DNA of 64,000 bases from NCBI GenBank assembly GCA_029245245.1, contig JAQWPT010000032.1, forward strand, positions 1 through 64,000, written 5' to 3'. The stretch comes from Phycisphaerales bacterium. Its GTDB lineage: Bacteria > Planctomycetota > Phycisphaerae > Phycisphaerales > SM1A02. The notes below the pieces were generated by a model. The model was not told where the DNA came from. It saw only the letters and a program-made list of their open reading frames with translations, and did not search any database. A program made the position numbers and the translations under genes. Below are positions 1 to 64,000 of the stretch, one piece after another (positions within the stretch are counted from its first letter, which is position 1; every line of letters starts with the position of its first letter).

Positions 1-1194
1 CGGCTCCCCGAGGGTCTCCGGGTCAAACGGAGCCGTGAACTCAAGGCGGAACCCCTCGGGGCGAGCTCGCATGGTCCGGACAGCAAACGGCGCCGTCCCG
101 CCGAATCGAACATGTTGCAGGCCGTTGCCGCGTGAACCCAGTGACGGCCATCCTCGATCGGTCATGCCCACCACCAGCGTGGGCTCGTCCGACTCGACCC
201 AGGCCAGCCGGGTGATTCCGCAGGCGAAGCCCTCCAGGAACGGGAAGCAGGCTCCCTGCCAATGGCCGTCGACTTCTTCAAGGTCCACTCGCATGACGAT
301 CGGCGCGTACTGGTCGCCGACGAAGACCTGTCCCGCGAAGGGACCGAAGCCACCGCCCGTGGTGTCCCAGACCATCCCCGACGGAGAGCGGCCCATCTTG
401 TCGTACGGGAACCACACCGCCGGCAGTTTGAAGTGCTCGATCACCTCGCCCACCTCGGGCATGGGCATGCCGTCGGGCACGTCACCGGGATGCTTGACGC
501 TGGAAGCCTGCAAATCGCACGAGGCAATGCCATGGGGATGCCCGTGAAACTCCCCGACCTCCAGGTGGCTGAGCTTGCTCGCCCCGCACCATTCGCCCTG
601 GTTGTCGGTGTAGAAGATGTCGCCGTCGGGGCTGGACTCGATCCCCGCCGGCGATCGCAGGCCGGCACTCGCTCCGTCCATGACACCCTCGGGCGTGATG
701 CGCACCGCCCAGCCTCGCCAGTTCGCGTTTCCAAACGGCTCCTCGCCAAAGGGCTTGTTCAGGGTGACCCAGAAGTCGCCATTGGCATCGCGCCGAGGGC
801 CGAACGCGTACTCGTGGTAGTTGCCGCTGATTTCCCAGTCATCACAGACCGTCTCAAGCAGGTCGATGCGATCGTCTCCATCGACATCCCGCAGTCGACT
901 GAGTTCTCCCCGCTGCACCGTGTAGATCCAGTCGTCGACCACGAGCAGTCCAAGTGGTTCATGCAGTCCATCAAGGGCGAGCGTGAATACCGGGGCGTCC
1001 CCGAAGGCATCACGCACGATCCAGAGTTCGCCACGGCGGGTGCAGACTGCGAGCGTGTCGCTGTCGATGGAGGCGATTCCTCCGACCTCGAGCACCGCGG
1101 CCTCCGGGACGACGACATCCTCGATGATCCAGCCCTGGTCAGGCGCCGCGGCGGATGCCTGGCAGAGCACGAATGAGATCAGCAGTTCCTGCAT
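1..1194 (-). CDS. Sorbosone/glucose dehydrogenase-like beta-propeller protein, exported (C-terminus cut by window)
   Basis: The reading frame is open for 398 codons from an ATG at 1194 to the window edge, so the C-terminus is missing. The N-terminus (MQELLISFVLCQASAAAP) looks like a signal peptide. The body has propeller-like strands with SPAGIESSPDGDIFYTDNQG and a later MGRSPSGMVWDTTGGGFGPF segment, as in the PVC-group proteins related to L-sorbosone dehydrogenase. The start codon overlaps the stop of the upstream cytochrome-like gene by one base (TGATG), so the two are probably translationally coupled and work together in the periplasm, perhaps as a dehydrogenase with its electron acceptor (inference). 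The substrate cannot be told from the sequence. Confidence 0.75.
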   Translation of the reverse strand, partial: MQELLISFVLCQASAAAPDQGWIIEDVVVPEAAVLEVGGIASIDSDTLAVCTRRGELWIVRDAFGDAPVFTLALDGLHEPLGLLVVDDWIYTVQRGELSRLRDVDGDDRIDLLETVCDDWEISGNYHEYAFGPRRDANGDFWVTLNKPFGEEPFGNANWRGWAVRITPEGVMDGASAGLRSPAGIESSPDGDIFYTDNQGEWCGASKLSHLEVGEFHGHPHGIASCDLQASSVKHPGDVPDGMPMPEVGEVIEHFKLPAVWFPYDKMGRSPSGMVWDTTGGGFGPFAGQVFVGDQYAPIVMRVDLEEVDGHWQGACFPFLEGFACGITRLAWVESDEPTLVVGMTDRGWPSLGSRGNGLQHVRFGGTAPFAVRTMRARPEGFRLEFTAPFDPETLGEP

Positions 1195-3866
1195 CACCAC
1201 GCCACCTCCACCTTCACCGTTCCAGTCCAGTGTCCCGAACCGTCTCCCGCCTGCCGAAGCCGGATTGGGACAAGCAACTCCTGCATGCCGTCGATGGATC
1301 GAACCATCCCGTCGCCTTCGAGCACCGTGATTTCGAGGTCATCGTCGATCATGAAGCGACCGTCTCCCTGCTCGATGATGCGGCCACCAACCGCTGCCCG
1401 CAGGTGGACTCCCCCGATGAACCGGGGCACCGTCACCTCGAATCCGCGCCGAATGCTGCTGCCCCCCTCGCTCAGGAAAGCCTCGGCATGCTCGGCGATC
1501 TCAAGTGCTCCCTGCCTGGTGATGAAGTACGGCCGTCGTGCTGCATCGCGGCGAATTCCAGCCCCCTCACCGTCGACCAGGGGCCATGGCGCATCGTCCG
1601 AGGAGAGCACCGTGACGGCAGGACCCGGCGGCAGTTCCACGATGTCGGTGCCACCAGGTGACTGGACGGCTCCAGCCCGCTGGTGCCAGGTGCCGCGTGC
1701 ATCCATGAAATCCCCACGCCACAGGATCGCCATGCGATCATTCGTCCCATCCCATGCCACGTGAGCACGCTGCGGGAACCCCACTGCGATGGTGCGTGGA
1801 CCAACGCCCTCCATGAAGGTCCCGAAGAGCACGGGCTCCTCGACCGCGGCGAGGTCATAGGACCCGGGGTCGAGTTCCACCCCGGCGGGGATCGGCATGG
1901 AGGGGCCAAGCGACAGGTAGTTCCAGATCGCATCGACCTGCTGCGTCGGATCTCCATCCAGCACGTCGGGGAAGATCGCGTGCTCGGACGCGAAGAAGGC
2001 CGGCATTCGTGTCCCCGGCCGCATGCCCGGTGGATCAAGCAGCCAGGATCGGAACCAGCCCGGGCGGATGCGATCCGCGGTATCGATGAGATCGACTCCC
2101 GGTTCGCCGAGGCTCTCGTTGCCGTCGAAGGAATGGCACTCGATGCACTTGAATCCGTCGATGCCAACCAACTGGTGACCAATGGCGGCATGTTCCACGG
2201 AGAATGCCGGCGACCGATCATCGCCGGGCACCGCATCGGCTGCATGGAACAGGCCCGGCATCGATTCAACGGCCGCTCCGAAGAAGGGCATGCGTGCGTT
2301 CATGTACGGCCGGGCTCGTGCGCCATCAAAGACGCTCCGGATCCACGACTCGTGCAGCTTGTTGCCCACTCCCGTGAGGTCGGGGGGGATCCTGGCTTCA
2401 TCACCGAGTTCGACGTCGCTGGTGAAGAGCGGGTTCAGTGCCGGCGATGGTCCACCGACACCATCGCGGGCATGGCAGGCGTAGCAGTCGAGGTTGAGCA
2501 TCGCGTGGTCCACCGCGACGGCGGCCGGCAACGGCTCCTGAAGCGATGCCCGGGCAGTCACCACCGAGTCAAGAGCCGTGCGCTGGACCGCATCGAACCC
2601 GTAGTCGGGCAGGCCGACCTGCACGGACGGGGCCAGGCAACCTCGTCCCGGGGTCAACTCGTCCAAGGGCGTCGCTCCGGCGGGAATGCCCGGCACGTGG
2701 CAGGCTGCGCAGCCGAGTTTCACGAAGGCACGCTCTCCCCGGGTGACCGCTGAAGGGTTGAGCTGCATGTTGCCCCGTGGCGGGGTGTACACCGCCGACT
2801 GGGAACTGAACGCACCAGGTGGAACGATTTCATGTTCGTCATCGTTCGGCCCCTTCCATTCCAGTTCAAGCTCCTCGTCCCATCCCAACTCGAAGTGGAC
2901 GACCTGGATCGAGTGACGACCGGCTACGAGTTCGAGCACCGCCTCCTTCGTCGTAACCGGATGCACCGCGCCGTTGTCGATGACCATCTCCCCATCAATC
3001 CAGAGCCAGGAGCCATCATCAGATGACAGCAGGAAGGACCATGTCCCGGCCTCGGGAATCTCGATCGAGCCGCTCATCCGAAGCGCGAACATGTCCCGGC
3101 CGTCGAATTCATCCGCGGTCACCTCGTCGGTGACGAAGATGTCAACCGGCTCGAACTCCGACAGGTCCCCCCGCCTGATCTCCCGGTCGATCTCATAGAC
3201 CTCCGTGAGCAGCCCCGGCTCCTCAGTCAACGTATCCAGGTCGGTCTGCTCCCGCAGCAGCCAGGCCGCCAGTGCATGAGCCTCCGCGGGATCCAGGTCC
3301 ATGGAAGGCATGCGCCCCGATGGATGCACGGCCACGGGATCCAGCAGGAAGGCCTCCAACTCGTCCATGGATGTCTGTCCGGCCAGGCGAGTTGCGTCGT
3401 CGTGCTCGTGGCACGCAAAGCAGCCGATGGTTTCCCAGATCCGCCGTCCGTGCTCGGGAATGCTCGGCATCACCTGTGCCTGTTCGGCCTGGAATGGACC
3501 GCCGAGAGACTGCAAATACTGCACGAGATCGTCAGCGAGACCGGCCTGCTCCGCTTCACCAAGTCCGTGCAGGAGCGACGGCATGTCGTGACGTCCCCGG
3601 GTCGAGACGGGCTCGAGAATGAACGTCCGCATCGCGGCGGGGCTCATGCGGGCCCCGACATCATTCAGCAGTGGAGCCTGCAGCATTCCGATCCGGGCAT
3701 GCACGCCCGCAGTGGCTCGGTGGCAGGCAAGACAGTTGGAAGTCGCCACGAGATGTTCACCAAGTCGATCCCGCTGCGCAGATCCGTCATCGCTTCCACC
3801 GCGATCGCAGCCAGAACATGCCAGCAGAATCAGTACCCATGGAAGGCAGGCACGAAAAGGCTTCAC
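1194..3866 (-). CDS. Multi-CxxCH (cytochrome c-like) lipoprotein with an internal PA14 domain
   Basis: About 890 aa from a GTG start that overlaps the stop of the upstream protease gene (GTGA). An ATG-free extension of 23 codons upstream is possible but unlikely, because the GTG gives a clean lipoprotein signal (MKPFRACLPWVLILLAC, with Cys17 or Cys20 as the lipid site). There are five CxxCH haem-attachment motifs: CLACH (45-49), CFACH (149-153), then CAACH, CYACH and CIECH in the second half. Between the second and third motifs lies a PA14-like beta domain (about 220-345) with SFLLSSDDGSWLWIDGEMVI. PA14 usually binds carbohydrate and c-type haem domains carry electrons, so a surface or periplasmic redox protein that touches a polysaccharide is plausible. 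The C-terminal 250 residues are not recognised. Confidence 0.85.
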   Translation of the reverse strand: MKPFRACLPWVLILLACSGCDRGGSDDGSAQRDRLGEHLVATSNCLACHRATAGVHARIGMLQAPLLNDVGARMSPAAMRTFILEPVSTRGRHDMPSLLHGLGEAEQAGLADDLVQYLQSLGGPFQAEQAQVMPSIPEHGRRIWETIGCFACHEHDDATRLAGQTSMDELEAFLLDPVAVHPSGRMPSMDLDPAEAHALAAWLLREQTDLDTLTEEPGLLTEVYEIDREIRRGDLSEFEPVDIFVTDEVTADEFDGRDMFALRMSGSIEIPEAGTWSFLLSSDDGSWLWIDGEMVIDNGAVHPVTTKEAVLELVAGRHSIQVVHFELGWDEELELEWKGPNDDEHEIVPPGAFSSQSAVYTPPRGNMQLNPSAVTRGERAFVKLGCAACHVPGIPAGATPLDELTPGRGCLAPSVQVGLPDYGFDAVQRTALDSVVTARASLQEPLPAAVAVDHAMLNLDCYACHARDGVGGPSPALNPLFTSDVELGDEARIPPDLTGVGNKLHESWIRSVFDGARARPYMNARMPFFGAAVESMPGLFHAADAVPGDDRSPAFSVEHAAIGHQLVGIDGFKCIECHSFDGNESLGEPGVDLIDTADRIRPGWFRSWLLDPPGMRPGTRMPAFFASEHAIFPDVLDGDPTQQVDAIWNYLSLGPSMPIPAGVELDPGSYDLAAVEEPVLFGTFMEGVGPRTIAVGFPQRAHVAWDGTNDRMAILWRGDFMDARGTWHQRAGAVQSPGGTDIVELPPGPAVTVLSSDDAPWPLVDGEGAGIRRDAARRPYFITRQGALEIAEHAEAFLSEGGSSIRRGFEVTVPRFIGGVHLRAAVGGRIIEQGDGRFMIDDDLEITVLEGDGMVRSIDGMQELLVPIRLRQAGDGSGHWTGTVKVEVAW

Positions 3867-6800
3867 AGCGGCGGGTACTCCCCGGGGAATGCCAGGAGCA
3901 TGGCCCGGCGCTGCCCCTCGGCCAGGTGATTCCACTCCAACGCCTCGAGCAGTTCCAATCGAATGTCATGGAGTTCCCGTTCACGAGGATGCTTCTTCAG
4001 CCGGGCATCGACGAGCTCCAACGCCGTAGCCAGACGCTGCTCCATCCGCGCTCGACCAAGCTCAAGCTTCCATCCGCCCTCCTCGTCCGCGGGATCGCTC
4101 CATTCGTCCAGCTCGTTCCAGGTGGCATTGAACGCATCGGTCGCCTCGGGGGCATCCCCTGCTTCCGCCATTTCCAACTGCACACGCCCCCGGGCCATCA
4201 GGGCCGCGACCAGGTGCTCATGAGCCTCCTTCATCCGCTGGACCTCGTCCTCATCAACCTCCTCGCCATCGTGCTCACGCCCCCGCCAGGCCGCGAGCTC
4301 CTCGAGGTCGATGGCCTCGATGATCGCATCGGCTGCGGCCAGCATGGCCCGGCGATGATCATCGTCTTCAAGCGTCTCGTCCTGTTCGGTCCAGGTCAGT
4401 CTCGCGGCCAGGACGTCCATGTCGGCGGGATCCTCACTCAGTCGTGATCGCACCAGCGCCTCGAACTCTGGCCGCTCCGTTTCATGATCGAACAGCAGAA
4501 GGTGGCGAACCTGCACATCGGCCATCGCCTCCTCCATGTCATCCCGTGTCGAGGATTCGTCTTCCTCTTCATCCTTCGATCCGGGCTTCTTCGTCGGCAC
4601 CGCCGACTCCGCGATGGTCATGGCCAGCGGCCATCCATCCGGGTTCTCCCCGGCACCGACCGTGTCGGATGACCCCGAACCAAACGACATGGTTCCAACC
4701 AGCAGGTCGCCCGGTTCGCCAGCCTTGTTCTGTGAAGCCACCGATGGTGCCGCGATGTACAGCGGAGCAGATTCTCCGTGTCGCAGAATGCGATCGGCGT
4801 ACGTGCCGGAACCGGTCATGACCTGGTCGGGATGTGACCGGATCTTCAGGGAGATCGACGAAGACAACCTTCGATCCAGGCACAGTGGAAGATCCTCAAG
4901 TCGCTCCAGTTCGGACGACTCGTCATGGCGTACGTGGAACAGCACGGTGTACGTGCCCTTGCTGAGCTTGTGGAAGTCGTCGTCCACGGTCGCAAGCACC
5001 AGTTTCTTGGCGTCATCGAAGACGAGGATCATGGTCGATTCGTAGTCCCGGGAGTACTCGAGCCCCTGCTCCCACAGACGGACCGACGCGTCCTTTTTCA
5101 GCGTGAACTCGTAGGTCGACACCAGTTCATGAATGAGCCGGCCCTCGGGCAGTTCGTCCCGATCACGTGACAGCGGCTCGATGCGTCGGTCGGTGGACTG
5201 CAGCCAGCTCCGCACGAACGTGAAGGAACCCGAGGGGTCGAGTTCCTCCGGGCCCAGCGGGGCCCGGACATCCATGGTGGTGAACAACCGGTTGCCATCG
5301 AGCACGATCGGATCAGCCTCCGGAACCAGGCCGTGTGCGCTCACCGTGACATCCACCTCCCCTTCCTCAAGGCTCGACCAGTACTGGGCAATGGCCAGTT
5401 CCATGGTGCGCCCCCCGATGGCGGGAATGCTCACCAGGGCCCGATCATCATCCTCGAACCGGACGTACTTGCGCACGTTTGAATCGCTGTAGGCTCTCCC
5501 GTCTTCCAACTGGGTTGCATGCACGACCAGGGTCCGCTTCGTCGAGGCGTCCTGCCGCTGCATCTGCACATCGACCCACGTCGTCCCCTGCGGAAGATCC
5601 AGGTACCAGCGACGGATCTCGCCAGGCGCAAAGACCACGCGTTCCTCCATCGTCCAGTCATTTTCCTGTTCCAGGTGCACGGGACGAAGCACTGTCACGG
5701 GAAGCCGTGCGATCGGCCCGGCATTGGATTCGGATGCATCGAAGATCAGGACCTCAGCGAAATGGTTTCCTGGCTCGAGTCCCGTCGGATCCACCCGGAC
5801 GTCGAACCGCTTGCCTCCATGCACGAGCAGCATGGTCTGCGGGACATCGATCCAGTCGGCTGTGGACTCGAATCGCAGCGACAGCTCGTACTCGGCCTGC
5901 CGACGACGATCCGCATCCCGCGGAAAGATCGGAGAAATCGTGACGGGCACGGTCGCGACCTGGTTGTTCTCCCAGGACTCGCGGAGGTAGATGCCCCGAC
6001 CCGCGTGTCTGCCGGAAGTCCTGACGGACAATCGCACATCGGCATCATCCCGATCTCCATGAGCTGCAAGCCAATCCCAGGCCGCCGGTACGTCGATGAG
6101 CCCGGCCCCGAGACTGAACCGGTCCATTCCCGGCACCGGCCGCGCGGTGTTCATGATGGCTCGGCGAATCAAGTGCGGCGTCCAGGTACGCCCCTCTTCC
6201 TTGAGGCCACTGCACAGCAAGGCCAGCGAGCCGCAGACATTTGGAGACGACATCGATGTGCCGTTCTTGAGCGAATGACGCTTGAGCGTCCAGACGGGCA
6301 TGGGTGACACCGCGCCCCCGGGCCCGCTGATGTCGACGCCCAGATCGCCATCTGAGGCCGGCCCTCGGCTCGACCAGGTGTAGTGCAGCGAGTCGTAGGG
6401 CTCGCGGAATGAATACTGGTCGCGCATCATCTCGGGTGTCAGCATCGCCCCGACGCCGATCACCTCGGTGGTCGTCCCGCCCGGGGTTCCAACCGTCGTC
6501 AGGTTCGGGCCGGAGTTGCCGGCACTGGCCACGAAGATGACCCCATGCTCGTTGACGATGTCACGGTAGAGGTTGATGATCCGGCCGTGGTTCGGAAATC
6601 CGGTTGACCCACCGTAGGACATGTTGATCAGGTCGCACCGGTTGCGAAGCACCGCGATGAGTCCACGGACCTCGCCGGTCCCCAGCGAGGTGGATCCGAG
6701 GCGGGAGTCGCCGATCTTGACCGAGACGATTCCCGCTCCAGGCGCAATGCCATCGAGCTCAGGCTGTCCCGGGAAGTGGGCCGCCACCGTGCCCGCGACA

Positions 6801-7705
6801 TGGGTCCCGTGAGATCCGGAATCGACGACGATGGACAGCACGTCACCTTCCTCGTACACGTTGATGCCGTAGTTCATCAGGTCGGTGGTGCCGAAGGTGC
6901 TCCAATGGTGGTGGATCCGGTAGTCCTCAAGCAGGACTTCATCCGACAGATCACCGTCCTCGTCGCGATCGATGACTCCACGCCAATGCTCTCCATCGTG
7001 GAAGACGATGCAGTCGTAGACCGGACCCGGATCGTCATACCCCTCCGCAAGTTCGCGAAGGTGCTCCAGGCGGGCTTCGAGTTCCTCCCGCTCCCGTCGC
7101 TCGTCATCCGTTTCTTCTTCGTGGTCACGACGAAACGCCTCCAACTTCGTAGCAGCGTCTGCTTCAAGGGCACGTTGCTTGATGTCGAACTCCTTGCGAC
7201 GCTCCTTCTTCATCCTCGAGACGAGGTCGCCGGGAAAGAGGTCCCATGCCGACTTGATGCCGACGCGCCACTGTCCATCGGTGTTCGTCCAGTCCGTCGG
7301 CAGGTGAAGCGTTCGCCCCGTCAGTCCCTCGATGGTGCCTTCTTCCGACGCCTCCCGAACCGTCGACGTATCCACGTCCCCACTTCCGGTGCCGTCAACG
7401 AGATCCACGATCTTGGTGTGCCCTTCCGTGGTCACCTGGAGCCCCGGGGCCCCGGGGTCGACTCCCTGGTCGAAGATGGCCACCACGATCCCGCGGCCAT
7501 CGGCATCTGGCCGCGAAGACAGGAACTCCGCGGCACCTGTCTCGATCTTGGGCTGGTACTCGCGCAACACCGGCTCCGTGGATGCAGCAGATGCCGCAGC
7601 AGGCGGGGTGGTCGCCGGCGCCGGCATGGCGGCGCGGCCGGGAGTGGTCGGTGACGAGGAACATCCTGCAAGGATGAACACAAGGACAATCGGGGATCGG
7701 CGCAT
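3863..7705 (-). CDS. Subtilisin-family peptidase resembling tripeptidyl-peptidase II, predicted lipoprotein
   Basis: About 1280 aa. The start at 7705 has GGAG upstream and gives a lipoprotein signal MRRSPIVLVFILAGC (lipid Cys15). The S8 catalytic set is visible: Asp79 in IFDQGVDPGAPGLQVTTEG, His299 in GSHGTHVAG, oxyanion Asn397 in SAGNSGPN and Ser484 in NGTSMSSPN. The FDQGVDPGAPG and DGTGSGDVDTST segments, the insert of about 220 residues between Asp and His (including a charged helical stretch near 165-222) and the total length are those of tripeptidyl-peptidase II rather than of ordinary subtilisins. Eukaryotic TPPII is cytosolic and removes tripeptides; here the signal predicts an envelope location. 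It lies 72 bases downstream of an amino-acid permease and overlaps the next gene by four bases. Confidence 0.9.
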   Translation of the reverse strand: MRRSPIVLVFILAGCSSSPTTPGRAAMPAPATTPPAAASAASTEPVLREYQPKIETGAAEFLSSRPDADGRGIVVAIFDQGVDPGAPGLQVTTEGHTKIVDLVDGTGSGDVDTSTVREASEEGTIEGLTGRTLHLPTDWTNTDGQWRVGIKSAWDLFPGDLVSRMKKERRKEFDIKQRALEADAATKLEAFRRDHEEETDDERREREELEARLEHLRELAEGYDDPGPVYDCIVFHDGEHWRGVIDRDEDGDLSDEVLLEDYRIHHHWSTFGTTDLMNYGINVYEEGDVLSIVVDSGSHGTHVAGTVAAHFPGQPELDGIAPGAGIVSVKIGDSRLGSTSLGTGEVRGLIAVLRNRCDLINMSYGGSTGFPNHGRIINLYRDIVNEHGVIFVASAGNSGPNLTTVGTPGGTTTEVIGVGAMLTPEMMRDQYSFREPYDSLHYTWSSRGPASDGDLGVDISGPGGAVSPMPVWTLKRHSLKNGTSMSSPNVCGSLALLCSGLKEEGRTWTPHLIRRAIMNTARPVPGMDRFSLGAGLIDVPAAWDWLAAHGDRDDADVRLSVRTSGRHAGRGIYLRESWENNQVATVPVTISPIFPRDADRRRQAEYELSLRFESTADWIDVPQTMLLVHGGKRFDVRVDPTGLEPGNHFAEVLIFDASESNAGPIARLPVTVLRPVHLEQENDWTMEERVVFAPGEIRRWYLDLPQGTTWVDVQMQRQDASTKRTLVVHATQLEDGRAYSDSNVRKYVRFEDDDRALVSIPAIGGRTMELAIAQYWSSLEEGEVDVTVSAHGLVPEADPIVLDGNRLFTTMDVRAPLGPEELDPSGSFTFVRSWLQSTDRRIEPLSRDRDELPEGRLIHELVSTYEFTLKKDASVRLWEQGLEYSRDYESTMILVFDDAKKLVLATVDDDFHKLSKGTYTVLFHVRHDESSELERLEDLPLCLDRRLSSSISLKIRSHPDQVMTGSGTYADRILRHGESAPLYIAAPSVASQNKAGEPGDLLVGTMSFGSGSSDTVGAGENPDGWPLAMTIAESAVPTKKPGSKDEEEDESSTRDDMEEAMADVQVRHLLLFDHETERPEFEALVRSRLSEDPADMDVLAARLTWTEQDETLEDDDHRRAMLAAADAIIEAIDLEELAAWRGREHDGEEVDEDEVQRMKEAHEHLVAALMARGRVQLEMAEAGDAPEATDAFNATWNELDEWSDPADEEGGWKLELGRARMEQRLATALELVDARLKKHPRERELHDIRLELLEALEWNHLAEGQRRAMLLAFPGEYPPL

Positions 7706-7777
7706 GATGGCTCCATTCTCGGGATCAGGAGCCCGCATGGTAGCACTGCACGGAGGATATGGCGGACGGCCAGGAGT

Positions 7778-9229
7778 TCAGGAATCGATTGGGGGCGTGT
7801 GGCTGACGTCCTCGAACTCCTCACTCTTCCAGTCTGGTTTTCGAAGCGCATAGACCACGAATGGAACGAGCAGGGCAACGATGAAGAAGGTAATGGTCAA
7901 GCACACGAACCAGACTGGATCCATCGGCATGTTGGCGTCATCCGGTGGAGTGAAGAGGATGAAGATCCCCGCCGTTCCCACGAAAGCGCCGGTACCGGCC
8001 ACGAGCCACATGCCCGGCAAGCCCCCGGGAATCTTGAACGGACGTTCGACATTCGGCCGCGTGTAGCGGAGCACGATCGCCGAGACGAACATCAGCACGT
8101 ACATCACCAGGTACAACTGTGCGGACAGAACGGTGGCGATGTAGAAGACACTGTTCATGTCGACGAAGGCGTAGAGCAGGCACAGCAGGGTCACGATGGC
8201 CGCCTGGAGCAGCAGCAGGTTGCGAGGCACCTTGGCACGATTGACCTTCTGAAATGCCGGGGGGATGACCCCGTCTTCGGCGGCATAGCGAAGCGTCTCC
8301 ACCGGGCCGATGATCCACACGATCATGTGTCCCACCATGCCCAGCAGGACACAGAACCCAAGCAGTGGAATCCACCCGGTGAGACCGTAGAAGCTGAGGA
8401 AGTGATGAAACACCTCCAGCGGCCCGGCAGCCATCGACTCATGTTCCCTGGGAACGAGGATCGCCACCGACAGCGCCCCCAGGATCGATACTCCCAGCAC
8501 GAGAATCATCGAGACGAAGAGGGACAGCGGAATGGTGCGATTGGGGTGCTTGACGCGACGGAAATGCACACCATTGACCTCGAGTCCGGACAGAAACGAG
8601 AACAGGGTCATGGCGATGGCGACCTTGCCCCAGCTCGACAGATCGGGAATGAACGTCTCGGGCTCGAATGACATCTGGGACGGCTGTCCATCGTACAGCC
8701 ACCATGCTGCAAACAGAATGGCGAGCAGGGTTGGAATGAAGGTGCCGACCCAGAGACACAGTGATGTGATGAGGCCACTGAGCTTGATGCCGAACAGGTT
8801 CAACAGCGTCGAGCCCCAGAAGATGCCGATCACCGCGGGAACGGTGTACAACTTCTTGTCTCCCAGATCCGGAGCGAAGACGTCGGCCGCCGCCAGGGCG
8901 CAGACCGCCAGCACGCTGGGGTACCACACGACGATCTGGATCCACTGCATCCAACTGGCCACGAAGGCCCAGCGAATGCCAAGGGCCTCCTTCACCCAGG
9001 CGTAGACACCCCCTTCGCGCGGAAATCCAACTCCGAGTTCCGCGGCGACGAATCCAACGGGAATGAAGTAGACCAGGCCGAAGAAGAGGTACCAGGTCAC
9101 CAGCGCCAGGCCGAACCCGGCCATGGTCGGGAAGCCCTCGAGCCCGACGACCAGCGCCGTGTTCATCATGGCGAGCATGAAGAGCGACAGCACCCGGCGA
9201 GGATCCTGATTGGAGTGTGATGCACTCAC
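7778..9229 (-). CDS. APC-superfamily amino acid permease
   Basis: About 483 aa with roughly twelve hydrophobic segments. The first helix contains LVVGLEGFPTMAGFG and is followed by FPREGGVYAWVKEALG, the usual helix 1-2 region of amino acid/polyamine/organocation carriers. A GTG at 9229 is the chosen start because further upstream in-frame starts run into the divergent FMN-reductase gene; no good ribosome site is seen, so this start is uncertain. The gene lies just upstream of the TPPII-like protease on the same strand, which fits uptake of amino acids released by peptide breakdown (inference). The substrate is not predictable. Confidence 0.85.
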   Translation of the reverse strand: MSASHSNQDPRRVLSLFMLAMMNTALVVGLEGFPTMAGFGLALVTWYLFFGLVYFIPVGFVAAELGVGFPREGGVYAWVKEALGIRWAFVASWMQWIQIVVWYPSVLAVCALAAADVFAPDLGDKKLYTVPAVIGIFWGSTLLNLFGIKLSGLITSLCLWVGTFIPTLLAILFAAWWLYDGQPSQMSFEPETFIPDLSSWGKVAIAMTLFSFLSGLEVNGVHFRRVKHPNRTIPLSLFVSMILVLGVSILGALSVAILVPREHESMAAGPLEVFHHFLSFYGLTGWIPLLGFCVLLGMVGHMIVWIIGPVETLRYAAEDGVIPPAFQKVNRAKVPRNLLLLQAAIVTLLCLLYAFVDMNSVFYIATVLSAQLYLVMYVLMFVSAIVLRYTRPNVERPFKIPGGLPGMWLVAGTGAFVGTAGIFILFTPPDDANMPMDPVWFVCLTITFFIVALLVPFVVYALRKPDWKSEEFEDVSHTPPIDS

Positions 9230-9296
9230 GGGGCAGACGGTACACGACACAGCTGGTTCGTGCAGCCTGCCCCGATCTTCGCTAGGCTGCGACGAC

Positions 9297-9890
9297 ATGG
9301 CATCAAACGTGAGCATCCTCGCCTTCAGTGGCAGCCTCAGAACTGACTCTTGGAATCACCGGGTCGTGGAAATTGCCGCCGCCGCCGCACGTGATGCCGG
9401 CGCCGAGGTCACCATCCTGCGACTTCGCGACCATCCCCTGCCCCTCTACGACGGAGGCCTCGAGCAGGAAAGTGGCCTCCCCCCGCAGGCGGTGGAACTG
9501 AAAGGGCTCTTCCGCGAACACGACGGCTTCCTCATCGCCTCCCCCGAGTACAACGGTTCCTACAGCGGGGCCCTGAAGAACACTGTGGACTGGCTCACCC
9601 GACCGCAGGAAGGCTACCCGGGCCTGGACTGCTTCCAGGGAAAGGTCGCGGGACTGCTGTCCTGCTCCCCCGGTCGCCTTGGCGGCATCCGAGGACTGCC
9701 CCACCTGCGGCAACTGCTCTCGGGAATCGGAACGATGGTGCTTGCCCGCCAGATCGCCATACCCCTCATCACGGATGAACTGGGCGAGACCACGACGCTC
9801 CGCACCGAAGCGATGCAGCAGGGAGTGGAACGGCTCGGCCGGGAACTGGTCGAGGTCATCACCGCCATGAAGTCCTCGTCATCCTCCTGA
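9297..9890 (+). CDS. NADPH-dependent FMN reductase family flavoprotein
   Basis: About 197 aa with a flavodoxin-like fold. The FMN phosphate-binding loop FSGSLRTDSWNHRV is near the N-terminus, and the flavin-contacting segment SPEYNGSYSGALKNTVDWL follows at mid-length. Proteins of this family (YieF/ChrR/azoreductase-like) reduce quinones, azo dyes or chromate with NAD(P)H in the cytoplasm; the real substrate is unknown. The ATG at 9297 was chosen over an upstream ATG because the family begins just before this loop. The last 12 bases overlap the convergent sufE-like gene. Confidence 0.9.
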   Translation: MASNVSILAFSGSLRTDSWNHRVVEIAAAAARDAGAEVTILRLRDHPLPLYDGGLEQESGLPPQAVELKGLFREHDGFLIASPEYNGSYSGALKNTVDWLTRPQEGYPGLDCFQGKVAGLLSCSPGRLGGIRGLPHLRQLLSGIGTMVLARQIAIPLITDELGETTTLRTEAMQQGVERLGRELVEVITAMKSSSSS

Positions 9891-10322
9891 CAGGGACTTC
9901 GCACGCTCCCGCACCTGGGCGATCATGCCATGCAGGCCGTTGCTTCGGGTGGGACTCAGGTGCTCGTGCAGGCCGAGTGTGCCGAAGACCGACTCGATGT
10001 CGAAGGCGGCGATCTCCGTTGCCGTGCGGCCCGCCATGAGGACGATGACCATGGCGGCCAGCCCCTTGACGATGAACGCATCACTGTCGGCCAGCAACTC
10101 GATCGGTGATCCGGAGCCATCCGACTCTCGCAACGCCACCCAGACCTGGCTCTGGCAACCATGGACGAAGTTCGACTTCGTCTTTTCCGACTCGGGCATG
10201 TCCGGAAGCTTGTGACCGAGGTCGATGATGAACCGGTACCGATCCTCCCAGTCATCGAGAAACTCGAAGGCTTCCAGCAGGTGCTCACTCGTCACCGGGG
10301 CTCCATGCATCGCGTCACTCAT
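9879..10322 (-). CDS. sufE: SufE-family Fe-S cluster assembly protein
   Basis: 147 aa. The hallmark HGCQSQVW places the sulfur-accepting cysteine at Cys56, within the SufE/YgdK fold that takes persulfide from a cysteine desulfurase such as SufS. The protein has the normal family length. Its ATG overlaps the stop of the upstream mogA/moaB-like gene by four bases (ATGA), so they are co-transcribed. No suf desulfurase or scaffold gene is present in the window. A CsdE/YgdK-type partner for another desulfurase is possible instead of SufE proper. Confidence 0.9.
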   Translation of the reverse strand: MSDAMHGAPVTSEHLLEAFEFLDDWEDRYRFIIDLGHKLPDMPESEKTKSNFVHGCQSQVWVALRESDGSGSPIELLADSDAFIVKGLAAMVIVLMAGRTATEIAAFDIESVFGTLGLHEHLSPTRSNGLHGMIAQVRERAKSLSGG

Positions 10323-10873
10323 GGCTCACTCACCGCAGTGGACCGCTCGCCGGGACGGAACGCCACCAGTCGATCGGGATTCGTCTCGATCCTCGCTCCG
10401 CCAATGAGATCGATGCAGTAGGGAATCGCGGGAAAGACCGCATCCAGGCACTGGGAAATCGCTGCGGGCTTTCCAGGAAGATTGACCACCAGACACTGGC
10501 CGCGAATCCCAGCCGTCTGCCGGGACAGGATGGCGGTCGGCACGCTGGCCAGCGAAACGGATCGCATCAACTCACCGAATCCGGGAAGCATGCACCGGCA
10601 GATCGCTTCCGTTGCTTCCGGGGTCACATCACGCGGTGCCGGCCCGGTCCCTCCCGTCGTGATCACCAGGCTGCAGTCACTGCAGAGCGTGACGAGTTCT
10701 CCCGTGATCGCATCGAGATCGTCGGAGACCATGCGTGGGCAGGCCTTCCAATCCGAGCAGAGCACTTCCGTCAACCAGGCGGCGATCGCCGGACCACCAC
10801 GGTCCTCGTACTCGCCGCGACTGGCGCGGTCCGAGACGGTCAGGATTCCGATGCGTGCGATCTCGCTGCTCAT
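10319..10873 (-). CDS. mog: Molybdopterin adenylyltransferase-like protein (MogA/MoaB family)
   Basis: 184 aa. It starts with IGILTVSDRASRGEYEDRGG and contains TTGGTGPAPRDVTPEAT, the family substrate-binding loop; Asp51 and Asp82 sit where the functional aspartates of MogA lie. It would adenylylate molybdopterin during molybdenum cofactor synthesis. The GIRGQCLVVNLPGKP segment is also typical. The gene overlaps the downstream sufE-like gene, a loose link between sulfur and cofactor metabolism. MoaB cannot be excluded, since the two are hard to separate by eye. Confidence 0.88.
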   Translation of the reverse strand: MSSEIARIGILTVSDRASRGEYEDRGGPAIAAWLTEVLCSDWKACPRMVSDDLDAITGELVTLCSDCSLVITTGGTGPAPRDVTPEATEAICRCMLPGFGELMRSVSLASVPTAILSRQTAGIRGQCLVVNLPGKPAAISQCLDAVFPAIPYCIDLIGGARIETNPDRLVAFRPGERSTAVSEP

Positions 10874-10897
10874 TCACCCAGTGTATGGTGCACGGCC

Positions 10898-11284
10898 ATG
10901 GAACGACTGAACATCGACTCCGGTACCCCTTGGGAAGAGGCCGTCGGCTACTCCCGGGCCGTCCGCGTCGGCCCCCATGTCTTCGTCACCGGCACCATCG
11001 CCGCGGGGGAAGATGGCCGAATCGTCAGCCCCGATGCAGGAGAACAGGCCAAGTTCATCTTCCAGAAGATCCAGGCCACGCTCGAGCGTGCGGGAGCCCG
11101 CCTTGAGCATGTCGTCCGGACCAGGATCTACCTGCTGACCCTGGATGACAGCGACTCGGTAGGAGCCGTTCATCACGAACTGTTCAGCGACATCCGGCCC
11201 TGCACCACCATGCTTGCGATCTCGGATCTCTTCACGGACGAAGCCCGCGTCGAAATCGAGGTCGATGCCGTCATTCACAACTGA
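10898..11284 (+). CDS. Rid-family (YjgF/YER057c/UK114) protein
   Basis: 128 aa, a single Rid domain with RVGPHVFVTGTIA near the N-terminus and VVRTRIYLLTLDD in the second half. RidA deaminates reactive enamine/imine intermediates using a conserved arginine (Arg105 in E. coli). By my alignment the equivalent place here is in RPCTTM (100-105) and has no arginine, so this looks like one of the non-RidA subfamilies and its activity is uncertain. It is divergent from mogA with about 24 bases between, and convergent with the subtilase gene, separated by a hairpin. Confidence 0.88.
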   Translation: MERLNIDSGTPWEEAVGYSRAVRVGPHVFVTGTIAAGEDGRIVSPDAGEQAKFIFQKIQATLERAGARLEHVVRTRIYLLTLDDSDSVGAVHHELFSDIRPCTTMLAISDLFTDEARVEIEVDAVIHN

Positions 11285-11285
11285 A

Positions 11286-11316
11286 GCGACCCGCCGGCAC
11301 AGGTCCGACGGGTCGC
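11286..11316. terminator. Hairpin between convergent genes
   Basis: GCGACCCGCCGG pairs with CCGACGGGTCGC around a short loop, with one G-T or C-A type imperfection. It lies right after the Rid gene stop and before the stop of the convergent subtilase gene. There is no clear T-run, so termination in either direction is inferred from position and stem strength. Confidence 0.6.
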
Positions 11317-11339
11317 GAAATCACTGCAGCAGGCGGGGC

Positions 11340-13787
11340 TCAGTCGCCCCAGTGGGCGATGACCGTCAGCAGGTCTTCCACCGTGTAGGGGTTGCCCCAG
11401 TTCGCGATGACCATCAGCAGGTCCTCGACGTTTACAGAGCCGTCACCATTGATGTCGCCAGGCTGCTCGTTGTCATTGCAGTAGGCCTCGGTGATGGTGA
11501 TGGCATCAACACCAGCCTCGACGATGGATCCCTCATTGAGATCCGATGCCGTGAAACGCAGTCGAAAGGCGGCCGTGTCTTCGAAGCCCTCGACGGCCGC
11601 GAGATCAAACGTTGCCTCCATCCACCCGCCGTCAATGCCGTTGCCCGTGGGGCCGACGACTTCCAGCGTAGCCCAACTCGATCCTCCATCGATGCTGAAC
11701 TCGACCACGAAGATGTCGTTGGCGGGATCAGCACCGCCGCAGTTGGACCCGCTGTTGTACCAACGCTGGTAGGTAAGGGTACTGCCGGTGCTGGCGATCA
11801 TGTTCGGCGAGGTGAGGATGGTGCTGCCATCGTCGATGTCCTCCTCGCTCGTACCGTTGCCGGTGACGTAGCACTGGCCAGACCCATCTGCATCGCTTGC
11901 GGGCTCGCACCGCAATCCGCTCCAGAGCGGGGCCGCCTTCTCCCACTGGCCGGTGAGGGCATCCCCTTCGACCGTCCACCCCAGGGCGACCTCGAAGTCC
12001 TCCTCGAGCAGCAGATCGATGCCCGACCAGGCGTCGGCCGAGTAGACGCTGTCGGGAGCCGAGAAGGGACTCGTGGCGTAGTCGCCGTCGATCGTCTCGA
12101 CACTGAGGTACCACTCGATGGGTGCTCCGCACTCGAAGGCGGGGAAGATGACCTCATAGACACCACCAATGATGTGACTCACCGGGTATTCCTGCCAGAG
12201 TTGTCCCGGGTTGCGGACATGCAGCGTTGCAGTATCTGGATTCGCCGTCGCATTTCCAGCGATCGAAACTCGAAGCGTCTGTCCACCGGTCGGCTCGATG
12301 AGCGCCGGGCGTCCATCGGGATAGTTGAAGATCAACGAAACGGTCGAGAGCGCCGCCTGCAGCGACTCCCAGGCATCGATCATGCCCCAGCCGTAGTCGT
12401 TGTCCTTGCCGGATGTTCCCAGGTCGTAGGCCGTGTCGTAGATGATCTGCTTGATGACGTCCGGCGGCAGGTTGGGATTGGCCTGGCACATGATCGCGAC
12501 AACGCCGTTGACGTGCGGCGATGCCATCGAGGTGCCGCTGAGTGATGCATAGCCGCCTCCCGGGTACGCCGAATGCGTATTGACACCAGGAGCACTGATG
12601 TCCGGCTTGATTGCTGCAGAGCCATCGAGCGTGCAGTAGGTCGGGCCTCGCGATGAGAAACTGGCGACGGGCCAACTCGACGAATACGGATCGATCGCCG
12701 CCACGGCGCAGATCCGGTACTCGTCGGTCGCGCGGTCACCGGGTCGGCGCAGGCCGGAAGACCCCTCGTTGCCGGCCGAGAAGAGCACCACGGTGCCGAG
12801 CAGTTCACAGTTGTCGATGTAGCTCCAGAAGGTCTGGTCACATTCAGGGTACCCGTGGCTGCTGACGAGCCCCCAGGAGTTGGAACACACGTGGGGCACA
12901 TCCCATGACGTCGCGGGGTCACCATCCGGGTCGGTCATCCATTGGAAGGCCTCGATGGCATCGGCAACGGTCTGAGCAATGCCCTCACGATCGATGGGAG
13001 CGGAAGCAATCCACTGGGCTCCTGGGGCCACCCCCACGATCTGGCCCGGCGCGCCGCCGGCGATCGTTCCCATGGTGTGTGTCCCGTGGCCGTTGTAGTC
13101 GTACGGGGGGAACTGGTTGAGATAAGGATCATGCCAAGCCCACTCCTGGGCGTAGCCGGGCTCGTTGCCTCGCCATCGACTGGCAAGACAGGGATGGCTT
13201 CCGTCGACACCCGTGTCGATGTTGGCGACGATCGTTCCCTGCCCGTCGTAGCCGGCATCCCAGCATTCATCGGCACGCACCGCGATCACCCCGGGCTCGG
13301 CCACGGCACCACGAGCACCTCCCACCGGTTTCGAATCGGGCTCGACCGGAGCCACGAGTTCGATCGGATGATCCAGGTACATCATCATGACATCGTCACG
13401 CTGAGACAGCAGGCCAATCGCCTCGACCGAGGCGTCGACCTGCACCAGGTTGGCGATCCAGAACGAACGGTGCCCGGCGACCTCTCCCGAGGTCTCCAGC
13501 TGTTCGATCGCGGCCAGCAGTTCCAACTGGGAATGCTCGGCCATGCCCTGGAGAAGCTCCATGCCGATCTGGTGACGATGGGCACGTGTGGCCCGCTCGG
13601 CCTTGAACTGGTCGTTCAACGCGTCATAGTCGAGTTGATCATGGAGGTAGAGAAGAGCCTTGACATGTTCACCCGGAGCCGCAGCCTTCATGGCCGCTTC
13701 CAGGTTTGAATCAATCTCGGCTGCGCCGAATGCGGCTGCCGGCAAGGCGGCAAGAAGCAACATCGCGGTTGCATTTCGAACTGTCAT
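11340..13787 (-). CDS. Secreted subtilisin-family serine protease with dockerin-like C-terminus
   Basis: About 815 aa from an ATG at 13787 preceded by GAGG; a TTG at 13796 is an alternative. A signal peptide (MTVRNATAMLLLAALPAAAFGA) is followed by an inhibitor-like prodomain (about 25-150). The catalytic residues are Asp191 (IDTGVDGSHP), His234 (GHGTHTMG), Asn340 (SAGNEG) and Ser420 (SGTSMASPH). After residue 500 come beta-rich domains, including one with LTYQRWYNSGSNC typical of secreted-protease jelly-roll modules. The last 40 residues are DINGDGSVNVEDLL followed by a second helix repeat that lacks the calcium loop (NPYTVEDLLTVIAHWG). It should act outside the cytoplasm; the tail probably attaches it somewhere. 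Confidence 0.92.
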   Translation of the reverse strand: MTVRNATAMLLLAALPAAAFGAAEIDSNLEAAMKAAAPGEHVKALLYLHDQLDYDALNDQFKAERATRAHRHQIGMELLQGMAEHSQLELLAAIEQLETSGEVAGHRSFWIANLVQVDASVEAIGLLSQRDDVMMMYLDHPIELVAPVEPDSKPVGGARGAVAEPGVIAVRADECWDAGYDGQGTIVANIDTGVDGSHPCLASRWRGNEPGYAQEWAWHDPYLNQFPPYDYNGHGTHTMGTIAGGAPGQIVGVAPGAQWIASAPIDREGIAQTVADAIEAFQWMTDPDGDPATSWDVPHVCSNSWGLVSSHGYPECDQTFWSYIDNCELLGTVVLFSAGNEGSSGLRRPGDRATDEYRICAVAAIDPYSSSWPVASFSSRGPTYCTLDGSAAIKPDISAPGVNTHSAYPGGGYASLSGTSMASPHVNGVVAIMCQANPNLPPDVIKQIIYDTAYDLGTSGKDNDYGWGMIDAWESLQAALSTVSLIFNYPDGRPALIEPTGGQTLRVSIAGNATANPDTATLHVRNPGQLWQEYPVSHIIGGVYEVIFPAFECGAPIEWYLSVETIDGDYATSPFSAPDSVYSADAWSGIDLLLEEDFEVALGWTVEGDALTGQWEKAAPLWSGLRCEPASDADGSGQCYVTGNGTSEEDIDDGSTILTSPNMIASTGSTLTYQRWYNSGSNCGGADPANDIFVVEFSIDGGSSWATLEVVGPTGNGIDGGWMEATFDLAAVEGFEDTAAFRLRFTASDLNEGSIVEAGVDAITITEAYCNDNEQPGDINGDGSVNVEDLLMVIANWGNPYTVEDLLTVIAHWGD

Positions 13788-13835
13788 GTTTCGCAATCCT
13801 CATCTTGGGTTGAAGTAGGCGGTATTCGGCAGCAC

Positions 13836-14885
13836 TCAGTTCCCCCAGTACTGAAGAACGAACAGCAGTTCGTTCACACCCACAAATCCGTCGCCGTCGA
13901 AATCGGCGGGGCATTCGGGGCAGTATCCCCAACTGGAAATTACTGCAAGAAGATCATCAACGTTCACGTGCCCGTCGCCGGTCACATCTCCGGGAACGAC
14001 CTGCACGTCGGGGCGAGCAGTGACCTGCGCATCGACCCCGATCAAGAAGCCCGCGGAGTCCGTCACCATCGACAGGATCACGCCTGCAGTGGAACCGGGG
14101 GGAATGATCGTCGGCAGTTCAAGCGGAACGTCCGGCAGTTCCAACGGAGGATCGAGCACCTGCGTGTCACCGAGCTGCTCGTTGAAATCAAGCAGCACAA
14201 GGTGCTCATCACCCGTGTCGACATAAGTTCCACTGATCAGGGCCGGCAGTGTGGTGGGAGGGAGTTCCACCGGAACACCCAGCACGCTGCCGCCTGCGGT
14301 GACGACCAGCATGGTGGGAATCGCGAAGATCCAGGTTCCAGGCTCTCCGGATTCGACCAGGAGACCGGACGAGACCCCCTCCATGGTGAACGACCAGGAG
14401 GTCAGCTCGCCGGATCCGAGTGGCACGGGAACCTCGAAGCCACCGATAAAGAGGGAGTCGGGACCGATGCTGCGGAACGTTTCGTAGAGCATGATGATGG
14501 AATTGTCGAAGGGGATCGATACACCCTCGGCCATTTCCAGGGCCAACCCGTCGATGGCGATGAGCTCGAGATCGGTATCGATGCTCAGGCCGAACGCGCC
14601 CACGGGCTGGAAGGTGCCACCCCCGGTGCTGAGCTGGTCCACCGACAGGCCGATCGGATTGTTGCCGGAGCCGCCCCACAAACCAGGCCGGGTCTGGGTT
14701 CCTTCCGGATTGGCGTCCGGGTCCCAGTCTCCGATGAGCGTCCCACTGGTTTCGATGGTGGTCTCATACTGTGCGGTGACAGTGCTTGAGCCCTCATCGA
14801 TGATCCAGGCCTGTGAGCCGGCATTCGCCGAACCGCCTGCGAGCCCTGAAATCAACATGAGCATGATGAATCGCTGAAACTGCAT
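13836..14885 (-). CDS. Secreted protein of unknown function with dockerin-like repeat pair
   Basis: About 349 aa. The start at 14885 has a strong GGAGGAG ribosome site and opens a signal peptide (MQFQRFIMLMLISGLAGGSANA). The central 270 residues are beta-rich and low in cysteine, with no catalytic motif that I recognise; they resemble structural or autotransporter-like exported proteins common in planctomycetes. The C-terminus holds two complete EF-hand-like repeats (DVTGDGHVNVDDLLAVISSW and DFDGDGFVGVNELLFVLQYW) joined by YCPECPA. It lies downstream of the ABC exporter genes on the same strand and upstream of the subtilase, 48 bases away. Confidence 0.8.
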   Translation of the reverse strand: MQFQRFIMLMLISGLAGGSANAGSQAWIIDEGSSTVTAQYETTIETSGTLIGDWDPDANPEGTQTRPGLWGGSGNNPIGLSVDQLSTGGGTFQPVGAFGLSIDTDLELIAIDGLALEMAEGVSIPFDNSIIMLYETFRSIGPDSLFIGGFEVPVPLGSGELTSWSFTMEGVSSGLLVESGEPGTWIFAIPTMLVVTAGGSVLGVPVELPPTTLPALISGTYVDTGDEHLVLLDFNEQLGDTQVLDPPLELPDVPLELPTIIPPGSTAGVILSMVTDSAGFLIGVDAQVTARPDVQVVPGDVTGDGHVNVDDLLAVISSWGYCPECPADFDGDGFVGVNELLFVLQYWGN

Positions 14886-14976
14886 GTGTCTCCTCCCCAT
14901 CCCCTGGTACACCTGCCAGCCTATCGGCCACTCCAATCCGAGGCAACGGTGCAGTTGAAAGGTAACCCAGATTCCT

Positions 14977-16797
14977 TCAAGGGGCCGCGAATTGGCGGGT
15001 GTAGAGCTGGAAATACCGGCCACGTGCGGCCAACAGCTCGTCATGGGTGCCTGCCTCCATGATCCGGCCCTGATCGATCAGGAGAATCCGATCCGCGTTG
15101 CGAACCGTCGACAGTCGATGGGCGATGATCACCGCGATTCGATCCTGCATGACCGCCTCGATGCCATGTTGGATCTGGCGCTCCGTCTCGGTGTCGACGG
15201 AGGACGTCGCCTCGTCCATCACGAAGATCTGCGGATCGGAGAGGACCGCCCGAGCCAGCGACACCAGTTGCCGCTGGCCGGTGGAAAGCAGGCTTCCGCC
15301 TTCCCCCACCTGCGTGTCGTATCCCTCTTCCATGGCGGTGATGAACTCATGCGCATCCACACGCCGTGCCGCCGCCTCCACTTCATGCGCCGTGGAGCCT
15401 TCAAGGCCGTAGGCGATGTTCTCCCGGATCGTCCCCGAGAACAGGTGCGGCACCTGCAGAACGACTCCGAGGTTCGAGCGCAGCCAATGAAGGCTTCGCT
15501 GGCGATACTCGACATCGTCGATGTACACGCCTCCGCTCGTGGGCTCGTAGAACCGGCACAGCAGGTTCGCAATGGTGCTCTTTCCGCCGCCTGTGGCTCC
15601 CACGAGGGCGATCGACTCTCCGGCCTGGATGGACAGGTCGAACTCGTGGAGCACCTGCTCCCCTTCGACGTACGAGAATCCGACGTTGCGGAACTCGATC
15701 GACGAGATGTGGGTCGACCCCCCGTCGCTGCCCACTGATGATGCGGGATCGTTCATCTTCGCAAGACGCATCAGTTCGACAACAGCCTCCGAATCTCGAA
15801 TCTCCGGCTCCGTGTCCAGCAGATCCTGCACACGCTCCGCCGCGGCCTGCGCCGCCTGCATGTCGGTGAATCGTCTCGCCAGCTCCTGGATCGGCATGAA
15901 GAAGTTCACGGCGTACTGCATGAATGCGATGAGCATGCCAAGGGTCAGGCCACCCACCTGGACATCCATGCCGCCACGCCACAACGCGATGCCGACGCCA
16001 ATGCTGCCGATGGACACGACCATGGGGAGGTACACCGCGGACTGCAGAGAGTTCCGCAGCGACCAGTCGTGCATCTCACCGGAAAGAGTCTGAAACTCCC
16101 GAAGGTTCTCCTCCTCACGGACGAGTGTCTTGGTCGTGCGAATGCCGGAAATCGACTCGCTGAAGTTGGACGTGATCAGGGAGTTTGATCGACGCATCAT
16201 CCGGGAACTTCGAAGAATCTTCCGCTGAAAGTATGCCGTCGTCATCACCAGCAGCGGCATGATGCACAGGATGGCGAGAGCAAGCTTCCAGTTCAACAGG
16301 AACATCGCCAGGATGATCCCCCCGATGAAGCTCGTACCCCAGAACAGGTCAAGCATGAACCACGGCATCAACGACGACACCTTCATGCAGTCGGATGTCA
16401 GCCGCGACAACACCCATCCCTGTGGCCGCACGTCGAACCAGGAGAACGACAACTCCTGCAGCCGACCGAAACTCTTCGTCCGCAGGTCGTAGGCCACCCC
16501 CGTCGAAACCCGCCCCGCAAGCGTGATGAAACGCCATGCGATGAAGCAGCTGATGAAGATCACCCCCATGTAGCCGCCCCACCAGATCATGATGCCTTCG
16601 CCGCCCTGGATGATCGAATCGATCATGAAGCCGGTGATCAGCGGCATGAGGGTGTCCATCGCGGCCATGCCGACTCCACAGGCGCCCAGTCCGATCATTG
16701 ATCCGAGGTAGGACCTGGCATGACCGAAGATCCGGCGCCAGAGCCGGACATCGATCCCCTTGGGCAGGTCCTGCTCCTGGAACATCAGGTCATCCAT
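14977..16797 (-). CDS. ABC exporter half-transporter (permease fused to ATPase), catalytic-site subunit
   Basis: 606 aa with six membrane segments followed by a nucleotide-binding domain. Walker A is VGATGGGKST, the signature is LSTGQRQLVSLARA and Walker B with the catalytic glutamate is IFVMDEATSSVD. The gene overlaps the upstream half-transporter by eight bases, so the two very likely form a heterodimer. In such pairs one subunit keeps Glu after Walker B but has an altered signature; this is that subunit (LSTGQ instead of LSGGQ). Substrates of related exporters include drugs, lipids and peptides; none is indicated here. Confidence 0.92.
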   Translation of the reverse strand: MDDLMFQEQDLPKGIDVRLWRRIFGHARSYLGSMIGLGACGVGMAAMDTLMPLITGFMIDSIIQGGEGIMIWWGGYMGVIFISCFIAWRFITLAGRVSTGVAYDLRTKSFGRLQELSFSWFDVRPQGWVLSRLTSDCMKVSSLMPWFMLDLFWGTSFIGGIILAMFLLNWKLALAILCIMPLLVMTTAYFQRKILRSSRMMRRSNSLITSNFSESISGIRTTKTLVREEENLREFQTLSGEMHDWSLRNSLQSAVYLPMVVSIGSIGVGIALWRGGMDVQVGGLTLGMLIAFMQYAVNFFMPIQELARRFTDMQAAQAAAERVQDLLDTEPEIRDSEAVVELMRLAKMNDPASSVGSDGGSTHISSIEFRNVGFSYVEGEQVLHEFDLSIQAGESIALVGATGGGKSTIANLLCRFYEPTSGGVYIDDVEYRQRSLHWLRSNLGVVLQVPHLFSGTIRENIAYGLEGSTAHEVEAAARRVDAHEFITAMEEGYDTQVGEGGSLLSTGQRQLVSLARAVLSDPQIFVMDEATSSVDTETERQIQHGIEAVMQDRIAVIIAHRLSTVRNADRILLIDQGRIMEAGTHDELLAARGRYFQLYTRQFAAP

Positions 16798-18616
16798 GCC
16801 CCACCTCCCATTCCGCGTCGGGCGACTGAATCTCCCACAGTCGGCGGTAGAGGCCTTCCTCCAGGATCAGTTGCTCGTGAGGGCCCTGCTGTACGACGCG
16901 GCCCTGATCCATCACGAGCACCTTGTCGGCATGCATCAAGGTGGCGATGCGGTGCGCGATGACGATCGTGGTCTGGCGATGGTGGCGCCGCTTCAACGCC
17001 TCGAGAATGACAGACTCCGTTTCGGTGTCGACCGCGCTGAGCGCGTCGTCGAGCACCAGAATGTCCGGGACCTGCAGCAGCGCCCGGGCAAGTGCCACAC
17101 GCTGTCGTTGCCCTCCCGAAAGAGTGACGCCCCGCTCCCCAACACCGGTTTCGTAGCCCTGTTCGAACGAAAGAATCGAGTCATGGATCTCCGCCGCCAC
17201 GGTGGCCTCGTGCATCTCGTGCTCGGCTGCGGAGGGACTGGCCAGGAGAATGTTCTCCCGCAACGTCTTGGAAAAGAGGAAGGGCTCCTGCAGCACGACG
17301 GCGATGCGGGCCCTGACCCGCTTGCGATGCACTGCGTCGAGTTCCTCGTCGCCGAGGCGAATCGATCCCTGTTCGTAGTCGTAGAGCCGAAGCAGCAGGT
17401 TGACGATGGTGCTCTTGCCGCACCCGGACGGGCCGACGATGGCGAGCGTCTGGCCGGGCTCGACACTGAAACTCACCTCGTGCAGAACCGGCGAGGATGC
17501 CCCATGCGAAAAGGTGACCGCATCGAACTCGATGCGGTTGCCTACGGGATCCGCGTGCGTGAACGAACTCGTCATCGACTCCCGGGGCGCCTGCAGGATG
17601 GCCCGGATTCTGTCGAAGGCGACCGTGGCTCGACCGAGATCAGACAGGATCCGCCCCATCTGCCGGACTGGCCAGATGAACATCGCCACCGCAGTGAGAA
17701 AGAAGTAGAAACTGCCGATTTCAAGCAGGCCGTTGACAAGCAGAATGATCCCGACGCCGACGACGATCGCCTTCTGCGCCATGCACATCAGATCCGAGAG
17801 CGACCAGAAACGGGCCATCAGGGCGTAGAGCCGATAGTCGAGATCACGATGCACGACGTTGCGCTGGTCGAACTGCTGGATCTCATGGTCCTGCCGTGCA
17901 AAGGCTCGCACCACCCGTACTCCCGAGAGGTTCTCCTGGATCGCGCTGGTCATGCGACCTTCCGCCTCCTCCTTCAGGCGAAACAGCGATCGGACCTTCG
18001 AAAAGAACAGGAGTGAGAAGGCCGTGATGAAGGGTATGGTCACCACCGCAGAGAGGGTCATCCATGGGTCGATCATGAGCATCAGCGGGATCGGCAGCAG
18101 CAGCAGCAGAACGGCTCGACCGATCTCGACCATCTGGTTTGCCAGGAACATGCGAATCGTGTCGACGTCGGACGTGCAGCGCTGAACGAGATCGCCCGTC
18201 TCGTGACCGTCAAAGTACTCGCTCGGCAGATGCTGCAACGTGTCGAAGACACGGTCACGCAGGTCGACGATCACGCCTTCGCTCGCCTGGGCTGACCAAC
18301 GACCTCTCAGGTAGGTGAACAGGCCGGCTGCGATGGAGAGGGCCGCCACGACCACCCCGGGAATCCAGAGTGCATCGACGAGATGCTCACGCCCACCCAT
18401 CAATGGAACCAGCCATTGCACGAAGACACTCGGAGTTCCGGACTGGTCCGGATCAAGCACGCCGTCGATGACCACCTGGGGAATCAGCGGGACCATGTAC
18501 AGCAGGCCGGCCGAGACAAGCAACGCCGCCAGTGCAGCCACGTAGCGGCCGCGATAGCCCCTGGTCAGGCTCCAGAATGTAATGGTGGGCGTCGACATGA
18601 ATCTGCCATTGCGCAT
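16790..18616 (-). CDS. ABC exporter half-transporter (permease fused to ATPase), degenerate-site subunit
   Basis: 608 aa, six membrane segments then an ATPase domain. Walker A is VGPSGCGKST, the signature is the normal LSGGQRQRVALARALL, and the residue after Walker B is Asp rather than Glu (ILVLDDALSAVDTETE). This is the same asymmetry seen in the TM287/TM288 and LmrCD type heterodimeric exporters. An ATG seven codons later (18598) is an alternative start. With the downstream 606-aa partner it should make one exporter in the inner membrane. Confidence 0.92.
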   Translation of the reverse strand: MRNGRFMSTPTITFWSLTRGYRGRYVAALAALLVSAGLLYMVPLIPQVVIDGVLDPDQSGTPSVFVQWLVPLMGGREHLVDALWIPGVVVAALSIAAGLFTYLRGRWSAQASEGVIVDLRDRVFDTLQHLPSEYFDGHETGDLVQRCTSDVDTIRMFLANQMVEIGRAVLLLLLPIPLMLMIDPWMTLSAVVTIPFITAFSLLFFSKVRSLFRLKEEAEGRMTSAIQENLSGVRVVRAFARQDHEIQQFDQRNVVHRDLDYRLYALMARFWSLSDLMCMAQKAIVVGVGIILLVNGLLEIGSFYFFLTAVAMFIWPVRQMGRILSDLGRATVAFDRIRAILQAPRESMTSSFTHADPVGNRIEFDAVTFSHGASSPVLHEVSFSVEPGQTLAIVGPSGCGKSTIVNLLLRLYDYEQGSIRLGDEELDAVHRKRVRARIAVVLQEPFLFSKTLRENILLASPSAAEHEMHEATVAAEIHDSILSFEQGYETGVGERGVTLSGGQRQRVALARALLQVPDILVLDDALSAVDTETESVILEALKRRHHRQTTIVIAHRIATLMHADKVLVMDQGRVVQQGPHEQLILEEGLYRRLWEIQSPDAEWEVGHG

Positions 18617-18620
18617 TGAA

Positions 18621-18647
18621 GCGGGAGACGATCAAACCGCCTCCCGC
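18621..18647 (-). terminator. Hairpin after the glycine-zipper lipoprotein gene
   Basis: GCGGGAG and CTCCCGC form a 7-bp stem around a 13-base loop, between the stop of the lipoprotein gene and the start of the ABC exporter genes. It lacks a T-run. It may attenuate read-through into the exporter genes. Confidence 0.45.
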
Positions 18648-18679
18648 CAAGTCGTGAAGTCAAATCAAATACCACTCAA

Positions 18680-18991
18680 TCAGTTGTCATCATGATCGTG
18701 GTTGTGGTCGTGGTTGTGATTGCCATCATGGTGATGGTGATGACGCTCACGCTCCTTGCGTTCCTTGTCCTTGTCCATCTCGTTGCCAATGATGTAGCCG
18801 GCAACGGCTCCAGCTCCCGCACCGATGAGGGTGGACTTGGTATTGCCGCCGATGGCCTGCCCGGCAAGAGCACCGCCGCCTGCACCGACGAGCGCACCAG
18901 TCTGGGCATCATCTCTGCACCCCGTGGCGAGCAGCGCTCCGCACAGCAGGGAAACGGCACACGCTCGGCTCGTTCTGGAAATACGGTTCAT
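18680..18991 (-). CDS. Small glycine-zipper lipoprotein with a histidine/aspartate-rich tail
   Basis: 103 aa. The ATG at 18991 has AAGGAG upstream and opens a lipoprotein signal (MNRISRTSRACAVSLLCGAL then LATGC). Residues 30-65 are a glycine-zipper membrane stretch (GALVGAGGGALAGQAIGG and GAGAGAVAGYIIGNEMD), as in the OsmB/SlyB-like envelope stress lipoproteins. The C-terminus is charged and then becomes histidine-rich, with five consecutive His followed by alternating Asn/His/Asp to the end. That tail could bind zinc, nickel or copper; glycine-zipper lipoproteins normally lack it. Function unknown. Confidence 0.8.
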   Translation of the reverse strand: MNRISRTSRACAVSLLCGALLATGCRDDAQTGALVGAGGGALAGQAIGGNTKSTLIGAGAGAVAGYIIGNEMDKDKERKERERHHHHHDGNHNHDHNHDHDDN

Positions 18992-19094
18992 CGGTGTTCT
19001 CCTTGGTTGAATACCCATATCCTACACCAGCGAACCACCGATTCCCCCCCCCTCACCCCACCTTATCGCACGCGGATCTGCTACAAACACGGCC

Positions 19095-20054
19095 GTGACA
19101 CCACCAGCCGCCAACCTTGAAGGCTCCACCGGACGGTACCTGGCCATCCTTGCCCTGCTGCTGGGCGCGATCGCGATCGCCTTTGCGGGAATCTTTGCCA
19201 AACTCTCCATGGACGCGGGGTACCTCGGACCACTGACCAGCGCTTTCTGGCGATTCGCACTGGCCATGCCGTTCTTCCTCCTGGCCATGCTCTTGACGAA
19301 ACCGAGCAAGCCCCGCGACCTGACCAGGAAGATGATCAACCCGCTGTGGCTGCTGCTTCCAGGACTCCTCTTCGCCGGGGACATGGCATTCTTCCACACC
19401 GCGTTCTCATTCACGACGGTGTCCAATGGAACTCTCCTTGCCAATCTTCAGGTCTTCATCGTTGGAATACTCGCATGGTGGCTGCTCAAGGAACGGTTCA
19501 ATGCACTGTTCCTCATCGGTGCCATCATCGCATTCGGCGGCATCTGGCTGCTCGTGACCAACGACGAAACCAAGGACTACGCGTCGGACCCGACACTCGG
19601 AAACATCTTCGCGATCGGCACCGCATTCTGGTACGCCTCGTACTTCCTGATCATCAAGTGGCTGCGACGTGATTTCAGGGCCCTGGAAATCATGGTTGTC
19701 ACCACGATGGTGGCGACCGTGATCCTCTTCCTGGCGGTCATCCTGATCCCCCAGGACCGGGACCACATGATTCCCTTCTACAACGAAAGCATGCCCGGGG
19801 AATACACGAAGGCATGGATCTACCTGGTCCTGCTCGCAGTGGTTCCACAATGCATCGGGCAGGGCTGCATCGCCTGGTCACTCTCGCGACTCCCGGTCAG
19901 TTTCTCCGCGGTCGTGCTCCTGCTTCAGCCGGTCTTCGCGGGCTTCCTGGGCTGGATCATCCTGGCCGAGGCACTGAACAACTGGCAGATCGCCGCCAGC
20001 ATCGTGGTCCTGGTGGGCATCCTGCTCGCCAAACTGGGCACACCGAGCCGATGA
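19095..20054 (+). CDS. EamA/DMT-superfamily transporter
   Basis: 319 aa with about ten membrane segments in two EamA repeats. Each repeat shows the helix-loop pattern of the drug/metabolite transporter family; SFTTVSNGTLLANLQVFIVG and SRLPVSFSAVVLLLQPVFAG are typical. The start is a GTG at 19095 without a clear ribosome site. The stop overlaps the ATG of the downstream esterase (ATGA), so they are one transcription unit. Substrate not predictable. Confidence 0.88.
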   Translation: MTPPAANLEGSTGRYLAILALLLGAIAIAFAGIFAKLSMDAGYLGPLTSAFWRFALAMPFFLLAMLLTKPSKPRDLTRKMINPLWLLLPGLLFAGDMAFFHTAFSFTTVSNGTLLANLQVFIVGILAWWLLKERFNALFLIGAIIAFGGIWLLVTNDETKDYASDPTLGNIFAIGTAFWYASYFLIIKWLRRDFRALEIMVVTTMVATVILFLAVILIPQDRDHMIPFYNESMPGEYTKAWIYLVLLAVVPQCIGQGCIAWSLSRLPVSFSAVVLLLQPVFAGFLGWIILAEALNNWQIAASIVVLVGILLAKLGTPSR

Positions 20055-20731
20055 CCTCGACCGACGCGAGCCTTCGATACATCGAATCCGAACCACGTCG
20101 TGCATCGGATCACACGGCTCCGCTGCTGATCACCTTTCACGGATACGGAAGCCACATGGGCGATCTTCATGAACTTCGCCACCTTCTTGATGATCGACTG
20201 CACGTCGTCAGTGCCCAGGCCCCCATCGACCTCGCCCCCTCGGGCATGCCCGGAGGCTGGGCGTGGTTCGACCTGCTGTTCACTCCGGGCGAAGGAATCG
20301 GCTACGACGAACCCAGCGCCGCACGTGCCGTCGAACAAGCCGATGCATTCGTGACCGAGACCATGCAGCGACTTGGCACCGAACCGGATCAACTGCACCT
20401 GCTTGGATTCAGCCAGGGATCGATGATCGCGCATGCCCTGCTGCTGCGTGGCTCGACACCTCCGGCCGGGGTCGCCGCCTGTTCGGGGCGGCTCGTCGAC
20501 GAGGTCTTCGCCGCACGACCCGATCCGGATCGCCTGCAGGATCGTCGCCTGTTTGTTTCACACGGCCGATTCGATGATGTCATCCCGGTCCAGTGCGGTC
20601 AGGACATTCGCGACTGGTATCAACCCACCGGCATTGATCTCGAATACCACGAGTACGACATGGCACATGGCCTCGACCAATCCTGCATGCAGGACCTCGC
20701 CAACTGGTTCACGAAGACGATCGACGGCTGA
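20051..20731 (+). CDS. Phospholipase/carboxylesterase family alpha/beta hydrolase
   Basis: 226 aa. The start overlaps the stop of the EamA gene. The nucleophile is Ser121 in LLGFSQGSM, with Asp175 in SHGRFDDVIP and His206 in DMAHGLD forming the triad, and FHGYGSHMGD supplies the oxyanion-hole region near residue 30. The size and motifs match the small esterases of the YpfH/acyl-protein-thioesterase group, which act on short ester substrates in the cytoplasm. Its coupling to a DMT transporter suggests that it may process an imported or exported metabolite, but this is a guess. Confidence 0.88.
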   Translation: MTSTDASLRYIESEPRRASDHTAPLLITFHGYGSHMGDLHELRHLLDDRLHVVSAQAPIDLAPSGMPGGWAWFDLLFTPGEGIGYDEPSAARAVEQADAFVTETMQRLGTEPDQLHLLGFSQGSMIAHALLLRGSTPPAGVAACSGRLVDEVFAARPDPDRLQDRRLFVSHGRFDDVIPVQCGQDIRDWYQPTGIDLEYHEYDMAHGLDQSCMQDLANWFTKTIDG

Positions 20732-20762
20732 CGCTGCGGCCACACCACCGATTGCATTCGCA

Positions 20763-20876
20763 TCAGACGACCACCAGGTACAGCAGCACGCAAACGACGA
20801 TGACGACTGCCGCGATCGCGATCATGCCCCAGCAGCCCATGCCGCCCTGCTTGCCTGTGTCCGATCCATTGCTCAT
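20763..20876 (-). CDS. 37-residue single-pass membrane peptide
   Basis: A short frame starting with ATG at 20876, preceded at good spacing by AGGAG, encodes [20 protein letters not shown] and then a run of about 20 hydrophobic residues ending in LYLVVV. The soluble Gly-rich head and one membrane helix make a credible small membrane protein. It lies between the convergent esterase gene and the divergent superoxide dismutase gene. No family is recognised. Confidence 0.6.
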
Positions 20877-20995
20877 GCCTGGCTCCTGTAACTGGTGAAG
20901 CAGTGATCATCGCCATCGAGAACACGGCCGTCAACTACTCTCCGTATACTGGTCGGACCGGAACGACCGGCAACCACACCTGGAAGGAACGACCA

Positions 20996-21622
20996 ATGGC
21001 CTACACCCTCCCCGATCTCCCCTACGCCGCCGACGCACTTGAACCCCACATCGACGGCACCACGATGACGATCCACCATGACAAACACCATGGCGGCTAC
21101 GTCTCCAAGCTCAATGCCGCCCTGGAAGGCCACGATGACCTGGCTGCGATGAGCATCGACGAGCTCTGCACCAACATCTTTTCGATCCCCGAGGAGATCC
21201 GCGGCGCCGTTCGCAACAACGGCGGTGGCCACTACAACCACAGTCTCTTCTGGACAATCCTCGGCTCCGGCGGCAGCGGCCCCGATGGCGATCTTGCCGA
21301 GGCGATCAATGCCGCCTTCGGATCTCTCGACGGGTTCAAGGAGCAGTTCGCCGCTGCAGCGGCAACCCGCTTCGGATCCGGATGGGCGTGGCTCTGCGTC
21401 AAGAACGGCGGGCTGAGCATCTGCTCGACTCCGAACCAGGACAATCCCCTCATGGGTGAAGGCTGCGGAGGCACCCCGATCCTCGGGCTTGATGTCTGGG
21501 AGCACGCCTACTACCTGAACTACCAGAACCGTCGCCCCGACTACATCACCGCGTTCTGGAACGTCGTGAACTGGACCGAGGTCGCCTCTCGATACGAGGC
21601 CGCCAAGGGCGTGACGGTCTGA
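20996..21622 (+). CDS. sodA: Superoxide dismutase, Mn/Fe family (Mn-type signature)
   Basis: 208 aa. The ATG at 20996 follows AAGGAA. Metal ligands are His27 ([11 protein letters not shown]), His82 (NHSLFW), Asp166 and His170 ([12 protein letters not shown]). Gly in NNGGGHYNH and Gln148 in [11 protein letters not shown] are the pair usually found in manganese rather than iron enzymes. It converts superoxide into oxygen and hydrogen peroxide in the cytoplasm. No signal peptide is seen. Metal choice from motif alone is suggestive only. Confidence 0.95.
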
Positions 21623-21648
21623 CCCACCGCTGCAGATGATCAAGCACT

Positions 21649-21678
21649 CGCGGGCTCGGCGCCGACGCCGGGCCCGCG
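21649..21678. terminator. Bidirectional hairpin between sodA and the DUF3147-like gene
   Basis: CGCGGGC and GCCCGCG close a stem that continues with CGGCG/CGCCG around a very small loop. It lies between two convergent stop codons and is the most stable structure in that gap. No T-run follows. Confidence 0.6.
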
Positions 21679-21695
21679 TCGTCATCTGGGCCAGG

Positions 21696-22043
21696 TCACA
21701 GGGCCAGGCCAGTCGCCTTCAGCAGCACCACCAGCAGGCCGTACAACGCCAGCATGGTCACCACCGAAATTGTCAGTGCCGGCCAGAACGTCAGCCCGCC
21801 CTTGACCAGGGCAGGAAAGATCAGAAACATCGGCAACGTCGGCAGCACGAGCCAGAATGTGGCGGTGGAGTACTCCGAGATCTTCTCCGCCTCACGCCCC
21901 TCCACATGCATCCAGATCATCGAGATGATGCTGACGATCGGAAGTGCCCCCAGCAGGGCCGCCGCGATGATGTTCCGCTTGACCACCTCGGTGATGCCCG
22001 TGATCAGGGCCACGTTGACGAGGATCTTGACGAGGGTGAGCAT
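21696..22043 (-). CDS. DUF3147-like small integral membrane protein
   Basis: 115 aa from ATG 22043 with AAGGAG upstream. Four hydrophobic helices are apparent, beginning MLTLVKILVNVALITGITEV and including TFWLVLPTLPMFLIFPAL. The length and helix pattern match the DUF3147 family of small bacterial membrane proteins, whose function is unknown. It is divergent from the DDAH gene with about 60 bases between. Confidence 0.75.
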   Translation of the reverse strand: MLTLVKILVNVALITGITEVVKRNIIAAALLGALPIVSIISMIWMHVEGREAEKISEYSTATFWLVLPTLPMFLIFPALVKGGLTFWPALTISVVTMLALYGLLVVLLKATGLAL

Positions 22044-22103
22044 GGCTCGATCTCCTTGGCCCATGTAGACGCAGCAAGCGTACCGGGAAGTAGACTTGAC
22101 GGC

Positions 22104-22937
22104 ATGACCAGCGACCAGACCATTGCGATCGTCCGCCCCGTCCCCGATTCCATCGGCTCCTGCGAACTCACGCACATGGACCGGGCCCCCATCGATCTGG
22201 CGACCGCCCGCCGCCAGCACGAGGACTACAGCCGAGCCTTGGCGAACCTGGGGTGCGAAGTCATCACGCTCCCCCCCCTGCATGCGTACCCCGATTCGGT
22301 CTTCGTGGAGGATCCCGCCATCGTGCTTGACGAACTGGCCATCCTCGGCCGCTCCGGAGCGGAGTCGCGTCGAGGCGAAGTCGATTCCGTCGCCGAAGCA
22401 CTCACTGCATTCCGCAACTGCCGTCCCATCGAATCGCCCGGGTGCATCGACGGCGGTGACGTACTGCAGATCGGACGACGCATCTTCGTCGGCATCTCCT
22501 CCCGGACCAATGAAGCGGCCCGATCCCAATTGCGAGCCATGGCCGAACCACTGGGCTACGAGGTGATCGCGGTGCCCCTGGTCGAGTGCCTGCACCTGAA
22601 GACCGCTGCCAGCGCAATCAGTGAGGAGGCCATCCTCTGCAACCCGGAGTGGGTTGACCCGGCCGCATTCACGGGCACGGACACCATCGAAATTGATCCC
22701 GCCGAGCCCTTTTCTGGAAATGTCGTACGGGTGAAGTCGACCCTGCTGGCGGATTCGGCCTGGGCAGGCACGAACCAACGCCTCGTAAAATCGGGGTTCG
22801 ACGTCGTCGAAATACACCTCGGCGAACTGTCGAAGGCCGAGGGCTCGGTCACCTGCTCGTCAATCGTCTTCAGCCGACAACCCCTGAGCCACCATGCTTC
22901 CGCACACCCGGGGCAAGGATCAACTGGGCGATCATGA
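22104..22937 (+). CDS. Dimethylarginine dimethylaminohydrolase-like amidinohydrolase
   Basis: 277 aa. Recognisable elements are SVFVEDPAIVLDELAILGR (from Ser65), CIDGGDVLQIG, the catalytic His164 in LHLKTAAS and the catalytic Cys251 in GSVTCSSIVF. The spacing is close to that of Pseudomonas DDAH (His162, Cys249). The enzyme would hydrolyse methylated arginines to citrulline and methylamines; some relatives act on arginine or other guanidino compounds. The last 68 bases overlap the convergent K+-channel gene, so the extreme C-termini of both proteins are encoded by the same DNA. Confidence 0.9.
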   Translation: MTSDQTIAIVRPVPDSIGSCELTHMDRAPIDLATARRQHEDYSRALANLGCEVITLPPLHAYPDSVFVEDPAIVLDELAILGRSGAESRRGEVDSVAEALTAFRNCRPIESPGCIDGGDVLQIGRRIFVGISSRTNEAARSQLRAMAEPLGYEVIAVPLVECLHLKTAASAISEEAILCNPEWVDPAAFTGTDTIEIDPAEPFSGNVVRVKSTLLADSAWAGTNQRLVKSGFDVVEIHLGELSKAEGSVTCSSIVFSRQPLSHHASAHPGQGSTGRS

Positions 22938-23592
22938 TCGCCACATACATGACACCGATGACAGTCTCCACCACCGTCACGGAACGGGCGAACGGATTCA
23001 ACGGAGTGATGTCCCCGATCCCCAGCGTCGTCAGGCAGATGAAGCTGTAGTACAGAAGGTCGCCGAATGGCAGCAGGTCATGCTGGCGTACCGCCTCGTC
23101 CACGTGAAATGCATGTGGATCGATCTCGTAGATCACCGTGTAGATGATGGCGAAAGTCACCCCGATGAGCATGTATCCGGTGATTCCCCCATAGACCGGG
23201 TGATCCTTGAGATCCTCGCGAATGAAGACAGATCGCACGATGAGCGTGGTGCAGAACCCGTACATGGCCACGGCAGCCAGGGCGCGCAGCCAGAACACGA
23301 GCCCACCGATCTCCATGTGGGATACGGAGTCGAGGATCAACACCAGCACCCCGAGTACGACCAGGGAAATGAACGACCATCGCTGGCCATGCAGGACCAA
23401 CACTCCGGCAATCGGAACGAGGGAAAACAGGACCCGCGCGGGCCAATCCGGCAACGTGTTGGTGGGGCTTTCGAACAGCGGGTAGAAGAGCAGAAGCACC
23501 ACCAGGGAGACCATCAGCGGAAAGGATCTCCCCTGCATGAGCTGCTGGAACATGCGGAAGGGGCCAACGTGATGTGAGTTGCTTGAAACCAT
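22870..23592 (-). CDS. Ion channel protein with potassium-type pore filter
   Basis: About 240 aa with ATG 23592 preceded by AAGGCGGG; ATG 23610 is an alternative. There are about four N-terminal hydrophobic helices, then a pore helix and the filter ICLTTLGIGDITP (filter 189-194, TLGIGD), followed by a final helix. TxGxGD is the K+ selectivity signature, here with Leu and Ile in place of the usual Val and Tyr. A cytoplasmic regulatory domain is absent. The gene end overlaps the DDAH gene. Confidence 0.85.
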   Translation of the reverse strand: MVSSNSHHVGPFRMFQQLMQGRSFPLMVSLVVLLLFYPLFESPTNTLPDWPARVLFSLVPIAGVLVLHGQRWSFISLVVLGVLVLILDSVSHMEIGGLVFWLRALAAVAMYGFCTTLIVRSVFIREDLKDHPVYGGITGYMLIGVTFAIIYTVIYEIDPHAFHVDEAVRQHDLLPFGDLLYYSFICLTTLGIGDITPLNPFARSVTVVETVIGVMYVAIMIAQLILAPGVRKHGGSGVVG

Positions 23593-23808
23593 GAAATCCC
23601 GCCTTCTCATCGGAGGAGAAGCAGTCCGGACTCCAGAAGCCCCGCCTTGATATCGGGAATATCTCCTCACCATCGCTGAACACAAGTTCCCCGCGCAAAG
23701 GGGCTTGGACCTCATTGGAATCGGCATGAAGGAATCGAGGTCCCCCTGCAGTAGAATGACCGATAGAAGAATATCTTCATGGTCAAACCCTCTTGGAGGA
23801 TGCTGCAC

Positions 23809-24021
23809 ATGGACCAGAACAAGGACGACATGGGACTGCTGGGAGAGTTGGCTTGCCTTCTTCTCTTTGTTGGGCTGATCTGGATGATGGTGCCGGGCAC
23901 CGTCAGCACCACCGATGGAAGACTCATCGTGACCCCGGATTACATCCCGCTCTATCTCTTCGGGATCGGCGTTGTCGGAATGATCCTGCTGAGCATCCGA
24001 TCTGCCTTCAAGAGCAGCTGA
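23809..24021 (+). CDS. Small two-helix membrane protein
   Basis: 70 aa from ATG 23809, which has GGAGG nine bases upstream; an in-frame ATG at 23779 lacks a ribosome site. Two hydrophobic helices (LGELACLLLFVGLIWMMVPG and IPLYLFGIGVVGMILLSI) flank a short polar loop TVSTTDGRLIVTP. It is divergent from the ion channel gene, sharing the 23593-23808 region. No family is recognised. Confidence 0.6.
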   Translation: MDQNKDDMGLLGELACLLLFVGLIWMMVPGTVSTTDGRLIVTPDYIPLYLFGIGVVGMILLSIRSAFKSS

Positions 24022-24051
24022 TTTCTTCACTTTCAGCATGCGAGGCGACAT

Positions 24052-24075
24052 GGCCCACGCTCCCTGGAGCGGGCC
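24052..24075 (+). terminator. Terminator after the two-helix membrane protein gene
   Basis: GGCC, a mismatch, then CGCTCC pairs with GGAGCG and GGCC around a two-to-four base loop. It is followed about ten bases later by TTTTT. It lies 30 bases after the stop codon. Confidence 0.6.
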
Positions 24076-24185
24076 GTTTGCCTGTTTTTCGCTCGACCAC
24101 GCCGGGTCCGGAGTAGACTGTCATTGAAGACACCGCATGGACCGTTGAACACGTGTCCAGGATCCACGACTCACCGGACTCAGGC

Positions 24186-25037
24186 ATGAATACTCCACAG
24201 GCGAATCACCGAACAGCATTCACCCTCATCGAGGTCCTGGTGGTCATCGCCATGATCGGGGTCCTGCTGGGCGTGCTGATCGTCTCGCTCAGCACGGTCC
24301 AGGACTCGGCCAAGACCGCCTCGGACCTTTCAAACCAGTCCCAGATCGTCAAAGCCAACATCAACCATGCCACCGATCACAAGGGGCGACTGCTCCATCC
24401 GCGAACCGTCGGCGATGACGCCAGTGGCGGAACCGATCTCACCCAGGACGCCCTCGACCGCATGTGGGTCCGTGATGACTGGGAGACCCCCAACACCATT
24501 CCGACGGCCGCAACCGGGGTCGAGGCTCTGCAGGCCGGAGCGGCCTGGGAATACATCGGCAACGAAGACTCCTACCGCTCCGCCAGCGACCCGAGCGTTC
24601 GACTGCGAAGCTACTCGCTCAATGCCTTCGTCGGCGTGAACAAGGGTGCCGATGACTACAACGGCTACGCCGGCAACCCGCCTCCCAACCTCGGGGCCAA
24701 CTACATCCCGTGCCCGACTCTGTCGCGCATCCCACTCCCCTCACGCACCCTCGGATGCATCATCGAGGAGGATCCGGAGTACCCCAACAATTGGAACGGA
24801 TTCCTCGTCCACCCCGGGTGGCCGAGCACCGCGATCCCCCAGTGGATGGACATTCCGGCATGGGACTGGACCCCCGGGCGTGTCACGATCGCGTATATGG
24901 ACGGCTCTACGGAAAACTACCGGCTCAGCGACTACGAGGAACTGACCGAGATGGTCCAGGACCATGATGTGATCCATGAATCAGTCGACTACGAGTTCTT
25001 CAAGGACATCATGCTTCCCGGTCGCGTCCAGAACTGA
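24186..25037 (+). CDS. Type IV pilin/type II secretion pseudopilin-like protein
   Basis: 283 aa from ATG 24186. The N-terminus is a class III prepilin signal: a short basic leader MNTPQANHRTA then FTLIEVLVVIAMIGVLLGVL, with processing expected before Phe and the conserved Glu at mature position 5. The C-terminal 230 residues are a planctomycete-type head containing a WTPGRVTIAYMDGST segment like the product-display motif of the pseudopilins abundant in this phylum. It may build a pilus- or secretion-related fibre. No other pilus gene is nearby. Confidence 0.85.
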   Translation: MNTPQANHRTAFTLIEVLVVIAMIGVLLGVLIVSLSTVQDSAKTASDLSNQSQIVKANINHATDHKGRLLHPRTVGDDASGGTDLTQDALDRMWVRDDWETPNTIPTAATGVEALQAGAAWEYIGNEDSYRSASDPSVRLRSYSLNAFVGVNKGADDYNGYAGNPPPNLGANYIPCPTLSRIPLPSRTLGCIIEEDPEYPNNWNGFLVHPGWPSTAIPQWMDIPAWDWTPGRVTIAYMDGSTENYRLSDYEELTEMVQDHDVIHESVDYEFFKDIMLPGRVQN

Positions 25038-25056
25038 ACACATCAAACTGAACATG

Positions 25057-25096
25057 AAGCACGCCTCCGCGAACAAAGTTCGTGGAGGCGTGCTTT
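25057..25096. terminator. Strong bidirectional terminator
   Basis: AAGCACGCCTCCGCGAAC and GTTCGTGGAGGCGTGCTT form an 18-bp stem with one G-T pair around a three-base loop, and TTT follows on the plus side with AAA mirrored on the minus side. It sits between the pseudopilin gene and the convergent propeller gene, so it can serve both. Confidence 0.85.
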
Positions 25097-25145
25097 GCTG
25101 CCGCCCGGCCCCAATACGGGCGACGTGAACGTTTCAGCAGCAGGA

Positions 25146-27662
25146 TCACCTGCGAGGAGCTGGACGCCGTTCGTCCTTACGGGCCTCCGCACCATCATCC
25201 CTGCCGTCGTCGCGACGTACCCCGCCTTCGTGATCACGGTCACGATCCTGGCCGGACTCGTCATCGCCCGACCCTTCGAACCGGCTGATCGCCTCGACGA
25301 GATCCCGCAGGTCAAGCCGCTCATCCAGATTCACGTCGTACTCGGATTCGTACCCAAGATCTGAGATGTGCAGCAGGAGACCATTGATCAAGCTGATGTC
25401 GTAGATGAACTTCGGAGGCTGGTATCCCTCGATGACCAGGACTGCACCGGTCTCCTGGCCCGGCAGCCCGGTGGTGTTGGCCAGCGGAGCCCCGGCGAGG
25501 ATCGCCGGCTTTCCGTCGTACATGGCAATGTCCACGCTGTAGCCGAGTTGGCTGTCAGGGCCGAAATCGAACGGGTTCTGGATCGGGATGTCCACCTGAT
25601 CAACGACATCGTAGTTCGACGTGCTGGTCCCCGGCGAACCGGTCCAGTTCGCCTCGTCGACCATGTACTTCACAAGGAAGATCGAATCGGTGGTCAGTTC
25701 ACCGCCAGCCACGTAGTGTTGGTTTCCAAGGTGATTCGTGATGCCGATGCCACCAAATGTGCTGGTGCAGACTGCACCGTTGCCAAGACCGCCGGCAGCC
25801 ACGGCACCATCGATATCCATGATCTCCATGGCGAGTGGGCCCTGGAGAAGTCCGAGGTACGTCGAAAAGCCGGGTCCGATTGCGTTGGGATTGATCTCGA
25901 ACTGGTGCAGCATGGTGCTGCCTCCACCAAAGACGGTCAACAGGTAGTCGCCATCACGCTCGACCAGATCGACCTTGCTCCCGAACCGATAGTCGGCCTG
26001 ACCCGACGGACATGGCAGGTAGTCGATGTGAGTCCAGTTGCCCGTCAGCAAGTTCTGGGCGAACACGTAGACGCCACCGGAGCGCGCCTGCCCGTTAACG
26101 GTTCGACCCGGTGCTCCCACCGCAATGAGCTGCTTGGCGACGCCGGCGATTGCGACCGATGCACCGAAACAATCGCCGTACTTCATGAAGGGCCCCTGAT
26201 GCATCTCCAGCGAGTTGAAATCGACGATCAGTTCCTTCATCGAAAGACCATTCGGGTTTCCAGTCGACGTCGCGACAAATGCCCGACCTGGAGTCTTGTC
26301 ATGGCCGAAGAACGGGTTTCCAGGCGCCCCGATGACGAAGTTGGTGGACATGACCTCGGTCGTAGCCGAATCAACGCTCCATCCAAACGCCTCTGTCTCA
26401 CCATCGGTGCACTTGAGTTCGATCGGGTAGCTCCACTTGCCAAATTTCGTGCGAGAGTAGAACGCCACACTGCCCTGGTAACTGTTGAGATCTTCAGATA
26501 TGGCAGAGGTCATCGGAATGCCGACGATTGCGTTTCTTCCGTCGGTGGCCACCGAGGCTCCGAAGAACTCCCACTCGCCAGGAGAAGGGTCGATGAGTTT
26601 GCTTGCCACCAACTCCGGAGCCTCCCAGGTCTGACCGATCGTCCAGAAGGAGGCTTCATCCTGACCCACCGACACGATCTGGTCGCCCGTGAGCTGGAAG
26701 AGGTCTTCGATATGACCATAGGTGTCGTACGAGGACCGGCACATGAAGAGCGGCACCCACAGGTTCAGTCCGATTCGTTCGAACACGCAGATCTGGCCGG
26801 ACTCGTCGGCACTTGCCGGCGCATGCGAAGGCTTCCATTTGGAATCGAGGACGACAGCGTACTTGCCCGAAAGGATCGTCTGCCCGGTGACTCCGAGCTT
26901 TTTGGGCTTGGACCACGAACTGCCAGTCCTTCGGAAGATTGAGCCGTTTGCCGCAAGAAGATCGCCTTCAAGGTCATCGAGTGTTCCGTTATTCACGAAA
27001 CCGGGGGGGGCTTCGATCGGATTCCAGTATGCTCCTGATCGCTCGCAGACCCCACCCTCCGACGCAGCCAGAACTCCCGACAGCCGCATGTTGGCCGGGT
27101 TCGAGCCGATCTCATCCTTGTTCGACCATGATCCGTAGAGCAGACGGTAGAAACAGACCGTATCACCACCTTTTCCGATGACGAGCCAGTCGCCATCGAT
27201 GTCCAGCGCAGCGTTCATTCCAAGTTCATCGCCAGGACTGCCGAGGATGATCTGCTTGGGAACCCATGCTCCGGACTCGAAGTGGTACAGGTGAACTGCC
27301 CCGGCAGGGACGGACTCGCTGCCGATCTTCTGGCCTGGGGCGGATACAGCCATCCAGTCGCCCGAAATTCGAACCGTATCGGCGAACCCCGTGCCCTGTG
27401 AGCCATTCACCATGATCACACCGTGATCATTCCATTTGCCATTGAGGTAACGCAACATGACAACGCTACCGCCGACATCCTCCTGCCCAACGGCTGTCCA
27501 CTGCCCGTCGGAGTCGATGGTGGTGGCCCAGTACAAGTCTTCATGCACGATCATCTGCTGCTCAACGTGATCCCATGGCGATGCCACGGCATTGGCTCCA
27601 AATCCGGCTATTGCCATGGTGCTGCACATGAGACATGTACGGAATAGTGTGAGGTATTTCAT
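25146..27662 (-). CDS. Secreted FG-GAP/integrin-like beta-propeller protein
   Basis: About 838 aa from ATG 27662 with AAAGGAA upstream. A signal peptide MKYLTLFRTCLMCSTMAIAG is followed by repeated blades with the pattern (F/W)G.SV..DG...VGAP, for example FFGASVATDGRNAIVGIPM, DCFGASVAIAGVAKQLIAVG and LGYSVDIAMYDGKPAILAGA. Such repeats form calcium-binding propellers in the FG-GAP family. Near the end, YDVNLDERLDLRDLVEAISR is a single dockerin-like unit, and the last 35 residues are extremely charged (Asp/Arg/Glu rich). Function unknown; surface binding or scaffold role is likely. Confidence 0.85.
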   Translation of the reverse strand: MKYLTLFRTCLMCSTMAIAGFGANAVASPWDHVEQQMIVHEDLYWATTIDSDGQWTAVGQEDVGGSVVMLRYLNGKWNDHGVIMVNGSQGTGFADTVRISGDWMAVSAPGQKIGSESVPAGAVHLYHFESGAWVPKQIILGSPGDELGMNAALDIDGDWLVIGKGGDTVCFYRLLYGSWSNKDEIGSNPANMRLSGVLAASEGGVCERSGAYWNPIEAPPGFVNNGTLDDLEGDLLAANGSIFRRTGSSWSKPKKLGVTGQTILSGKYAVVLDSKWKPSHAPASADESGQICVFERIGLNLWVPLFMCRSSYDTYGHIEDLFQLTGDQIVSVGQDEASFWTIGQTWEAPELVASKLIDPSPGEWEFFGASVATDGRNAIVGIPMTSAISEDLNSYQGSVAFYSRTKFGKWSYPIELKCTDGETEAFGWSVDSATTEVMSTNFVIGAPGNPFFGHDKTPGRAFVATSTGNPNGLSMKELIVDFNSLEMHQGPFMKYGDCFGASVAIAGVAKQLIAVGAPGRTVNGQARSGGVYVFAQNLLTGNWTHIDYLPCPSGQADYRFGSKVDLVERDGDYLLTVFGGGSTMLHQFEINPNAIGPGFSTYLGLLQGPLAMEIMDIDGAVAAGGLGNGAVCTSTFGGIGITNHLGNQHYVAGGELTTDSIFLVKYMVDEANWTGSPGTSTSNYDVVDQVDIPIQNPFDFGPDSQLGYSVDIAMYDGKPAILAGAPLANTTGLPGQETGAVLVIEGYQPPKFIYDISLINGLLLHISDLGYESEYDVNLDERLDLRDLVEAISRFEGSGDDESGQDRDRDHEGGVRRDDGRDDGAEARKDERRPAPRR

Positions 27663-27707
27663 GGTCGGGGTTCCTTTCAACCGCACCTATGCACCACACG
27701 GCCGGAA

Positions 27708-27721
27708 GTGTGATCTCACAC
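27708..27721. promoter_or_regulatory. Inverted repeat GTGTGA-TC-TCACAC upstream of the propeller gene
   Basis: Six-base perfect arms are separated by two bases, 46 bases upstream of the propeller start and in the shared region with the divergent 92-aa gene. It resembles a dimeric regulator site. CRP sites use the same arms but with six bases between, so it is not a standard CRP site. No regulator can be named. Confidence 0.35.
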
Positions 27722-27843
27722 GAAATTCGTCAAGATTTTGAATATTTGGGCACTGGCGGCACTGAAGCTCCAAGTGCAGTTGGAACAGAAACTTGTGTGT
27801 TTTACAGGATCCAACCCCCCTCTGAGACCGTAGTGAAAGGTAG

Positions 27844-27885
27844 CCCCCCCGGATCGCCGTGTGCGAAGCGGCGATACGGGGAGGG
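27844..27885 (+). promoter_or_regulatory. GC-rich hairpin just before the ribosome site of the 92-aa gene
   Basis: ATCGCCG (27853-27859) pairs with CGGCGAT (27869-27875) around a nine-base loop, and a run of C before it can pair with GGGG/GGG after it. AAAGGAG and the ATG at 27907 follow within 25 bases. It could be a leader structure that controls translation; it matches no riboswitch class that I know. Confidence 0.35.
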
Positions 27886-27906
27886 TCGATGCAGAAAGGA
27901 GCAGGC

Positions 27907-28185
27907 ATGGACCGCTTGCGCACAACCGGGACAGAGAGCATTTCAAGTACACCCGTAAGACGACCCTGGACCAGGATCGGGCTCTTGTCACTCATCATCG
28001 CCCTGTGCGCCGCTGGCCTGGCCAGCACATCACCGAGTGATCTTGGTGCGGCCACCTGCACAGTCACGCTGACTGAAACCGTGATCAACCCCGATCTCGT
28101 GGAAAGCCACCTGCAGCAACCAGAGTCAGCCCCGATGTCCTTCCGAGTCAGGACCGGAGGCTACGAGACGAATACTGGCCGGTAA
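27907..28185 (+). CDS. Small exported protein of unknown function
   Basis: 92 aa from ATG 27907 with AAAGGAG at ideal distance. After a polar N-terminal 26 residues there is one hydrophobic segment (RIGLLSLIIALCAAGLAST) that may be a membrane anchor or an unusually late signal peptide. The rest (about 45 residues) is polar, with a single cysteine (TCTVTLTETV). No family is recognised. The frame is real if the ribosome site is used; codon use looks like the neighbours. Confidence 0.5.
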   Translation: MDRLRTTGTESISSTPVRRPWTRIGLLSLIIALCAAGLASTSPSDLGAATCTVTLTETVINPDLVESHLQQPESAPMSFRVRTGGYETNTGR

Positions 28186-28283
28186 CTGGACCACCTCGCG
28201 GGCTCTATCGCCGGTTCACAGCATCGGAATCTCGTTTCAGCAGATCGACCATCCTCACTGGTGCCTTCTCCCACTATGGTGGA

Positions 28284-30305
28284 ATGATGCACACCACCAA
28301 GATCGTCATTCCAGCAATCCTGCTTTCAGTTGCCGCAATCGCATCCGGCCGAGGCCTGGTCGGCCCCGACGTGGTCTGCTGGATTGCCGCCGACGGGCAC
28401 GACTATTACGGCAGCGTTGATGGCATCGGTGGGTATTCCACGGGAACCACCTCCTGCAACTGGGGCGATATCCCCGCTGCCTGGTATGGCGGCACGACCG
28501 AGACTCCCTTGATCGCCCAGAACGCCTACCGGCTGCACGAGGGGCGATTCGAACAGATCGGCATGTCATGGCTGAAGCACTCCTTCTGCGCCTTGAGCCA
28601 GTCAGGATGCGGCGAGTGCCAGAGCACCGATTGTGACACCCTTGGAATCGGATGCGCAGACACCTATGGAGCCGGCCTGAACTCCCATGGCAGCGGCCCC
28701 CGTTCGGTCGTCAATGCCGTCACGGGCGAGTACCCCTACCCGTTCGGGTTGAGCAACTCCGGGCCCAGCGCCATTCGAGGCAACCTGCAGATCAAGGACA
28801 TCGACATGGAGCCGAGCCTGAACCCGGGAGCCCGGTATTTCATCGAAGGCCAGTACGTGTGCCCGGATGAGGACGAGTTCAGCACCCAGTTCAACAACGC
28901 CTCCTGGCGGGAGGTACTGGTCCAGGACGTGGGCGTCATGACGAATCTCGGCGACACCGTGGTGGCCGAGGCCGCCATCAAGGCCTGGAAACAGATCGAT
29001 CCGGACGTGGTGGAAACGGAGCACCTGATTCCCGGCGACGGGCTGGTGATCCTCTCGGCCAAGGCCGTCGACCTGGGCAACGGGTACCACCGCTACGAAT
29101 ACGCCTGCTGGAACCAGAACAGTGACCGGAGCATCGGCCGGTTCACGCTACCGCTGCCCTCCGGGGCCACGGTGGTGAACATCGGCTTCCACGACGTGGA
29201 CTACCACAGCGGCGAGGTCATCGACTCGACGGACTGGACCTGGGACATCGCCGGCTACGCGATCACCTGGAGCACCCAGTCGTACGAAGAGAACGAAATG
29301 GCCAACGCCATTCGCTGGGGCTCACTCTACAACTTCAGGGTCGACGTCTCCGCCGAACCCATGGAGGGCGCCGTGCTGCTGGGCCTCTTCAAGCCCGGCC
29401 CGGACCCGGACCAGTACCTCTCCACCATCGTGCCCATGGGCGCGTTGATCGACCCCTGCAACCTGCCGCTGGGAGCATGCCCGGTGGACATCGATGGCAG
29501 CGAGTTCGTGACTGTTGACGATCTCCTGGAGGTCATCGGGCAGTGGTCCGACTGCGGCGACGGAACCTACCGCCCCACCGCCGACGTCAACGGAGACTGC
29601 TGCGTAACCGTTGACGACCTCCTGGAGGTCATCGGCCACTGGGGCGACTACTGCGGGCCGACCGGTGCATGCTGTCTCCAGGATGGATCATGCACCGACG
29701 TGTCCCAACTCGATTGTGACGATCAAACAGGTACATTCCAGGGCGAGGGAACCAACTGCTTCGCCGTCGAGTGCCCCATTCCAGGAGCCTGCTGCCTCGA
29801 TGCGGACACCTGCATGGAGATGCTGCCCGGCCCCTGCGAGGATCTCGACGGAAACTTCCGAGGACCTGCGTCACATTGCAGCGACATCGACTGCAGCCAG
29901 AGCGAATACAACGACGACTGCCAGGACAGCTGGAGCGTCGGCGACGGGCTCTGGGACTTCCAGACGCTTACGGCAACCACCGACGGCCCACAGCATCCCG
30001 AGTGCAAGTACAAGGGACAGACCTTCAATGACATCTGGTTCCGCTACGTGGCCCCGGCCTCGGGCATTCTCGTGGTGAGCACCTGTGACCTGGCGGACTA
30101 CGACACGGATCTCGTGCTGTACGAAGGCTGGAACTGCTACGACTTCACGATGATCAACTGCTCCGAAGACGCACCCGACTGCAGCGGATACACCTCCCAC
30201 ATGGAGTCACCGGTCATCGGTGGCCAGCAGTACATGATCCGCGTCGGCGGATGGGAGTCCGGCGATTCGGGGACGGGCCAGTTGCTGATCGACCTCCTGG
30301 ACTGA
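28284..30305 (+). CDS. Large secreted protein with two dockerin-like and two Cys-rich GACC repeats
   Basis: 673 aa with an N-terminal signal peptide (MMHTTKIVIPAILLSVAAIA). Residues 25-400 are a cysteine-containing globular region without a recognised catalytic motif. Two EF-hand-like units follow: DIDGSEFVTVDDLLEVIGQW and DVNGDCCVTVDDLLEVIGHW. Then come two 37-residue repeats each with six cysteines, beginning GACCLQDGSC and GACCLDADTC. The C-terminal 130 residues resemble the bacterial pre-peptidase-type beta domain (DIWFRYVAPASGILVVSTCD ... DTDLVLYEG). The layout suggests a modular exported protein; no enzyme activity can be assigned. Confidence 0.85.
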   Translation: MMHTTKIVIPAILLSVAAIASGRGLVGPDVVCWIAADGHDYYGSVDGIGGYSTGTTSCNWGDIPAAWYGGTTETPLIAQNAYRLHEGRFEQIGMSWLKHSFCALSQSGCGECQSTDCDTLGIGCADTYGAGLNSHGSGPRSVVNAVTGEYPYPFGLSNSGPSAIRGNLQIKDIDMEPSLNPGARYFIEGQYVCPDEDEFSTQFNNASWREVLVQDVGVMTNLGDTVVAEAAIKAWKQIDPDVVETEHLIPGDGLVILSAKAVDLGNGYHRYEYACWNQNSDRSIGRFTLPLPSGATVVNIGFHDVDYHSGEVIDSTDWTWDIAGYAITWSTQSYEENEMANAIRWGSLYNFRVDVSAEPMEGAVLLGLFKPGPDPDQYLSTIVPMGALIDPCNLPLGACPVDIDGSEFVTVDDLLEVIGQWSDCGDGTYRPTADVNGDCCVTVDDLLEVIGHWGDYCGPTGACCLQDGSCTDVSQLDCDDQTGTFQGEGTNCFAVECPIPGACCLDADTCMEMLPGPCEDLDGNFRGPASHCSDIDCSQSEYNDDCQDSWSVGDGLWDFQTLTATTDGPQHPECKYKGQTFNDIWFRYVAPASGILVVSTCDLADYDTDLVLYEGWNCYDFTMINCSEDAPDCSGYTSHMESPVIGGQQYMIRVGGWESGDSGTGQLLIDLLD

Positions 30306-30326
30306 ACCACAGCACCCACGAAACCA

Positions 30327-30354
30327 CCCCCCGCCGGCTGGTGCCGACGGGGGG
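30327..30354. terminator. Bidirectional hairpin between convergent secreted-protein genes
   Basis: CCCCCCG-CCGGC pairs with GCCG-CGGGGGG around a four-base loop with one internal mismatch, between two convergent stop codons 79 bases apart. No T-run. Confidence 0.6.
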
Positions 30355-30384
30355 CGAGTGGGGCCTGGAGCAGGAATCACGTGC

Positions 30385-32376
30385 TCAGCAGGGTCCCTGG
30401 CTGTTCATCACTTCCAAGGCATCGAGGATGTCCACGACACCGTCGCCATTGAAGTCCCATGCCGGATCGGGTTGCCACGGCTGGTTCAACGCCATCAGGA
30501 GCATGATGGCGTCCGCGAGATCGACGGTCCCGCTGCCATCGAGATCCATCGGGCAGCAGTCAGCACTCATGGTGTTTCCACCCTGGTCGACCCAGAGCCC
30601 CTCGATGTCGTTGGGCGTGTTGTCACAGAAGATCGAGTTTGCGATCCATGGCTGATCCTGGGCGTAGATACCGCCCCCGGTAACCGTGGCCATGTTGCCC
30701 AGGAACCGGCAACTGTTGATGTCGGGCTGGGTATCGATGACCACAAGGCCCGCGCCCAGGTTGGCTCGATTCGATGAGAACTCGGAGTCCGAGATCTCCG
30801 ACTGTCCGGAACCGAGGTACGCACCGCCTGCCGCCCAACTGCTGTAGTTCCCCGACAGGGTGCAGCCACGCAGGATCGACGTGCAGTTGCCATAGGCCAA
30901 TCCACCACCGGTGGAACCGGCAGTATTCTCGGCGATCATGGTTCCCGCCAGCATCACGTTGGCGTTGTATGCCAACTGGGCACCACCGGCGAGCCCTGCC
31001 ATGTTGCCCGTCCAGGTTCCGTCAAATCCCTGGTATGACCCATTCATGGTGAAGAGCCCCGCACCCAACCTGGCCGAGCACTTCTGGAAGATGGACCCCT
31101 CGTCAGTGACGAGGGCCTTGCTCGTCCAGCACCCACCGCCCTGGGAAACAGCGACATTTCGCTCGTAGTTGCAGGACTTCATGACCAGGCTGCCACCATC
31201 CTGCCAGACTCCTGCACCATTGCCCGCCGTGTTTCCACGGAGGTGGGATTCCTGCAGATCCAACTTGGAAAAGCCGGTTGCGTAGATTCCGCCACCTTCC
31301 TTCTCGGCCTTGTTGATGCCGAGTTGACCACCGTGGACAAGAAGCCAGGTTCGCTTGGCATGGATTCCACCGCCACGGTCGGCGCTGTTGTCAAGCACCC
31401 GGCAGTTGACCAACTGGACATCACAGACCTGCGCATTGACGGCAAGCATGTCACAGGCGGAGAGTGCACCGCCCAGGGTCGCCTCGTTGTGCTGCAGGAG
31501 ACAGTCCTGCAGTACGAGTTTCACTGCACCACTGGCACATCGGGCGCCCAGGGCTCCACCGAGTTCCTCGGCACTGTTTCCTGTCATCGTGCATCCTGTG
31601 ACCAGGGCATCCGCCTGACCCGAACCAGACAGGACGGCCATGGCCCCGTAGGCCCTGGCTCGATTGCCGGTAAACGTCGTATCGGTGATGACCACGCTGC
31701 CCTCGAAGGCCAGCAGAGCCCCGCACATCGAGAATGGCTGAACAGCCTCGTTCTGCCTGAACTGGCAGGACTCGATGGACAGGCTCGTCCACTGGGCGTA
31801 CAACCCGCCAGCATGCGAGGCGGAGGCGTTGCTTGAGAAGATGCAGCCGGAGAATGTCGCTTCGGCGTTGATGGCGTACACACCACCGCCATGGCTGGAG
31901 GTGGTGGTGTTGCTGATGAACTCGCAGTCGCTGAAGTAGGGCGAGCCCCCATCGATCCAGACTCCACCACCGCTGGCAGCACTGTTGCGTACGATGCGGC
32001 ATCGGTCGATGCGTGGGCTGGCTCCTTCAAGGAGCAGGCCGCCACCCTTGGTGGCGCTGCCAAGCTGGACGGTCAGGTCCTGCAACTGCGCCGTCGATCC
32101 TTCGCCATTGACGAAGCGAACGACGGAATCGTTGAACTGGGCACCCGAGAGCATGGTGAAATCCATGCCGGCACCCTTGATGGTGATGTGCTTGCCCTGG
32201 AAGTCGACCTGTTCGTTGTAGACGCCGGCCGCCAGTTCGACGACATCGCCGTCCTGGGAAGCCTGCACGGCATCTGCGATCGAGTTGAACTGCTGCGGTA
32301 CCTGGAGCAGGCCTGCCCAGGCAGGAGTTGCCAGAGACAGCGCAGCGACAGCGAAGAGGGTAGTGGTACGGTTCAT
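30385..32376 (-). CDS. Secreted right-handed parallel beta-helix protein with dockerin-like pair
   Basis: About 663 aa from ATG 32376 (AAGGAG upstream). The signal peptide MNRTTTLFAVAALSLATPAWA is followed by VPQQFNSIADAVQASQDGDV, the standard entry of pectin-lyase-like helices. Repeats such as CEFISNTTTSSHGGGVY and CIFSSNASASHAGGLY run to about residue 590. The C-terminus has two complete EF-hand-like units (DLDGSGTVDLADAIMLLM and DFNGDGVVDILDALEVM). No lyase catalytic residues are identifiable, so enzyme or adhesin cannot be decided. It is divergent from a second beta-helix gene at 32677. Confidence 0.88.
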   Translation of the reverse strand: MNRTTTLFAVAALSLATPAWAGLLQVPQQFNSIADAVQASQDGDVVELAAGVYNEQVDFQGKHITIKGAGMDFTMLSGAQFNDSVVRFVNGEGSTAQLQDLTVQLGSATKGGGLLLEGASPRIDRCRIVRNSAASGGGVWIDGGSPYFSDCEFISNTTTSSHGGGVYAINAEATFSGCIFSSNASASHAGGLYAQWTSLSIESCQFRQNEAVQPFSMCGALLAFEGSVVITDTTFTGNRARAYGAMAVLSGSGQADALVTGCTMTGNSAEELGGALGARCASGAVKLVLQDCLLQHNEATLGGALSACDMLAVNAQVCDVQLVNCRVLDNSADRGGGIHAKRTWLLVHGGQLGINKAEKEGGGIYATGFSKLDLQESHLRGNTAGNGAGVWQDGGSLVMKSCNYERNVAVSQGGGCWTSKALVTDEGSIFQKCSARLGAGLFTMNGSYQGFDGTWTGNMAGLAGGAQLAYNANVMLAGTMIAENTAGSTGGGLAYGNCTSILRGCTLSGNYSSWAAGGAYLGSGQSEISDSEFSSNRANLGAGLVVIDTQPDINSCRFLGNMATVTGGGIYAQDQPWIANSIFCDNTPNDIEGLWVDQGGNTMSADCCPMDLDGSGTVDLADAIMLLMALNQPWQPDPAWDFNGDGVVDILDALEVMNSQGPC

Positions 32377-32676
32377 GGTGTCATCTCCTTGCGTGACCGG
32401 CTCTGGCCGGTGATTCCGGGTGGGGACTCGTGTCCTCCACCGAGGAAGAAAGCGGTGAACTGACGTGCTGTGCGCGCCGAATCGGGGGGAACCTGGAGAT
32501 CGCATGAAATCCACCAGGCAAGGTCCGATGGCACCTCTACGCCCCCTTGGAGTAATCGTGTGCCCGAAGATCCCTCATGGCCCCTCCTGAGGCACGCAAG
32601 GCCCACGAACGGCCAAATCCATCCTTGTGCCGGCATCGCACAGATGGTTCAATGGACTTCTGGAGGAGGAGAAACG
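32377..32676. other. Divergent promoter region between two beta-helix genes
   Basis: This 300-base gap holds the start regions of both beta-helix genes: AAGGAG before 32376 (minus) and GGAGGAG before 32677 (plus). I found no convincing additional gene, no RNA gene and no long inverted repeat. A shared regulator would have to act here. Confidence 0.5.
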
Positions 32677-34065
32677 ATGACCATGCGAACCATGACGATG
32701 GCCACCCTGCTGCTGGCCGCCGGTGCCCCGGCTGCCGTGATCGATGTCCCCGGTGACTACACCAGGATCCAGGAGGCCATCGATGCTGCAACCAGCGGAG
32801 ACACGATCTCCATTGCCGCCGGCACCTACAACGAACTGATCGATTTCACGGGCAAGTCCATCACCGTCCATGGCGCCGGCCCCCTGCAGACCACCATCGA
32901 CGGCACGGGCATCGAGGGATCCGTCGTCACCTTCACCAGTGGCGAAGGCCCGGACAGCATCCTCCGTGACGTAACCATCACCGGAGGCACGGGGACCATC
33001 GCTCCCGACCCGGTCTTCGGCAACGTCCTGTGCGGTGGTGGCCTGTACCTCTTCGGCTCGTCCCCGACGATCCAGAACTGCCTGGTCACCGGGAACACCA
33101 CCTGGGGCGGCGGAGGCATGTTCAACCTGTTCTCGAGCCCGAACGTGGAAGAATGCACCTTCAGGTCCAACCAGGCCGAGGGGCATGGCGGCGGGTCCTA
33201 CAACCTCGATCACTCCGACCCGAAGTTCACCGACTGCGTCTTTGAACTCAACGACGCAGTGTGGGGCGGCGGAATGACGAGCACGGTGGACTGCTTCCCC
33301 ACCCTGACCGACTGCGACTTCATCGCCAACACGATCTACAGCGTCGGCGGAGGCATGTTCAACCGTTCCCGCAGTTCCCCCACCATCACCGGGTGCCTGT
33401 TCTATGGCCAGTTCCAGTCAGGCAATCCGCTGGGCAACGGCGCAGGCATCTGTTCGTACGGGGTCGGCAACGGCGGAGGGCCGTGTTATCCAATCATCTC
33501 GAACTGCCACTTCGAACAGAACACCGCCAACGGCGACGCAGGTGGCATCGCCCACGCCTACGAAGTGTTCGCCACCGTGACCGAGTGCTCCTTTGTCGGC
33601 AATCGTGCAGGCCGCAACGGCGGCGGCATGGCCTGCATGGGCAACAAGGACCCGTATTCTCCCAGTGATGCCATCGTGATCGACTGTTTCTTCGAGAACA
33701 ACCATGCCGACGAGTACGGCGGCGGCTTCCACTCCCGCCATAGCGCCCCCTCGGTCTCGGGCAGCGTCATGCAGATGAATACCGCAGGACTCGGCGGCGG
33801 CGGAGCCGGCTTCGAAAACAGCCCGTTGGCCGCCATCGGAACCACGCTCTTCTGTGGAAACCTCCCAGGCAACACGGACGGCCTCTTCGACGACCAGGGC
33901 ACGAACACCTATGACGACGAGTGCCTCCCCTGCCCCGGTGACATCACCGGCGACGGCACGGTGGGCGTCGACGACCTGCTGGCGGTGATCGCCGACTGGA
34001 ACGACCCGTACACCGTCGATGATCTCCTGGAAGTCATCGCCAACTGGAACGCGACCTGTCCCTGA
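32677..34065 (+). CDS. Secreted parallel beta-helix protein with Pmp-like repeats and dockerin-like tail
   Basis: 462 aa from ATG 32677 with GGAGGAG upstream. A short signal (MTMRTMTMATLLLAAGAPAA) leads into VPGDYTRIQEAIDAATSGDT. The helix carries many repeats of CxFxxN...GGG: CTFRSNQAEGHGGGSYN, CVFELNDAVWGGGMTS, CSFVGNRAGRNGGGMAC, CFFENNHADEYGGGFHS. This resembles the FxxN/GGA(I/L/V) repeats of Chlamydia polymorphic outer-membrane proteins, but no autotransporter barrel follows. The end is DITGDGTVGVDDLLAVIADW then NDPYTVDDLLEVIANW without a second calcium loop. Confidence 0.88.
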   Translation: MTMRTMTMATLLLAAGAPAAVIDVPGDYTRIQEAIDAATSGDTISIAAGTYNELIDFTGKSITVHGAGPLQTTIDGTGIEGSVVTFTSGEGPDSILRDVTITGGTGTIAPDPVFGNVLCGGGLYLFGSSPTIQNCLVTGNTTWGGGGMFNLFSSPNVEECTFRSNQAEGHGGGSYNLDHSDPKFTDCVFELNDAVWGGGMTSTVDCFPTLTDCDFIANTIYSVGGGMFNRSRSSPTITGCLFYGQFQSGNPLGNGAGICSYGVGNGGGPCYPIISNCHFEQNTANGDAGGIAHAYEVFATVTECSFVGNRAGRNGGGMACMGNKDPYSPSDAIVIDCFFENNHADEYGGGFHSRHSAPSVSGSVMQMNTAGLGGGGAGFENSPLAAIGTTLFCGNLPGNTDGLFDDQGTNTYDDECLPCPGDITGDGTVGVDDLLAVIADWNDPYTVDDLLEVIANWNATCP

Positions 34066-34100
34066 GGAGCCGACCGGGCGAACCTGCCTGCTGATCAGGC

Positions 34101-34895
34101 TCAACTGGCGCTGCGGGCGGCGGGCTTGGGACGCGTGAAGACGAGTTTCATGTCATCGCTCGCCCTGGCATCGCAGCGATAGCCTTCGAGATTGAACTTC
34201 CGAAGGTCCTTGATGGTGCGCGGCCGATGCTCGGCCATCCACCTGGCCACCAGCCCGCGGGCCCGCTTGGCGTGGAACGAGATGAACTTCTCCGTACCGC
34301 CGCTTCGCTGCAGGAAGGTGGTCTGCAGAACGTCCACTCCCAGGGCATCGAACTCGACCGCCTTGGAGTACTCGTCGCTGGCAAGATTCACCAGCACGTC
34401 CGCCTTGATGTCGGCGAGGTCCTTGCGCAGTGTCTTCGTGATCGCGTCTCCCCAGAACTCGTAGAGATTCGAACCGGCCTCGGTCCGGAGTTTCGTCCCC
34501 ATCTCCAGGCGATACGGCTGGATGACATCCAGTGGACGCAGCAGGCCGAAGAGGCCGCTGAGAATCCGAACATGGTCCTGGGCCCACTTGAGCGAGCGGG
34601 CATCGAGCGACCACGCTTCCATCCCCTGGTACACGTCGCCTCGAAAGCACATTGCCGCCGGGCCGCGTGGATTGGAACGGGCCCCGAAGTCCGACCATCG
34701 CTGCGCATTGAGTTTCGCCAGCTTGTCGGAGATCGACATGAGTTTCGAGAGCTTGCCCGCGGTGTACCCCTCGAGGGTCGCAGCCAGATCCCGGGTGCGT
34801 CCCGGGTGCCGGGGCTTCGTGGCGGTGATGCCCCCGGGCACGGCATCCATGTCCAGGGTCTTGGCGGGTGAAAGGATGGCGAGCAGTCCAGTCAT
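34101..34895 (-). CDS. yaaA: YaaA-family peroxide-stress protein
   Basis: 264 aa. The N-terminal LLAILSPAKTLDMD is the family signature, followed by SRKL-type helical segments (LSKLMSISDKLAKLNAQRWS) and FISFHAKRARGLVARWM near the end. YaaA lowers free iron and protects DNA and proteins during hydrogen peroxide stress in E. coli; it is a cytoplasmic DNA-binding protein. It is alone on its strand between secreted-protein genes. Confidence 0.93.
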   Translation of the reverse strand: MTGLLAILSPAKTLDMDAVPGGITATKPRHPGRTRDLAATLEGYTAGKLSKLMSISDKLAKLNAQRWSDFGARSNPRGPAAMCFRGDVYQGMEAWSLDARSLKWAQDHVRILSGLFGLLRPLDVIQPYRLEMGTKLRTEAGSNLYEFWGDAITKTLRKDLADIKADVLVNLASDEYSKAVEFDALGVDVLQTTFLQRSGGTEKFISFHAKRARGLVARWMAEHRPRTIKDLRKFNLEGYRCDARASDDMKLVFTRPKPAARSAS

Positions 34896-35020
34896 GGCGG
34901 GAGGATACTCCAGGATCGCCCCGGGGAGTGCCTGTACGAGCCTTCAGGTGTTTCCCCTCAAACGGTTCTTGACCTGCGCCTGCTGAACCGCTGCAATGGC
35001 AGATGGAGGAGGGAACGAAC

Positions 35021-36331
35021 ATGCCCGCACATCGAATCACGATCCTGACCAGCCTGGTCATCGCCAGCATGGCCATGCATGCCCAAGCAGGAGAAGGCTG
35101 CAGTTACGACTGGACCTGCTGGAACATGTACCCCTATGACGAGGTTCCCGTCTGGACCAACGACGAGCCGGGCGCCCCGGGGCAGTACGACCCCGATGTC
35201 CCCTCCCCGCTGCTGATCTACCTGCACTCCAACGGCCCCTACGGGGGAACGGGCGTGGGCGAAGAGGACTTCTGGCTGCGGCTCTGGCCTGCTGGCCAGG
35301 ACGAATACGACTCCTTCGCGGGTCTGAAGAACTGGCCCATCGAGTACGTGCCCCAGGACGGTGGCCCACCCCAGGAGACGGGCTGGATCTACGCCCTTCC
35401 CAACGGGGCCGTGGACACACCCAATGACGCGACCTGCGCCGACGTGGGCAGCTGGGCCTACTGGCGATACTGGAACGCCACCCCCAACTGCTGCGCCTAC
35501 AACTGGTACGAGGAAGGCTCCTACACCGAGGTGAGCTGGGAGGCCCCTGACCACGCGACCTACCTGAACAACCTCATCGCCTGGATCAAGCTCAACTACA
35601 ACGTGGACGAGAACCGGGTGTACATCTACGGCTATTCCAACGGCGGCTACATGTGCCACCGCATGGCCTGCGAGAACGGCAACTCCGGGTTCTACGGGTA
35701 CCCGGACCCGGATGTCGAACCCAGCGGCGACATCATTCCACCCCAGGCCATCGCCGCGGTGGGCACCTATGCCGGCGTGACCTTCATGGATCCCGAAAAC
35801 TGCCACGGGGTGTGGCCCACCAACGTGCTGCACACCCACGACATCGGCGACCAGTCGTGCCTGTACGCCGGCGGCCTCGACCTGGACTTCGCCGGTGAGT
35901 GCTACCCGGGCTACCCGCGCCCCTACCCCGGAGCCATCGCCACCGTGAGCTCATGGATCTTCATGAACGAAACCACCGGCGACGGCGAGATCCTCGAACC
36001 GGTCCAGCCCTTCGACCTGGCCGTCCCCTACAGCACGGCGCAGGTCATCAACTGGCCCGGTGGCCGCTACGGGTCGACGGTTCAGCACTGGCGAGGCATC
36101 TTCGGATCCCACGGCGCGACCTTCTCCAACGACTACCGCAACCGGCTCATCCAGTGGTTCCTGGAGAACCCGCGACCGGACTACCTCATCGGTGAACCCT
36201 GCGTCGGTGATCGTGACGACGACGGTACGGTCGGGGTCAACGACCTGCTGATGGTGATCGCCGGCTGGGGCGCACCGTACGACGTCGACGACCTGCTGCT
36301 GGTCATCCAAGCCTGGGGCGAGTGCCCGTAG
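35021..36331 (+). CDS. Secreted esterase/PHB-depolymerase-like hydrolase with dockerin-like tail
   Basis: About 436 aa from ATG 35021, which has GGAGGAGGG directly upstream; the ATG at 35003 is part of that site. After a signal peptide (ending MAMHAQAGEG) comes an alpha/beta-hydrolase region with the nucleophile motif YIYGYSNGGYMCHRM and an oxyanion segment LLIYLHSNGPYGGTG. It resembles polyhydroxybutyrate depolymerase-like and feruloyl-esterase-like exported hydrolases. The tail is DRDDDGTVGVNDLLMVIAGW then GAPYDVDDLLLVIQAW, again with the second calcium loop missing. The substrate is unknown. Confidence 0.85.
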   Translation: MPAHRITILTSLVIASMAMHAQAGEGCSYDWTCWNMYPYDEVPVWTNDEPGAPGQYDPDVPSPLLIYLHSNGPYGGTGVGEEDFWLRLWPAGQDEYDSFAGLKNWPIEYVPQDGGPPQETGWIYALPNGAVDTPNDATCADVGSWAYWRYWNATPNCCAYNWYEEGSYTEVSWEAPDHATYLNNLIAWIKLNYNVDENRVYIYGYSNGGYMCHRMACENGNSGFYGYPDPDVEPSGDIIPPQAIAAVGTYAGVTFMDPENCHGVWPTNVLHTHDIGDQSCLYAGGLDLDFAGECYPGYPRPYPGAIATVSSWIFMNETTGDGEILEPVQPFDLAVPYSTAQVINWPGGRYGSTVQHWRGIFGSHGATFSNDYRNRLIQWFLENPRPDYLIGEPCVGDRDDDGTVGVNDLLMVIAGWGAPYDVDDLLLVIQAWGECP

Positions 36332-36337
36332 AAGCAA

Positions 36338-38182
36338 TCACTTGGCCTTGTCGATCCGCATGTGGTCGAAGAGCTGGTTGTCGAGGTCGTAGGCGAAGAA
36401 CTCCAGCGTCCCCCCGTTGACCCGCACCATGCAGTAGTGGTGTCCCAGGCGCACGGTGTTGTTGAAGTCCGGCCGGACCGGACCCGGGGCCTCCAGGCTG
36501 CCACCACCACCGCCGGTGATCGTGTACACCACGCCACCCTCGTCGACCGCCTTGCCGCCGTCGATGGGCCACGTCCGCTCGTAACTGTGAATGTGACCAT
36601 TGAACACCACGTCCACGTCGTATCGGTCGTAGAGCGTCGAGAGTTCCCTCGCCCGCAGGTCTCCGCGGGTGCCGCGTCCTACCCAGGTGTCGCCGTAGTC
36701 GTTCTCGTCCGATGAATACGGGGGATGGTGGTGCACCACGAATTTCCAGCGGGCATCGGACGCCGCCAGCGCCTGCTCAAGCCACCTGTACTGCTCGGAG
36801 TCCGGACCGACGTTGCGGTTGGTGTCGATCATGAAGAAGTCCGCGTCACCCTGACTGAACTGGTAGTAGTACTCCGGTGCCGGCAGTGAGAAGTACTTGT
36901 AGTAGTGCCGCGCATCCTGCTCGTGGTTGCCCAGCACCGGGTACATCGTGACGCGACCCAGCAGCCCGTTCATCCCGGGAAAGAACTCGTCCGTCCAGTC
37001 GCCCTTGAGCGAACCGGTGCCGGTGAGGTCGCCCGGGTGCACGATGAACCCCGGCCGCTGTTGCCAGATGTGCGTGGCGATCTGGCTGGACACCACCGGG
37101 TTGTCCTGGGTGTCGCTGATGATCGCGAAGGTGATGGGCGTTCCCCGCGGGGCCGCGGTCTGGAAACTCAGCACCTCCGACTGCAGCGTCTGCCCGGTGT
37201 CATCGACGAGGTCGAGCTGGTAGAAGTACGGTTCGTCCGGACGCAGTCCAGTCAATGCCACCTCGCCGAGCATCACCGGCTCGACGACGGGCACCTGCCG
37301 GTCGAATTCGGCCGTCTCGCCGAAGCGGACCATGCCGGTGACCGGCCGGGTCGTCTCGAACATCACGCGAATCGAGTCCCCGGTGGCGAACTGCAGGAAC
37401 GGCGAGACCTGCCAGTCGAGTTCCTCCGAGACCGGACGCTCCGGGGGGATGCGCACCGGCAGCGCAGCCCGATCCGCATGGTGCTCGAACTGGTGGCCGA
37501 TCCAGTCGGGCCCGGCGGCCATGTCGTAGAGCCGGACATCCATCAACCGCCCCACGTGGGGGTGGAACTCGTTGTCATCCACGTAGGACCCGAGCATGAC
37601 CGGGGCCGCCTCCGGGTAGAGCAGGTCACCGGACTGCGCGGTGGTCTCCCCATCGAGTTTCCCGTTGACGAAGAGCCGGGCCCTGGTGCCGTCGTAGGTC
37701 GCCACCACGTGGTAGAGACGCCCTTCCTCGTACGCGGTCCTGCCGGTGAGGTAGGTCATCATGCCGTCACCGTCGTCGGCGCCCACCGTGGCGAAGCCGA
37801 AGGTGAAGTGCCGGTTGTCGTAGCCCAGCACCCACCCCTTCTCACGGTTCTCGTTGTCCTGCACGCAGCCGAGGATGCCGCCCCATTGCCTGGGGGTGGT
37901 AACCGACACCCAGGCGGAAATCGTCAACTCCCGCGTCGGCAGTTTCGAAGTGATGTCCGAATGGTCCCCGGCGATGACCAGGCGATTTCGCTCATCCAGC
38001 TCCGCCCCACCACCTTCCTCGGCGGGCACGAAGTGCAGCACGTGCTCCATCGTGATTGCCGGGCCGATGTGGGCGTTCAGCGTGCTCTCGCTGACCGACG
38101 ACTCCTGCAGTGGATACGCAAGCAGCGGATCCGGGGCGTCGTGAAGAAGCATGGACAGGACGATGAGGGTGAGTGCATTCAT
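36338..38182 (-). CDS. Exported metallophosphoesterase with LamG and phosphatase-type N-terminal domains
   Basis: About 614 aa from ATG 38182 (ATG 38212 also possible). A signal peptide (MNALTLIVLSMLLHDA) precedes a concanavalin-like LamG domain (about 35-225) with ELTISAWVSVTTP and ARLFVNGKLDGET. An Fn3/purple-acid-phosphatase-like N-domain follows (SIRVMFETTRPVTGMVRFGE), then a calcineurin-like catalytic domain with IISDTQDN, HPGDLTG, VLGNHEQD, HHHPPYSS and FNGHIHSYERTW, all metal-ligand motifs. It should remove phosphate from organic compounds outside the cytoplasm, with the LamG domain perhaps binding a sugar polymer. It is 62 bases downstream of the tandem nuclease/phosphatase gene. Confidence 0.9.
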   Translation of the reverse strand: MNALTLIVLSMLLHDAPDPLLAYPLQESSVSESTLNAHIGPAITMEHVLHFVPAEEGGGAELDERNRLVIAGDHSDITSKLPTRELTISAWVSVTTPRQWGGILGCVQDNENREKGWVLGYDNRHFTFGFATVGADDGDGMMTYLTGRTAYEEGRLYHVVATYDGTRARLFVNGKLDGETTAQSGDLLYPEAAPVMLGSYVDDNEFHPHVGRLMDVRLYDMAAGPDWIGHQFEHHADRAALPVRIPPERPVSEELDWQVSPFLQFATGDSIRVMFETTRPVTGMVRFGETAEFDRQVPVVEPVMLGEVALTGLRPDEPYFYQLDLVDDTGQTLQSEVLSFQTAAPRGTPITFAIISDTQDNPVVSSQIATHIWQQRPGFIVHPGDLTGTGSLKGDWTDEFFPGMNGLLGRVTMYPVLGNHEQDARHYYKYFSLPAPEYYYQFSQGDADFFMIDTNRNVGPDSEQYRWLEQALAASDARWKFVVHHHPPYSSDENDYGDTWVGRGTRGDLRARELSTLYDRYDVDVVFNGHIHSYERTWPIDGGKAVDEGGVVYTITGGGGGSLEAPGPVRPDFNNTVRLGHHYCMVRVNGGTLEFFAYDLDNQLFDHMRIDKAK

Positions 38183-38244
38183 GGCGGCAGGATAGCGCCG
38201 CAGGCCTGCCATGACAAGACGAGGTGATCACCGTGAGCGACGGC

Positions 38245-40251
38245 TCAAGGCGTCCACCACAGAGTCGCCAGCACCGCGCGGTGGTCCGAGGGCCAGTCCT
38301 CGAACTCGATGTCACTGCTGGGATCTCCGGCATCGCCAAGTACCAGCACGCTCCTGGGCTGCAGGTTGCTTGACACGTGGATCATGTCGATGCGATCAAG
38401 GACCGCCGTCGGCTGCGCCGCGAGTGCGTCCTCGAACCCCGTACTGTCGAAATTTCCGCGTCCCGGCGAATCCTTGATGTACCGAGGCGTCCAGGTGGTC
38501 CCGGGATCCGCCACCTCGTTGGGACGAATCATGCGAAAAGCATCGACCATCGGCGGCAGGACCGCACCGGGCTCGAGCCCCAGCTCATCACGATACGACT
38601 CGGGATCGGCAAGCATCGACGTGCCTTTCCAGGCAATTTCATACTTCATCATCGTCTCCGTCGGATTGTCCATCCAACGCTCACCACCCTGCTGGACATA
38701 CCGGGCTGTCCAGTCCAGGTGCGAGGGTTCGTTGAAGTCACCACCGACGATGACCGGCACCCCCGCGGCCAGCGATGGCTGGACGGAGCGATACGCATCC
38801 GCATAGACCTCGCCCTTGTCGACCATGCGAAGAATCTCCTGCACGTCGACTGGCTGGTCCGCAAGCAGCCTGGTCCGTATCTCGTACGGTCCGTACGGGT
38901 ACGGTGGCCAGTGCACGTTGTGCACGACGAACGGACCGTCCGGGTGCATGATGCGCGACGTGTTCTGATTGATCCCTTCGATGGGATAGCGTGCGTACAC
39001 GGCCTGTCCACGCTCGCCTCCGCCGCGGCGGTGCCACGCAGGATCGTTGGCCTGCAGAATCTCGATGATTCGCATCTCACCGCCCTCTTCCTGCACGAGC
39101 ACCACGTGTGGATCGACTCGCTCGATGGCCGCGGCGATGGCCGCATGCCGCGGCTTCCCAGACAGCGGACTGGCTCCATTGGGCCCGGCGCCATTGCCGC
39201 CGGTGAGAATGTTGAAGGCGAGCACGCGAAGTTCAACCGGGGTGGCAGGCGCCGAAACCATGGGGACCGGCGCCGCATTTGCCTTCCGCCACTGCATGTC
39301 CACGAGCACGGCCCCGTGGTCGGAGGGGAACATGCGATCCCGCACCTCGATGCCGTCGTCTTCCCAGGGAGTCGGCAGCACGGTGCCGGCGACCGGGTGC
39401 AACGTCCAATCCCCCTCGGGACGGGCGGGGTTCTTCAGGTAGATGCGATCAATGCGATCGAACCCCTGCGGCGTCTCGCCCGTGCCGCGGAACATCGGCG
39501 ACCAGGTGATGCCCGGCTGCTGCACCGGATCGGGATGCACGTCTCGAAATGAATCGCTGAATCCCGCATCGTGCATGGCCATGCTCACCGGCAGGTCCAG
39601 GGCCCGGCGGCGCTTGAAGACCCGGGCGGTGTCAGTGGTCCAGTCCAGGTGCGAGGGCGTGTTCCAGTCTCCACCGACGATGACGGGAATGTCGGCTGCA
39701 AGATGACCTTCACCCTTGATGTGCTCGATCAGCGCGGTGACCTCGGGCAGGCGGGCCGAACGCTCATGCTCGGCGGCGAGCAGCTGCTCGTCGGTCATGT
39801 CGGGATTGTCGCGGAGTTCGTAGGTAATGAACGCGCGGTAGTCGAGCCAGATGCTCCAGGCCAGCAGTGAGCGACCACGATCATCGGTCAGCAGCGCTCC
39901 GAGACCGTGCCACTTGTGGTGGAAGAACGTGGCCTTCATCTCCAGCGGGGTCAGCACGCACAGGTGCGGGCTCTCCCCCTGGTGGTAGTTCCAGTCAAGC
40001 TGCTCCGAGAGCCACTTGCCGAGCTTCGGCCGCTCACCGTCGATGTCGTAGCTTTCCTGCATGAGGATGACATCGGGCGCGGCGGAGCGGATGACCGCCA
40101 GCGTCTTCTCGGGGCCCTGATCGACATCGTTGGAACCATGCAGCACGTTCCAGGCCATGACCCGGAGCGAGTCGTCACTGGAGGGCGCCAGTGGCGAACC
40201 GGCAAGCATGGCGGCGATGACGAGGGCGGCAAGCATGAGGAAACCTTTCAC
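38245..40251 (-). CDS. Exported protein with two tandem endonuclease/exonuclease/phosphatase domains
   Basis: About 668 aa. A GTG at 40251 gives a signal VKGFLMLAALVIAAMLAG; an ATG at 40236 with AAAGG upstream is a strong alternative. The first EEP domain (about 30-330) has VMAWNVLHGS, MQESYD, GGDWNTPSH and SDHGAVLVD. The second (about 345-665) has VLAFNILTGG, VQEEGGE, GGDFNEPSH and SDHRAVLAT. Each domain keeps the Asn, Glu, Asp/Asn and Asp-His residues needed for Mg-dependent phosphoester cleavage. Substrate could be DNA, phospholipid or inositol phosphate. Tandem copies in one chain are unusual. Confidence 0.88.
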   Translation of the reverse strand: MKGFLMLAALVIAAMLAGSPLAPSSDDSLRVMAWNVLHGSNDVDQGPEKTLAVIRSAAPDVILMQESYDIDGERPKLGKWLSEQLDWNYHQGESPHLCVLTPLEMKATFFHHKWHGLGALLTDDRGRSLLAWSIWLDYRAFITYELRDNPDMTDEQLLAAEHERSARLPEVTALIEHIKGEGHLAADIPVIVGGDWNTPSHLDWTTDTARVFKRRRALDLPVSMAMHDAGFSDSFRDVHPDPVQQPGITWSPMFRGTGETPQGFDRIDRIYLKNPARPEGDWTLHPVAGTVLPTPWEDDGIEVRDRMFPSDHGAVLVDMQWRKANAAPVPMVSAPATPVELRVLAFNILTGGNGAGPNGASPLSGKPRHAAIAAAIERVDPHVVLVQEEGGEMRIIEILQANDPAWHRRGGGERGQAVYARYPIEGINQNTSRIMHPDGPFVVHNVHWPPYPYGPYEIRTRLLADQPVDVQEILRMVDKGEVYADAYRSVQPSLAAGVPVIVGGDFNEPSHLDWTARYVQQGGERWMDNPTETMMKYEIAWKGTSMLADPESYRDELGLEPGAVLPPMVDAFRMIRPNEVADPGTTWTPRYIKDSPGRGNFDSTGFEDALAAQPTAVLDRIDMIHVSSNLQPRSVLVLGDAGDPSSDIEFEDWPSDHRAVLATLWWTP

Positions 40252-40267
40252 GCAGTGGGAAGATCGA

Positions 40268-40747
40268 CTACGGACGCAGGAAGAGATACACCAGAACATA
40301 CAGCAGCAACTGGATCACCGACATGACCAGGGCGATGCCGATGCCCGCCCCACGGCCCGGTGGCGTGATCGACAGCCGTGGACCGCAGAATCCCGGCGTG
40401 GTCAGGTACCAGTACATCCAGGCACTGACCACGACGTTCACCCCCGGCAAGGCGATGAACGAGAGATCCTGGGCATGCGAACCCAGCACTGCCATCAGCA
40501 GGAACACCAGCAGCAACGTCGACATGGCCCCGAGGAACATGACCATGGCGCACGAACTGCAGGCGGTTCGCAGTGACAGCGACTCACCGGTGGCCACGAC
40601 GAACATGGATTGCAGGACCCATCCCTGGAGAATGACCAGGACGATCAGCGAGATGCCCACGTCGATGGCACGTTGAAGATCGCCATCGAGGTCCAGGGCC
40701 AGCCTGGCACAGACGAGGGCGACCAGGAGTGCGAATACGATGCGCAT
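40268..40747 (-). CDS. Integral membrane protein of unknown function
   Basis: 159 aa with four or five hydrophobic helices (MRIVFALLVALVCARLAL, ISLIVLVILQGWVLQSM, AMVMFLGAMSTLLLVFLLMA, VMSVIQLLLYVLVYLFL). A polar loop TTPGFCGPRLSITPPGRG lies before the last helix. It sits between TrhO and the tandem EEP gene with short gaps (26 and 16 bases), so it is probably in one operon with both. A Yip1-like membrane fold is possible but I am not sure. Confidence 0.7.
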   Translation of the reverse strand: MRIVFALLVALVCARLALDLDGDLQRAIDVGISLIVLVILQGWVLQSMFVVATGESLSLRTACSSCAMVMFLGAMSTLLLVFLLMAVLGSHAQDLSFIALPGVNVVVSAWMYWYLTTPGFCGPRLSITPPGRGAGIGIALVMSVIQLLLYVLVYLFLRP

Positions 40748-40773
40748 CGAATGCTCCTGCGCACGACCACCAC

Positions 40774-41682
40774 TCAGTGGCCGAGGTGCTGCTCCCCACG
40801 ATCCTTCGCCAGGTCGACCTGCTGCTGTCGCTGTGCGTAGTTCGCCTTCTGCTGCGACGTGGTGCGATCATGGCACCACGGGCAACTGACACCTTCCTCG
40901 AACTGCTCGGATGCCCGATCCTGCGGGCCCACGGGACGACGGCATCCGCGGCAGAGTTCGTACGAGCCCTCCTCGAGCCCATGCCCCACCGACACGCGTT
41001 CATCGAAGACGAAGCACTGGCCGTGCCAGAGGCTTTCGTCCTCGGGGACCTGCTCGAGGTACTTGAGAATGCCGCCCTCGAGGTGGTAGACCTCCTCGAA
41101 GCCCTCCTGCCTCAGCAGTGCCGTGGACTTCTCGCATCGGATCCCCCCCGTACAGAACATGGCCACTCGCGGCTGCTTCGACGGATCGAACCGGGCATCA
41201 AGCCATGCCGGCAGTTGTCCGAACGATTCGATGTCTGGATTGACGGCATCCTTGAAGGAGCCGATCTCGACCTCGTAGTCGTTGCGGGTGTCGATGACGA
41301 TGACATCCGGGTCGTTGATCAGGGCGTTCCAGTCCTGCGGCTTCACGTAGGTGCCGACCAGGTGGGCCGGATCGACACCGGGCACGCCCATGGTGACGAT
41401 TTCCTTCTTCAACCGGACCCGCATCTTCCTGAAGGGCTGCTTCGAGGCCGTCGACTCCTTCCACCGCAGGTCAGTCAACCTGGGGTCGGCACGAAGGAAC
41501 TCGATGACCGCCATGACGCCTTCAGGCGTACCGGAGATCGTGGCGTTGACCCCCTCGGCGGCAAGAAGCACGATGCCACGCACCTCGTTGGTCTCGCAGC
41601 ATTCGCGGACCGCCGCCTGCATCGACTCGAGGTCGTCGAGCGGGGCGAATCGGTAGAAGGTTGCAACAAGAAAGGACGACAC
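40774..41682 (-). CDS. trhO: tRNA uridine(34) hydroxylase TrhO (YceA/UPF0176, rhodanese-like)
   Basis: About 302 aa from a GTG at 41682 with GGAG upstream; the longer frame to 41724 would add an atypical N-terminus. The body starts VATFYRFAPLDD, as in the family. The rhodanese domain carries the active cysteine in MFCTGGIRCEKSTALL, and the C-terminus has CRGC...CPWCH, probably a zinc site. TrhO hydroxylates U34 of certain tRNAs to ho5U using oxygen. Family membership is clear; its place beside exported-protein genes has no obvious meaning. Confidence 0.93.
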   Translation of the reverse strand: MSSFLVATFYRFAPLDDLESMQAAVRECCETNEVRGIVLLAAEGVNATISGTPEGVMAVIEFLRADPRLTDLRWKESTASKQPFRKMRVRLKKEIVTMGVPGVDPAHLVGTYVKPQDWNALINDPDVIVIDTRNDYEVEIGSFKDAVNPDIESFGQLPAWLDARFDPSKQPRVAMFCTGGIRCEKSTALLRQEGFEEVYHLEGGILKYLEQVPEDESLWHGQCFVFDERVSVGHGLEEGSYELCRGCRRPVGPQDRASEQFEEGVSCPWCHDRTTSQQKANYAQRQQQVDLAKDRGEQHLGH

Positions 41683-41831
41683 GCGGACTCCATGGAACTG
41701 ATTGGTCCCGCCATGATAGTTCATTCACCAAGGCCCCCTGAAACAGTCCGCAGGCTCCGGCGCGTCGAGTCTTCGATGTAGTTCTTGCTTCTGTCCCGAT
41801 GTGGCCTATAGATAGATGCACAGGAGTTCAC

Positions 41832-42956
41832 ATGCGTGCCCCCATGCTCATCCTGACGTACGCCCTGACCATCACCAGTACCGCCTGGTCGGCGACGCTT
41901 GATGTCTGCCCCACCGGCTGCACCTTCGCCTCCATCCAGGATGCCATCGATGCGTCAAGCGACGGCGACGTCATCGAGATCGCCGCCGGGACGTACCACG
42001 AGTTCAACATCAGCATCCAGCAGAAGGCGATCACGCTCCGGGGCGCGACCGATCTCGATGGCATGCCCGCCACGACGATCGACAGCCTCGGACTCGGGGA
42101 CAACATCATGGCCTTCTTCGCCGAGGAGAACGACACCATCATCGAGCACCTGGTCTTCACCGGAGTCGCCGGCGGCGGCTGGGCCGCGGTGACGATGTTC
42201 CACGCCCGCCCGACGATGATCAACTGCACCTTCGTGGGCAACGAGACGACCGGCATCGGCGGCGGCGTCTACAACCTCAACGGAGCGCCGATCTTCATCG
42301 ACTGCCGCTTCATCGACACCACCGCCAACAGGGGCGGCGGCTACGCCTGCTGGGAGACCGGCCAGCCCGACCACCCGGTCTTCCTGCGCTGCACCTTCTC
42401 TGGCAACACGGCGGCCCTCGGGGGCGGGTTCGCGAACCTCCGAAGCAGCCCCGTCCTCACGGAGTGCGTCTTCATCGGCAACACCGCCACGGAACGTGGA
42501 GGTGCGTTCTTCAACGAAGGCGACGATTGCTGCGAACGCTGGTTTGGTGACGTCATCATGGAAGCATGCGTGTTCGAGCAGAACACGGCGGCGGACGCAG
42601 GTGGCGCGATCTGCAACAGCACGTTCGGAACGACCACGCTCGACGGCTGCACCGTTACGGACAATGCGGCCGGTCTTGAAGGCAGCGCCATCGCCAGCAG
42701 CATCGCCACCATGGCGATCCTCACCGACAGCACGGTGTGCTCCAACACCGGAACTGCCGACCAGATCGACGGACCCGTGGAACTCGACGGCACGAACATG
42801 ATTGTCGATGTCTGCCCCGTCGACTGCGACGGCGACATCAATGGAGACGGCCAGGTCAACGTCACGGACCTGCTGGCCGTCATCGCCGGCTGGGGCACCC
42901 CCTACGACGTCTCGGACCTGCTGGCGGTCATCGCCGGTTGGGGCGCCTGCCCATAA
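41832..42956 (+). CDS. Secreted parallel beta-helix protein with dockerin-like tail
   Basis: 374 aa from ATG 41832 (AGGAG upstream). A signal peptide MRAPMLILTYALTITSTAWS leads into CPTGCTFASIQDAIDASSDG, then repeats such as CTFVGNETTGIGGGVYN, CTFSGNTAALGGGFAN and CVFIGNTATERGGAFFN, the same CxFxxN...GG pattern as the 32677 gene. The tail is DINGDGQVNVTDLLAVIAGW then GTPYDVSDLLAVIAGW, lacking the second calcium loop. It is the shortest of the three beta-helix proteins and is probably a paralogue of the one at 32677. Confidence 0.88.
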   Translation: MRAPMLILTYALTITSTAWSATLDVCPTGCTFASIQDAIDASSDGDVIEIAAGTYHEFNISIQQKAITLRGATDLDGMPATTIDSLGLGDNIMAFFAEENDTIIEHLVFTGVAGGGWAAVTMFHARPTMINCTFVGNETTGIGGGVYNLNGAPIFIDCRFIDTTANRGGGYACWETGQPDHPVFLRCTFSGNTAALGGGFANLRSSPVLTECVFIGNTATERGGAFFNEGDDCCERWFGDVIMEACVFEQNTAADAGGAICNSTFGTTTLDGCTVTDNAAGLEGSAIASSIATMAILTDSTVCSNTGTADQIDGPVELDGTNMIVDVCPVDCDGDINGDGQVNVTDLLAVIAGWGTPYDVSDLLAVIAGWGACP

Positions 42957-42990
42957 AGGGAAGAGAGTCTTCACCTGCGACCAGGAACGA

Positions 42991-43019
42991 AAGAACCCCG
43001 CTGAAATAGCGGGGTTCTT
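42991..43019. terminator. Terminator hairpin between the beta-helix gene and tRNA-Val
   Basis: AAGAACCCCGCT and AGCGGGGTTCTT form a perfect 12-bp stem around GAAAT. The plus strand ends in TTCTTG and the minus strand likewise, so it can serve the beta-helix gene and the tRNA, which lie on opposite strands. Confidence 0.8.
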
Positions 43020-43023
43020 GAAG

Positions 43024-43097
43024 TGGGCCATACTGGACTTGAACCAGTGACCTCTTGTGTGTCATACAAGCGCGCTAGCCAACTGCGCCAATGGCCC
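43024..43097 (-). tRNA. tRNA-Val (anticodon GAC)
   Basis: The 74-base minus-strand sequence folds as a standard cloverleaf: acceptor GGGCCAT/ATGGCCC with discriminator A, D stem GCGC/GCGC, anticodon stem CTTGT/ACAAG with loop ATGACAC (anticodon GAC), variable AGGTC and T arm ACTGG-TTCAAGT-CCAGT. CCA is not encoded. It reads GUC and GUU valine codons. It is the only tRNA in the window. Confidence 0.96.
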
Positions 43098-43144
43098 GAT
43101 TCACACAGGATACCACACCCCTTGGAGGTGGCAAGCGGTGGGGA

Positions 43145-44404
43145 TCAGGCCTGGTCGCCGGTGTCACCCGTGGAGATCGCCTCGATCGAGTCGATCTCCA
43201 GTCGGAACGGCCCCGCCTTCTTGTCGTACATGTAGAACTCGATGCCCCGGACCTGCTCCGGTGCAATCCGGCCTCGCAGCGCCTGGCCGAAACTGGTTCG
43301 CTCCATCTCGGCGATGGGAATCACCACGTCCATCCAGCGATTGTTGACGGTATCGAAACGCGTCCAGTACGACTCGCCGCCGAAGCTTCGGCCTGAACGG
43401 GTCCCGATGATCCACGTCCGACCGTCACCCTTGAACCGCACCCGCAGCGCATCGGCGCCGTCGCAACTGCCGCTTGGCACCGGGGCCCGCATCGATGAGA
43501 ACCCCCCGTTGTTCCGCAGCGACGTTTCGCCGTCGAAGATCAACGTGCCATCACCAGCACGGATGCGACCCGACGAGCGGCCCCCCATGACGCCATCGAG
43601 CACGATGTCGAACACGTCGACGCTGCCGGGATCCTGGAAATCGAACAGCACTCGATCCACCGGAGCCCGGGCGTCAACCTCCATGCGTTCACTGAGCAGC
43701 GCGTCCATGATCCGGCGATAGGCCCAGGCCTGTTCCGTCGCATCCCGCTCCTGCGCGATCTCACGCAGCCGATCCGTGATTGCATCCCGGACCATCTTGT
43801 CGAGTCCGAAGTCATCGACCGAGACTGCCGCTTCCAGGGCCGTGGCGTAGACCGCCGCGCATCCTGCCGGGTTGTTGCTGTTGAACAGTGGCACGCCGCG
43901 CTCGATGGCGTTGACCAGGAGGATTTCCAGCGGTGACTGCTGCACCGGGGGGATCATCACGCGGTCGATCGTGTGAATGACACCATTGGAGGCTCCGATG
44001 TCCGCCGCCTGCACCACGGCATCATCGACCAGCAGTCGATCACGAGCCGTCTCCAGCGACAGGGTTGTTCCAGCGAGGGTGGTCACCTCAGATGTGCCCA
44101 CGAGGGTGGCGGCATCAAGTCGTCCAGGAACCACGTGATGCAGCAGGATTCGCCCGAGTTCCGGCCGTCCCGGCTCGCTGAGGAGGTACTCGATGACCTT
44201 GGAATCGACCCGGGCGAAGGCCTCGTTGGTCGGGGCGAACACGGTGACCGGCCCATCGGCCGACAATGCCTCCACCAGCCCGGCGGCCTTGACCGCCGTG
44301 ACCAGGGTCGACAACTGGTCGGCTTCCACTGCCTGCTCGACGATGGTGGGCTGGGCACCCAGGGGAAGTGATGCGGCCAGTACGACGGTCTCGATGAAGA
44401 ACAT
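43145..44404 (-). CDS. Exported fasciclin-domain protein fused to a CIA30-like domain
   Basis: About 419 aa from ATG 44404 with AAGGAAG upstream. A short signal (MFFIETVVLAASLPLGAQ) precedes a fasciclin/FAS1 domain (about 20-155) with TVFAPTNEAFARVDS and NGVIHTIDRVMIP. Residues 265-410 match the complex I intermediate-associated protein 30 (CIA30) fold: VLFDFQDPGSVDVFDIVLDG, MGGRSSGRI and RIAPEQVRGIEFYMYDKK. FAS1 domains mediate adhesion; CIA30-like domains are galactose-binding-like. The combination suggests a surface or periplasmic binding protein. It follows the tRNA on the same strand. Confidence 0.88.
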   Translation of the reverse strand: MFFIETVVLAASLPLGAQPTIVEQAVEADQLSTLVTAVKAAGLVEALSADGPVTVFAPTNEAFARVDSKVIEYLLSEPGRPELGRILLHHVVPGRLDAATLVGTSEVTTLAGTTLSLETARDRLLVDDAVVQAADIGASNGVIHTIDRVMIPPVQQSPLEILLVNAIERGVPLFNSNNPAGCAAVYATALEAAVSVDDFGLDKMVRDAITDRLREIAQERDATEQAWAYRRIMDALLSERMEVDARAPVDRVLFDFQDPGSVDVFDIVLDGVMGGRSSGRIRAGDGTLIFDGETSLRNNGGFSSMRAPVPSGSCDGADALRVRFKGDGRTWIIGTRSGRSFGGESYWTRFDTVNNRWMDVVIPIAEMERTSFGQALRGRIAPEQVRGIEFYMYDKKAGPFRLEIDSIEAISTGDTGDQA

Positions 44405-44518
44405 GCTGCTTCCTTGATACTGAGGAGAATGAGGGGGAGTCCAAAAGATACGCCTCGGCCTGCGGGGGAACAAGTGTTTCGAAAATCATTTCAGCCGCCC
44501 GCTGGTACCATTGCCGCC

Positions 44519-44818
44519 ATGACGAATGAACCAATGACCATTGCCCAGTTCCAGGCCCTGATCCGGGACCGGTACCACGACACCGATGCCGCTCGTGGCG
44601 TCGCCCCCACCTTCCTCTGGTTTGCCGAGGAGTTCGGCGAACTGGCCGAGGCACTCGCCAGGCAGGCCCGCGGCGACGGGAAGCAGGAGAACCTCGCCGA
44701 GGAGTTTGCCGACGTGCTCGCCTGGCTGGCCACCCTTGCGAACATCACCGGCGTCGACCTGACCGAGGCCATTCACGACAAGTACATCGAGGATGGTGGT
44801 CCCGAGGGCACCAAGTAA
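44519..44818 (+). CDS. mazG: MazG-like nucleotide pyrophosphohydrolase
   Basis: 99 aa from ATG 44519. The metal-binding helices show EEFGELAEALARQ and EEFADVLAWLATL, the paired ExxE and ExxD motifs of MazG-type enzymes. Single-domain forms hydrolyse non-canonical or excess nucleoside triphosphates to monophosphates and pyrophosphate. It lies two bases upstream of trpA, so it is co-transcribed with it. Confidence 0.88.
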   Translation: MTNEPMTIAQFQALIRDRYHDTDAARGVAPTFLWFAEEFGELAEALARQARGDGKQENLAEEFADVLAWLATLANITGVDLTEAIHDKYIEDGGPEGTK

Positions 44819-44820
44819 CC

Positions 44821-45612
44821 ATGGGACGCATCGCCGACATCCTGGCCGAGACCCGATCGGCCGAGCGTGGAGCCCTGATGCCGTTCCTCACCGCGGGCTA
44901 CCCCGACCTGCAGGCCACCGAGCAGATCCTCCCGGGCATCGACCCGGCGTGGGCGGACATCATCGAACTCGGCATCCCCTTCTCCGACCCCATCGCCGAT
45001 GGACCGATCATCGCCGCCTCCATGCACGAAGCACTGCTGGCGGGCATTCGCCCCGGAGACGTGTTCGACCTTGTTCGTCGCATTCGCAGCGATGTCTCCC
45101 AGGGCCTGGTGGCCATGGTCAGCAACTCGATCGTGGAACGAACCGGGACCATCCCCTTCATCGAAGCCGCGGCCGCCGCCGGCTTCGACGGGCTCATCAT
45201 TCCCGACATCGACCTGGATCGCGTGGACGCCATCCTGCCGACCATCGATGCCCACGACCTGGCCTTCAGTCTGCTGGTGGCCCCGACCACCAGCGACCAA
45301 CGGCTCGAATCGATCCTGCCCCGCTGCCGAGGCTTCGTCTACCTGCTCGCACGGGCCGGGCTCACCGGCGTCCGCAGCGAACTGCCAGACATCAGCCCCC
45401 AGGTCCAACGCATCCGCCAACGCACCAACCTGCCCATCGCCGTGGGCTTCGGCATCAGCACGGCCGAGCACGTCTCCACCGTCCTGGCCTCCGCCGATGC
45501 AGCCATCGTCGGTTCCGCCATCGTGCGGTCCATGGGCGAATCCGACGATCCAGCCCATGCCGCCCTCGAGACCATCAAGGACCTCGCCGGCGGACGTGCC
45601 GCGGGTGCCTGA
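44821..45612 (+). CDS. trpA: Tryptophan synthase alpha chain
   Basis: 263 aa. The catalytic acids are at the classical positions: Glu49 in IIELGIPFSDPIADGP and Asp60. Further family motifs are MVSNSIVERTG, GLIIPDID, LARAGLTGVRSELPD and VGFGISTAEHV. It splits indole-3-glycerol phosphate into indole and glyceraldehyde phosphate and channels indole to TrpB. No trpB or other tryptophan gene is adjacent; instead mazG precedes it and tig follows, so it is separated from the usual operon. Confidence 0.96.
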   Translation: MGRIADILAETRSAERGALMPFLTAGYPDLQATEQILPGIDPAWADIIELGIPFSDPIADGPIIAASMHEALLAGIRPGDVFDLVRRIRSDVSQGLVAMVSNSIVERTGTIPFIEAAAAAGFDGLIIPDIDLDRVDAILPTIDAHDLAFSLLVAPTTSDQRLESILPRCRGFVYLLARAGLTGVRSELPDISPQVQRIRQRTNLPIAVGFGISTAEHVSTVLASADAAIVGSAIVRSMGESDDPAHAALETIKDLAGGRAAGA

Positions 45613-45666
45613 TCGCAGCGGGATCGGCTACCATGACCGGTCTGCACCCCAGCCCCGGAGAATGCC

Positions 45667-47118
45667 ATGAGCGAGTCAAGCCAGTACCAGGTCGTCGTCG
45701 AAGATGCCGGCCCCGCCCGCAAGCGGATCACCGTCACCGTACCCAGCGACGTTGTCGACGCCCAACTGTCCAACCAGATGGCGACCATCAGTGGCAACGT
45801 GAACCTGCCGGGCTTCCGCAAGGGCAAGGTCCCCCGCTCGGTCATTGAGAAGCGGTTCGGCGATGCCGCCCGGGATGAGACCCGCACCGAACTTGTCCGG
45901 GAAGGACTCAAGGAGGCCATCGAGAGTCACAACCTCGAGATGCTCCAGCAACCCGAACCAACCGAGGATTCCGTCCCGGTGATCGAGTCCGGAACTGACT
46001 TCTCCTTCACGGTGGAGATGGACGTGGTCCCGGAGTTCGACCTGCCCGACTTTGCAGGCATCGAGATCATCCGCCCCACCCTCGAGGTCGAGAAGGAGCA
46101 CCTCGACGAGGAGATCGAACGCCAGTGCCTTCGCAACGGCAAGGGCGAGACCCTCGAGGACGGCTTCCTGCCCGGTGACCGCCTCCTCGGACGCGCCACC
46201 TGCACCCGCAAGGGCGAGGACGAATCGTTCTTCACCAATGAACAGACCCTCATCGTGCTGCCCGACGCCGGAGAACGAGGTGAAGTGCTCGGCCTGATGA
46301 TCGATGACGTCAACGCGATCTTCGCAAGCCGCAGCGTCGGCGACGTGGTGCCCATCACCATCGACGTCCCCGAGCACTATGAGCGAGAGGACATCCGCGG
46401 CAAGACCGTCAACGTCGAATTCCAGGTGCACGTCGCCGAACGCATCGAACCCTGCAGCATCGAGGAACTTGTCGAGGCCTACCAACTGCCTTCGGCTGAC
46501 GTGCTCCGCGAGCAGGTCCAACTCGCCCTCGAGCAGCGTCGGGACGAGGAGCAGTCCATCGTGCTCCGCGACCAGGCCCGCGAGAAGGTCGTCGAGCAGA
46601 TGACCGTACCCATTCCCGAGAATCTCTCGGCCGCCCAGGTCTCCAACCACCTCGACCGCGTCCGACTGGGTCTGCTGGAACGAGGCGAAGACGAGCAGGC
46701 CATCGAAACGAAGGTTGCCGAAGCACGCGAGGACACCGAGAAGATGGCCAACGACGGCATCAAGCTCATGTTCCTGCACCAGCGCCTCATCAAGCAGTAC
46801 AACATCAACGTCAACGAGCAGGAAGTCAATCAGCAGATCGTCAAGCTCGCGATGAACCGGGGGGTCCGTCCCGATGAACTGCGGTCACGCCTGGCCCAGA
46901 ACAACCAGCTCGGCCAGATCGGCACCCAACTCCTCGAGAACAAGGCCGCCGACGCGATGGCCCAGCAGATGAAGATCGTGGACATGGACGCCGAGCAATG
47001 GAAGAAACTCCAGGGCGACATGGCACCCGCTGCGGACGGCAAGACGACCAAGAAGAAGACCGCTTCCAAGAAGAAGTCTTCGAGCAAGAAGACCAAGAAA
47101 AAGACGTCCTCATCCTGA
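45667..47118 (+). CDS. tig: Trigger factor (ribosome-bound chaperone) with a lysine/serine tail
   Basis: 483 aa; GGAG precedes the ATG. The ribosome-binding signature GFRKGKVPRSVIEKRFG is present at about 48-64, followed by the PPIase-like middle and the helical C-terminal cradle. The middle domain is divergent in sequence. The final 30 residues are almost only Lys, Ser and Thr (beginning KTTKKKTASKKKSSSKK), an extension not found in E. coli trigger factor. It folds nascent chains at the ribosome exit. It is followed by a SHOCT membrane gene and clpX. Confidence 0.95.
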   Translation: MSESSQYQVVVEDAGPARKRITVTVPSDVVDAQLSNQMATISGNVNLPGFRKGKVPRSVIEKRFGDAARDETRTELVREGLKEAIESHNLEMLQQPEPTEDSVPVIESGTDFSFTVEMDVVPEFDLPDFAGIEIIRPTLEVEKEHLDEEIERQCLRNGKGETLEDGFLPGDRLLGRATCTRKGEDESFFTNEQTLIVLPDAGERGEVLGLMIDDVNAIFASRSVGDVVPITIDVPEHYEREDIRGKTVNVEFQVHVAERIEPCSIEELVEAYQLPSADVLREQVQLALEQRRDEEQSIVLRDQAREKVVEQMTVPIPENLSAAQVSNHLDRVRLGLLERGEDEQAIETKVAEAREDTEKMANDGIKLMFLHQRLIKQYNINVNEQEVNQQIVKLAMNRGVRPDELRSRLAQNNQLGQIGTQLLENKAADAMAQQMKIVDMDAEQWKKLQGDMAPAADGKTTKKKTASKKKSSSKKTKKKTSSS

Positions 47119-47128
47119 GACCTTGACC

Positions 47129-47479
47129 ATGGACCTCCCCGTCCAGAGCCTGAGCCTGGCAACAGGGCCGGCCCTCGAGCCGGGTGAACTCTTCAATGCC
47201 ATCATGCCCTGGCTGCTGGTCCTGCTGGCGATCGTGGTCATCGGCTGGATCATTCTGGTCATCCTGCGACGCTCCTCGAGAGGATCCGGCTCCCTGCAGG
47301 ACGACGGGTTCACTCTTGGGCAACTCCGCCGCATGCACAACCAGGGCGAACTGACCGACGAGGAATTCGAGCAGGCGCGAATCGTGATTCTCGGGCACCA
47401 CGCCAAGAGCAGATCCCCCGACCAGCCACCCGAGTCCGATACGCCCGGGGGCGGAGAAATCCCACCCACGGAACCCTGA
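47129..47479 (+). CDS. Small membrane protein with SHOCT-like domain
   Basis: About 116 aa from ATG 47129 (a TTG at 47123 is also in frame). One strong membrane helix (AIMPWLLVLLAIVVIGWIIL) is followed by RRSSRGSG and a SHOCT-like motif, FTLGQLRRMHNQGELTDEEF, then a Pro-rich tail. SHOCT domains are short helical modules of unknown role in oligomerisation. The gene lies between tig and clpX, the place clpP normally occupies. Confidence 0.8.
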   Translation: MDLPVQSLSLATGPALEPGELFNAIMPWLLVLLAIVVIGWIILVILRRSSRGSGSLQDDGFTLGQLRRMHNQGELTDEEFEQARIVILGHHAKSRSPDQPPESDTPGGGEIPPTEP

Positions 47480-47600
47480 TTCCACCCCCTTTGAGACGAG
47501 AAAGACGCACCGGCTTTGAAATCGACCTTTCAAAGGCCGCAAACCAATGTCACACTGCAGCGGATCCGGAACGTGCTTTCCGGGGAGACGGCCCGGCGGG

Positions 47601-49160
47601 ATGGACCCCGCGGGTACACTGGAGGAGGACCAGGCCCCGTGGGGGGAGTGGACTCAATACGAGTGGGAGACGGATGGTCCCGTGTTTGATCGAGTACCAG
47701 AGGACATGATTCAGCGGATGGTGGCATCGGCCCGGCGTCGAGCCGGTGATGGCTCCGTGGTGCTTTCCGGCGAAGGCGACGGCCCCAAGCCCTCCGCCCC
47801 GGCCCCTGTCGGCTCCGGCACCAACGACGGCGATGATGTCGGCGGTGGCTCCGGTGGTGGCGATGGTGGCGATGGCGGTGATGACGGCGGATTCCGCGGT
47901 CGCCGCGTGACCACCTGCTCCTTCTGCGGCAAGACCTCCCGCGAGGTCGGACCGATGGTCGAAGGCCCGAGTGACATCTACATCTGCTCCAACTGCACCG
48001 ACCTCTGCCAGAACATCTTCCGCCAGGAAAAACGGCGAATGAGCAGCAATCGGCCGCTCTTCACCACCATTCCTTCACCACGACAGATCAATGAATTTCT
48101 CGACCAGTACGTGATCGGGCAGTTGCACGCCAAACGGACGCTTTCCGTGGCGGTGCACAACCACTACAAGCGACTGGCCCATCTCGAGAACGAGGACTCC
48201 GAGGTCGAACTGGACAAGTCCAACGTCCTGATGATCGGCTCCACGGGCACCGGCAAGACCCTGCTGGCACGCACCCTCGCGCGGGTACTGAACGTTCCGT
48301 TCGCCATCGGCGATGCCACGACTCTCACCGAGGCCGGCTACGTGGGTGAAGACGTCGAGAACCTGCTGCTGAAACTGCTCCAGTCGGCCGACTACGACCT
48401 TGAAGCAGCCCAACGCGGCATCATCTACATCGATGAGATCGACAAGATCGGCAAGACGTCCAACAACGTGTCCATTACCCGTGACGTGTCCGGCGAAGGT
48501 GTGCAGCAGTCCCTGCTGAAGATGCTCGAAGGCGTCGTGGCCAACGTCCCTCCCCAGGGCGGCCGCAAGCACCCCGAGCAGCAGTACATCCAGATGGATA
48601 CCACGCACATCCTGTTCATCTGTGGCGGATCCTTCGAGGGACTCGAGGAAATCATCCAGCGGCGAATGGGCAAGCAGCGCATCGGCTTCCTGGCCGAAAC
48701 CGGCGAAGAAGTTCCCGAGGTCGCACTTGCCGACAACCTGGAGGATGAGAGCAACCTGAACCTGGTGACTCCCCAGGACGTGCTCTCATTCGGCCTGATC
48801 CCGGAACTCATCGGCCGTCTTCCGATCATCACCCCCCTGCTTCCCCTCAACTGCCCGCAGATGGTCCGAATCCTCACCGAGCCCAAGAACGCAATCATCA
48901 AGCAGTACCAGCACCTCTTTGAACTGGAGGGCGCTTCTCTCGAGTTCACGGCCGATGCCCTGGAAACCCTGGCTGAACAGGCCATGGAGCGTGGAACAGG
49001 TGCACGGGCCCTTCGTGCGGTCATCGACAGCTACATGCTGGACCTGATGTATGACCTTCCGGAGAGAGAAAACACGTCCGTCACGTACGTGGTCGATCGC
49101 AAGGCCATCGAGACCCGGGCCCCTCTCAATGACATTTCCAGGCGATCCAAGACCGCCTGA
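47601..49160 (+). CDS. clpX: ATP-dependent protease ATPase subunit ClpX with Gly/Asp-rich N-terminal extension
   Basis: About 520 aa from ATG 47601; in-frame starts at 47547, 47682 and 47706 cannot be excluded. The zinc-binding domain has CSFCGK and CSNCTDLC. Before it lies an added segment rich in Gly and Asp ([14 protein letters not shown]). Walker A is GSTGTGKT, Walker [11 protein letters not shown], the pore loop [11 protein letters not shown], and the IGF loop that contacts ClpP is QRIGFLAE. The C-terminal AAA+ part is normal. ClpX unfolds tagged proteins and feeds ClpP, which is not encoded here. Confidence 0.95.
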
Positions 49161-49248
49161 TGGCCCCAAGGCCCCGTTTCCCGGGTGCCTGCCCCTTGAA
49201 ACCCTCGCCTGAACCCGTATAATCCCCCTCTTCCCCGGAGGACATGCG

Positions 49249-49530
49249 ATGGGACGAGTTTGCCATTTCACAGGTGCACGGACGACAGTGGGTCGAAAGA
49301 TCCATTACCGAGGACTCCCCAAGTACAAGGGTGGTATCGGTCTGAACATCTCCGGCGTCTCCAAGCGGAAGATCAAGCCCAACCTGCAGCGGGTTCGAGC
49401 CCTCATCGATGGCCAGCCCGTGCGGATCAAGGTTTCTACCCGCTCCATTCGCAATGGGCTGGTGGTCAAACCACTGAAGCGCAAGTACGGCTGGACCCGC
49501 CAACAGAAGGCCTCCACAGGCACCGCCTGA
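49249..49530 (+). CDS. rpmB: 50S ribosomal protein L28
   Basis: 93 aa with a strong GGAGG ribosome site. The sequence begins MGRVCHFTGARTTVGRKIHY, with the L28 pattern of a single Cys and basic residues, and continues with GIGLNISGVSKRKIKPNLQ. It is part of the large ribosomal subunit. L33, a frequent partner gene, is absent. The next gene is dnaG after a long non-coding gap. Confidence 0.95.
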   Translation: MGRVCHFTGARTTVGRKIHYRGLPKYKGGIGLNISGVSKRKIKPNLQRVRALIDGQPVRIKVSTRSIRNGLVVKPLKRKYGWTRQQKASTGTA

Positions 49531-49548
49531 GCCGGGATTCCCGGACTC
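49529..49548 (+). terminator. Weak hairpin after rpmB
   Basis: GAG-CCGGG pairs with CCCGG-CTC around ATT with one bulged A, overlapping the stop codon of rpmB. A T-run (TTTTTT) occurs only later, near 49585. It may be an attenuator rather than a full terminator. Confidence 0.35.
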
Positions 49549-49972
49549 AATGAAAAATCGAGTAAATCTGGCGTGGCGGCCGGGTTTTTTCCGAATTTGA
49601 CGGTTCGTTCGTTTGACCGAATCATTCAACGGCGTAGTGTAAGAGAGTACGAGGCTCGGATTTCACCTCGGGGTGCATCATCTTCCCCCCTTCCATGGGC
49701 GGCGTAAGAGACTCCCAAATAATGCATCCGAGCCCCAGGAACAAACAACTGAACTGATGGAAAGATTCCCCGTCACCATGTGGTGATGCGGTGGATCCAG
49801 CCCGCGTTCCGCACTCGTGCAGACGCGGGGCAGAGTTGGGTAGAAGCCCCCAGGGGGGCGTTCCGGGACAGGTGGCAGGTGGCTGTAATTTTCAGGTTCC
49901 ATGACAGCACGCGGCTCGGGTTCACACCCCGCCGAGATCGATCCCCGGAGAGGGATGCGAGGCAGGTGCACC
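49531..49972 (+). other. Long structured intergenic region between rpmB and dnaG
   Basis: This 442-base gap has no credible gene but contains several inverted repeats. GGCTCGGAT (49653-49661) can pair with ATCCGAGCC (49726-49734), with GTGCAT/ATGCAT inside. A second hairpin, CCCGCGT...GCAC/GTGC...ACGCGGG, spans 49801-49829, and a third, GCCCC-CAGG-GGGGC, spans 49846-49859. A possible promoter (TTGACC at 49613, TAGTGT at 49635, spacing 16) precedes the first repeat. It could be a small RNA gene or the dnaG-rpoD leader. I cannot match it to 6S, tmRNA, SRP or RNase P RNA. Confidence 0.4.
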
Positions 49973-51847
49973 ATGGCTGACCGAGTCGAGATCGATCGAG
50001 TCAAGGAAGTCACGAACCTCGTGGAAGTGATCGGTACCCACATTGCGCTGGAGCCAAAGGGCCGCGAACACGTGGGCCTCTGCCCCTTCCACGACGATCA
50101 CTCTCCCTCGATGGCGGTCGTAACCCACAAATCCCAGTCGTTCTACAAGTGCCACTCCTGTGGCGCCAGCGGAGACGTCTTCAGCTTCCTGGAGAACTAC
50201 CTCAAGATCGAGTTCGGCGAGGCCCTGGAAATGCTTGCCGAACAAGCTGGGATCACTCTCAGTTCACGCAAGTCGTCTCCTGAGGATCGGCAACGTCGTT
50301 CGATGCGGGAACGGATCCGGCTCTCCAACGATGCCGCCACCTCCTTCTTCCAGAAGGCACTTGCCCATCCGGAACACGGCCGACTGGCCCGCGCCACCAT
50401 CGAGGCCCGGGGCATTTCCAGTGACATGGTCGAGGCGTTCCAGATCGGCTGCGCCCCCTCGGGCTGGGATGAACTGCTCAAGACGCTGGGCAACCGCAAT
50501 GAAGCCCTCGAATCGGCCCTGGCCGCCGGACTGCTTCGAGCACGCACCGGCAGCGACGGCCACTACGACTACTTCCGCAACCGACTGGTCTTCCCGATCT
50601 GCAATGAATCCGGACAGCCCATCGCCTTTGGCGGGCGAATCCTGGACGAGGAAGACAACCCCAAGTACCTCAACAGCCCCGAGACCGAACTCTTCCAGAA
50701 GGGCCAGACCCTCTACGGCCTGAACATTGCCCGCAAATCCATCATGGACAGCAGCATCGCCGTGGTAGCCGAAGGCTACACCGATGTCATCGCCTGCCAC
50801 CAGGCCGGCTTCCGAAACGTGGTGGGCACCCTCGGCACGGCCATGACCGACGACCACGCCCGACTGCTGTCGCGCATCGCCAACACCGTGATCCTGCTCT
50901 TTGACGGTGACGAGGCGGGCCAACGAGCCGCCGAGCGGGCCCTCGAGGTCATGCTCCATCACCCGGTGGACATCCAGGTCTGCATCCTGCCCGACTGCAT
51001 GGACCCCGCCGACCTGCTGCACCAGCCCGATGGAGAAAGCCGCTTCCGAGAGTTCCTGAACAAGAGCGAGGACGTGCTGCGATACGTACTCCAACGGTTC
51101 GAGCGTTCACTGAGCAGGCAGGATTCCATGTCCGGACGACAACAGGCTCTCGAGGCCTTCGTCAACGAACTTGGACGACTGGGACTGACCCGCGTACAGG
51201 GCCTCCGACGTTCACTGATGTTGAACAGGCTTGCCGACCTCATGCAGGTCTCACTGGGGACCATCGAGACGATGCTGTCGGCAGCGGCAAGCCCCTCTCG
51301 ACCCGCTGCGAACGATGCCCCGACGATGAACTCGCTCGTGGACACCTCCGTGTTCACTACCAGCGACCGGACCCTGACCCGAGGCAGGCAGTTGGCGGAG
51401 AAGGAATACCTCGCCGTTCTGCTCTTTGAACCCGACGCGGCCAGCCGTGAAGGGACAGCCCTGCTGCCCCTGGACTGCTTCCTTGATGAACGAACCCGGC
51501 TCCTGGCCGGCGAACTGCTGCCCCGCATCACCGAGGGCACGGCCACCACGGTCCAGGACCTTCATCGCGAGGTCTCGGATGAACGCATCCACGAACTTGC
51601 TTCCCACCTGTGGTTCATGGGCCAGACACTGGTCTCCGGGCCCAGCGACGAATACGACCCGCGCACACCGCTTGCACGCGTGACCGAGGCCCTCCAGGGC
51701 TGCATGGATCACGCCCACACCGAACAGCGGTTGGCGCACTTTTCAACGTCGTCCGACGACGACTCCAAGGCGCTCCAGGACATCCTCGATCGGCTGCGCG
51801 ATCAAGGTCTCAGGGCGGCCGCAATCCACCGAGACAACCGGAGCTGA
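49973..51847 (+). CDS. dnaG: DNA primase
   Basis: 624 aa from ATG 49973. The N-terminal CHC2 zinc finger has Cys37, His40 (LCPFH), Cys60 and Cys63 (YKCHSCGASGDVF). The RNA-polymerase/TOPRIM core shows VVAEGYTDVIACHQAGF, GTLGTAMT and ILLFDGDEAGQRAAERA. The C-terminal third should bind DnaB helicase. It makes RNA primers for replication. It is followed by rpoD after 95 bases, the usual dnaG-rpoD arrangement; rpsU is missing and rpmB stands upstream instead. Confidence 0.96.
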   Translation: MADRVEIDRVKEVTNLVEVIGTHIALEPKGREHVGLCPFHDDHSPSMAVVTHKSQSFYKCHSCGASGDVFSFLENYLKIEFGEALEMLAEQAGITLSSRKSSPEDRQRRSMRERIRLSNDAATSFFQKALAHPEHGRLARATIEARGISSDMVEAFQIGCAPSGWDELLKTLGNRNEALESALAAGLLRARTGSDGHYDYFRNRLVFPICNESGQPIAFGGRILDEEDNPKYLNSPETELFQKGQTLYGLNIARKSIMDSSIAVVAEGYTDVIACHQAGFRNVVGTLGTAMTDDHARLLSRIANTVILLFDGDEAGQRAAERALEVMLHHPVDIQVCILPDCMDPADLLHQPDGESRFREFLNKSEDVLRYVLQRFERSLSRQDSMSGRQQALEAFVNELGRLGLTRVQGLRRSLMLNRLADLMQVSLGTIETMLSAAASPSRPAANDAPTMNSLVDTSVFTTSDRTLTRGRQLAEKEYLAVLLFEPDAASREGTALLPLDCFLDERTRLLAGELLPRITEGTATTVQDLHREVSDERIHELASHLWFMGQTLVSGPSDEYDPRTPLARVTEALQGCMDHAHTEQRLAHFSTSSDDDSKALQDILDRLRDQGLRAAAIHRDNRS

Positions 51848-51942
51848 GAACGACGCAGTAATCCTCCCGACGCACCGGGAGACTCCCAGGCGACACCAGA
51901 CCCTCCTGCGACGAGGGCAACCAGTACAGGATTCCGACGATC

Positions 51943-53751
51943 ATGAAACTACCACACCTGCATCCAAGTCTCCGTTCGCTTGTGCAACACAGTCACACCC
52001 GGAAATGGATGAGCTACGAAGAGCTCAACACATCCATTCCGGACGAAATGGTGCACCCCACCAAGATCGACCAGTTGTTGATGACTCTCGATACGCTTTC
52101 GATCGAGTTGATCAACTACCAGGATCGACGACTCCGTGGCGGTGACCCCTTCTACGCCCCGCTCCACACGAACCTGAAGTTCAAGCGGGACAGTCCGTAC
52201 ATGACCTTCGGGATCAAGATCGAGGAAATCCACGTCCAGCAACAGGGTGATGGCGAAGAGTCCACCAACACTCCCGCCAGCGCCCACGAATCCGGCGATG
52301 GACTGCTTGATGAGGCCGAGACGGAAGCCGCCATCGAGGAGGTCTCCACCAAGCGGATCGATGATCCAATCCGGATGTACCTCACCCAGATGGGCACCAT
52401 CCCGCTGTTGACGCGGGAAGAAGAGATTCGCCTGGCCAAGAAGATCGAGACCACCCGGATGATCTTTCGTCGCAAGGTCCTGGAGTCCGACTACGCCGCA
52501 CGCCAGGCCGTTGAGATCCTCCAGCAGGTCCACAATGGCGACCTGCCCTTTGACCGCACAATGCGGATCTCCACCGCCGAGGACAATGCCAAGGAGAAGA
52601 TCGCCTCGCGGATCCCGGTGAACATCGGAACCGTTCAGCGGCTGCTCAAGCGAAACGAGCTCGACTGGGAGCGTCTCGAAGGCACGCGGCTTGACAAGGC
52701 CTCCATCTCCGAGATCTGCCGAAACATGAACTCACGCCGTCGCAAGATGGCGACGCTCCTGGAGGAATGCTGCCTTCGCACCGCGAAGATCCAGCCGCTG
52801 CTCCGCAAGATCCAGTCCATCAACCGGAAGATCGCCGAACTTGGACGGGAAATGGAACGTGTCAAGAAGCATCCCGATCGCTACCACCCCGAGGATCGGG
52901 AGGTCATGGAGGAGGAACTCCGTGGGCTTCGCAGCCTCGTACTGGAGCGTCCCGGCGACCTGCAGGACCGCACCCTCGGCATGGAGCGGGTCTTCAACGA
53001 GTATGAGCAGGCCAAGCGGGATCTCAGTGGTGGCAACCTCCGCCTCGTGGTCTCCATCGCCAAGAAGTACCGCAACCGCGGGCTCCCCTTCCTGGACATC
53101 ATCCAGGAAGGCAACACCGGCCTGATGCGGGCGGTCGACAAGTACGAGTACATGCGAGGCTACAAGTTCTCGACCTACGCCACCTGGTGGATCCGGCAGG
53201 CCATCACCCGTGCCATCGCCGACCACGCCCGGACCATCCGTGTTCCGGTCCACATGATCGAGACGATGTCCAAGTTGCGTACGATCCAGAAGCGACTCCT
53301 GCAGTTGATGGGACGCGAGCCGACGATCGAAGAACTGGCCGAGCAGGCCGACATGACCGTCGACGAGACCCGCCGGGTCATGAAGATCTCCCGGCACCCC
53401 ATCAGTCTCGACCGGCCCGTTGGCGAGTCCGAGGACTCCCAGTTCGGCGACTTCATCGAGGACGAACGGCAGGAAGCCCCGGCCGAGACGGCCACGAGCG
53501 ACATGCTCCGAAGTCGAATCAACGATGTCCTCAAGACCCTCACCTATCGTGAGCGTGAAATCCTCAAGCTGCGCTACGGCATCGGCGACGGGTACACCTA
53601 CACGCTCGAGGAAGTCGGACGCATCTTCAAGGTCACCCGCGAACGTGTCCGCCAGGTGGAATCGAAGGCCATCCGGAAGCTGCAGCACCCGGTTCGCCGA
53701 CGTCGACTGTCCTCGTTCATCGAGGAGCAGGGCACCGACAACATGGATTGA
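51943..53751 (+). CDS. rpoD: Primary RNA polymerase sigma factor (sigma-70)
   Basis: 602 aa. Region 1.1-like sequence is present at 12-57 ([13 protein letters not shown] ... [16 protein letters not shown]). Region 1.2 begins [12 protein letters not shown] (141). Region 2 contains [20 protein letters not shown] and [20 protein letters not shown], and region 4 has [20 protein letters not shown]. The non-conserved region between 1.2 and 2 is long and helical. All primary-sigma motifs are intact, so it directs housekeeping transcription. It ends with a strong terminator. Confidence 0.96.
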
Positions 53752-53773
53752 CCATTCAACACGCACCCAACTT

Positions 53774-53812
53774 CGCGGGGCTCGGATCTTGATCCGGGCT
53801 CCGCGTTTTTTT
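53774..53812 (+). terminator. Rho-independent terminator of dnaG-rpoD
   Basis: CGCGGGGCTCGGATC pairs imperfectly with GATCCGGGCTCCGCG around TT, followed by seven T. It lies 22 bases after the rpoD stop and just before the end of the convergent ACT-domain gene. Confidence 0.88.
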
Positions 53813-53814
53813 GG

Positions 53815-54222
53815 TCAGCGCGAACTGGTGTAGTTCTGGAACGCTTCCCGGTCGCGTTCATGCGGACGGATGACATATCCGATGCCGCCGTCGAGGGAGA
53901 CTCCCCGAAGCATCTGCAGGCTGATGCCCACGGCCGCGATCTCCTCGAGGGTCCGGGTGAAGGATCCATGCCCGGCATCTTCCCTGAGCAGCGCCACCTC
54001 GCGTTCCACAAAGTGAAGATCCGTCGATCGCAGAAACATGCGGAGTTCTTCCGCACTCTCGGCGATGCAGTTGATGCGGGAATGCGGCATGTCCAGGGAA
54101 CGGACTTCAAGCATCACCAGCTGGATGTCCCCCTTCCGCAGTCGCGACGCGAAGGAGGCGAGCTGCCCCGGAGTATCGGGCAGCGAAATCGTGAACTCGG
54201 TCATCGTGGCCCAGTCTGCCAT
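53815..54222 (-). CDS. ACT-domain protein
   Basis: 135 aa from ATG 54222 with AGGAG upstream (a later ATG at 54204 is possible). The N-terminal half begins TEFTISLPDTPGQLASFASR, the beta-alpha start of an ACT domain, and a second such half may follow (REVALLREDAG ... ISLQMLRGVSLDGG). ACT domains bind small ligands, usually amino acids. It is the last gene of the rpoZ-coaC unit, 11 bases after coaC. Target unknown. Confidence 0.75.
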   Translation of the reverse strand: MADWATMTEFTISLPDTPGQLASFASRLRKGDIQLVMLEVRSLDMPHSRINCIAESAEELRMFLRSTDLHFVEREVALLREDAGHGSFTRTLEEIAAVGISLQMLRGVSLDGGIGYVIRPHERDREAFQNYTSSR

Positions 54223-54233
54223 GGCACAACTCC

Positions 54234-54857
54234 TCAGCCTGCGGGGCTGCGTGGGATTCCCTTGAGAACATGGTCCAGGGCTTCACGAAGTTCATCGGGC
54301 TCGGGCAGACGCCCCCGACCCTCGCTTCGGCAGGCCTGCCAGCCTGGAGCAGGCTCGATGATCGTAAATCCATCATCGTCCAGTTGAGCGATGTTCCGAC
54401 GGGTCGATGGCTGGTCGAGCATTGTTTCGTTCATCGAGGGAGCGAGCAGTACCGGCGTACGACTGCGATCGATGGAAGCGGCCAGCAGACTCACTGCGTT
54501 GTCACAGCGACCGGTGGCCAGTTGAGAAAGCATGTCCATCGAACATGGGGCGATGAGCATCGCGGCCGCCGAACGAGCCATGTGTATGTGCGGCGACTCC
54601 CGTCCCTCGCGTGCCGTCCATGGACACGTCACGACCTCGCGACCGGTGAGGCTCTGGAATGTCAGGGGACCGACGAATCGGGTCGCCGACTCCGTCATGG
54701 CCACGACCACGGAGTGGCCATCCTGAACGAGCTCGCTGACAAGGGACGCCATCTTGTACGCAGCGATTCCACCAGTGATCCCGATGAGGATCGTCTGTGG
54801 TGCATTGGCTGGTGTTGCTGAAGGCACTGAACCGCCTCGGTCAGAGGACCGAGTCAT
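54234..54857 (-). CDS. coaC: Phosphopantothenoylcysteine decarboxylase-like flavoprotein (CoaC domain only)
   Basis: About 207 aa from ATG 54857, which overlaps the end of rpoZ; start not certain. The flavoprotein motif ILIGITGGIAAYKMASLVSE is followed by the catalytic His in SPHIHMARSA, PSMNETM with the conserved Asn, and the Cys-containing flap PAPGWQACRSEGRGRLPEP. It decarboxylates 4-phosphopantothenoylcysteine in coenzyme A synthesis. The synthetase half (CoaB), often fused in bacteria as CoaBC, is missing here and must be elsewhere. Confidence 0.88.
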   Translation of the reverse strand: MTRSSDRGGSVPSATPANAPQTILIGITGGIAAYKMASLVSELVQDGHSVVVAMTESATRFVGPLTFQSLTGREVVTCPWTAREGRESPHIHMARSAAAMLIAPCSMDMLSQLATGRCDNAVSLLAASIDRSRTPVLLAPSMNETMLDQPSTRRNIAQLDDDGFTIIEPAPGWQACRSEGRGRLPEPDELREALDHVLKGIPRSPAG

Positions 54858-55080
54858 CCGTGCCGTCTTCGGCGGGGTCCTCGACCGCCCATGTCGGGGC
54901 GATCTTGTCCTGGAGAATCTCTTCGATGACCAGCTCCAGGTCGGTACGACCATCCCGCTCGATCAGGGGGCGAGCCCCATCAACGACCAGTTCCTTCATA
55001 CGCCGCTGGATCAGGGCACAGAGCTTGAAACGGCCGCCCAGTTTTTGGACGATTTCATCGCTGCGAAGGGCTTCGATCAT
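54841..55080 (-). CDS. rpoZ: DNA-directed RNA polymerase omega subunit
   Basis: 79 aa from ATG 55080 with a GAGGAG ribosome site. MIEALRSDEIVQKLGGRFKL and ALIQRRMKELVVDGARPLIE match the omega fold that stabilises the beta-prime subunit. It is short but complete, with an acidic tail. It overlaps coaC by 17 bases; the rpoZ-coaBC neighbourhood is common in bacteria. It is divergent from the ClC gene. Confidence 0.93.
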   Translation of the reverse strand: MIEALRSDEIVQKLGGRFKLCALIQRRMKELVVDGARPLIERDGRTDLELVIEEILQDKIAPTWAVEDPAEDGTDDSVL

Positions 55081-55231
55081 GGGTCGGTCTCCTCGGAACC
55101 AGGGCGAAAGGGGCACCCTTCCACGCCGCTGAGCACCGTATTCTAACGGCAGACCCCTCTCACGTCGAATCACCGGGTGGACCGATGTACAATCCTGTGC
55201 TTTGCCCTTCCCCAAGCGGGGGTTCCAGGAC

Positions 55232-57037
55232 ATGCGTCCAAGTCTGACCAGAATCCTCAGAAAGACCAGTATCCGCCTCGGCTTCGAACGAGACTGGTAT
55301 CTGTACATCGTGGCCGCGGTGATTGGATTCGTCATGGCCGTGGTGGCAACGGCCTTTATCGCCCCCCTGCGTGCGGTTGAAGAGTGGGGAGTGTCCATGG
55401 GGGGCAATCCCCTCCTGCTGTGGCTGGTCCTGCTGTGCCCGGCCATCGGTGGCCTCATCGTTGGATTCCTTCGCCAGATCATCCAGGCCCGGGACGTTGG
55501 GCCTGGCGTCACCACCCTGATGTACGCGGTCCTCAGACAGCGATCACGAATCCAGGGCCGAGTCGGCCTTCAGAAGTGGCTGTGCAGCACCGCAACCATC
55601 GCGTCCGGTGGCTCGGCCGGGGCCGAAGGCCCCATCGTCAACATCGGTGGCGTCATCGGCTCCAACATCGGGCGCATGCTTGGCACCCGCAGCCAGAACA
55701 CCGCCACCCTTCTGGGGTGCGGCTCGGCGGCCGGCATCGCGGCCGTGTTCAACGCCCCCATTGCCGGCATCTTCTTCGTGATGGAGATCCTCCTGCGAGA
55801 CTTCTCGCTGAAGACCTTCACGCCCATCGTCATCGCAGCCGTGGTGGCATCTGCTTCGACCCAGGGAATCCTGCACGACAGCGCGATCTTCGATGTCGGC
55901 GACGGGTTCATGACCAACGACGAGTTCTTCAGCATCGGCCAGATTCCCATCTACCTTGTCCTGGGCCTCGCCAGCGGCATCATGGCCGTGCTCTTCATCC
56001 GATCTCTGAAGTTCTCCAGCGCCTGCTTCCAGCGAATGCCCGTCCCGCACAGCCTGAAACCCGCCGTGGGTGGACTGATTCTCGGCCTGCTGGGCCTGCT
56101 CACCCTCATGCTCACCGGCACCATCGAAGTGCCCCTGTTCTACGGCAATGGCTACCCCGTCATCACGGAGTTCCTGGATCCCGCCACCTACCTCGAGGGC
56201 GGCCAATCCGCCTCACTGGGAGGATTGGCCTTGCTGGTGGGGCTGCTGCTGGTGCTGAAGGTCGTGGGCACGAGCCTGACCATCGGATCCGGCGGCGCCG
56301 GGGGCATGTTCGCCCCGTCCCTGTTGATCGGCGCCGCGCTCGGTGGGCTGCTTGGGCTCGCTCTTGAAGGGCTTGGCTGGCTCCCGCATGGCTCGCCCGC
56401 GCACCTCGCCCTGGTGGGCATGGCCGCCGTGCTCGCCGGAACGACCCATGCCCCGCTGACGGCCATCCTCATCGTCTACGAGTTGACCCAGAGCTACCAG
56501 GTCATCCTCCCGTTGATGTTCGCAGCCGTCATCAGCACCATCGTGGCCCGCTCCATGAATCGAAACAGCATCTACACCTCCCGTCTGCACGACATGGGCA
56601 TTCGCGTGGGGGTGATGAGCGACCTGACGATTCTCCGCCGGCTGACCGTCAGCGACGTGGCCCTGCGCGATCCCGTGATCGTGGCCGAGAACGATCCGGC
56701 CCAGGATCTCCTGGAACTCAGCGAGTCGCACCGGACCAGCAACATCATCGTCGTCGACGAACGAGGCAACTACGCCGGGATGGTCACCTCGGACGACCTG
56801 AAGTCCGCCCTCATCTACCGTGAAGCCATTCCTCTGCTCCAGGTGCATGAACTGGAACGGAGCAACCTCCCCACCATCACCACGGACGATACGCTCGACA
56901 TCGTGCTTGAGAAGTTCTCCCACAACGATGTCGACGCATTGCCGGTCTTCGATTCCAGTGACGTGGACCACGCGGTCGGCCTCATCACACGAAGCCGCCT
57001 GATGCAGGCCTACCAGACTGAACTGGATCGAGACTGA
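55232..57037 (+). CDS. ClC-family chloride channel/transporter with CBS domains
   Basis: 601 aa from ATG 55232 (a TTG at 55202 would be less likely). There are about ten membrane helices with SGGSAGAEGPIVNIGG (the GxEGP motif with the gating glutamate), GSAAGIAAVFNAPIAG and GGAGGMFAPSLLIG, the chloride-coordinating loops. The last 130 residues form a CBS-domain pair (VSDVALRDPVIVAENDPAQ ... LPTITTDDTLDIVLEKFS), which usually binds adenine nucleotides. Channel versus Cl-/H+ exchange cannot be decided from this. It is two bases upstream of rnpA. Confidence 0.95.
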   Translation: MRPSLTRILRKTSIRLGFERDWYLYIVAAVIGFVMAVVATAFIAPLRAVEEWGVSMGGNPLLLWLVLLCPAIGGLIVGFLRQIIQARDVGPGVTTLMYAVLRQRSRIQGRVGLQKWLCSTATIASGGSAGAEGPIVNIGGVIGSNIGRMLGTRSQNTATLLGCGSAAGIAAVFNAPIAGIFFVMEILLRDFSLKTFTPIVIAAVVASASTQGILHDSAIFDVGDGFMTNDEFFSIGQIPIYLVLGLASGIMAVLFIRSLKFSSACFQRMPVPHSLKPAVGGLILGLLGLLTLMLTGTIEVPLFYGNGYPVITEFLDPATYLEGGQSASLGGLALLVGLLLVLKVVGTSLTIGSGGAGGMFAPSLLIGAALGGLLGLALEGLGWLPHGSPAHLALVGMAAVLAGTTHAPLTAILIVYELTQSYQVILPLMFAAVISTIVARSMNRNSIYTSRLHDMGIRVGVMSDLTILRRLTVSDVALRDPVIVAENDPAQDLLELSESHRTSNIIVVDERGNYAGMVTSDDLKSALIYREAIPLLQVHELERSNLPTITTDDTLDIVLEKFSHNDVDALPVFDSSDVDHAVGLITRSRLMQAYQTELDRD

Positions 57038-57039
57038 CC

Positions 57040-57426
57040 ATGCGGGAGCAACCCGGCAGACGTTACCTGTTCCCCCGGCACCGACGCCTGCTGCGATCGT
57101 CCCAGTTCGAGCGGATCTACGGCCAGGGCCACGCCATCCGCCGCGGACCTCTCCTGGTTCACGCGCTTCCCAGTGAATGCGAGACCCGCATCGGGCTGTC
57201 GGTCTCCCGGAAGGTCGGCAATGCGGTGATCCGCAACCGGATCAAGCGTCGATTGCGCGACGCGTTTCGGCGACTCCAGCACGATCTGCCGGGACGGTAT
57301 GATCTGGTCGTGACCGTGCGACGGCACGATCCACTCTCCCAGACCGAATACGACCGTCTCCTCCAGAATGCCGCAGACGCATTGCACACTCGATGGACAC
57401 CCCCCGACCAACCAACCAGGGACTGA
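57040..57426 (+). CDS. rnpA: Ribonuclease P protein component
   Basis: 128 aa. The RNR motif region is VSRKVGNAVIRNRIKRRLRD, preceded by PRHRRLLRSSQFERIYGQG at the N-terminus. The protein assists the RNase P RNA in cutting 5' ends of tRNA precursors. rpmH, which lies just upstream in most bacteria, is absent, and the ClC gene stands there instead. It overlaps yidD by 34 bases. Confidence 0.95.
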   Translation: MREQPGRRYLFPRHRRLLRSSQFERIYGQGHAIRRGPLLVHALPSECETRIGLSVSRKVGNAVIRNRIKRRLRDAFRRLQHDLPGRYDLVVTVRRHDPLSQTEYDRLLQNAADALHTRWTPPDQPTRD

Positions 57427-57704
57427 ATGCCACGCGACCACCTGCTCGCCGTGGCGCAATGGGCTCCGTCCTCATCGGCGGCATCCGCGTGTACCAGGCC
57501 GTGGGCAGTCCGTTCTTCGGTCGGCATTGCCGATTCCAACCGACATGCTCCCACTACGCCGTGGAAGCCATCGAGCAGCATGGCTCGATCCGTGGCAGTT
57601 GGCTGACCGTTCGACGACTGCTTCGCTGCCACCCCTTTGGTGCCGCGGGGTGGGACCCGGTCCCCTGCCGTCATGATCACGACATCGCCGAGGAACCATC
57701 CTGA
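57393..57704 (+). CDS. yidD: Membrane protein insertion efficiency factor YidD
   Basis: 103 aa beginning inside the end of rnpA. The conserved core is GGIRVYQAVGSPFFGRHCRF, PTCSHYAVEAIEQHG and RRLLRCHPFGAAGWDPVP with three cysteines. YidD helps YidC insert membrane proteins. The N-terminal 20 residues are longer than usual and may be an artefact of start choice. Its stop overlaps the next gene (TGATG); yidC is not in the window. Confidence 0.93.
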   Translation: MDTPRPTNQGLNATRPPARRGAMGSVLIGGIRVYQAVGSPFFGRHCRFQPTCSHYAVEAIEQHGSIRGSWLTVRRLLRCHPFGAAGWDPVPCRHDHDIAEEPS

Positions 57705-58357
57705 TGAACCACCCACCCGCCATCTGGTGCATCGGCCGCAACTACGGCGCCCATGCCCACGAGATGGGCGACGTGCCCAAGGAGCGACCGACGGTCTTCT
57801 TCAAGAACCCCGCCTCGGTCATCGCAGACGGTGATGCGATCATCCTCCCCCCGATCTGCGACGAACACGGCCCCCAGGTCGACTTCGAAGGCGAACTGGC
57901 CGTCATCCTCGAACGTGACCTTCGTGATGCATGCGAAGACGAGGTGCTTGAAGCGGTTTCCTATGCGCCGGGCAACGACGTGTCCGCCCGCTGGTGGCAG
58001 CGTGAAGGCAGCAACGGCCAGTGGAATCGTGGCAAGAGTTTCGACACGTTCTGCCCGATCGGTACCCCGGTGCCTGCCGCCCAGGTTCCTGATCCCCAGT
58101 GCCTGCGACTCGTCTCACGGCACAACGGCAGGATTCTCCAGGAGGCCTCCACCGCGGACATGCTCTTTCCAGTCGCCACCTTGCTGACCGAACTCTCCCG
58201 GGGCACCACCCTGCTCGCCGGCACGGTGCTGATGACCGGCACGCCCGGTGGCGTCGGCTCCAAGCGGACACCACCGATCTGGCTTGAGAATGGCGATGTC
58301 TGCGAAGTGGAGATCGAGGGAGTCGGCCTGTTGACCAACCCCGTCCGCCACGACTGA
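57704..58357 (+). CDS. Fumarylacetoacetate hydrolase family protein
   Basis: 217 aa. Family motifs: WCIGRNYGAHAHEMG at the N-terminus, the metal-binding VDFEGELAVIL (with two acidic ligands), GNDVSARWWQREG and TGTPGGVG. Such enzymes cleave C-C bonds of acylpyruvates or decarboxylate/hydrate dienoates with Mg or Mn; FahD1-type acylpyruvase is the closest guess. It is coupled to yidD by a one-base overlap, which probably reflects gene crowding rather than function. Confidence 0.9.
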   Translation: MNHPPAIWCIGRNYGAHAHEMGDVPKERPTVFFKNPASVIADGDAIILPPICDEHGPQVDFEGELAVILERDLRDACEDEVLEAVSYAPGNDVSARWWQREGSNGQWNRGKSFDTFCPIGTPVPAAQVPDPQCLRLVSRHNGRILQEASTADMLFPVATLLTELSRGTTLLAGTVLMTGTPGGVGSKRTPPIWLENGDVCEVEIEGVGLLTNPVRHD

Positions 58358-58358
58358 A

Positions 58359-60335
58359 TCAGCGTCGCTCGACGTCCGCGGGCCTGGCTTCCTTGGCGGC
58401 CTCGGCTTCCCTGGCTCGCTTCAACGCCATCTGCTGACGGAATGATTCCAGCCCAGGAGGCTCCGGGAAGGCCTCTTCCATCGAGATGGCACGCCCCAAT
58501 GGGTGCAGTGACAACTGCCGGCCAAGCTCGCTCTCGAGTTTGTCGTAGGTCCGCAGTCGGATCTGTGGCTCCAACTCGTCGACCTGGGCCCAGATGGTGA
58601 TTCGCTCCTCCATGGGCATGGTCGGATCGATCATCATCTGCAGGAAGGCGATCTCCGCACTCTGGTCCAGTTCACCGAGGATGTCCTTCATGCGATCGGA
58701 CCCGAGCTTGGTGGAGTAGTCGATGAACTTGTGGTTCCGGTAGTAGTCCGTCACCGTGCCGGCGAACTTCACCGCTTCCTTGTAGACCTGGGGCCGGTTC
58801 TGCCCGACGCCGACACGGAAGCCGTACCGGAGCGAGGCTGCAACATCACTGATTGCCAGGTGCGGCTGCCGATCGTATTCACCACGGGTCTCGTTGGACA
58901 CGAAGATGTCCAGTGGCATGGCGTACTGGTTGTTGGGGGGGAATCCGCCTCGCCCGAAGAGGGCATCGAGTCGATCCATCAGCTCCTGCGCCCGCTCGAT
59001 CTCGCCCTGGCGGTAGAGCTCGCGGATCGATGAACTGAGGAAGTTCTTGATGAAGATGATGAACGTCTCACCACCGGCACCCCGTGCATCGAAGTACTTG
59101 GTGTAGAGATCCTCGAACATCCCGTCGATGGTCTCGATGAACCGGGGTTCGGGAAATCGACCCGGGATGGACTGTTCGAATGGGTCGAAGTGAATCCGAC
59201 CGTTTCGAGCCAGCCCCTGGAGAGCCTGAATCTGCAGGCGATCGTTGTTGATCAGGTTGTAGATCTCATCTGGATTCGACATCCGCTGCTCAGCCTCCTG
59301 AGTCCCCTTGCGGGACCAGTAGAGGGCATGGGCCTGCGGATGCCGCCAGTCGATGGGGCCGAGGTCGCGCGTGTACTCGTACATGCGCTGCGGATCCATG
59401 TTGAACTCGTCGATGAGCACCTTGCGACGCACGTACCGAAGCAGCGTCTCCCAGGCATCCGCGTAGGCCGGGTCGTTCCAAAGCGTGTCCAGGAGAAGGA
59501 ACAACCGGTCGTTCCGTGCCCGCAGTTCTTCAGCGGCACCGAGTTCCTTGGCGACGTAGGATTCCTCATTGATCGCCTGCCACCAGGACATCGTTCCGAG
59601 GAACCGACGGTCCAGGTCGAATGGTTCGGCATTCTCATGCAGAGTCGAGAAGTCTCCACGCAGCCGCTCCACGAGCTCAATGACTCCCGGTGTTTCAAGT
59701 TCCGCCTGCTGCAGGGTTGCTGGCGCATCGGCGATCGACTTGATCCATTCGATCCGAAGATCTTCCTCTGCCGGCGGTTCGCCCAGCAGGCTGTGCCAGA
59801 TCCGCGCGAACTCCAGCTTGTAGTACAGGTGTGCATCATCGCTCACCCCGTCAAGCTTGTGGGCATGCCAGAACGCAAGGTCCTTGTGAAGGATCAGATC
59901 CTGCGGATTGATCCGCAGCCCCTCGTCCCGCAGCAGTCGAATGCCGGCGTTGACCCATTCCCACCGTTCCTCAGGCGTATTCGTCGCCACCGAGATGTTG
60001 TAGGCCATGTTGTGGCCATGGAAGGACCAGACAGGTGCGAATCGAGGCTGCAGTTTCGTGATCAGATCCGCATCGGCCATGACCTCGTAGTAGAGGCCCT
60101 GCTCCTTCATGAGATTGACCTTGATCCAGAGGTAGTCCACGATCAGACCGCGGAAGGCACCGATGGCCGTCCCCAGGGCCACGAAGGGTGGCGCTCCATC
60201 CACCGTGACATCGGTGTACCGCAGGCCATGCTGATCGGACTTGCGGAGAATGGTAGGCAGCAGCAGCCCCGCGGATACGAAGGCGGCGATCATCAGGACG
60301 ATGGCCCCGATCTGGATGGTGCGATCACGAGACAT
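58359..60335 (-). CDS. Large membrane-anchored protein of unknown function, ABC-operon linked
   Basis: 658 aa. One N-terminal membrane helix (IGAIVLMIAAFVSAGLLLPT) is followed by a long, mostly helical soluble part without a recognised motif; the segment LGTAIGAFRGLIVDYLWIKV is hydrophobic and may be a second anchor. The soluble part has Trp- and Tyr-rich helices (ERWEWVNAGIRLLRDEG) like TPR-type scaffolds, but I cannot define repeats. It begins nine bases after the ABC permease gene and is certainly co-transcribed. I believe it is specific to planctomycetes. Confidence 0.75.
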   Translation of the reverse strand: MSRDRTIQIGAIVLMIAAFVSAGLLLPTILRKSDQHGLRYTDVTVDGAPPFVALGTAIGAFRGLIVDYLWIKVNLMKEQGLYYEVMADADLITKLQPRFAPVWSFHGHNMAYNISVATNTPEERWEWVNAGIRLLRDEGLRINPQDLILHKDLAFWHAHKLDGVSDDAHLYYKLEFARIWHSLLGEPPAEEDLRIEWIKSIADAPATLQQAELETPGVIELVERLRGDFSTLHENAEPFDLDRRFLGTMSWWQAINEESYVAKELGAAEELRARNDRLFLLLDTLWNDPAYADAWETLLRYVRRKVLIDEFNMDPQRMYEYTRDLGPIDWRHPQAHALYWSRKGTQEAEQRMSNPDEIYNLINNDRLQIQALQGLARNGRIHFDPFEQSIPGRFPEPRFIETIDGMFEDLYTKYFDARGAGGETFIIFIKNFLSSSIRELYRQGEIERAQELMDRLDALFGRGGFPPNNQYAMPLDIFVSNETRGEYDRQPHLAISDVAASLRYGFRVGVGQNRPQVYKEAVKFAGTVTDYYRNHKFIDYSTKLGSDRMKDILGELDQSAEIAFLQMMIDPTMPMEERITIWAQVDELEPQIRLRTYDKLESELGRQLSLHPLGRAISMEEAFPEPPGLESFRQQMALKRAREAEAAKEARPADVERR

Positions 60336-60344
60336 GAGAGGGAC

Positions 60345-62402
60345 TCAGGACTGTCCTCCACTGTAGATGGCCAGTTGGCGGTTCCGCAGGACGATGTATC
60401 CCAGTACGAGCGAAATGCCCGACCAGATCACGGCAAGTCGCAGGAAACTGCCAAGAACCGTGCCCCAGGACACGACGAGGCCGTTGACGAGGTCATTGGT
60501 GGGCCTGTACTGCCCAAACGCCTCGAGCATGAAGACGGTCACTTGGGCGATCTTGCGAATGGCCGACTCGAACAGCCACTGGATCACGTACCCCATGTCG
60601 TCCCATTCCACTCGATTGGCCTCCACCGGCGCGTAGTACTCCAGCGAATACGCCAGGTACGGCCCCATGGTGGCCGCCATGAAGATCGTGAAGGATGAAA
60701 GGCAGGCCACCGGGAAACTCAGGAAGGTGGCGCAGCAGATGGCCAGTCCGGCGAGAAACCCGAGCTTGATGAGCATGACCAGCATGGCCCGGAGAAAATT
60801 GGCCTCGAATCCCCCCACCCGGTAGAGCACCTCGAAATCCTCTTCGTCGAAGTAGATCTGGGCCGAACCCTCGAACGAGGACATCTGGGTGAAATTCACC
60901 ACCGTCACCGACATCGTGCCATCAGGACGGACAAACGATGGTGGGAACATCGCAAAGTGCGACATGGTGGGCACATATTCCCGCACGATCATCGTGTCAG
61001 GATCCTGGTTGAAGATGAACCCGCAGGAGAATGACTCCGAGGTGTCCGAACCTCCGATCAGGAATCGGTAGCGCAGCGTCAGCGGAGATCGTGAACCCAC
61101 GCACTCACCGAGATTGGTGAAGGTGAAGGTTCGCAACCCGGGCTCTCCGTCACGCCCGGGTGGAATCATCCGCCGCGTGAAGTCGAGCTCACGCTCGTAC
61201 TGGCGGCGAAAGCGTCGCTCGAGGTATCCGGGAATCTCGTCTTCGGTCTCTCGAAGTGGATCGTTCTCGAAGGCATCCTGGATGTACTGCTGCAGCAGCT
61301 CCTCCGGGATCGGTGGATACTGCGGCAACTGGGTGCTGCGTGCCGTGAGCACCTCCTCCGTGACCGCCAACCGATCCATGTCTCCCTGCACGCCCTCGGC
61401 GACATCCGTGGTCCGCAGGTACTGGATGTAGAGGAAGGTGGAAATCCCGGCGATGAAGATGATGATGGCGTTCAGCAGGACGATGCCGATCCACTTGCCG
61501 AGGATGTAGCGGAACTTGCTCACCGGCTTGCACATGATCTGCCAGATCTGGCGATCGCGGATCTCGAAGGAGACGGTGGCGCAACCGAGCACGATCGTCA
61601 TGCACGCACAGAAGACGAAGGTCATTCCGACGCTGCGACTGATGAACGTCTGCACCCGGTGCCGCAACGGCGAATCCGGATCCAACCAGAACGGAAGCAT
61701 CGGCAGCAGAGCCAGCAACAACACGATGAAGATCAGTGAAATTCGACTTCGCGACGCCTCCTTGATCACCGTGTGCGCAATGGCCTGCACCTGGTGCGGC
61801 GAACTGATCAGCATGGAGACGATTCGGACCAGGAGTACGAAGGTGAAGACGAGCAGTCCGAATCCGCCGATGGCGAACATGAAATCGCGGCTTCCCAATG
61901 ACCACGCGATGAGCACGGCCACTCCCGTCCCCAGGCAGGTCAGCAGGAACGGATACAGGAGGCACATCCACGTGATCAGCAGCAACCATGCTGCGCACGT
62001 CAGGTAGAAGATCCAGGTGGTCGTCGGCTGCTGCAACAACCAGCTCGGCGCCCACTGGGGAATCGTGTCCTGCAGCATGAGCATGATCGCGAACCGTGCA
62101 TCCGCCAGCTCTCCCTCCTGGTCGAAGAGGGTCGGCAGCAACAGTGGATCCACGCTCCGCACGACTCCGTCAATCTTCACGGACCCGGTCTCGCGAAGGG
62201 TCGTGGCGAAGCGATCGCCCTCGGGGCCGGTCAGGGCGTTGACGATCCCCCGGGCGGAGGAGTCGTAGGAGTAGCTCGTTGTCAGCAGCGGTACGAAGTA
62301 CCCGGAGACGGCGACCAACGCGATCACGGAGAACAGTACCCGGACCCACAGCCGCTGCTGCAGTGCGGTCAAGACTCGATGGAGATTCCGCAGGCCGCTC
62401 AT
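60345..62402 (-). CDS. ABC-2-type permease with a large extracytoplasmic domain
   Basis: 685 aa. An N-terminal membrane helix and further helices (residues 120-320) are followed by a soluble part (about 330-540) and a C-terminal set of membrane helices. LLVFTFVLLVRIVSMLISSP and RQIWQIMCKPVSKFRYILGK resemble ABC-2 permeases of the NatB/GldF type, where the second is the coupling region. It overlaps the ATPase gene by four bases. It should form an inner-membrane transporter; the large soluble domain is unusual and probably faces the periplasm. Confidence 0.8.
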   Translation of the reverse strand: MSGLRNLHRVLTALQQRLWVRVLFSVIALVAVSGYFVPLLTTSYSYDSSARGIVNALTGPEGDRFATTLRETGSVKIDGVVRSVDPLLLPTLFDQEGELADARFAIMLMLQDTIPQWAPSWLLQQPTTTWIFYLTCAAWLLLITWMCLLYPFLLTCLGTGVAVLIAWSLGSRDFMFAIGGFGLLVFTFVLLVRIVSMLISSPHQVQAIAHTVIKEASRSRISLIFIVLLLALLPMLPFWLDPDSPLRHRVQTFISRSVGMTFVFCACMTIVLGCATVSFEIRDRQIWQIMCKPVSKFRYILGKWIGIVLLNAIIIFIAGISTFLYIQYLRTTDVAEGVQGDMDRLAVTEEVLTARSTQLPQYPPIPEELLQQYIQDAFENDPLRETEDEIPGYLERRFRRQYERELDFTRRMIPPGRDGEPGLRTFTFTNLGECVGSRSPLTLRYRFLIGGSDTSESFSCGFIFNQDPDTMIVREYVPTMSHFAMFPPSFVRPDGTMSVTVVNFTQMSSFEGSAQIYFDEEDFEVLYRVGGFEANFLRAMLVMLIKLGFLAGLAICCATFLSFPVACLSSFTIFMAATMGPYLAYSLEYYAPVEANRVEWDDMGYVIQWLFESAIRKIAQVTVFMLEAFGQYRPTNDLVNGLVVSWGTVLGSFLRLAVIWSGISLVLGYIVLRNRQLAIYSGGQS

Positions 62403-63604
62403 TCCCGGGACTCGTCCGATTCGTCAGAAGCAGCGGGACGGTCGATGAGGTCATCGATCATGGAGTGGTCGACCTCCGGTCGTTTCTCCTGTTCGCCCTG
62501 AACCTCGCGACTCCGCACCTGGGGTTCCGGTGCCGCAGCCGTCAGCCCCTCGACCACGGCCTTGACGGTCTTCTCCTGCGCAGCCACGGCCGGCTCTTCG
62601 TTGACTTCGTGGGCACGAGCGGGCGCCTCCTGGGGAGTATCGGATGTCAGCGAGCTGATGAGGCCCTCGCCTTCCTCCTGTGCGCGAAGGAAGTCGGCGG
62701 TCTGCCCGGTCTCGGTCACCCCGGCGGTTTCGATGTGCTCACGCCGTGCTTTCTCGACGATGTCGAGGAACAGGTCTTCGAGCCGCTGTCGTGGCTGGCT
62801 GACCTTCTCGATGGCCAGGCCCTCTGTTTCGCGGATGACGGCTTCGACCCGCTCAATCGTCTCGGGCTTGAGCCGCGGCACCTGGATGATCGTCCGTCCG
62901 GTGTCTTCGAGGAGTTCGTCGACCGTGCCCTCGGCTCGAATGGTTCCCCCGTAGAGCATCACCATGCGATCACACACGTCCTGGACGTCCGAAAGCAGGT
63001 GCGAACTCAGGAGGATGGTCTTCTTCCGACTTCGAAGGTTCAGGAGGAGGTCCTTGACCTGCTTGGTTCCGATGGGATCGAGCCCTGACGTGGGCTCATC
63101 GAGAATCAGGAATTCCGGATCGTTGATCAACGCCTGGGCGATGCCGATGCGTCGCGCCATGCCCTTGGAGAACTCACCGATGGGCCGGTGGGCAACGTGG
63201 GTAAGACCGACCATCTCCAGCAGTTCCTCGATGCGGGTCTTGCGGGTGGCTCGATCAAGCCCGAAGAGGCGACCGTAGTAGTCGAGCGTCTCCTGTGGAT
63301 TCAGGTACCGGTAGAGATAGGACTCCTCGGGCAGGAACCCGATGTGCTTCTTGACCGTGACGTCCGAGGGAGTTCGGCCGAAGACCGTCAACTGCCCCGA
63401 GGTCTTGTGGAGCAGACCGAGGATCATCTTGATCGTCGTGCTCTTGCCCGATCCGTTGGGACCGAGCAGGCCGAAGATCTCGCCGGGCTGGATCTCGAAG
63501 TCGATGTGATCGACCGCAAGAGCCTTGGTCCGCATCCAGAAGTCGCGGAAGACCTTTGTCAGGCCAACGGCCTCGACAATCGGGTTCGAAGATTGCTTCA
63601 CCAT
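62399..63604 (-). CDS. ABC transporter ATP-binding protein with C-terminal extension
   Basis: About 401 aa from ATG 63604 (GGAG upstream). Walker A is GPNGSGKSTTIKM, signature FSKGMARRIGIAQAL, Walker B FLILDEPTSGLDPIG, and the H-loop SSHLLSD. The first 250 residues are a normal NatA/CcmA-type ATPase. The remaining 150 residues, with DTGRTIIQVPRLKPETIERV and an acidic, low-complexity end, are an added domain of unknown role. The stop overlaps the permease start (ATGA). Confidence 0.93.
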   Translation of the reverse strand: MVKQSSNPIVEAVGLTKVFRDFWMRTKALAVDHIDFEIQPGEIFGLLGPNGSGKSTTIKMILGLLHKTSGQLTVFGRTPSDVTVKKHIGFLPEESYLYRYLNPQETLDYYGRLFGLDRATRKTRIEELLEMVGLTHVAHRPIGEFSKGMARRIGIAQALINDPEFLILDEPTSGLDPIGTKQVKDLLLNLRSRKKTILLSSHLLSDVQDVCDRMVMLYGGTIRAEGTVDELLEDTGRTIIQVPRLKPETIERVEAVIRETEGLAIEKVSQPRQRLEDLFLDIVEKARREHIETAGVTETGQTADFLRAQEEGEGLISSLTSDTPQEAPARAHEVNEEPAVAAQEKTVKAVVEGLTAAAPEPQVRSREVQGEQEKRPEVDHSMIDDLIDRPAASDESDESRE

Positions 63605-63635
63605 GTGAGCTCCAACTCCAGTACCGGGCCCGGCA

Positions 63636-64000
63636 TCATTTCTTGTCCAGTTCTTCGGACCGCAGTCCCTTGACCCGACCCGCGTCATCGAATTCGAGTT
63701 GACGCCCGGCACGCCCGGCTTCCTTCATCTCGTCGACCCGCTTGAGAGTGGATCCGAGCAGGTCCAGGTCACGATACGTGGCCTCGAGTTCGCGACGCTG
63801 CATCTCGGTGCGGCGACGGATGTCCTTGACGGCCTGCAGGCCGGAGAGGTCCAACGCCATGGATCCCAGTTGCCGCGGAACATACATCACCTCGACGTCG
63901 GGACGATCCATGACCTCGCCGTAGACCTCGAGCCATCGCTGGGCCACCACGAGCTGTGGGTGCTCCCGGTACGCATCAAGCAGCCCCTGGAAGCGACGTG
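63636..64000 (-). CDS. C-terminal part of an SPFH/HflK-like protein (start beyond window)
   Basis: The frame is open from the stop at 63636 to the window end (121 codons). The visible part, RRFQGLLDAYREHPQLVVAQ then RWLEVYGEVMDRPDVEVMYV, matches the helix of HflK/prohibitin-type proteins that precedes their last strand, followed by a polar tail with a coiled-coil look (DIRRRTEMQRRELEATYRDL). The Band 7 domain itself is outside the window. It lies 31 bases upstream of the ABC ATPase gene, and so is probably the first visible gene of that operon. Confidence 0.55.
   Translation of the reverse strand, partial: RRFQGLLDAYREHPQLVVAQRWLEVYGEVMDRPDVEVMYVPRQLGSMALDLSGLQAVKDIRRRTEMQRRELEATYRDLDLLGSTLKRVDEMKEAGRAGRQLEFDDAGRVKGLRSEELDKK

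Follow-up and report, generated by a model that had tools for sequence, protein, structure and literature searches.

The gene at positions 3863..7705 (minus strand) of the window, which here means the whole analysed stretch of 64,000 nucleotides from contig JAQWPT010000032.1 of a Phycisphaerales bacterium, codes for a serine protease built on the complete scaffold of tripeptidyl-peptidase II (TPPII). The protein is homologous to TPPII, has its domain set, catalytic triad and modelled fold, carries a signal peptide with lipobox, and has Ser and Gly at the two sites of the TPPII glutamate pair. The reading preferred here, with about an even chance of being right, is an exported, lipid-anchored protease of a Glu-less type that would cut its substrates without measuring a free N-terminus. 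Two results go beyond the preliminary description of this DNA, namely the predicted export across the bacterial family and the division of that family according to the Glu pair, which had been missed.

The reading frame begins with ATG at 7705 and gives 1280 aa and a stop codon, the length expected beforehand; a further in-frame ATG is at 7738. All features of the protease given below are on the minus strand. Four Pfam domains, all above the Pfam cut-offs, follow one another in the order Peptidase_S8 (6104..7498, residues 70-534), TPPII_Ig-like-1 (5690..6034, residues 558-672), the galactose-binding-like domain TPPII_GBD (5369..5632, residues 692-779), and TPPII (PF12580; 4733..5260, residues 816-991, E 5.2e-37). 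A C-terminal helical region (4016..4549, about residues 1053-1230) was located by the structure model and by a profile match to Drosophila TPPII (3lxu). Alignment with 3lxu placed the catalytic residues at Asp79 (7469..7471), His299 (6809..6811), and Ser484 (6254..6256). The spacing between Asp79 and His299 is 220 residues, and the long TPPII-type insert between them (6812..7468) forms two long helices in the model. The window protein matched 3lxu in phmmer with E 5.5e-165, the best stretch being residues 51-999. A profile built from 17 sequences, among them that of the window, matched it with E 1.1e-283 and gave a second, C-terminal match to 3lxu 1184-1351 (i-Evalue 2e-13). These 17 rows (alignment A1) were taken from 21 proteins of genomes of the phylum, with the fragment L034 and also L032, L040, and L041 omitted; the oxyanion-loop motif SAGN is invariant in them. 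The TPPII-type motifs and the large Asp-His insert of the preliminary description are thus borne out by the Pfam domain set, the near end-to-end match to 3lxu and the spacing. One PF12580 match is present in the window's own genome (96% complete). Scanning for promoters and terminators gave nothing above chance.

The AlphaFold model of residues 48-1231, computed from 25 of 81 rows (window and 80 loci; alignment A2), has pLDDT of 83.2 and pTM of 0.75. Foldseek aligned the model to 3lxu with E 1.2e-80 and TM-scores of 0.77/0.75. In VIA the match to 3lxu had Z 48.8 over 1097 residues with rmsd of 5.9, and model residues 3-1184 corresponded to chain residues 18-1307; the next matches were other subtilases with Z of 36 or less. 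The fold of the TPPII protomer was therefore recovered in the model over the whole chain, including the C-terminal helices. As the 3lxu match, the Foldseek result, and the tree of the S8 domain agree, the protease is placed with TPPII and apart from ordinary subtilisins. Human Gly252 is important for assembly of the TPPII spindle. The residue aligned to it is Gly in 78 of 82 compared rows and Asn in one (three were unreadable), and this kept glycine is the one pointer, a hint at most, toward possible spindle formation.

In eukaryotic TPPII, two glutamates hold the free N-terminus of the substrate and so enable tripeptidyl exopeptidase action. These are Glu305 and Glu331 of the human enzyme and correspond to residues 312 and 343 of the Drosophila chain. 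The window protease has neither, as Ser340 (6686..6688) aligned with chain residue 312 and Gly366 (6608..6610) with chain residue 343. Because this pair is absent, TPPII chemistry should not be assumed, and since a defining feature of TPPII is thereby missing, the protein is better named TPPII-scaffold protease, Glu-less type, than tripeptidyl-peptidase. The two sites were compared in 82 rows, consisting of Drosophila, the window, and 80 loci kept of 224 matching stretches; the remaining 144 stretches may include ordinary subtilases, as one search pattern fits subtilases generally. Ser/Gly was found in 46 rows, Glu/Glu in 32 (Drosophila included), and Ser/Glu in two, while two were unreadable. 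A second comparison of 20 rows overlapping these, made of the window and genomes of its phylum and again without the fragment L034, gave 16 Ser/Gly and four Glu/Glu. The catalytic triad is kept in every readable row of the 82. The two Ser/Glu proteins, L104 and L072, are both from Phycisphaerae and could represent a half-way or reverted state. The bacterial types have a median identity of 45.9% to each other (range 36–54%), and Drosophila has a median identity of 36.5% to the Glu/Glu rows and 35.5% to the remaining rows. A single PF12580 match was found in each of 21 matching genomes of the surveys of relatives and of the phylum, and in each of five further genomes (one apparently already counted), which suggests that the two types stand in for one another and do not act together.

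It is possible, if somewhat unlikely, that the window protease is an ordinary tripeptidyl exopeptidase located in the envelope, in which other residues replace the Glu pair in gripping the N-terminus of the substrate. The whole TPPII scaffold retained in the Foldseek and VIA comparisons would fit such an enzyme. Moreover, Streptomyces tripeptidyl peptidase S, an S8 enzyme outside TPPII, is reported in PMC9549277 to release tripeptides, so the absence of the Glu pair need not abolish this activity. Many proteins of the Ser/Gly type have an acidic residue five positions past the first site (GTGE). However, Asp, Ala, Thr, Ser, Lys, and Gln also occur at the place of this Glu, which was rejected as a fixed substitute. 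Besides the two Glu sites, where the separation is perfect by construction because the types were defined by these columns, none of the columns with residues in 24 or more Glu/Glu and 36 or more Ser/Gly rows tells the types apart at 85% in each, which argues against any fixed compensating residue. Cutting without the measurement of a free N-terminus remains the preferred reading.

In trees of full-length proteins from which the motif columns had been taken out, the Glu/Glu rows formed one side of a branch with support of 99 in the tree of 74 rows and 100 in the tree of 52 rows under a mixture model. The larger tree omits the fragmentary L056, L105, L110, L113, L115, L117, L118, and L119, and the smaller one a further 22 rows, which were near-copies picked by eye. 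Both Ser/Glu rows nest within the Ser/Gly side of the 74-row tree. Drosophila, the only sequence representing eukaryotes, joined the bacterial Glu/Glu rows with support of 99 and 100, respectively. Its placement on the Ser/Gly side was not rejected by the AU test (p 0.675), the tree with this placement being 6.8 log units better, and descent of eukaryotic TPPII from the bacterial Glu/Glu proteins is for this reason not claimed. In the tree of the S8 domain, computed from far fewer columns, the types were not cleanly split (five changes each, weak supports). Its outgroup comprised subtilisin BPN' together with a pair of subtilases from the same genome; L066, L076, and L095 were also omitted, and the outgroup candidates L124 and L125 were unused. 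Outgroup branches in this tree reach a length of 10 and the deep forks have supports of 28–90. BPN' stands apart from the TPPII group with support of 90, and the root falls weakly among the Glu/Glu rows; Ser/Gly is on this ground perhaps the derived state, and no direction is claimed.

The family is patchily spread. PF12580 matches were found in five of 61 genomes of relatives and in 17 of the 392 genomes surveyed in the phylum, the genome of the window being counted in both, and no internal stops were present in the matches of these two surveys. On the Verrucomicrobiota side, one of 288 genomes was over the cut-off, which was the centre of that survey itself, and there was one more weak match. 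The 80 listed loci belong to Planctomycetota (54) and Verrucomicrobiota (22), and four are unassigned. Among the listed matches, proteins of the Phycisphaerales bacteria UBA854 and UBA3160 are the nearest, with 71% identity. In locus L119 (6871-10715) the protease is read in two overlapping ORFs, which may be due to a frameshift or a sequencing error.

Such a patchy spread could also follow from a recent transfer of TPPII from eukaryotes to bacteria, with the bacterial proteins as altered copies. A 2019 paper covered two bacterial species with TPPII and proposed transfer from eukaryotes for them (PMC6713707). As an explanation of the proteins compared here it is improbable: each of the 80 listed loci, which span at least two phyla, has a match to the window protein of 1e-60 or better, the identity between the bacterial types is as low as given above, the matches are without internal stops, and export signals are found almost throughout the bacterial rows. 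For a recent transfer into two species as well, the spread and divergence of these sequences make it unlikely, and the opposite direction is unproven. No account of an exported or Glu-less bacterial TPPII was found in the open-access literature searched, outside which the main structural papers lie.

That the protein serves for scaffolding or binding and has little or no protease activity is more improbable still. The missing substrate-binding pair and the middle part of the model, which is large and mostly beta, would suit such a protein, but the triad is kept in all readable rows and SAGN is invariant in the 17 aligned sequences.

The lipoprotein signal seen in the preliminary description (LAGC; 7661..7705, with Cys15 as the predicted lipidation site) withstood closer analysis. 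The N-terminus MRRSPIVLVFILAGC is a standard lipobox signal with a basic n-region, a hydrophobic core, and Cys, and both Lgt and LspA are encoded in the genome. The N-termini of the two congeners, MRATILPILLVLAGC and MRTRFIAVTLLLTGC, have lipoboxes LAGC and LTGC at the same place, where the signals of two further members of the same family end in FCGC and AAGC. The start upstream of the lipobox was confirmed by these lipoboxes, by GGAG located five bases 5' of the ATG, and by the codon context of the congener L024 (on the same contig as L042). There, a stop precedes the ATG by only five codons, and the following possible start is a GTG 47 codons downstream, beyond the lipobox. A true start downstream of the lipobox, for example at the in-frame ATG of Met26, which would make the protein cytosolic like eukaryotic TPPII, is very improbable, because Met26 is absent from both congeners, their lipoboxes recur at the same place, GGAG precedes the first ATG, and L024 has no ATG before the mature part except that preceding the lipobox.

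Signals were surveyed with a home-made hydropathy rule in the window protein and the 80 loci, three rows being without N-terminus. Signal-like N-termini were found in 76 of the 78 rows with sequence before the mature part, three of them (L085, L087, and L114) passing only via a GTG or TTG start; the two others, L056 (unread bases) and L110, have no candidate start. As a baseline, nearly the same rule was applied to 330 other ORFs of these loci, and 129 (39%) passed. A lipobox is present in 14 of the 78 N-terminal regions, and a lipobox-like stretch, under a looser rule, in 19 of the 330 other ORFs. Most relatives therefore have an export signal without lipobox, and the lipoprotein form is found in several branches of the family. 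Export looks general in the bacterial TPPII-like family. For the window protease, the best reading of the sequence is an envelope location after lipidation, facing the periplasm or the outside, and not the cytosolic location of eukaryotic TPPII. The earlier suggestion of a lipidated envelope version as a different use of the fold agrees with the signal and lipobox; lipidation, however, is not the main difference, as nearly all bacterial relatives seem to be exported, most of them without a lipobox.

The protease gene lies between an APC-type amino-acid permease gene upstream (7778..9298, minus strand; Pfam) and a gene for a cytochrome c/PA14 protein downstream (1194..3866, minus strand), which has its own lipobox-like stretch LLACSGC. 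All three are on one strand. The protease stop and the inferred GTG start of the cytochrome c/PA14 gene overlap in GTGA, which makes co-translation of these two proteins probable. The permease context noted in the preliminary description is real here but lineage-specific. A permease is beside the protease in three of 80 listed loci (L042, L058, and L061) and the cytochrome c/PA14 protein in two (L058 and L061); the remaining loci, some with short flanks, have neither. Because these neighbours are kept in so few loci, a feeding role is plausible here and is not a family trait. No gene common to the whole family was found near the protease in the 80 loci, some of which have short flanks. Genes of two blast clusters, each with 10 loci, lie close to the protease gene, though not in a constant order; a single member of each cluster was typed, giving PSCyt1/DUF1549/DUF1553 (L068) and DUF1501 (L045). 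Loci with genes of these clusters include L045, L060, L066, L068, L075, L077, and L090. Such genes are very common in Planctomycetota and Verrucomicrobiota, hence no functional link is claimed. A second S8 subtilase is coded at 11340-13796 (minus strand); its dockerin match does not reach the Pfam cut-off, and the gene is syntenic in L042, L058, and L061.

In the preferred reading of an exported Glu-less protease, the lipidated enzyme would be an envelope protein exposed to the periplasm or to the cell exterior. With the Glu pair missing, its cleft would be open past S3, as it is in ordinary subtilisins, and proteins or long peptides could be cut internally, or at least without a count of three from a free N-terminus. 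Uptake might be fed by the products, in this genus perhaps via the co-directional amino-acid permease. A wider reading can be offered tentatively, and it has a lesser chance of being right: the Ser/Gly type would be an exported endopeptidase, TPPII an old bacterial envelope family with a two-residue switch, and the eukaryotic enzyme a relocated Glu/Glu member. Members with and without the Glu pair provide natural variants for testing the origin of exopeptidase action on the TPPII scaffold, and an apparently exported bacterial family bears on the source of eukaryotic TPPII and on the reason for its spindles.

Eukaryotic TPPII (MEROPS S08.090; Drosophila 3lxu) shares with the window protease nearly the full length, the domain set, the triad, the Asp-His insert, and the fold, and differs in having the Glu pair in place of Ser340/Gly366. 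Seven residues precede the shared part in the Drosophila chain, which leaves little room for a signal, whereas the window protease has a signal with lipobox there. According to PMC2933905, eukaryotic TPPII is cytosolic, forms a complex exceeding 5 MDa with two twisted strands, and acts downstream of the proteasome. Bacterial TPPII homologues were named SBT6 in Blastopirellula marina and Rubinisphaera brasiliensis (PMC6713707); Rubinisphaera is absent from the 80 listed loci. The homologue of B. marina DSM 3645 (L075, 7001-10705) is of the Ser/Gly type like the window protease; its signal is without lipobox, and none of the window's neighbours is within its flanks. Subtilisin BPN' and other S8 endopeptidases are alike in the fold of the catalytic domain, with Z about 34, and the match is confined to that domain. 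At the first Glu site the alignment of BPN' is gapped, and at the second it has Gly, as does the window protease.
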